A stretch of 24,606 nt of DNA, from IMG/VR virus record IMGVR_UViG_3300025781_000070, positions 1 through 24,606 of that record; one strand, written 5' to 3'. This document shows positions 1 to 24,606 of the stretch, piece by piece. Under the pieces are notes generated by a model, which saw only the letters and a list, made by a program, of their open reading frames with translations, was not told the DNA's origin and made no database searches. This DNA comes from a virus. Made by a program: the position numbers and the translations under genes. How positions within the stretch are numbered: position 1 is the stretch's first letter; every line of letters begins with the position of its first letter.

Positions 1-135
1 TGAAACATTGCTGTTTGCATTGCTATTTGAAACATTGCTGTTTGCATTGCTATTTGAAACATTGCTGTTTGCATTGCTATTTGAAACATTGCTGTTTGCG
101 TTACTGTTTGATACGTTTGCATTGCCATTACCACT
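1..135. repeat. 27-bp tandem repeat inside the Asn-rich gene
   Basis: Three identical 27-bp units occupy 1-27, 28-54 and 55-81, followed by diverged units at 82-108 and 109-135. The array probably continues beyond the left edge. On the minus strand each unit encodes nine residues of the SNSNANSNV type, so the period keeps the reading frame. Confidence 0.95.
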
Positions 136-2196
136 TACATTAGCGTTGCCATTACCACTTACATTAGCGTTGCCATTACCACTTACATTAGCGTTGCCAT
201 TACCACTTACATTAGCATTGCCATTGCCTGATACGTTTGCATTACCATTGCCACTTACATTAGCGTTACCATTGCCATTGGTATTACCATTGCCATTGGT
301 ATTACCATTTCCAAACGTATTACCAAATACATTGCTTGATGTATTACCATTGCTTAATCCATTGGCATTAATTGTAATATTACCATTACCACTAACATTA
401 CCATTTGCATTACCATTTGCATTACTGATATTACCATTACCAAATATATTGCTTAATGTATTACTTGTTACATTACCATTACCATTTGTGTTGGCGTTAA
501 CGTTAACGTTACCTGATGTGTTACCATTTGCGTTACTGTTGTTATTGATAACAACATTACCATTACCTGTATTATTAGATTGGTTAGTATTGATTGTAAC
601 AGTACCATTACCATTGTCAGTAATCGTTGGTATAACAGGACCTGATACTGTATTATTAGTATTACTTGCTACGTTACTTGCTACGTTACTTGCTACGTTA
701 CTTGCTACGTTACTTGCTACGTTACTTGCTACGTTACTTGTAGTTGCATTAGCCAAATTAGTTGTTACATTTGCATTGCTTTGATTATTGCTTGTGTTTG
801 ATGATGTTGCAACATTTGCTGTGCTTGTACTTGCATTAGAAATATTAGCAAATGCTTGATTAACAACGTTAGCACTATCTTGACCAGTTACATCAATAAC
901 TTGTGCAGGAGTATAACCTGCGTTTGCCAATTGTTGTGCAATCTGTGTATTGTTTTCATTGTTAGCCTGTGCATTGGTAATAATATTTGTAATGTTAGTT
1001 GATTGTGCATTGCTTGTGTTATCATTTGGTATTACAGGACCTGATGCAGTTGTACTTGATGCATTGCTTGTGTTATCATTTGGTATTACAGGACCTGATG
1101 CAGTTGTACTTGATGATGCATTACCTGTCGTACCATTAGTACCTGATATTAATGCGCTATTATTACTTGTGTTATCATTGCTTACCAATGTGTTTTGTGT
1201 TGCTGTATTACCTTCTGTATTTGTAGCATTATTAAATATTGCGGCTGCATTGCTTGTATTGTTTGTATTGTCACTTGTATTAACACTTGATATACCACTT
1301 TGTGTTGCAGTTGTTCCACTATTGCTTACAGGACCGCTAACTGTTACATCTGTTGAATTATTATATGGTACGTTTGTTGAAAAGTCATTGTGTGACATAT
1401 CAGGTGTACCATTATTAACTAAGTATGAATCCAATGCACTTGCAGTTTGTGCATTAGGATTGTTTTGATAGTTACTAACCAATTGGTCATACGTATCTGC
1501 GTTATTAAGTTGATTAGAAATTGCAGTCTTTTGGTCTTGTGTTAGTGTATCAACTGGTATTGTACCTGTATTACTTGCAACCAATACATCATGACTTGTA
1601 TCAGGCGTAGCGTTTGCCGCATTACTAAATGCAGTAACCAAAGCGTTGTAAGTATCATTGTTACTATTTGAATCTATCGTTGGAGGACTTGGTCCGACCC
1701 CACTATCATCACCTGTATCAGTATTGTCAAAACTACCCATGTTAGCATTACTAACAATACTACCAATATCATTATTAGTACCACCTGTATCACCTTGTAT
1801 ACCTGCAGGAACAACTGGAGCAGGTTGTGATACTTCGGGAGCAGATGCTTGAACTTGTTCAATTTGTTGTGGTAAACTATCTGCCTGTACAGGTACAAGT
1901 GTATTGTCCACTTGTACTGGAGCAGGTTGTGTTATTTCGGGTGCAGGGGCTTGAACTTGTTCTACTGCTGGAGGACCTGCATCATATGAATTGTCTACAG
2001 TTGGTGCTTGTATATCAGGTGCAGATGTTACATCTGGTAATACTGGTGCAGTAACTTCAGGTGCAGTATCCTGTACAGGTGGTACATATTCTTGTGCAGG
2101 TGCACTATTATCAACTGGCGCACTATTATCAACTTGTATACTATTATCTACTGTGCCTGGGTCGTAACTAACATCTACACTATCACCTGAATCCAT
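1..2196 (-). CDS. Asn-rich tandem-repeat protein, C-terminus cut by window edge
   Basis: An uninterrupted frame of 732 codons runs from an ATG at 2196 to the left edge without a stop. The start has a good ribosome binding site (GGAG, five bases upstream) and lies 12 bases after the preceding gene. Residues 1-150 are acidic and rich in Pro, Ala, Gln and Val, with repeated PAPE- and QPAPV-like segments, like an extended linker. The middle is Asn/Thr/Ser-rich with repeated SGPVIP motifs. The last third alternates Asn with Gly, Ala, Val or Ser (SNVA, then GNGNANVS, then SNSNANSNV). I see no signal peptide, Cys pair or catalytic motif. I do not recognise the family. Position after nozzle-like tail genes suggests a virion protein, perhaps a fibrous or beta-solenoid appendage; that is inference. 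The nested DNA repeats suggest the length may vary between relatives. Confidence 0.85.
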   Translation of the reverse strand, partial: MDSGDSVDVSYDPGTVDNSIQVDNSAPVDNSAPAQEYVPPVQDTAPEVTAPVLPDVTSAPDIQAPTVDNSYDAGPPAVEQVQAPAPEITQPAPVQVDNTLVPVQADSLPQQIEQVQASAPEVSQPAPVVPAGIQGDTGGTNNDIGSIVSNANMGSFDNTDTGDDSGVGPSPPTIDSNSNNDTYNALVTAFSNAANATPDTSHDVLVASNTGTIPVDTLTQDQKTAISNQLNNADTYDQLVSNYQNNPNAQTASALDSYLVNNGTPDMSHNDFSTNVPYNNSTDVTVSGPVSNSGTTATQSGISSVNTSDNTNNTSNAAAIFNNATNTEGNTATQNTLVSNDNTSNNSALISGTNGTTGNASSSTTASGPVIPNDNTSNASSTTASGPVIPNDNTSNAQSTNITNIITNAQANNENNTQIAQQLANAGYTPAQVIDVTGQDSANVVNQAFANISNASTSTANVATSSNTSNNQSNANVTTNLANATTSNVASNVASNVASNVASNVASNVASNTNNTVSGPVIPTITDNGNGTVTINTNQSNNTGNGNVVINNNSNANGNTSGNVNVNANTNGNGNVTSNTLSNIFGNGNISNANGNANGNVSGNGNITINANGLSNGNTSSNVFGNTFGNGNTNGNGNTNGNGNANVSGNGNANVSGNGNANVSGNGNANVSGNGNANVSGNGNANVSGNGNANVSNSNANSNVSNSNANSNVSNSNANSNVSNSNANSNVS
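136..279. repeat. 24-bp tandem repeat inside the Asn-rich gene
   Basis: Three identical 24-bp units lie at 136-159, 160-183 and 184-207, followed by degenerate units to about 279. Each encodes the octapeptide GNGNANVS on the minus strand. It abuts the 27-bp array, suggesting both derive from one ancestral Asn-X repeat. Confidence 0.95.
670..741. repeat. 12-bp tandem repeat encoding SNVA
   Basis: Six consecutive copies of TACGTTACTTGC (plus strand; the last copy ends in T) encode SNVA-type tetrapeptides in the minus-strand gene. The copies are nearly identical at the DNA level, which points to recent expansion. Confidence 0.95.
1007..1114. repeat. 54-bp direct repeat, two copies
   Basis: The copies at 1007-1060 and 1061-1114 are essentially identical and encode an 18-residue unit containing SGPVIPNDNTSNA on the minus strand. 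Related SGPV(I) motifs recur singly elsewhere in the same gene. Confidence 0.9.
1817..1962. repeat. 44-bp imperfect direct repeat, copies 102 bp apart
   Basis: Segments 1817-1860 and 1919-1962 match with a few substitutions. They encode EQVQA(P/S)APE(I/V)(T/S)QPAP in the Pro/Ala-rich N-terminal part of the Asn-rich protein. Confidence 0.85.
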
Positions 2197-2208
2197 ATTA
2201 TTTCTCCG

Positions 2209-3084
2209 TTATTGTTTTACAACCTGTGCGCTTAAACTGCGTAGGTCTAATTGTGCTGTTTCTATTTGCAAACTATTGGTACCAACAAAAGCAACTTCAA
2301 TATAGTATCTATATAAATTTGGCTTTGGTTGATCCAATATGGTTGTAAATATTGTTTCTATTAATGGCAATGTGCCACTACTTAATCCTGTATACGTATA
2401 TGTTTTGCTTGCCACAGTAGCATCAAAAATATATTCATAATTTGGTTGACTGGGACTACCTGCATTAAACGCAACATATCTGTTAATGCTAACAATATAA
2501 TTTAATGTACTATTAGAACCATTTACGTAAGTTAATGTATTGTCTAATTGTCCGCTGATAAACACACGGTCTGTACCACCACTTACTGTTACCAATGCTG
2601 TGCAGTCTGTACTAATATAATTTAAGTTATTGATATTACTACTCATGTTTGAAAACGTTGCACTACCACCTGTACCTGTGCTATCAAAATAACTACCATT
2701 TGTTTTACAAATTACATATGTTGTTGTGCAGGATACAACACCAATTGGTTGATATCCACCATTGTATTGTCCATACGTGCTTGTAACATCTTGTATACGT
2801 ATAGGTTGACCCAATGCAAAAGGTAAAGTTGATTGCGGTGTAGCAAAGTTAAACTGCCATGTTTGTGGGTCTAACAATACGCTTGTGCTTAATGCAATTG
2901 GTGCAACATATAAATTACCACTAGCACTTGTATATGGTGCTCTAAAGTTACCATTCAATTGCACAGTTTGATAACTACTAAATCCAGCAAAGTTTTGACC
3001 TAAGCCTGCAGGACCACTTAACAAATAGTTTAAGCCATCTTGAATACCTTTTTGGTCATTGAGTTGTACGGGAAACTTTGCCAT
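2209..3084 (-). CDS. Putative tail/virion structural protein, 291 aa
   Basis: A complete frame of 291 residues that starts six bases after the stop of the larger nozzle-like gene and ends just before the Asn-rich gene, so it sits in a tight structural operon. The N-terminus reads as a globular start (MAKFPVQLND, then a Gly-rich stretch); the rest is rich in Ser, Thr, Asn and Tyr and looks all-beta. Residues about 93-145 contain a GQPIRIQDV...YNGGY...TTTY pattern similar to small beta domains in neighbouring structural proteins. The C-terminus (DQPKPNLYRYYIEVAFVG) resembles domains that end phage tail components. I do not recognise a named family. A role in the tail tip or tube is inferred only from position and composition. 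Confidence 0.75.
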   Translation of the reverse strand: MAKFPVQLNDQKGIQDGLNYLLSGPAGLGQNFAGFSSYQTVQLNGNFRAPYTSASGNLYVAPIALSTSVLLDPQTWQFNFATPQSTLPFALGQPIRIQDVTSTYGQYNGGYQPIGVVSCTTTYVICKTNGSYFDSTGTGGSATFSNMSSNINNLNYISTDCTALVTVSGGTDRVFISGQLDNTLTYVNGSNSTLNYIVSINRYVAFNAGSPSQPNYEYIFDATVASKTYTYTGLSSGTLPLIETIFTTILDQPKPNLYRYYIEVAFVGTNSLQIETAQLDLRSLSAQVVKQ

Positions 3085-3090
3085 TATATA

Positions 3091-5217
3091 TTACCTATCA
3101 TCTGTAACCTCTGTGTATTGCCATGTTGTTGCAGTACACATCCAGCATGAGTTGTTGCTACTATTGCTTAATGTTATTCCATTAACACGAAATTGATTTT
3201 GATTGACTTGTATCCAGGGACTGTCTGTGTTCAATGGTAATACAACTGTGTTTTCAGTTGTTGGACTGCTACCAACACTATTTGTACCACTGATTGTTAC
3301 ACTTATATTTCCAGTACTTGGTACGATTTGCAATTCATTTGTACCTGTAAATGGTACTGTGCCAATGTTAAATGCTTCTGGCAATATGCGATGTACCAAT
3401 ATGCTTGTGCTGTAATTTGGTGCCATTTTGATATTATCACGTGTAAAACTACTTGATATTGCAGTACCATCAGGATGTGTATAACCTTGATCCTTTTGCA
3501 CAACATAACTATTTGTTTGACCTTGTGCATATGCAATCGTTCTGGTACTGTTATGTGCTACCCAAACGTTTGCATCATATGTCCATATAGGTGTTTCACA
3601 AGCAAATGTTGCATTGTAAACTTCACGTGGTGCGTTCCAACAATCAATGTCAAAACGATAACTTAACATTTTATTTGGTACGCCATTGGTTGCACTACGA
3701 TCGGGATAATATATTTCAATTTGATTTTTTTGTGTGTTTGCTTTCATGTAAACACGACGGTAATAACGTGGATCCAATTGGTCATAGAACCAATTTTTAA
3801 CACGTTGATTGCCAATGCCTGTAAAACTTGTACCATCAAATACCCATATATCTCTGGCATCTAAACCATATACTTTACTGTCTGTGATTGCATAACAATT
3901 GTCACTTAATAAACCACGACCTTTGTTGTACAATTGCACGCCCAATATTGGTGCACTTGTTGTTGAATAGTTGATTGGATTGAATACAACTGTGTCCCAA
4001 TAACTGCAAATAAAGAAATTACCATTGCTGGGAAAGCCATCGACTGCTTGGGCACGCAATGGTATTTCCAATTGGTTAGCGATGTTTGTTACAGTTGGTG
4101 TCCATGTTAATGGTGCTGAGTTCAATGCAAATGCCTGGCTCCATTGTATTGTAACAGGATAGTTCAATGTGTTACCATTGATATCAACTGCTGTTAAGTT
4201 TCCAGCAACTAATATTGCACCAACGTTTGGCGTATCATACATACGCATAAATCCTGCACTAACGCTGATCCAATTGGGATTGTAATTCCAACTGTATGTG
4301 GGACTAACTGTTCCAGTACCTTGTCCTGGATAACTTGCATTGGGACTTGCTGTGTAATTGATTGTTGTTGCAGTTGAACTTACAACTGTAAACGTACCAT
4401 TATAATAGTTACTAACGTTTGTAATTGTAATGCTATCGCCAGCCATATAAGGTGCCGCAACAAATGGGCTACCATCAATTTCTGTACTAGCAACTGTTAA
4501 ACTTGTACTGATTGTCCATGTACTACCATTACCTGCACCACTGATGTTTCCAATGATTCTGGTACCTTCTGGTATGCCTGTACCAACTAAATATTGACCA
4601 ATAGCAGGAACTTGATTAACTGTGTCAGCACTTGTTATAGTTCCTATGGTTAACACAGTACCACTGATACTACTGCCAGTACTGTTAAAACTATTACTCA
4701 ATTGTATTTGTTGTGTTGTTGTATTAACATATACAATGTTGTTGATACTAGCAGGTTGTTCATTGCTGTACAATACCATAATGGCATTAGGTTCATCAGG
4801 CCAAAACATTGGCGGATTGATTGTGTCATTAAAGAATGGTATAGTACCATTCCATGTTTCACTTATACTTAAACTTTGCGTATAACCACTGAAGGGGCCA
4901 CCTCCCGGTGTAATGTTTGTCCAACTTGGGCTAGCACCGCCATTACTAGCATACCAATAACCTTCATCAGTTGCAACGATAAACCAATATTGGTTACCTT
5001 GACGAAAGCCACCACTGATGTATGTGGGTGTACCTGGCACAGACGATAATATGTTTTGGTCACCAGCAACGCTACGTATGCCCCTAACGTCGGCTTCAAC
5101 GTTTAGACCACTATTATATTCATTTGGTGTTAAGGCTGCTGAAGGTACGTCTGGGGTAAAACTCATTTTACTAAATGGAATTCTTACCTCATCGTATGCT
5201 GTTTTGATATTTGCCAT
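3091..5217 (-). CDS. Putative tail nozzle / tail-tube-B-like structural protein, 708 aa
   Basis: A long all-beta protein lacking a signal peptide. Residues 1-140 and about 305-600 contain features typical of phage tail nozzle or stabilisation proteins: an early R(G/S)IRSVAG-type turn, a YWFIVATDEGYWYA strand pair, an NPPMFWPDE loop near residue 134, and a later Y-R-F-D-x-D-C-W-N strand. Residues about 183-247 and 258-304 look like two inserted small beta domains (GQYLVGTGIPEGTRI and GDSITITNVSNYYNGTF). In podoviruses such proteins extend the adaptor ring and plug the DNA channel; this is family knowledge applied by resemblance. An ACTAAATA-type site 30 bases upstream probably starts its transcript, and the 291-residue gene follows after six bases. 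Confidence 0.7.
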   Translation of the reverse strand: MANIKTAYDEVRIPFSKMSFTPDVPSAALTPNEYNSGLNVEADVRGIRSVAGDQNILSSVPGTPTYISGGFRQGNQYWFIVATDEGYWYASNGGASPSWTNITPGGGPFSGYTQSLSISETWNGTIPFFNDTINPPMFWPDEPNAIMVLYSNEQPASINNIVYVNTTTQQIQLSNSFNSTGSSISGTVLTIGTITSADTVNQVPAIGQYLVGTGIPEGTRIIGNISGAGNGSTWTISTSLTVASTEIDGSPFVAAPYMAGDSITITNVSNYYNGTFTVVSSTATTINYTASPNASYPGQGTGTVSPTYSWNYNPNWISVSAGFMRMYDTPNVGAILVAGNLTAVDINGNTLNYPVTIQWSQAFALNSAPLTWTPTVTNIANQLEIPLRAQAVDGFPSNGNFFICSYWDTVVFNPINYSTTSAPILGVQLYNKGRGLLSDNCYAITDSKVYGLDARDIWVFDGTSFTGIGNQRVKNWFYDQLDPRYYRRVYMKANTQKNQIEIYYPDRSATNGVPNKMLSYRFDIDCWNAPREVYNATFACETPIWTYDANVWVAHNSTRTIAYAQGQTNSYVVQKDQGYTHPDGTAISSSFTRDNIKMAPNYSTSILVHRILPEAFNIGTVPFTGTNELQIVPSTGNISVTISGTNSVGSSPTTENTVVLPLNTDSPWIQVNQNQFRVNGITLSNSSNNSCWMCTATTWQYTEVTDDR

Positions 5218-5246
5218 AGTTTATTGTATATCTTTTATAAAGTTTA

Positions 5247-5254
5247 TATTTAGC
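5247..5254 (-). promoter_or_regulatory. Late-promoter-like octamer GCTAAATA
   Basis: On the minus strand GCTAAATA sits 29 bases before the ATG of the nozzle-like gene. If it acts like a T4-type late -10 element, the transcript would start near 5241 with a leader of about 24 bases. It belongs to a recurrent set of seven such sites in this window. Confidence 0.45.
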
Positions 5255-5276
5255 GAAGAAAAAAATTGAAAGAAAA

Positions 5277-5477
5277 TCACGTGGTTAGAACTTTACAAAT
5301 TTCATGATGTGAAATGATGCGTTCTAAACTTACTGGTCTATCGCAATAACCACAACGATAACCACTAAAACCCCAACCTTTATTTTCACTATTGTACTTA
5401 AACAATAAATGTGGCTTACACTCATCATTGCGTTTAAGTTTTTTGTATAGTTCTACCACTGTTTTTTTTCTTTGCAT
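5277..5477 (-). CDS. Small zinc-finger-like protein, 66 aa
   Basis: A small basic protein with an N-terminal Lys/Arg-rich helix (residues 1-18) and a likely single zinc site: C42-x2-C45 in RCGYC, then H57/H58 and C61 in ISHHEIC. An extra Cys lies at residue 20. The spacing fits a CCHC- or CCHH-like knuckle able to bind nucleic acid or protein, but I cannot assign a family. It is the last gene of the non-structural island and lies 60 bases upstream of the nozzle-like gene. No Shine-Dalgarno is visible. A promoter-like ACTAAATA lies only four bases before the ATG, so the mRNA may be nearly leaderless, or the real start may be internal. Confidence 0.65.
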   Translation of the reverse strand: MQRKKTVVELYKKLKRNDECKPHLLFKYNSENKGWGFSGYRCGYCDRPVSLERIISHHEICKVLTT

Positions 5478-5481
5478 TTAG

Positions 5482-5489
5482 TATTTAGT
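5482..5489 (-). promoter_or_regulatory. Late-promoter-like octamer ACTAAATA
   Basis: Minus-strand ACTAAATA, followed by CTAAATG in which the ATG of the zinc-finger-like gene sits. Initiation about six bases downstream would fall at the ATG itself, implying a leaderless transcript if the site is used. Confidence 0.4.
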
Positions 5490-5501
5490 GTAAGCAAATG
5501 T

Positions 5502-5936
5502 TTATAACTTAATGGGTAGTAAACTTGTTTGAAACACAAACTTATTGTTATACTCGTTTGTAGGTGTAATGTTAAGTTCTTCTATTGCTTCTAAAAACTG
5601 ACATATCATGCTACTGATATACTCAAGACTTTCCATTTGCACAGTTGATAGATTTCTTTGTGTGCCCCACATGATATTGTTGAGTATACCACTTACAAAT
5701 GTCAGTGGACTGTTTTGCCCATTTGCTCCTTTAGGTAGCATACTTGTGCGCTTGTACCACCAATGTTTTAATAATTGTCTGATGTCATTGTTTCTATGTC
5801 CATCTAGTTCGCCCATTGTGCTTAAGTATCTAATCAATTCGCTTTGTAGCCACAACATGTCATTACTGTCAATATCTACATATTGTGTTTTTGCGTTGGT
5901 TACTTTTGGCATGTATTTAATAATTCTGATTGTCAT
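5502..5936 (-). CDS. Hypothetical protein, 144 aa
   Basis: A mostly alpha-helical protein of unknown family with a good ribosome binding site (AAGGAAAAG before the ATG). Residues about 24-60 form a helical stretch (DSNDMLWLQSELIRYL), followed by a Trp/Tyr/Arg-rich segment (HWWYKRTSM), a Gly/Asn loop, and a long helix at about 97-122. No catalytic motif is apparent. It lies in the island downstream of the polymerase-like gene; the 65-base gap contains a copy of the 28-bp repeat. Its compact size and island position suggest a non-structural accessory role, but this is only context. Confidence 0.7.
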   Translation of the reverse strand: MTIRIIKYMPKVTNAKTQYVDIDSNDMLWLQSELIRYLSTMGELDGHRNNDIRQLLKHWWYKRTSMLPKGANGQNSPLTFVSGILNNIMWGTQRNLSTVQMESLEYISSMICQFLEAIEELNITPTNEYNNKFVFQTSLLPIKL

Positions 5937-5972
5937 TTTCTTTTCCTTTGTTTAATTTGTGTTGTTTTACCC

Positions 5973-6000
5973 GACTTGTCTCACAATAGGGTATGAATAG
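5973..6000. repeat. 28-bp direct repeat, downstream copy
   Basis: Identical over 28 bases to 6821-6848. It starts one base after the stop codon of the polymerase-like gene and contains the 16-base core ACTTGTCTCACAATAG. Here it is untranslated, or in a short out-of-context frame. Confidence 0.95.
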
Positions 6001-6001
6001 A

Positions 6002-7141
6002 TTATGTCTTTAGTAAAGGATTATATTCCAGATTTATATTGAAACCCGTTTTATTATAAACCCATACATATAATTTTTCCTTGTTTATTTCTTTTTCACA
6101 TACGAATCCGTCGTGTTCTAAGAAACATTTGTTATTAGTTGTATGTAAATAATCATTTATTGCATTAAGTACTTTCCTTTCTAAGTCAAAATATACAATG
6201 GCTTTTTGTTTACTTGATATAGGTAACATTCGTTGTTTACCTGTTTTAGTAGTAATTTGTTTTCTAGGTAATGTGGGTTTGATGTAATTCCAACATGTTT
6301 TGATGTCCTCACGTAATTCTTTTATATATGGGTGTTGTTTAAGAAATTCAATACGGGCTTTGTCTCCGTTTAATATTTGATAGATATCTGAATCTTTGTT
6401 GTTACCTAGTTGGGCTCCCATTAATAATGCATTGATAATAACTTTGGCTTGTTCATAAGTTATTTCTGTTTCTGTTGCCAATAAATTTCTAACTTGTTTT
6501 CTGTTGTTTAGGTATTCAGTTAATGCAGACAAATGTAAATCCATGGGTCCTTGAATATATTTGTTATCAACAATGATTTCTGGGATTTGCTGACTATGTT
6601 GATATATCAATGTAGGAGCACAGCATTCAATGTCATATTGATGTGTTAAGTTATGTTCATAAAATAACTTTTGTTTATATTCTTTTCTTATACGTTGCAA
6701 TGGATGCCAAAGTCTATTTGATTGGTCTTTATACTTAAAGTCTTTACTAATTAATTCAGTTGAATATTCTGTGGATACAAATTCATTTGTTACTTGTCTC
6801 ACAATAGTAGAGTTATCATTGACTTGTCTCACAATAGGGTATGAATAGTTAACTGTTAATGATTCAATTAATTCATTGATGCCATTAACATTTTTCTTGT
6901 ATTCCTTACATACACTATTGCCCTGACCAATATTAAATCTATACTTGTCATTAGTACAAATCAGTAGTTTAGTCCTTAACCACTTGGATAAATTATCTGA
7001 TTGATTTCCTAAATATTTGTCTATGTAACGAGTACTCCACTGATGTGATTTACTAGCACTTAAATGACTGTTAACGAAACCAATGGCTATTTTAATTCGT
7101 TTACGTACACGTGGGTCATTGATGTTTGGTTTATATGACAT
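6002..7141 (-). CDS. Small family A polymerase-like protein, 379 aa
   Basis: Residues about 165-379 carry a set resembling the catalytic motifs of the DNA polymerase I / T7 RNA polymerase superfamily. Motif-A-like YDIECCAPTL has D170 and E172. Motif-B-like K233-x7-M241-G242-x3-G matches the K-x7-Y-G spacing of polymerase I but with Met for Tyr. Motif-C-like LEHDGF has H343-D344. Residues 20-80 are basic and helical (KSHQWSTRYIDKYLG) and may bind DNA. No exonuclease domain is present and the protein is far shorter than typical family A enzymes. I chose the ATG at 7141 over a GTG at 7147. It overlaps the previous gene by 11 bases. Residues 99-116 are encoded by iteron-like repeats (PIVRQV, TIVRQV). 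The polymerase call is inference; a replication initiator or primase-like role is possible. Confidence 0.6.
   Translation of the reverse strand: MSYKPNINDPRVRKRIKIAIGFVNSHLSASKSHQWSTRYIDKYLGNQSDNLSKWLRTKLLICTNDKYRFNIGQGNSVCKEYKKNVNGINELIESLTVNYSYPIVRQVNDNSTIVRQVTNEFVSTEYSTELISKDFKYKDQSNRLWHPLQRIRKEYKQKLFYEHNLTHQYDIECCAPTLIYQHSQQIPEIIVDNKYIQGPMDLHLSALTEYLNNRKQVRNLLATETEITYEQAKVIINALLMGAQLGNNKDSDIYQILNGDKARIEFLKQHPYIKELREDIKTCWNYIKPTLPRKQITTKTGKQRMLPISSKQKAIVYFDLERKVLNAINDYLHTTNNKCFLEHDGFVCEKEINKEKLYVWVYNKTGFNINLEYNPLLKT
6792..6848. repeat. Tandem 30-bp-spaced repeat inside the polymerase-like gene
   Basis: The 16-base core ACTTGTCTCACAATAG occurs at 6792-6807 and again at 6822-6837, exactly 30 bases apart. 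The second copy is part of a longer 28-base block (6821-6848) repeated identically at 5973-6000. Confidence 0.95.
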
Positions 7142-7436
7142 AATCACACTCTAAATCATTCCAACAACTGATTATTAACATACACATATAACGTTTTTGT
7201 TTACTTGTTAATATTTGATTCATTGGATCTTTAGCAATAGTAATTAAGTCAATTAAGTCTAACCAATATTCACCATTGTGATTACTTAAATATTTTGTTT
7301 TGGTAAGTCGTTCTGCCCATAGTATTACATCACCTATAGGTAAGTGGTCTATGACATACCAAAAGTCATAGTTCTTTTCATAGTTCTCAAATTCAGTGGC
7401 AATACTGAGTTGAGTAAATTCTTCAATGGAATTCAT
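7131..7436 (-). CDS. Hypothetical protein, 101 aa
   Basis: A small acidic helical protein of unknown family, rich in Tyr, Trp and Asp/Glu (for example ENYEKNYDFWYVIDHL near residues 17-32). It has a strong ribosome binding site (AGGAGA, spaced five bases) and an unusually long untranslated region upstream containing a perfect 11-bp hairpin and a TATAAATA octamer. Its 3' end overlaps the polymerase-like gene, so the two are probably translated together. No motif suggests an enzymatic role. It could be an accessory or regulatory partner of the downstream protein; that is inferred only from the overlap. Confidence 0.7.
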   Translation of the reverse strand: MNSIEEFTQLSIATEFENYEKNYDFWYVIDHLPIGDVILWAERLTKTKYLSNHNGEYWLDLIDLITIAKDPMNQILTSKQKRYMCMLIISCWNDLECDYVI

Positions 7437-7486
7437 TGTTTCTCCTGTAATATGTTTCCTAGATATATCAACTCTTGGTAGAGAGT

Positions 7487-7515
7487 GTGAACAGTTGCTA
7501 CCAACAACTGTTCAC
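7487..7515. promoter_or_regulatory. Perfect 11-bp inverted repeat in the leader of the 101-aa gene
   Basis: GTGAACAGTTG (7487-7497) and CAACTGTTCAC (7505-7515) flank a seven-base loop. There is no U-run on the minus-strand side, so it is not a usual terminator. It lies about 50 bases upstream of the 101-residue gene and could be an operator for a dimeric regulator, an mRNA-stabilising or processing hairpin, or a nuclease recognition site. Confidence 0.8.
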
Positions 7516-7559
7516 GTTTGACATATTAGGAGTGTATATACCTGTCATAGTATACATTG

Positions 7560-7567
7560 TATTTATA
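7560..7567 (-). promoter_or_regulatory. Late-promoter-like octamer TATAAATA
   Basis: An exact minus-strand TATAAATA, the T4 late-promoter consensus, lies in the intergenic region upstream of the 101-residue gene. Its leader would be about 118 bases and include the 11-bp hairpin, much longer than at the other sites, so this one is less certain. Confidence 0.35.
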
Positions 7568-7619
7568 TATTGTACTATGCAAGTATAATTTTACCTATAT
7601 ATTTTGGTTGTTTTAGCAT

Positions 7620-7652
7620 AAAAAAAGCCCAGAATAGGGGAAACTGGGCTTT
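7620..7652 (-). terminator. Intrinsic terminator after the HNH endonuclease gene
   Basis: On the minus strand AAAGCCCAG and CTGGGCTTT form a nine-pair stem with an 11-base loop, followed by a run of T. It lies about 75 bases past the endonuclease stop and isolates that gene from the next unit. Confidence 0.85.
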
Positions 7653-7728
7653 AGTATATACCAACTGTAAAGGAATATCTAGGCTGTATGCAAACAGGTG
7701 TTAGTATACATCTTTATTTATGCCTGTT

Positions 7729-8181
7729 TTATACCTTTAATTTACAATTATCCCCATGATGTTTAGGGTATACATGAACAGGAATATCTCTGTTACAATG
7801 TACACAAAGTTTACATGGTTGCTTTTTACCTGTACGTGGCCCTGGCATTCCTGGCATCCAACCAAATACTTTGCCACGACCCTTGTTTAACATATCTTGT
7901 GTGTTTTGTTTTCTTGTACCTAACCAAAGATGTTTTGGGTTGATACAACTGGGATTGTCGCAAGTATGACATACACACATACCAATTGGTATTTTGCCTA
8001 TGTGTTCTTCATAACTTACACGATGTGCTGTACGCATACGTTTTTCATCACGTATTAGTCCATAGCCCAAATTGTTTTTACTAGCCTGCCACTCCCAACA
8101 GTCAGTATTTTGATTGATGGTAATTTTATCTAATAGTTTGTCTAGCAAACTTAATTGCATACATCCAATATATCTTGTCAT
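7729..8181 (-). CDS. HNH homing endonuclease, 150 aa
   Basis: A stand-alone HNH nuclease of the zinc-stabilised type common in phages as selfish homing enzymes. The N-terminal CWEWQASKNNLGYG (residues 28-41) leads to AHRVSYEEHIGKIP (52-65), then the core CHTCDNPSCINPKHLWLGT (71-89) with H72, N81 and H84 as likely catalytic or metal residues and C71, C74 and C79 as zinc ligands, followed by the usual N93-x2-D96 element. A C-terminal extension with C123, C126, C129, H141, H142 and C146 looks like a second zinc knuckle that may help DNA recognition. A strong AGGAG site precedes the ATG. The gene has its own promoter-like octamer, an adjoining palindrome and its own terminator, typical of an inserted cassette. 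No intron or intein is visible. Confidence 0.9.
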   Translation of the reverse strand: MTRYIGCMQLSLLDKLLDKITINQNTDCWEWQASKNNLGYGLIRDEKRMRTAHRVSYEEHIGKIPIGMCVCHTCDNPSCINPKHLWLGTRKQNTQDMLNKGRGKVFGWMPGMPGPRTGKKQPCKLCVHCNRDIPVHVYPKHHGDNCKLKV

Positions 8182-8204
8182 GTTTTTCTCCTAATTGACA
8201 AATA

Positions 8205-8212
8205 TATTTAGT
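8205..8212 (-). promoter_or_regulatory. Late-promoter-like octamer ACTAAATA before the HNH gene
   Basis: Minus-strand ACTAAATA lies 23 bases before the endonuclease ATG. A start about six bases downstream gives an 18-base leader containing the AGGAG ribosome binding site, a well-fitting arrangement. Confidence 0.5.
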
Positions 8213-8224
8213 CCTGTATACAGG
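8213..8224. promoter_or_regulatory. 12-bp palindrome CCTGTATACAGG, possible operator
   Basis: A perfect palindrome immediately upstream of the promoter-like octamer of the HNH gene. Its symmetry and placement fit a binding site for a dimeric regulator, but no partner protein can be identified. Confidence 0.5.
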
Positions 8225-8235
8225 CTTTATCAAAA

Positions 8236-8460
8236 TTAATCTAATGTTGTGTGTTCGTCTTCAGTAAATTTGATTGTGGGTGGAAAGAAACTGATTTCTT
8301 TGATACTCTTGCTACGTTGACCAATTACACGTAATCCACACCAAACTCCAGCAAGAAATGTCATTGCAGTTAAAAACACAACTGCAACAAATAATACTTC
8401 TACCACATGACCTAACCAAGTGGGTAAACTTTTAATAAAAATTGTTATTGATTCTAGCAT
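8236..8460 (-). CDS. Small one-pass membrane protein, holin-like candidate, 74 aa
   Basis: Residues about 19-45 form one hydrophobic segment (HVVEVLFVAVVFLTAMTFLAG) flanked by an amphipathic N-terminal stretch and a basic then acidic C-terminal tail (GQRSKSIKE, ending TEDEHTTLD). The ATG lies two bases after the stop of the beta-propeller-like gene, implying translational coupling at the end of the tail operon. The size and single transmembrane segment suit some phage holins or spanin-type lysis partners, but no endolysin is present nearby, so the lysis role is only a possibility. It could equally be an unrelated inner-membrane protein. Confidence 0.6.
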   Translation of the reverse strand: MLESITIFIKSLPTWLGHVVEVLFVAVVFLTAMTFLAGVWCGLRVIGQRSKSIKEISFFPPTIKFTEDEHTTLD

Positions 8461-8462
8461 GA

Positions 8463-9827
8463 TTACTTAAATGTTACAATTTGTCTTCTTAAACTACCTG
8501 TGATATTGGCTATACTGCTGTTACCATTTGATATACTACCATTTGCTAACAAACCAAAACTAAATCCTGATACTGTGTTTGGTGAAAATGTTGTTAATGT
8601 AATGGTATTTGAATGTATGTTGTAGGGGCCATGTATACCTGTGTCACTACCATCGATGGGTAATCTTGCAAGTAAACTTGTTGTTGGTCCGCTGAATGTA
8701 TTACTGATAACACCACCTAAATATAAAAATGTATTGCCCAAATAATTATTACCTATACTAATGCTGTTAAATCTTACATCGTTGTTTTGACTATTGGTAA
8801 CTTCATTTTGATAGACAACACCGCCATTTGAATATAATTTCATATAACTTGCGCTGAAGTTTGGAGTGGCATTGGTTGACAATGAATTATAACCTGACAA
8901 GTATATATTGTTGTTACTATCAAATGTAACACCAGTAAATGTTAAAAATCCATTTGGATTGTTTGCAGTTAATGCCCAGTTAACAGTTCCTGTGTTGCTT
9001 AATTGTATAATGTTGTTACCATTGTCTAACAACACAACATTACCATTGCTATCAACATTACCTGTTTCAAATTGTATGGGATTATCTAATACAGTTGTCC
9101 AATTGTTTGCGCTATTGCTTGATACTTTTTGTATACAACTATAGACATTACCATTTGCAATATCACTAATATATCCAATTGGATAATAGTTGTTATTACT
9201 ATCTGTGGTTATAGTGGTAATACTTGTTTGTATATTGGCATTGCTTGTACCCACAAATGTTTGTATAAGATTACCATTACTATCATAGTTTACAATATAA
9301 GTATGTGAATATTCTCTGTTACCACTATTAAATAAAATATCTCCACTGGCATATATATTTTGATTATTGGTTACACAAATACTTCTTAATAGACCACTGG
9401 TATTACCTGCAGTCAATTGATGATAAGTTTCATGATTCCATAAAAATTGACCTGTATTGCTGTATTTTGCTACCAATCCATAACTATTGTTTACTACAGG
9501 CCCATAAAAAGTTGCATAACTACCACACACATATAAATTTTCATTACTGTCTATTGTTATAGCACCAAAATAAACAGGATAATTTGCATTGCTGGTATTG
9601 CTAATTGACTGTTGTATTGTAATAAAACCATTGCTATTTTGTCTAAAGTTATTAATGTATCCTGCTGTATTGGTACTAACTTCTCCACCAAAATAAACAT
9701 TGCTACCACTACTATTTGTTACAACACTATTGAATTCTAAACTATCATTTAAGTTACCATATGTGGCAAAAAAACTACCAGTGATTGGGGGAGTGGGTAC
9801 TCTAAATCCTTCTATTGCAGAAAACAT
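8463..9827 (-). CDS. Beta-propeller-like tail protein, 454 aa
   Basis: Contains at least five repeats with the pattern DSN-x-N-(I/L/V)-Y-x-x-G, for example DSNENLYVCGSY, TNNQNIYASGD, DSNNNYYPIGY, DSNGNVVLLD and DSNNNIYLSGY, spaced 40-75 residues apart. These resemble the SBBP/NHL-type blades of beta-propellers. A short N-terminal segment (about residues 1-20) could anchor it to the neighbouring fibre. The start codon overlaps the stop of the 1479-residue fibre gene (TAATG), with an AGGA site just upstream, so the two are translated together. In phage tails such propellers often serve as receptor- or glycan-binding heads; that role is inferred. The protein is Asn/Ser-rich like its neighbours and has no signal peptide. 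Confidence 0.7.
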   Translation of the reverse strand: MFSAIEGFRVPTPPITGSFFATYGNLNDSLEFNSVVTNSSGSNVYFGGEVSTNTAGYINNFRQNSNGFITIQQSISNTSNANYPVYFGAITIDSNENLYVCGSYATFYGPVVNNSYGLVAKYSNTGQFLWNHETYHQLTAGNTSGLLRSICVTNNQNIYASGDILFNSGNREYSHTYIVNYDSNGNLIQTFVGTSNANIQTSITTITTDSNNNYYPIGYISDIANGNVYSCIQKVSSNSANNWTTVLDNPIQFETGNVDSNGNVVLLDNGNNIIQLSNTGTVNWALTANNPNGFLTFTGVTFDSNNNIYLSGYNSLSTNATPNFSASYMKLYSNGGVVYQNEVTNSQNNDVRFNSISIGNNYLGNTFLYLGGVISNTFSGPTTSLLARLPIDGSDTGIHGPYNIHSNTITLTTFSPNTVSGFSFGLLANGSISNGNSSIANITGSLRRQIVTFK

Positions 9828-12800
9828 TATGCATATCCTGTTGTTAAACTAGCATAGTAAGTTGTACCATCATAAAACACACTAATAATATCAACTGACC
9901 CTGCGCTAACACTTAATGTTTTTGTACCGCTGGCATATAACCAACTGCTTGTTAATGTTCTACCTGCAGTACTGTCTTGTGTTAATATCAATGTCATTGA
10001 ACGACCTGCAAGTGCATTACCTAAACTGTTCAATGTAATATTACCAGTCAATAATAATTGTTGTATTGAACCATTGTTAAAGTCAGGAGTAATTGTACCA
10101 CTTGCATTACCATAATTATAAACAGTTTCTTGAAAACGATTTAGTTGTAAATTTGCAACGTTGGCATTACCTGTAACAACTTCTGTTGCAATGTTTGCTG
10201 TTGTTATGTTTGCTGTTGTTATGTTTGCTGTTGTTATGTTTGCAATTGTAACATTTGCATTAGCAAATGTAGCAAGACTTGTAATATTTAATGTATTACC
10301 TGTAATATTATTAATAGCACCTAAATTGTTTCCTGCATACAAATTACCATCTGCTGTTACATTTGAGAAACCTAATGTTAAATTACTTCCTATACCAAAA
10401 CCTTGTTGTCCTTGCAATCTGGCATTAACAGTTACATTACCTGCACCATCATTACTTGATACTGTGTATGTTAAATCACCAACGTTATAGTATGTGTTAC
10501 CACTATCTGCATATACAGCAAAGTTTAAGTCTACAACTTGGTCATTTGTTTGTACAGGTAATGGACTTGGGCTTGTACCTCTTGCTCTAAAAAGACGCAA
10601 TGGTAATGTTTGACTATATGTATTGTTATATACACTAAATCTAAAAGGACTAAATCCTGTTAATGGGCTAACACCATCCATGATATATGCACTTTGTGCA
10701 TCATATACATTTAATGCACTATTAGATGTTGCATCGCCATTAATAGTAAGTTGCGGTGCACCTGCACCCGTTGTGTTTAATGTTAATCTACCACCTGTTG
10801 CTGTATTAGCCAACGTTGGAACATTAAGATTTGATAATCCAGTACCATTACCTACAAAATTATTTGCGGTTACATTACCTATTACTGGAAACGTAACATT
10901 ACCTGTTGCAAAGAATGTTGTTGTGTAAGTATTAGAATTGCTACTTTGTGTAGTTAAAACTAAATCTAATGGTACAGGAACACCACTAGTTACACTATTA
11001 CCATTTGTATTTGCAATTGCATTTAATGTTATACCACCATTATAACTGCTACCATTGTATCCAGCAAATGATAATGCACCCACACCATCAGTATTTGCAA
11101 TAGCAGTAGCACCATCACGATTACCTCTACTGCGTTGAAATAATATACGATTGGTAATTCCACCAGCGCCATCAGTATTACTACCATAACCTTGTAATGT
11201 TAATGAAGTTTGTGCAGCCGCGTTTGGCCCTGGTGCACCTGGTTGTATTAATAATGAACCATATCTATTAAATTGCAATATGTTTTGTGAACTACTTGCT
11301 GTGTTACTTGTTACATTACCAAATGGGTTACCTGTGTTGATAAAGAAACTACCTGCACTCCATGCAACGTTTGCATTTGATAATGATGAATCACCGCCTT
11401 GTGGTGCAAGTACAGTAATACGTGCATTTCTTACATATGTGTTACCATTGTATGAGTTCCAACTCATACTACCAATATAATCTGAGTTTGCAACGTTTGC
11501 TGGATTGGTTATGTTACCACGTGCCGCATTAAATTGCATGTTTAGTACTTGATTACCAACACCACCTTGTGTGGTAAATTGATTGATAATAAAACTTGCT
11601 GTGTTTTGACCTGCAACACCTACGTTAGTTCCATTTGGACTAAACAAAAATTGTGTGCTGTTGCTTGTTGCATTGATAACATTTAATGTTAACAAATTAC
11701 CAACAGTTGTAATATTACCTTGACTTGCAATAGTTACATTACCTGCATATGCGGCAAAGTTTGCATTTGCTACTATATTGGTAATATTTGCACCATTGAT
11801 GTTACTTAAACCTCCACCATCACCAGTAAATATACCTGTATTTGCTGTAATATTGGCTGCGGTAATATTACCACTAACACCTAAACTTGTTAATGTACCA
11901 ACACTTGTAATGTTTGGTTGTGCATTTGTGTATACAGTACCTGCAACTAATGCATTACCAACTTGACCTGTAACATTACCGCCTGTTATGTTACTTAAAT
12001 TACTACCATCACCATAAAAATAACCACCTATAACTGCTCTACCACTAGGGAACGATACATTACCATTTGCTGAGTGTGTTGTTGTCCATGTATTACTTGC
12101 TGTGTTACCTGTTACAATTTGTAAATCAATTGGTACAACTACGCCATTTGCAATACTACCTGACACAGTATTAACGTTTGCATAGATACCTGTTGGTCCA
12201 GGTGATCCATTACCATTATATGCACTAAATGTTATTGCACCTACACCATCAGTATTAGCAACAGCAACACTACCATCACGATTACCTCTTTGTCTAATTA
12301 TTGTTATACGTCCACTTTGACCAGCACCATCAGTATTTGCACCATAACTGGTAATTGATATTGCAGTACCTGTTGTACCATTACCTTGACTGTATGTACC
12401 AGGACTTAAACTTAATGTACCATATTGATTCCACCCCATTAAGTTTTGTGATGATAATGCTGTATTGCTTGTTATGTTACCAAATGGATGTCCTGTGTTA
12501 ATAAAGAAACTACCACTAGCCCAAGCAACATTATTTGCTTGTTGCGTTGTATTACCACCTTGTGGTGCCAATACAGTTATCAATGCATTACGCACATATG
12601 TATTTGTATTCCATGTGTTCCAACCCATGCGACCAATATAATCTGAGTTTGCTACATTTGATGGATTGGTTGCATTACCGCGAGCCGCAGTAAATGTCAT
12701 GTTTAATACTTGATTGCTTAGTCCAGGTTGTGTGTTAAACTGATTGATAACAAAACTTGATGTGTTTTGTCCCGCTAAGCCTACGTTTGTTCCATTTGGT

Positions 12801-14266
12801 GTAAACAAGAACTGTGTGCTATTACTTGTTGCATTGATAATATTTAAGTTTAATAAATTACCAACTGTTGTAATATTACCTTGTGCGTTAACAGTTACGT
12901 TACCTGCATAAGCGGCAAAGTTTGCATTAGCAACAGTATTTGTAACATTACCTGCATATGCCGCATAATTGGCATTAGCAACTACGCCACTTACGTTAGC
13001 ACCTGCTACCGAGTTGGCTGTAGTTGCGAATGTCGCTAAGTTAGCAGTATTGGCTTGATTTGCATATGCACTATAATTTGCATTGGCAACTGTACCACTG
13101 ATATTACCTGCTGTGATATTGCTTAAGTTGCTACCATCACCAACAAAATAATTGGCATTGACAACATAACCTAAATTACCAATTGAGTTTGCAGGAAATT
13201 GTGTGTTACCTGTATTATCAAAATTCCAAATATAACGATTGTAATAAGTTTGTAGTGTTACATTACCTTCTCTGGTAATTAAATCAACACCACTACTACT
13301 TGCAGTTACTTGGTCAACATCATCATGATTCATTGTTACACGATTACTTGAACTTAATTCTAAACCACTATTGTTTAAGTCACGAATAACACCGCCACCC
13401 ATACCAATGTTACCTGGTGTTGTTAAATTGCTATCATTACCAAATATCCATTGTTGGTCTGTGCCATTGTTAGCATTAATATAAATATTGCCATTGGCAA
13501 CTGGTATAGTTACATTACTAAATCCATGAATTAAATTACCTGCGTAATTTGCATAATTACTGTTGTTTGAATAAGCAGTATTTGGTACAGCACTAAACAC
13601 ACCATTACCATAAAGTATGTTACCGCTATTACCATCTAAATTTAATACAGCAATATTACCTATCCCAACTACGTTTGCTACATTTACACTAAATGCATTA
13701 CCAGCAAAATTAGCATAGTTTGCATTTGCGGCATTACTTGCATTTGCTACTTGTCCCCAACTTAAGTTGCCATTACCATCTGTAATCAATGCATAATTGG
13801 CATTGCCACCAGTAATATGTACATTACCTATATTACCTAAATTACTAATTCCATTAACTTTTAGTTGTGTTAATGTACCTAAACTTGTGATATTTGGTTG
13901 TGCATTAATGGTAACATTACCTGCGTAGTATGCATAATTTGCTGTTGTTGCATTTGAAGCATTACCAACACCAGTTAAATAGTAGCCATTACCAAAATAA
14001 TAATTTGCTGTAACATTGCCTGTTGCAACAATGTTGTTAATTGTGTTGGCTCCATCAGTACCAACATTTAAGAAACTTGCAACATTGCTGTTACCATAAC
14101 TGCCTACAGCGGCAACTGGATTGCCACCACTGCTGTACAATGTTGTTAAGTTTTTACTTTGTATGGTATTAGGTACATTAGGAACATTAGGTGCTGTAAT
14201 AACAACATTGGCTGTGCCTGTACCATATAGTGAAGTTAAATTGTTTGAACTGATTACGTTTGCCAT
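9827..14266 (-). CDS. Long modular tail fibre protein, 1479 aa
   Basis: An Asn/Gly/Thr-rich fibre. Residues about 1-440 contain short repeats of the YFGNGYYLTGVGNASNA and NANYAAYAGNVT type that typically form fibre shafts. Two long paralogous modules follow, at about residues 447-755 and 832-1139; each begins with ANFAAYAGNVT and contains the matching signatures STQFLF(T/S)PNGTNVG, NSDYIG, ITVLAPQGG and ANTDGVGA. The region around 1180-1300 is a diverged partial copy. A NITTA pentapeptide repeat precedes the C-terminal domain (about 1385-1479), whose TLILTQDSTAGRTLT and YDGTTYYASL pattern is common at the ends of phage tail fibres. It lies directly after the adaptor gene with a one-base gap. 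Host recognition is the expected role. No chaperone or collagen-like segment is seen. Confidence 0.85.
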   Translation of the reverse strand: MANVISSNNLTSLYGTGTANVVITAPNVPNVPNTIQSKNLTTLYSSGGNPVAAVGSYGNSNVASFLNVGTDGANTINNIVATGNVTANYYFGNGYYLTGVGNASNATTANYAYYAGNVTINAQPNITSLGTLTQLKVNGISNLGNIGNVHITGGNANYALITDGNGNLSWGQVANASNAANANYANFAGNAFSVNVANVVGIGNIAVLNLDGNSGNILYGNGVFSAVPNTAYSNNSNYANYAGNLIHGFSNVTIPVANGNIYINANNGTDQQWIFGNDSNLTTPGNIGMGGGVIRDLNNSGLELSSSNRVTMNHDDVDQVTASSSGVDLITREGNVTLQTYYNRYIWNFDNTGNTQFPANSIGNLGYVVNANYFVGDGSNLSNITAGNISGTVANANYSAYANQANTANLATFATTANSVAGANVSGVVANANYAAYAGNVTNTVANANFAAYAGNVTVNAQGNITTVGNLLNLNIINATSNSTQFLFTPNGTNVGLAGQNTSSFVINQFNTQPGLSNQVLNMTFTAARGNATNPSNVANSDYIGRMGWNTWNTNTYVRNALITVLAPQGGNTTQQANNVAWASGSFFINTGHPFGNITSNTALSSQNLMGWNQYGTLSLSPGTYSQGNGTTGTAISITSYGANTDGAGQSGRITIIRQRGNRDGSVAVANTDGVGAITFSAYNGNGSPGPTGIYANVNTVSGSIANGVVVPIDLQIVTGNTASNTWTTTHSANGNVSFPSGRAVIGGYFYGDGSNLSNITGGNVTGQVGNALVAGTVYTNAQPNITSVGTLTSLGVSGNITAANITANTGIFTGDGGGLSNINGANITNIVANANFAAYAGNVTIASQGNITTVGNLLTLNVINATSNSTQFLFSPNGTNVGVAGQNTASFIINQFTTQGGVGNQVLNMQFNAARGNITNPANVANSDYIGSMSWNSYNGNTYVRNARITVLAPQGGDSSLSNANVAWSAGSFFINTGNPFGNVTSNTASSSQNILQFNRYGSLLIQPGAPGPNAAAQTSLTLQGYGSNTDGAGGITNRILFQRSRGNRDGATAIANTDGVGALSFAGYNGSSYNGGITLNAIANTNGNSVTSGVPVPLDLVLTTQSSNSNTYTTTFFATGNVTFPVIGNVTANNFVGNGTGLSNLNVPTLANTATGGRLTLNTTGAGAPQLTINGDATSNSALNVYDAQSAYIMDGVSPLTGFSPFRFSVYNNTYSQTLPLRLFRARGTSPSPLPVQTNDQVVDLNFAVYADSGNTYYNVGDLTYTVSSNDGAGNVTVNARLQGQQGFGIGSNLTLGFSNVTADGNLYAGNNLGAINNITGNTLNITSLATFANANVTIANITTANITTANITTANIATEVVTGNANVANLQLNRFQETVYNYGNASGTITPDFNNGSIQQLLLTGNITLNSLGNALAGRSMTLILTQDSTAGRTLTSSWLYASGTKTLSVSAGSVDIISVFYDGTTYYASLTTGYA
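10199..10243. repeat. 15-bp tandem repeat in the tail fibre gene
   Basis: Three exact copies of TGTTGTTATGTTTGC encode the NITTA-type pentapeptide repeat on the minus strand. The period keeps the reading frame. Confidence 0.95.
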
Positions 14267-14267
14267 A

Positions 14268-15467
14268 TTATTTTATGTTATATTGTCTATATTGTCTTGG
14301 TTGCCATACGCTTGTTAATCGTGTATGTCCACCACTCCATTTACCAAGATTGTTTTGGTCTTCAACAATATTCCATGCATCTTGATATTTTTGTTGATAC
14401 ATTGACGCATCGTCCATGTTATGACGTTTGATATAGTATTCACGTAGTGTTGAATAAACATAACCTTCAGGCCATGTTTGCAATACGGCATTGCTTTGTA
14501 CTGTTTGATTGGTAATGGTTACACCTGTTACTGTACCTGTTGTTGGTGTTGAACCACCTGTTACAGTACAAACAAACGTAGTTGCATTTGTGATACTTGA
14601 AATAATTGCTGTGCCAGTACCAAAACTACCTGTACCATTGATTGCAATCATTTGGTCACCAACTGCCAATTGACTTGTATCAGTAATTGTTACAGTCATA
14701 GTCCAAGGACCTGTGCCTGTTACAGTTGTTACATTGCCTGTTACGCTTACCAATGTGTCATCAATTGGTGCAAACAATAAAGGCCATGCTTTATAGTAAT
14801 ACATGTTAATCAAGTCACCTTGAGCAACATAAGGTAAAAATTGATATTCTTGACCAACTTCACTAAACTTACCACGGATAACAGCAGGTACGTTAACTGG
14901 TTGCAAATACAATTGTGCAACTAAACCTTGTGTAATAATATCTCTGTCACCAATACGGTCATAAACAATCCAGGGCCCTGTTTGACTGCTGTTAGTTGGT
15001 TGAGTTGCAAAAGTAATTGTACCATTAACAGTACCACTGTTGTTTACATTAAGCGTAATAACTGATCCAATACTAGATCCAGCAACGCTATTGATAGTAC
15101 AAGCAGGACCAATACCAGTACCGGTGACACTCATGCCAGGTTGTAAACTTTGTGGGGGTTGACTCTGTAGTGTAATCTTGTTTGTCCCACTAGTACCTGT
15201 ACAAACTGCTTGAGTAACATATTGTGCGCCTTGTTTGAAAAACAATATAGGTTTGTTCATATCACCTGGAATAGGTATACGTCCGTTAACGTCTGCTACT
15301 CCAATATTTGCCGCATCATAAGGATTACAACGTAATGCTGGTAATTCAATATTACGCATTGATAGTTCAGCCATAAAAATACATTCTTTGATTTCACTTA
15401 CATTGGTACTGCCTGTGAAATCTTGAATAAAACTAATTAAACTATCTGCTGTTGGTATTTGAAACAT
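14268..15467 (-). CDS. Head-tail adaptor protein with two inserted beta domains, 399 aa
   Basis: The N-terminal helical region (residues 1-85) and the C-terminal helices (about 330-399, with PEGYVYSTLREYYIKRHNMD and a K-Y-x-D-A-W segment) match the layout of SU10/gp4-type adaptors that ring the portal and bind the tail. The core strand region (166-235) includes GEEY-like VGQEYQFLPYVAQGD. Two stretches rich in Thr/Gly/Ser, about 88-155 and 240-318, look like separate inserted beta domains with parallel motifs (LQPGMSVTGTGI; LAVGDQMIAINGTG). The start has an AGAGGAC site, two bases after the preceding stop. The fibre gene follows after one base. The adaptor call is from pattern resemblance and position; the insertions are unusual for the core family. 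Confidence 0.75.
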   Translation of the reverse strand: MFQIPTADSLISFIQDFTGSTNVSEIKECIFMAELSMRNIELPALRCNPYDAANIGVADVNGRIPIPGDMNKPILFFKQGAQYVTQAVCTGTSGTNKITLQSQPPQSLQPGMSVTGTGIGPACTINSVAGSSIGSVITLNVNNSGTVNGTITFATQPTNSSQTGPWIVYDRIGDRDIITQGLVAQLYLQPVNVPAVIRGKFSEVGQEYQFLPYVAQGDLINMYYYKAWPLLFAPIDDTLVSVTGNVTTVTGTGPWTMTVTITDTSQLAVGDQMIAINGTGSFGTGTAIISSITNATTFVCTVTGGSTPTTGTVTGVTITNQTVQSNAVLQTWPEGYVYSTLREYYIKRHNMDDASMYQQKYQDAWNIVEDQNNLGKWSGGHTRLTSVWQPRQYRQYNIK

Positions 15468-15469
15468 TA

Positions 15470-16054
15470 TTAATGTCCTCTAAAAAATCTTTGTTGACCT
15501 ACTTTTGTTGGGTAAGGTACATCGATTGGAATTGGTAATTTGCCACCTGGGTAACAAACATACTGTGGATACTCTTGCTGTACAACACGATAAAATTGTG
15601 CTTTTAATGTTCTATCATGTTTAAGTGCTTGCCAGGGCATGCCACCAAAATATTCATCGCTGATACGAATAGCAACAACATCAGGTAAATCCATCCATTT
15701 ATAACCCAATTTACCATCAGGCATTAATGGTGCTAATGGATCAGGTACACCTGCTTCTGCTGCCGCACGATATGCTTTGCAATATTCTGCAACAGCATCA
15801 GCGTTAGACTGCTCTCTTTTAATATAAAACTTACCATCTTCTCTACCAGTGGTAACTTTAATATTCTTGCTTTTATTGTAATCTGTTCTAGTCCAGTCAC
15901 CCTTTAATGAGTTGTATAATTTGTTGTTTTTTAACAACTTATCTGCAACACCATTATGATTAGTAACCATTCCACCATTGTCTTGTCTCCAATAGTTATG
16001 ATTCTTTTCAGGGTCATTGTCATCTAAGTATTCGGGTTTGTTAATATCATTCAT
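15470..16054 (-). CDS. Hypothetical virion-module protein, 194 aa
   Basis: Lies between the capsid-region terminators and the adaptor gene, two bases before the adaptor start. The N-terminal third is hydrophilic and acidic or Asn-rich; a helical segment (NADAVAEYCKAYRAAAEAG, about 84-102) leads to a Pro/Gly-rich region, and the C-terminus is rich in Tyr/Pro (QEYPQYVCYPGGKLPIPIDVPYP). No known family is recognised. Position suggests head completion or head-tail joining. A promoter-like ACTAAATA ends six bases before the ATG and no Shine-Dalgarno is visible, so translation may start on a nearly leaderless mRNA. An internal start at Met29 cannot be excluded. Confidence 0.7.
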   Translation of the reverse strand: MNDINKPEYLDDNDPEKNHNYWRQDNGGMVTNHNGVADKLLKNNKLYNSLKGDWTRTDYNKSKNIKVTTGREDGKFYIKREQSNADAVAEYCKAYRAAAEAGVPDPLAPLMPDGKLGYKWMDLPDVVAIRISDEYFGGMPWQALKHDRTLKAQFYRVVQQEYPQYVCYPGGKLPIPIDVPYPTKVGQQRFFRGH

Positions 16055-16060
16055 AATAAG

Positions 16061-16068
16061 TATTTAGT
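16061..16068 (-). promoter_or_regulatory. Late-promoter-like octamer ACTAAATA before the adaptor operon
   Basis: Minus-strand ACTAAATA directly follows the T-run of a terminator and ends six bases before the 194-residue gene. It would start the transcript for the 194-residue protein, adaptor, fibre, propeller and membrane genes. Confidence 0.5.
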
Positions 16069-16069
16069 C

Positions 16070-16096
16070 AAAAGAAAAGACTCACGAATGAGTCTT
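16070..16096 (-). terminator. Intrinsic terminator after the small coiled-coil gene
   Basis: On the minus strand AAGACTCA and TGAGTCTT form a perfect eight-pair stem around a TTCG loop, followed by TTCTTTT. It begins four bases past the stop of the 56-residue gene. Confidence 0.9.
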
Positions 16097-16100
16097 AAAT

Positions 16101-16271
16101 TTAATTGAGTTTAGGTATCTTTTGTTCGATTTTACTCAATGATTCACTAATTTCTTTTAAGTAAATAATTAGTTCTGCTGTTTGTTCACGTTGTCTTAAC
16201 AACTGTAAACCTAAATTTGCAACTTCATCACCGATATCTCTGATGTTTTCTTCAATAATTTCTATTTTCAT
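16101..16271 (-). CDS. Small coiled-coil protein, 56 aa
   Basis: A short, charged, helical protein (MKIEIIEENIRDIGDEV at its start) with heptad-like Ile/Leu spacing over nearly its whole length, suggesting a coiled coil or helical bundle. I chose the ATG at 16271 because GGAG lies six bases before it; another in-frame ATG at 16283 has no such site. The gene is enclosed by two intrinsic terminators, so it would be expressed mainly by read-through from the capsid transcript. It may be a minor head protein or decoration factor, but no family is recognised. Confidence 0.65.
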   Translation of the reverse strand: MKIEIIEENIRDIGDEVANLGLQLLRQREQTAELIIYLKEISESLSKIEQKIPKLN

Positions 16272-16290
16272 TTTATTCTCCATTCTATAG

Positions 16291-16315
16291 AAAAAAAGGC
16301 TCCGTAGAGCCTTTT
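16291..16315 (-). terminator. Intrinsic terminator after the major capsid gene
   Basis: On the minus strand AAAAGGCTC-TACG-GAGCCTTTTTTT: a GGCTC/GAGCC stem, extended by A-T pairs, with a TACG tetraloop and seven T. It lies 20 bases past the capsid stop. Because T also follows on the plus strand it may work in both directions. Confidence 0.9.
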
Positions 16316-16334
16316 ATGTTACTAATCAATAAGA

Positions 16335-17504
16335 TTAATATGTGCTTCCAGCGCCTTGATTTACACGTTGTACTAATGAAGAACCACGTGGTGATGTAAT
16401 CAATGAACCAGTGTTTGTGATTTGATTTAACAAACCAACACCTGCTGGGTTACGTACAATCAATGTACCTTCCATGATGAACTGGTCTAGTGATGCATCA
16501 GCATTACTGAACACTTCATTGTTAGGTCCTAAGTCACGTAATGAACCCCATTGCAATACATCTTCGTTCAAGAAGTAAACACTATTGCTCATACCTGATT
16601 GATCCATAATCCATGAATCATATACTTCGTATGTGTAATTGAAGTCACCTTCGTATGTTTGAATCGTGTCACCACGCTCAACGTTACGACGGTTAACTGA
16701 AGTGTTTGAACTTACGATGTTATCAGAGATAATTGTACGCAATGATGTTGGAGCAACCATGCTACGAATCTTTGCATTGTAACGTTCTTCAGCAGTAGTT
16801 ACCAATTGCTTGTACAATACTGGGCTGAATACTTGGTTTACGAAATAACTACTTGTGTAGAATTGTGAACCATTTGCAGAGATTTGCAATGCACCTGTTA
16901 CTTCACTTGCTGTATCTGAACTCTCGTTGTTTGTCCATGTGTTGATTTCGTCAGCACTATTGTCATTTGTGTTAAATGATTGTGTACCAGCAAAAGAACT
17001 CAATGAACCCATACGACGGCCAGTTTGACCACTTGGTAAACCACTTGCTGAACCTGTTTGTCCTGCATACTTAGTACCAATTTGGTCGTTACGAACTAAT
17101 TGTTGCTCAACGTCAAACATCAATTCGATTAACTGCTTAACTTCTTGATATGCTTGTGGATCACCACCTGATTGCATAACAGCACGTGCAGTACCTGAAG
17201 CCGCGATAACTGTACTGAAAATTTGTGTATAGTTACCTAAGTTAAAACGCTGATTGTTTTCGGCTTGACTTGTGTTAACAGGTGCACCTTCAACTTGCGC
17301 TTGAACTTGTGGTAGACGATAAATGTCGTCTGTCCATAATGGTAAAGTTGAATTAACTTTACGCTTTTTTGCCATTGCCATGTTTAATACAGGCGTATCG
17401 TCTTTAACACGATTTGAAACGTCTAAGTCTAAGTCTTTGACAACGATATCTGAACCATATGCTGTAGTACCGTTACCAATTTGACTGGTTGTAATTTCTG
17501 CCAT
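16335..17504 (-). CDS. Major capsid protein (SU10-type, HK97 fold likely), 389 aa
   Basis: The subunit that builds the icosahedral head. The N-terminus (AEITTSQIGNG) leads to a region with LPLWTDDIYRLPQVQAQVEGAP (about 54-75), a typical N-arm/E-loop pattern of the SU10/DUF5309-like capsid family, followed by the spine-helix-like QEVKQLIELMFDVEQQLVRNDQ (about 119-140), a Gly/Ser-rich loop (about 146-170), and a C-terminal domain with LRTIISDN, TYEVYDSWIM and VLQWGSLRDL segments. It follows the scaffold gene by about 35 bases and has a very strong AAGGAG site, in keeping with high expression. A terminator closes the unit. The family call is by pattern; the capsid role is well supported by order after portal and scaffold. 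Confidence 0.85.
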   Translation of the reverse strand: MAEITTSQIGNGTTAYGSDIVVKDLDLDVSNRVKDDTPVLNMAMAKKRKVNSTLPLWTDDIYRLPQVQAQVEGAPVNTSQAENNQRFNLGNYTQIFSTVIAASGTARAVMQSGGDPQAYQEVKQLIELMFDVEQQLVRNDQIGTKYAGQTGSASGLPSGQTGRRMGSLSSFAGTQSFNTNDNSADEINTWTNNESSDTASEVTGALQISANGSQFYTSSYFVNQVFSPVLYKQLVTTAEERYNAKIRSMVAPTSLRTIISDNIVSSNTSVNRRNVERGDTIQTYEGDFNYTYEVYDSWIMDQSGMSNSVYFLNEDVLQWGSLRDLGPNNEVFSNADASLDQFIMEGTLIVRNPAGVGLLNQITNTGSLITSPRGSSLVQRVNQGAGSTY

Positions 17505-17539
17505 TTTTATTCTCCTTGAATGTTGTTATAGGCTATATT

Positions 17540-18715
17540 TTATCTACCACCTCTTGATCCACGAATTTGTGTAAGTCGTTGAATCAATAAGTTGTCTGCG
17601 GCTTTTTTATCACCGCTCTTGGCTTGTTCACGAAGTTTACTTAAATCCTCACCACTACCTCTTTGAGTATTGGTCGATGATCCTCGTCTTTGTGTAAGAG
17701 CAGCCATACTTGAACCTGCAGTTTTAGTAGTTGGTTTATCTCTATAACGTAATCCATCACGTACCAATGAAAGCAAACTTTCATCGCTACTTATCAAGTC
17801 AATGTTTTTTACACCAGGTATAGTTTCATTAAGAGCCATTGGCCATAATTTAGTTACCTTATCACGTATTTCATTGTAGACATATTCGTTTTTCAACTCT
17901 CTGTCTTGAAATGATTTACGAGCCTGTGTTAATCTTTCACTAACTTGTTGGGCACGTACTTGCTTGAATTGATCCACAGCAGGTTTTAGTTGACCTATAA
18001 CATTCTGCTGTTGGCGTATGTATGTTTCATTTTGTTGCATACTCGCTTGAATTCTAGCAATTTGCGCTGGATCTCTTGTTTGTGCCAATTGTTGTTGAAA
18101 AGTTGTCTGATAACCTTGTGTTCTAACAATTTCATCATATGCCTTTTGTAACTTTGGCTCAATCGTAAATTCCATCGCAAGTGTTAAACCTTCTTGCTCT
18201 TGTTGTTTTCCCCTAAGGTACTCATCAAACTCAGCACGTTCAATTTTTAACTGTCTTGCATCTTCGCTTATTGCGGCACCTTGACCCAATATTGCGCTTG
18301 CCTTCTTAGCATCAATAACAATTTCTTTACCATTTCGCATAAACTTAAACTTAGCGTTTGGATTAGTTTCTGCAAATTCAATAAAGTCAATCAATTCTTC
18401 GCTAGTACTATCATTACTATTGTCGCTTACCTGTTCTTGTTGTTCAGGGGCTTGAATTTCTTGATTGGCATCTTCAAATATTTCGTCACTGGTATCAGCA
18501 ACTTCGGCTTCAGCATTATCGCTTGGGGCCACAGGGCTTGATGATTCTGCCGTCACATCTTGTCCTGTTGCAGTCTGTTCAGTAGCACGTAGTTGATTAC
18601 GCTCGGTCTGTTGACGCATTGCGGTCATTTTCTGTGCTATGCTCTCTAAACTAGGTACTGCGCTTGATTCAGTGGCCGTACTCACAGGAGTATTAGGGCT
18701 GATTTCTGTTGTCAT
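17540..18715 (-). CDS. Capsid scaffold protein, 391 aa
   Basis: Has the composition of phage scaffolding proteins. The N-terminal half (about residues 1-110) is Ser/Thr/Gln/Glu-rich and acidic. A small ordered domain (FKFMRNGKEIVIDAKKASAILGQGA, about 123-147) follows, then a long helical, Gln-rich coiled-coil-like region (about 150-260), and a basic C-terminus (RRGSS, ending GSRGGR) of the kind that contacts capsid subunits. It lies directly before the capsid gene, with a good AAGGAAAAA site. Its role is to guide procapsid assembly and leave before maturation. No protease motif is visible, so its removal mechanism is unknown. Confidence 0.8.
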   Translation of the reverse strand: MTTEISPNTPVSTATESSAVPSLESIAQKMTAMRQQTERNQLRATEQTATGQDVTAESSSPVAPSDNAEAEVADTSDEIFEDANQEIQAPEQQEQVSDNSNDSTSEELIDFIEFAETNPNAKFKFMRNGKEIVIDAKKASAILGQGAAISEDARQLKIERAEFDEYLRGKQQEQEGLTLAMEFTIEPKLQKAYDEIVRTQGYQTTFQQQLAQTRDPAQIARIQASMQQNETYIRQQQNVIGQLKPAVDQFKQVRAQQVSERLTQARKSFQDRELKNEYVYNEIRDKVTKLWPMALNETIPGVKNIDLISSDESLLSLVRDGLRYRDKPTTKTAGSSMAALTQRRGSSTNTQRGSGEDLSKLREQAKSGDKKAADNLLIQRLTQIRGSRGGR

Positions 18716-18733
18716 TAAATTTTTCCTTTTCTA

Positions 18734-19069
18734 TTACTCGGGCACGTTAGTGTTACCAAGTTTATCTTTCAAATATACTGCTCTTTTCAGAGAAGTAATG
18801 AAACTTTCTATTCCAGCGAGTTCGTTTGAAAACGCAACTCGTTGCATGTTATCTTCCGGAGTATGACCTCTTATACTTGATAAGTTGTCTAATACTTCAA
18901 ACTTATAATGGTGAACAAACATTGCTAAATCTTTATTTTTTAGCAATGCTTCTGCTTGGCTTCCATAATGTCTTACTCTATCACTTTGTGCTGGAGTAAG
19001 TTTATTAATGTTACTAGCGTTTACAGTTAATCTATTATTAAAGAATTCAATACTATCTTCGTTTATCAT
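18734..19069 (-). CDS. Small helical phage protein between portal and scaffold, 111 aa
   Basis: Predominantly helical. The segment AEALLKNKDLAMFVHHYKFEVLDNLSSI (about 39-66), followed by a Glu/Arg-rich helix with final LKRAVYLKDKLG, resembles small proteins often encoded just before scaffold or capsid genes in tailed phages, although I cannot name the family. A perfect TATAAATA lies 22 bases before the ATG, so it may open the scaffold-capsid transcript. It ends 18 bases before the scaffold start. A structural or assembly function is inferred from position. Confidence 0.7.
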   Translation of the reverse strand: MINEDSIEFFNNRLTVNASNINKLTPAQSDRVRHYGSQAEALLKNKDLAMFVHHYKFEVLDNLSSIRGHTPEDNMQRVAFSNELAGIESFITSLKRAVYLKDKLGNTNVPE

Positions 19070-19091
19070 TACAATTCCATTGTGTATAATC

Positions 19092-19099
19092 TATTTATA
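19092..19099 (-). promoter_or_regulatory. Late-promoter-like octamer TATAAATA before the scaffold-capsid unit
   Basis: An exact minus-strand match to the T4 late consensus in the short gap between portal and the 111-residue gene. A start six bases downstream would give a leader of about 17 bases. Confidence 0.5.
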
Positions 19100-19110
19100 C
19101 TTAAATCATA

Positions 19111-21390
19111 TTAATAAACTTTTGGATTTCCTTGTGCCATTGCCATATACTCTAATTGACTTTTTGCATTGTTACCAACAGTTTCTGCTTGTACCTGTTG
19201 TGCTTTTGCTTGATTCAATGCCGCAGTACTTAAATTGCGTTGATCCTCTGGAGTAGGTGTCTTTGTTTTAGCCGCTTGTTGACCTTGTTGTATCATTTGC
19301 TTGACTTCATCATCACTTGGCAAATAAACATCAGCATCTTTAATACCTAAAACATATAGTGTATCAGCAAATGGTTTTTTAACTTTATGATACATGTCTG
19401 GAGTTAATGTACCTGCACTAACCATACCTGACACAGTTTGATATAAATCACTTTGACATTTTTGAATGATTTGTAATCTACCTAACGCATTTTCTTGACT
19501 CATCATACCCAATGCTAATTCCAAATGCAATTGCTTTCTATCACAGAAGTTCATATCGTCCCATGCTTTGTAATCTAAAAACACAGGTAATTTATCAGGG
19601 TGAAACTTTTGTGCTAATTTCTTAACGCCATAATCATCACCATATTGTATCAATGTACGCCATACCAACCATAATGCTTCACGTAATCCTTCAGCACTAT
19701 TACGTACAGTATTGTCTTGTACAATTTGATTTGGTGTTAATGCAAGTTGCAACTTGACACCGCTATTGCCTGGTGCCATGACTTCTGGATTAAACACATC
19801 TTGTGGTGTTGTCATACCAACCATTGCCATTGTATCTTGTTGTATGCGATTCATAGCAACTTCTAAAAAGTCTAAGTTACCACTTGGGGGAGGCAATTGA
19901 TAAATGTCTTTTGTTGGATCAAACTTGCTATCTAATATAAAGATAGCACTTTCGCCATCTTGTAACATTTCAAAGTCAAGTCTGTCTGGTTTAACACCAA
20001 TACGTGGTGTAGCAGTTAATAATCCCAATTGTATTTCAGCACGTGCTGCCGCTGTGTTGTATTCTTGCATTGGAATAACACTTTCAGCAATACTCATACC
20101 ATAGAAGTTACCTGGTAATGGTTTAGGACATAAATTTGCTACTGGAATAAATTCAACTTCTTTTGCGCTAATGATATAACTACCACTATAAACAATTTCA
20201 ATTAGTTCTAATTCACCATCGCCATCAATGTCATATCTGTTCCATACTGTAACAATACTAACAATACGTGCATCTGGTTCTTGACTACTTGCTGAACTAA
20301 CAGGAATACCCATAACAGGTACGCTATCACGTGCATGAATTGCCAAGTTGTTTAATACGCTACCTGCTTGATATGCACCATTCATGTTATACTCGGCATG
20401 TTCTTCAAACACATCTAATATAATGTCTGGATATAATTCTTTTGCTTCTTGAATGGTCATTGGATCATAGAAACCACAGAATGGTTGGTCACGCATTTCT
20501 GGTACTGTAGGGTCACAAATCCAATAGTGTTGTGCTATAGAATGAAACTTGATATTGATATTCCATCCTGTTAATTTATACTTTGCACTATAAATGGTAT
20601 TGCGATTAATTGCATCATTTATAATTTGTTCTTGATTGTCTAAATGTATATTATGCAAATCTTCTTGGTCTTGATTCATTGACTCTAAGTCTGGTTCTTC
20701 TTCACTATTGGTCAATGTATTCATATGCGTATCAAGCATATCTTGTATATGACTTTGTTGTTCTTGACCTAACAATTGCTGTACTTCAGCCATTGTTTTT
20801 TGCATGTCAACTGTTACTTTTCTTTTGTTTTGACGAAACGCAGTTAATCCACTATCAGCGGCTTGTTGTTCAAATGCACGTAATTGGTCTAATGTACCTT
20901 GTGTTTCTACATAACGTACCATTGGTTCACGAATGGGCTTAATCATCATCATGCCATTCTTGTGCATGTTTGCATCCATTACCCAACGTTCTAACACAAA
21001 GTGTGGGTCATTCATTTCATTGATAACATGACTAACCATGTTTGTTGCTTGTCTTGCGGCTACTTCGTCATCTTCGTTATCGGGTACAAAGTCAAAATTT
21101 ACTTCGCCATTGGGTATTAGTCCCTTAACAATAACAGCAGTTGCATAGTCAACAACAGGCTTAACTGATGGATGTATGTAGTCGATGCCATTAACTGGAG
21201 CAGTACTATCTGTAACTGCGAGGCACAAATAGTGATAATCACTAGCACGATTAACAGCATTTTTTGTTCCTAAATATCGTAAATAACTTGCCATTTTTAT
21301 GTCTAGCAAGTTTTTCATTTTAACAAAGTTATGATTCATTTTGCGATTTTGATTGATATCACTCATCGCTATGTTTTTAATGTCTAACAT
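19111..21390 (-). CDS. Portal protein, 759 aa
   Basis: The dodecameric ring at the capsid vertex through which DNA enters and leaves. The N-terminal part carries the pattern VKPVVDYATAVIVKGLIP (about 77-94), then DNEDDEVAARQATNMVSHVINEMND (about 104-128) and a helical segment ending HKNGMMMIKP, as seen in large podovirus and P22/BPP-1-like portals. An acidic insertion follows (NSEEEPDLESMNQDQED, near residue 220-240). The core includes PKPLPGNFYGMSIAE. The C-terminus is a Gln/Ala-rich helix, likely a barrel-like extension. It is larger than T7's portal and similar in size to P22's. An ACTAAATA site lies upstream. Several early in-frame ATGs exist (Met9, Met18); I kept the first. Confidence 0.85.
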   Translation of the reverse strand: MLDIKNIAMSDINQNRKMNHNFVKMKNLLDIKMASYLRYLGTKNAVNRASDYHYLCLAVTDSTAPVNGIDYIHPSVKPVVDYATAVIVKGLIPNGEVNFDFVPDNEDDEVAARQATNMVSHVINEMNDPHFVLERWVMDANMHKNGMMMIKPIREPMVRYVETQGTLDQLRAFEQQAADSGLTAFRQNKRKVTVDMQKTMAEVQQLLGQEQQSHIQDMLDTHMNTLTNSEEEPDLESMNQDQEDLHNIHLDNQEQIINDAINRNTIYSAKYKLTGWNINIKFHSIAQHYWICDPTVPEMRDQPFCGFYDPMTIQEAKELYPDIILDVFEEHAEYNMNGAYQAGSVLNNLAIHARDSVPVMGIPVSSASSQEPDARIVSIVTVWNRYDIDGDGELELIEIVYSGSYIISAKEVEFIPVANLCPKPLPGNFYGMSIAESVIPMQEYNTAAARAEIQLGLLTATPRIGVKPDRLDFEMLQDGESAIFILDSKFDPTKDIYQLPPPSGNLDFLEVAMNRIQQDTMAMVGMTTPQDVFNPEVMAPGNSGVKLQLALTPNQIVQDNTVRNSAEGLREALWLVWRTLIQYGDDYGVKKLAQKFHPDKLPVFLDYKAWDDMNFCDRKQLHLELALGMMSQENALGRLQIIQKCQSDLYQTVSGMVSAGTLTPDMYHKVKKPFADTLYVLGIKDADVYLPSDDEVKQMIQQGQQAAKTKTPTPEDQRNLSTAALNQAKAQQVQAETVGNNAKSQLEYMAMAQGNPKVY

Positions 21391-21417
21391 GGTTGGGGGT
21401 TTACCTTAAGTATACTG

Positions 21418-21425
21418 TATTTAGT
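21418..21425 (-). promoter_or_regulatory. Late-promoter-like octamer ACTAAATA before the portal gene
   Basis: Minus-strand ACTAAATA overlaps the stop codon of the nucleotidyltransferase-like gene. It would give a leader of about 22 bases before the portal ATG. A second CTAAATA at 21435-21441 is inside the upstream coding region. Confidence 0.45.
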
Positions 21426-21963
21426 CTTTATTAATATTTAGAAATTCTTCGATTGTCATGATAGGCAATTGCCCATGCTGTTTTATACAATCTAGTTGTT
21501 TTTGCTTTAGTTTTGAATGTATAAAGTTACCACGTACTGTGTTGGGGCCTTCTGTTTTGAAATGATTGTCTTTTTTATACTCACGAATGTTTCTAGTACC
21601 ATTACCATTGTCATATTCCCAATAGTCTAAAAATATAAATTCTGTGTTGTTTGGCTTGTTATCAACAACAGTAATTTTATTATCCATCCATTTTGTATCA
21701 ACCAATATGTTACATCTAAAACCCAAATCAACACCCATAATTAATAGATATTCTAAGTTGTTGATATCATTGACTTTTCCAGTATAAGCAATATCAACAT
21801 CACTTGCGCTATTAATATCATATATGCTTGAACCCAATATATTGCATTCTAAATTGCTAGATTTAATAATTGGTTCCATAGCAGTATACCACAAATGTAT
21901 TGCTTTAATTGTGGGTTTATCCCACATTCTATAAGTTGATATTGGACCTCTTCTATAATACAT
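21421..21963 (-). CDS. Nucleotidyltransferase-fold protein, 180 aa
   Basis: Contains a clear nucleotidyltransferase signature: G44-S45 followed by nine residues and D55-V-D57-I (LGSSIYDINSASDVDIAY), matching the hG[G/S]x9-13Dh[D/E]h pattern of the DNA polymerase beta-like superfamily. A third acidic residue may be D88 or D91 region (NILVDTKWMD). The N-terminal helix (MWDKPTIKAIHLWYTAMEPII) and basic C-terminus complete a small single-domain enzyme. Such folds transfer nucleotides to RNA, protein or small molecules; the substrate here is unknown. It lies one base after the terminase stop and ends at the portal promoter-like site, an unusual place for such an enzyme. It might modify a host factor or a tRNA, or might be inactive. 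Confidence 0.7.
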   Translation of the reverse strand: MYYRRGPISTYRMWDKPTIKAIHLWYTAMEPIIKSSNLECNILGSSIYDINSASDVDIAYTGKVNDINNLEYLLIMGVDLGFRCNILVDTKWMDNKITVVDNKPNNTEFIFLDYWEYDNGNGTRNIREYKKDNHFKTEGPNTVRGNFIHSKLKQKQLDCIKQHGQLPIMTIEEFLNINKD

Positions 21964-21964
21964 G

Positions 21965-23578
21965 TTAACCTCCAGGATTATAAACTTGCTTTATTGCAGG
22001 TTTATTGTTATAATTTTTTTGAACATATCTGTCTCTATGACTTATCATTCGTTGTTGTGGTGTGCGATTGTCCCAAGGCTCTGCTAAACCATTCAAGCAA
22101 CCAAGCAATGCATAACGACAACTATCAATGCAATCGTCAGGATCGCTAAAACGACCTTTCTCATCAACAAAGTAATTTCTTGCTTCGCTTAAAAATTGCA
22201 CACAGTTTTCATTAACTACCAAACTACCAACTTCTAACATTTGACGCATTTGATTGATACCATATGCTTTGTGATTGGTAGTGCGACCTTCACTATCAGG
22301 TGGATTCATAATTGGCTTTTCATAAACATTTAATTCATAACTTTCAAACAACTCACGTATTGAACTGCTACTCATTGTATAACGACCTTTTGTACTTGCA
22401 TCAGCAGGTAATACGATAGGTGTACCAAACACTTCTGGTCTTAACAAATGATTAATGTATTGTGTTGGTACTGCTTCTTCAACACCCTGCACAACAATTT
22501 GTTTATGCAAAAATGCAATCTTTTCATATGGTTCCCAATACATTAAACTGATAACAGTTTTATCATTGACCAATCCCAAATCCAATGCAATAATGCGATG
22601 TATGTTTTGCATGTTTGCAAAATCATAATCACCTGTTTTGTATGTGGGCCAATCACGTATTTGAAACACAGCACCTTTACCCATAACAGGTTTACCAGCA
22701 ATACGTGCATCACGTTCATGTGGCAAATAATCACGTTCCAATTGTTTGCGTGTTTCCATTAATAAAAATGGTTGACCCCAGGGATCGTATTCAGGAACAT
22801 CGTCCCAACTAACACGAATAAAATCGTAACCTTGTTCTTTGTTCCAAAATTTACTAACTAGTCCATTAAGACCTTTTAATGGCGTGAATGAACAAAGAAC
22901 TTTACCTTGCGTTGTTGCGGTACGTGTGACAATTTCACTAAAGAAATCATCTGGTGGTTGTTCGTCAAAGACTGCGAGGTTAAGTTTGAAACCTTGTAAC
23001 TGTCTGACTTCTTGCGTATAATTGGCAAATAGCAAATAACTATTACTACCGCTGATATGCTTAATCTCAACGCCAATGCAGTTGGCTCCATCATTTCGCA
23101 TAGTATCAGTAACAATACAATCACGTGGTATAGCACCAGATCCAATATTTTCAGTAATTTTGACATCTTGAGTTCCTATCAATTCATTTTGTAATACCAA
23201 TGCAACCTGACTCCAGCCCTCACCTGCTACCATGCAAGTGATTGCTTTGTCAAAGCGATAACCTTCCCACCAATCGGGATATTGACCTGTTAAATGCATG
23301 GCTGTTTCATAACAAGTACTAACTGTTTTACCAATACGATTAGCGGCAAGAATACCTCTGCGTTCGCTGTAACCTGTCTTAAAAAACTCTAACTGATGAT
23401 TGAAAGGTCTAAAGTATTTTAATTGATGATACTTCATGTCTTCAGCCACAGTAATACTCAAGTCCATTAATTTATTCTTTAATGGACCTGGTATTGTTTT
23501 TAGAGCATCTATAGTAAGATTGTTTTCGTCAACTGCATACCTCAATGCCCTAGACATCAAAGTTTCTGTACCAATCAT
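21965..23578 (-). CDS. terL: Terminase large subunit, 537 aa
   Basis: The packaging motor ATPase and nuclease. The ATPase domain has the Walker A motif LAANRIGKT (77-85), Walker B LNLAVFDEQ (199-207) and a coupling-type segment CSFTP (229-233). The C-terminal RNase-H-like nuclease domain has acidic residues in ALDLG (D333), PADAST (D392) and DDCIDSCRYAL (D481, D482, D485). The length fits the family. Its ATG overlaps the stop of the preceding 41-residue ORF (TAATG), implying coupled translation. The first 24 residues are echoed in the small upstream ORF at 23675-23788. It works with the portal and a small terminase subunit, which I cannot identify with certainty. Confidence 0.95.
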   Translation of the reverse strand: MIGTETLMSRALRYAVDENNLTIDALKTIPGPLKNKLMDLSITVAEDMKYHQLKYFRPFNHQLEFFKTGYSERRGILAANRIGKTVSTCYETAMHLTGQYPDWWEGYRFDKAITCMVAGEGWSQVALVLQNELIGTQDVKITENIGSGAIPRDCIVTDTMRNDGANCIGVEIKHISGSNSYLLFANYTQEVRQLQGFKLNLAVFDEQPPDDFFSEIVTRTATTQGKVLCSFTPLKGLNGLVSKFWNKEQGYDFIRVSWDDVPEYDPWGQPFLLMETRKQLERDYLPHERDARIAGKPVMGKGAVFQIRDWPTYKTGDYDFANMQNIHRIIALDLGLVNDKTVISLMYWEPYEKIAFLHKQIVVQGVEEAVPTQYINHLLRPEVFGTPIVLPADASTKGRYTMSSSSIRELFESYELNVYEKPIMNPPDSEGRTTNHKAYGINQMRQMLEVGSLVVNENCVQFLSEARNYFVDEKGRFSDPDDCIDSCRYALLGCLNGLAEPWDNRTPQQRMISHRDRYVQKNYNNKPAIKQVYNPGG

Positions 23579-23703
23579 TACTTAATCTTTCTAAACCAAT
23601 ATAATCTTAAGCCAAAAAGATATAAATAAAAACCAAAATTTCTATCATACTTGATAAGAAAATTAAATGGTGTTTTACCTTCTCTGTAACTGATTATTTT
23701 CAT
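23578..23703 (-). CDS. Small aromatic-rich protein upstream of terminase, 41 aa
   Basis: A short frame with an AGGA ribosome binding site six bases before its ATG and a stop codon that overlaps the terminase start, which argues that it is real. It is basic, and its second half is rich in aromatic and hydrophobic residues (FGFYLYLFGLRLYWF) ending in basic residues. This could be a short membrane or amphipathic segment. I do not recognise a family. Its main role may be translational coupling of terminase, but the composition suggests a product with its own function. Confidence 0.6.
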   Translation of the reverse strand: MKIISYREGKTPFNFLIKYDRNFGFYLYLFGLRLYWFRKIK

Positions 23704-23788
23704 TAATCTTCCTCATATCAATTGTAAGATTGTGTTTATCAACAGCCCAACGTAATGCTCTTGCCATAAGAACATCATTACCAAGCAT
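23675..23788 (-). pseudogene. 37-aa ORF repeating the terminase N-terminus
   Basis: Starts two bases after the stop of the 98-residue gene. Its first 24 residues match the first 24 residues of the large terminase at 16 positions (shared L-M-x-R-A-L-R-x-A-V-D and N-L-T-I-D), then diverge and stop. Many codons differ synonymously (GCA/GCT, AGA/AGG, CTT/TTG), so the similarity is old and kept at the protein level. Its last 29 bases overlap the next ORF in another frame. It may be a remnant of an older terminase gene left by recombination, or a preserved small peptide. I label it pseudogene because only the N-terminus is present, but it may be functional. Confidence 0.6.
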
Positions 23789-23790
23789 AA

Positions 23791-24087
23791 TTAACTTTGT
23801 AAATCTTTACGAATAAAGTAAATTGCTTCTACGGCTAAACTTAAATCTTTAAGTTCTTCTGGACTAAGTTTCCATGTTGTTTTGTCTTCAATAACAACAT
23901 TATCACGTTTGTCTAATCCAAAATGTAATCTTTCGCATAACAAACGCAATATATGTTCTATTTGACCAGGAAACTTTTCAACAAACGCAACTCTGTGACT
24001 TGCATTAATTTTTTGCATAATTAATGTGTCACTTGTTTTTGCTTGTTCACGTGCTTGACGAATTACGCCATCAACTGAATCGTTCAT
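23791..24087 (-). CDS. Hypothetical protein, small-terminase candidate by position, 98 aa
   Basis: A small helical protein. Residues 1-50 are charged (ending VAFVEKFPGQIEHIL), followed by LLCERLHFGLDKRDNVVIEDKTTWKLSPEELKDLSLAVEAIYFIRKD, which looks like helices packed round a short turn. The ATG overlaps the preceding stop (ATGA). I cannot match it to a known small-terminase family; the suggestion comes only from its place just before the terminase region, its size and its lack of other motifs. Confidence 0.6.
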   Translation of the reverse strand: MNDSVDGVIRQAREQAKTSDTLIMQKINASHRVAFVEKFPGQIEHILRLLCERLHFGLDKRDNVVIEDKTTWKLSPEELKDLSLAVEAIYFIRKDLQS

Positions 24088-24606
24088 GATAAGTCCCAGG
24101 GATTACTTGCGGCGCTGTTATCAATGCCACCAATATCTCTATCAATCCAAACGTCCCAATGTGTTGATTTGTTAACACGCATAGACTTCATTAATGTACG
24201 CAATCTACGACCAATTTGTGTTAATGTACCATCTTCACGTTGAATCAATTGTTCACCTGTACGTGGATTAACCCATTTGATAATTTCAGGACGCTCACGA
24301 CCATATTTGTCAATTTTAACGCCATGTGGTACTTGATCCAATGGACCTAATATTTCATAACTAATCATGTTGTTTTTGTATTTTCTAAACACACCAACAA
24401 CCTTTTTACCTCTTGCTCTGAAATCAGTATCAGGATGAGGAATAAAAGGACTTACAAAACTATTTTGTAATTCTGACTTTGGTGGTAATGAGGGGTCACG
24501 TGCTGGAATTGGTTTCAAGTCTTCAACTGGAACCATGTCTGCTTTGTCAAGATAGGGATTTTCGTTACCAACAAATTTCTCATCGATAGGTACGCCATTC
24601 AATGCG
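24084..24606 (-). CDS. Hypothetical protein, 5' end outside the window
   Basis: The frame is open to the right edge; a TTG at 24602 is unlikely to be the true start. At least 173 codons are present. The protein is basic and Pro-rich at the start (VPVEDLKPIPARDPSLPP), with a middle segment RGKKVVGVFRKYKNNMISYEILG that looks like a small beta-rich unit, and a C-terminus rich in Trp/Asp (THWDVWIDRDIGGIDN). It overlaps the next gene by four bases. No family is recognised; its position before the terminase region suggests a packaging, virion or late accessory protein. Confidence 0.65.
   Translation of the reverse strand, partial: ALNGVPIDEKFVGNENPYLDKADMVPVEDLKPIPARDPSLPPKSELQNSFVSPFIPHPDTDFRARGKKVVGVFRKYKNNMISYEILGPLDQVPHGVKIDKYGRERPEIIKWVNPRTGEQLIQREDGTLTQIGRRLRTLMKSMRVNKSTHWDVWIDRDIGGIDNSAASNPWDLS

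Follow-up and report, generated by a model that had tools for sequence, protein, structure and literature searches.

A compact family A-like polymerase gene with direct repeats in small tailed phages, a candidate one-gene replication module

The polymerase locus and its homologues

The DNA analysed here (the window) was a virus record of 24.6 kb. Pfam and PHROGs searches identified an SU10-type portal, a terminase and virion structural proteins around a gene for a compact family A-like polymerase, which ran in the same direction as the structural genes. As shown in Table 1, the polymerase ORF, for which a GTG at 7147 was an alternative start, overlapped the end of a 101-aa ORF. No match to the 101-aa ORF was found in a Pfam search, and its candidacy as an obligate MP-like partner was rejected because its adjacency to the polymerase gene was limited to closer relatives.

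Table 1. Coordinates of the polymerase gene, its domains, residues and repeats in the window
Feature	Position	Strand	Remarks
Compact family A-like polymerase gene	6002..7141	-	379 aa, stop codon included; ATG at 7141
101-aa ORF	7131..7436	-	overlaps the polymerase gene start; kept adjacent in closer relatives only
N-domain, residues 1-98	6848..7141	-	predicted winged-helix-like DNA-binding domain (secondary structure and Foldseek)
28-bp repeat, linker copy CTATTCATACCCTATTGTGAGACAAGTC	6821..6848	-	exact second copy; conserved position in relatives
Partial 16-bp repeat copy CTATTGTGAGACAAGT	6792..6807	-	in linker-coding DNA; three exact 16-mer copies found
R143, invariant Arg	6713..6715	-	60/60; beta-hairpin before motif A, strands 138-140 and 143-145
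D170, motif A	6632..6634	-	60/60; predicted catalytic Asp
K233, motif B (O-helix) Lys	6443..6445	-	60/60; T7 gp5 O-helix register
H343-D344, motif C	6110..6115	-	60/60
28-bp repeat, 3′ copy	5973..6000	-	directly past the stop codon; 28/28 identical to the linker copy

Several other ORFs of the window were inspected. An HNH endonuclease gene (7729–8181, minus strand; Pfam HNH_3, 1.6e-12) was located upstream of the polymerase gene and its 101-aa neighbour; L002 had a similar HNH gene upstream, and in G014 that place was taken by an unrelated ORF on the opposite strand. Between the terminase and portal genes, a 180-aa protein (21421–21963, minus strand) contained GSSIYDINSASDVDIAYTG, resembling the GS...DxD motif of nucleotidyltransferases, and gave no match in Pfam and PHROG searches. 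Within the first 1500 bp, two long plus-strand ORFs (8–784 and 950–1468) looked like low-complexity frames antisense to a repetitive, minus-strand structural gene (L003, 12784–15858, is comparable).

Homologues were found by pattern-plus-tblastn scans of viral contigs, which gave 2, 20 and then 67 loci in successive rounds. Two further loci came from genome contigs, one a Legionella MAG contig and the other the Roseateles depolymerans chromosome. Sixty homologous proteins, with identity down to about 26%, were aligned. The records bearing the polymerase gene were mostly 31–40 kb in length. A tblastn search of GenBank phages (50,697 records) gave no significant match (none, or E ≥ 0.9), indicating that current annotation overlooks this polymerase family. 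That it was a common bacterial gene was rejected, since it was present in 1 of 399 genomes of one order. On the Roseateles chromosome (L102, 4732–7563, and L085), a gene for a large serine recombinase (Pfam Resolvase, 1.8e-18) was situated directly before the homologue; this locus adjoined ordinary chromosomal genes and, with its four iteron-like repeats, may be a mobile element of minimal size.

The first-pass annotation had placed the gene in a tail or virion cluster, which was true of the window and not of the family as a whole. Relatives carried the gene elsewhere, often antiparallel to structural genes, and thus the tail-cluster location was particular to this phage group, and a fixed tail-cluster position was rejected as a trait of the family.

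Predicted fold and catalytic residues

The protein had been read as polymerase-like from an ordered motif set, YDIE (D170), K233-x7-M241-G242-x3-G246 and EHDG (H343-D344), all of which was present in the 379-aa sequence. In the alignment, D170, K233, H343 and D344 were each conserved in 60/60 homologues. These were four of only 14 invariant positions, the remainder being P5, G45, R143, Q149, Y169, R218, W284, Y317, E321 and F340; G242 and G345 were each found in 59 of the 60 proteins. Two residues that had been counted with the motifs turned out to be incidental: E172 was Glu in only 20/60 homologues, and position 241 varied among A, C, N, Q, S and M.

An AlphaFold2 model built with the 60-protein alignment (mean pLDDT 93.7, pTM 0.88) contained a family A-like palm and fingers. 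When it was compared with PDB structures by Foldseek, places 1–14 were all taken by family A DNA polymerases (probability 0.92–1.00, best E 5e-5), and mitochondrial RNA polymerases were among the weaker matches. Whole-chain TM-scores against the PDB polymerases were only 0.33–0.41, with large rmsd, indicating that the likeness was confined to the palm/fingers core. The best matches among viral models were uncharacterised phage proteins (E 2e-10, TM 0.55), followed by virophage replication proteins, with a Barbavirus protein as a weaker match. No exonuclease domain was found in the protein by Pfam and PHROGs searches, in agreement with the first-pass annotation. With a palm fold in a confident model and D170 and D344 invariant among the homologues, the polymerase fold suggested earlier from the motifs was supported by structure prediction and alignment.

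Searches by sequence gave fainter signals. The polymerase had no match to Pfam DNA_pol_A, NCBIfam and PDB sequence searches likewise yielded nothing useful, and a weak match to PHROG 15971 (DNA polymerase I, E 0.011) was insufficient alone. An hhalign comparison with a profile of 15 bacterial Pol I proteins and T7 gp5 gave no link (probability 2%). K233 was aligned by hhalign in the register of the O-helix Lys of T7 gp5 (AKVIINALLMGA versus AKTFIYGFLYGA), with weak statistics (P 0.024). The O-helix signature was incomplete: the Lys (60/60) and Gly (59/60) were conserved, but K-4 had no conserved Arg and K+8 was never Tyr. K+4 was Asn in 53/60 homologues.

In motif A, the residue at D+5 (A175 in the window protein) was Ala in 55 of the 60 homologues. 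Pol I has Glu710 at D+5, a steric gate that excludes ribonucleotides (PMC9324360). An Ala at D+5 together with a K+8 that is never Tyr fits a polymerase domain with loose sugar selection, as in a primase, which is predicted here from the alignment.

Direct repeats, the N-terminal domain and other replication genes

The N-domain had a predicted H-H-H-beta-beta-H topology (three helices followed by a two-strand wing and one more helix; pLDDT 89). Its Foldseek matches in PDB were mostly winged helices of the MarR, PadR, ArsR and RTP types, none of them individually significant (best E 0.3). From this topology and these matches, the domain was predicted to be winged-helix-like.

The DNA coding for the linker between the N-domain and the polymerase domain contained one copy of a 28-bp repeat, and the two exact copies in the window compared with a chance expectation of 0.00; for the 16-mer, when as many as 2 mismatches were allowed, 0.01 copies were expected in the window. 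The element had the form nnnnATACCCTAKTGTNNNACAAGTC and was independent of frame, being read in different reading frames and lying partly beyond stop codons. Thus the linker peptides YPIVxQV of some homologues and IPYCxTS of others were one DNA in two frames, which recurred C-terminally.

A search that assumed no sequence detected a direct repeat of 20–48 bp, with copies in the linker DNA and at the 3′ end, in 29/60 genes, versus no more than 15 in shuffles. Of the polymerase neighbourhoods, 43/60 contained direct repeats of 15 bp or longer, versus 61/236 other windows; the other 17 of the 60 genes had none of that length nearby. Repeats were confined to the polymerase gene, in two to four copies, and were absent before other phage genes. 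The usual number was two or three, spaced by about 0.8 kb rather than packed as in a tight array of iterons. Copies mostly matched inside one genome and differed among genomes; Roseateles, for example, had four copies of a different repeat sequence, one in the linker and three downstream.

Similarity of the repeat core followed that of the N-domain when polymerase-domain similarity was fixed (partial r 0.45, 0/2000 permutations), but not that of the polymerase domain when the N-domain was fixed (r -0.09, p 0.81), in permutation tests that removed shared ancestry only partly. After removal of a divergent type, the 11-bp core still correlated with the N-domain (r 0.28, p 0.0035), and the N-domain effect over all 29 nt was not significant (p 0.11). 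The CATATAGTGT core type was found at exactly those six loci whose N-domain had an insertion of two residues before the third helix (TRWI-H-(D/N)NFG). Residue 67, in the putative wing, followed G/T at one core position in 26/29 cases, which was the top result among the 95 positions tested. An exchange of cassettes at the repeats was not favoured, because, across pairs, N-domain identity correlated with polymerase-domain identity (r 0.73).

Other replication genes were sought in the records that carried the polymerase, most of which may be incomplete. No match was found to DNA_pol_A in 13 records or to DnaB_C and DNA_pol_B in 20 records. A Walker A scan of eight virus records detected only the terminase, besides matches within structural-type ORFs, in G014, G008, G015 and G018. 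G022 yielded a terminase-like protein along with two small ORFs, the matches in G020 were due to chance, G016 had none, and G023 carried a single additional ATPase, which was SbcC-like. No helicase-like P-loop protein was found in G008, G014, G015, G016, G018, G020 or G022. The ends of the closest full relative (G014, 36,453 b) overlapped by 12 nt and joined one repetitive gene in frame, indicating that this record was close to complete; searches of Pfam and PHROGs with ten G014 ORFs that were not among the known structural genes returned no replication protein. The polymerase was the sole replication enzyme detected in the full records examined, including this near-closed 36.4-kb relative. 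All-against-all BLASTP of nine records identified the polymerase as the sole common gene in many pairs (e.g. G008/G023, G016/G018 and G018/G020); across unrelated records it was the sole or nearly the sole gene in common.

GC and AT skew had extremes near the gene in 4/8 records, a pattern confounded by gene orientation and therefore rejected as proof of an origin. Two other features of these records were seen. The nearest full relative encoded a Ferritin-like/Dps-type protein (L086, 3964–4398; Pfam Ferritin, 1.2e-18; PHROG DNA binding protein). G023 (52 kb; L099-L100) contained a 5568-aa ORF at 34943–51649 of the record, and its SbcC-like ATPase adjoined the polymerase.

Proposed function and comparison with known systems

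A minimal polymerase, a primase-like enzyme or a replication initiator had been offered as alternatives in the first-pass annotation. The area was right, and the alternatives are now read together: the protein is probably all three. With moderate confidence, we regard it as an initiator, primase and polymerase in one chain that, like lambda O, recognises iterons within its own gene. From the computed features (the predicted fold, invariant catalytic residues, repeats that covary with the N-domain and no other recognisable replication gene), we infer repeat binding, origin function, priming and hand-over to the host. The N-domain would bind the direct repeats, as iterons, in the linker-coding DNA and just behind its own gene; this binding would turn the polymerase gene itself into the phage origin, as in lambda O, and the DNA would open. 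The palm/fingers domain (residues about 110–379), without an exonuclease, would make or extend primers at the origin, with D170 and D344 holding metals and K233 handling the nucleotide to be added. The fork would then pass to the host's DnaB helicase and Pol III, since the phage encodes neither. More tentatively, these genes may form an undescribed class of one-gene module, an initiator, primase and polymerase of about 380 aa with an in-gene origin, which moves among unrelated small tailed phages that have no other replication enzyme.

The Ala at the steric-gate position also suggests use of ribonucleotides, and the protein might instead be a compact single-subunit RNA polymerase, a relative of the T7/N4 type, with the repeats as its promoters. 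T7 RNA polymerase has Gly at this position. The repeats are conserved and directly oriented, mitochondrial RNA polymerases were among the weaker structural matches, and divPolA2 has likewise been suggested to be an RNA polymerase (PMC11348598). However, the repeats stand only at the polymerase gene and not before other phage genes, one of them lies within coding sequence, and DNA polymerases ranked well above RNA polymerases in the fold search. Moreover, the motif-B Tyr, which is Tyr639 in T7 RNA polymerase, was found in 0/60 sequences, and we consider an RNA polymerase unlikely.

We see as little likelihood in a TV-Pol-like mobile module, in which the repeats would be recombination or target sites for moves between phages and the polymerase would serve its own transposition. 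Such a module would agree with a gene that is often the sole one common to unrelated phages, with the large serine recombinase immediately before the Roseateles copy, an arrangement shared with TV-Pol elements (PMC2579912), and with the HNH endonuclease near the gene in the window and in L002. But most records have no recombinase of their own, the correlation between N-domain and polymerase-domain identities opposes cassette swapping at the linker repeat, and the gene is not bounded by the repeats, one of which falls within the ORF. Fold and catalytic residues would also suit an accessory repair or lesion-bypass polymerase, with the N-domain autoregulating its own gene at repeats that serve as operators; winged-helix domains often repress their own genes, and in the window phage the gene lies among late genes. 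An operator is, however, expected upstream of the start, whereas the repeats of nearly all repeat-bearing genes are in the linker and behind the stop, and these phages have no other recognisable replication gene; a repair enzyme is the reading we doubt most.

In the literature covered (most subscription journals were outside its scope), neither this polymerase family nor a polymerase gene containing its own repeats was described. In 2008, TV-Pol-like enzymes were predicted to act as primase-polymerases, and reported tests are limited to the CCPol-MP pair (PMC2579912, PMC7581432). The present family numbers at least 60 proteins and combines a clear catalytic core with a covarying DNA site inside the gene and no helper genes, so that origin recognition, priming and polymerisation are testable with one protein and one DNA fragment. 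If the initiator, primase and polymerase reading is true, a single gene may start and prime the copying of a whole virus; it would reveal the minimum size of a replication module in tailed phages and how such modules jump between unrelated phages.

The protein resembled Pol I and T7 gp5 in the order of palm and fingers, the motif A Asp, the O-helix Lys and the HD of motif C, and differed in its 379-aa length without an exonuclease, Ala in place of the steric-gate Glu, an Asn at K+4 and the absence of Tyr from K+8. The divPolA1 and divPolA2 proteins are also divergent phage family A proteins without proofreading, and divPolA2 has an unrelated N-terminal domain (PMC11348598); but they occur beside a regular DNA polymerase in phages of 80–190 kb, whereas none was found here in 13–20 records. 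CCPol-MP of SCCmec likewise has a family A core in a mobile element, and together the two proteins act as a DNA primase that starts preferentially at a site in the putative origin (PMC7581432, PMC10061031). CCPol depends on MP, a separate OB-fold protein, and on a helicase from the operon, whereas no conserved partner was found and no helicase is encoded here.

TV-Pol (Iyer, Abhiman and Aravind 2008) was described as a minimal family A core with a hairpin Arg and two Asp, was proposed to be a primase-polymerase and was reported for virophages such as Sputnik (PMC2579912). Shared with it were a minimal core without a nuclease domain (379 aa here), an absolutely conserved hairpin Arg (here R143, on hairpin 138–145), two palm Asp, occurrence in small mobile elements and viruses and a predicted role as primase plus polymerase; virophage TV-Pols were also among the best viral fold matches. 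For comparison with its two-helix coiled-coil thumb, helices 110–125 and 127–132 preceded the hairpin in our model. The present protein differed in fingers without RxxxK (K-4 variable) and with an Asp, conserved in TV-Pol fingers, in only part of the homologues (D201 in 42/60), in having no D5-like helicase fused or nearby, in a winged-helix-like N-domain rather than the all-helical domain of TV-Pol, and in its in-gene direct repeats. Profile comparisons yielded no significant sequence link to TV-Pol. It probably works like TV-Pol; because RxxxK and the D5 helicase partner were both missing, we do not file it as one. TV-Pol-like recombinase neighbours were a serine recombinase in Roseateles and, by eye, a tyrosine integrase-like ORF in G020, and most records had none.

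Microcystis phage Ma-LMM01 has an ORF for a 506-aa hypothetical protein beside two transposase genes (L105, 22746–24266, minus strand). An hhalign comparison of this ORF with the present family gave P 0.0012 and a probability of 19%, with motifs A–C in register. This ORF, whose annotation is still that of a hypothetical protein, probably corresponds to the TV-Pol reported in 2008. As a route to the TV-Pol of other phages it was rejected, since it led to near-identical copies only.

Lambda O has an N-terminal DNA-binding domain. Its origin iterons are situated within the initiator gene (PMC5043065). Lambda O differs in lacking a polymerase domain, in working with P to load host DnaB and in its four clustered iterons; shared with the present gene are repeats inside the gene of a protein with an N-terminal DNA-binding domain (a predicted one here); the present repeats covary with this domain and are putative iterons.
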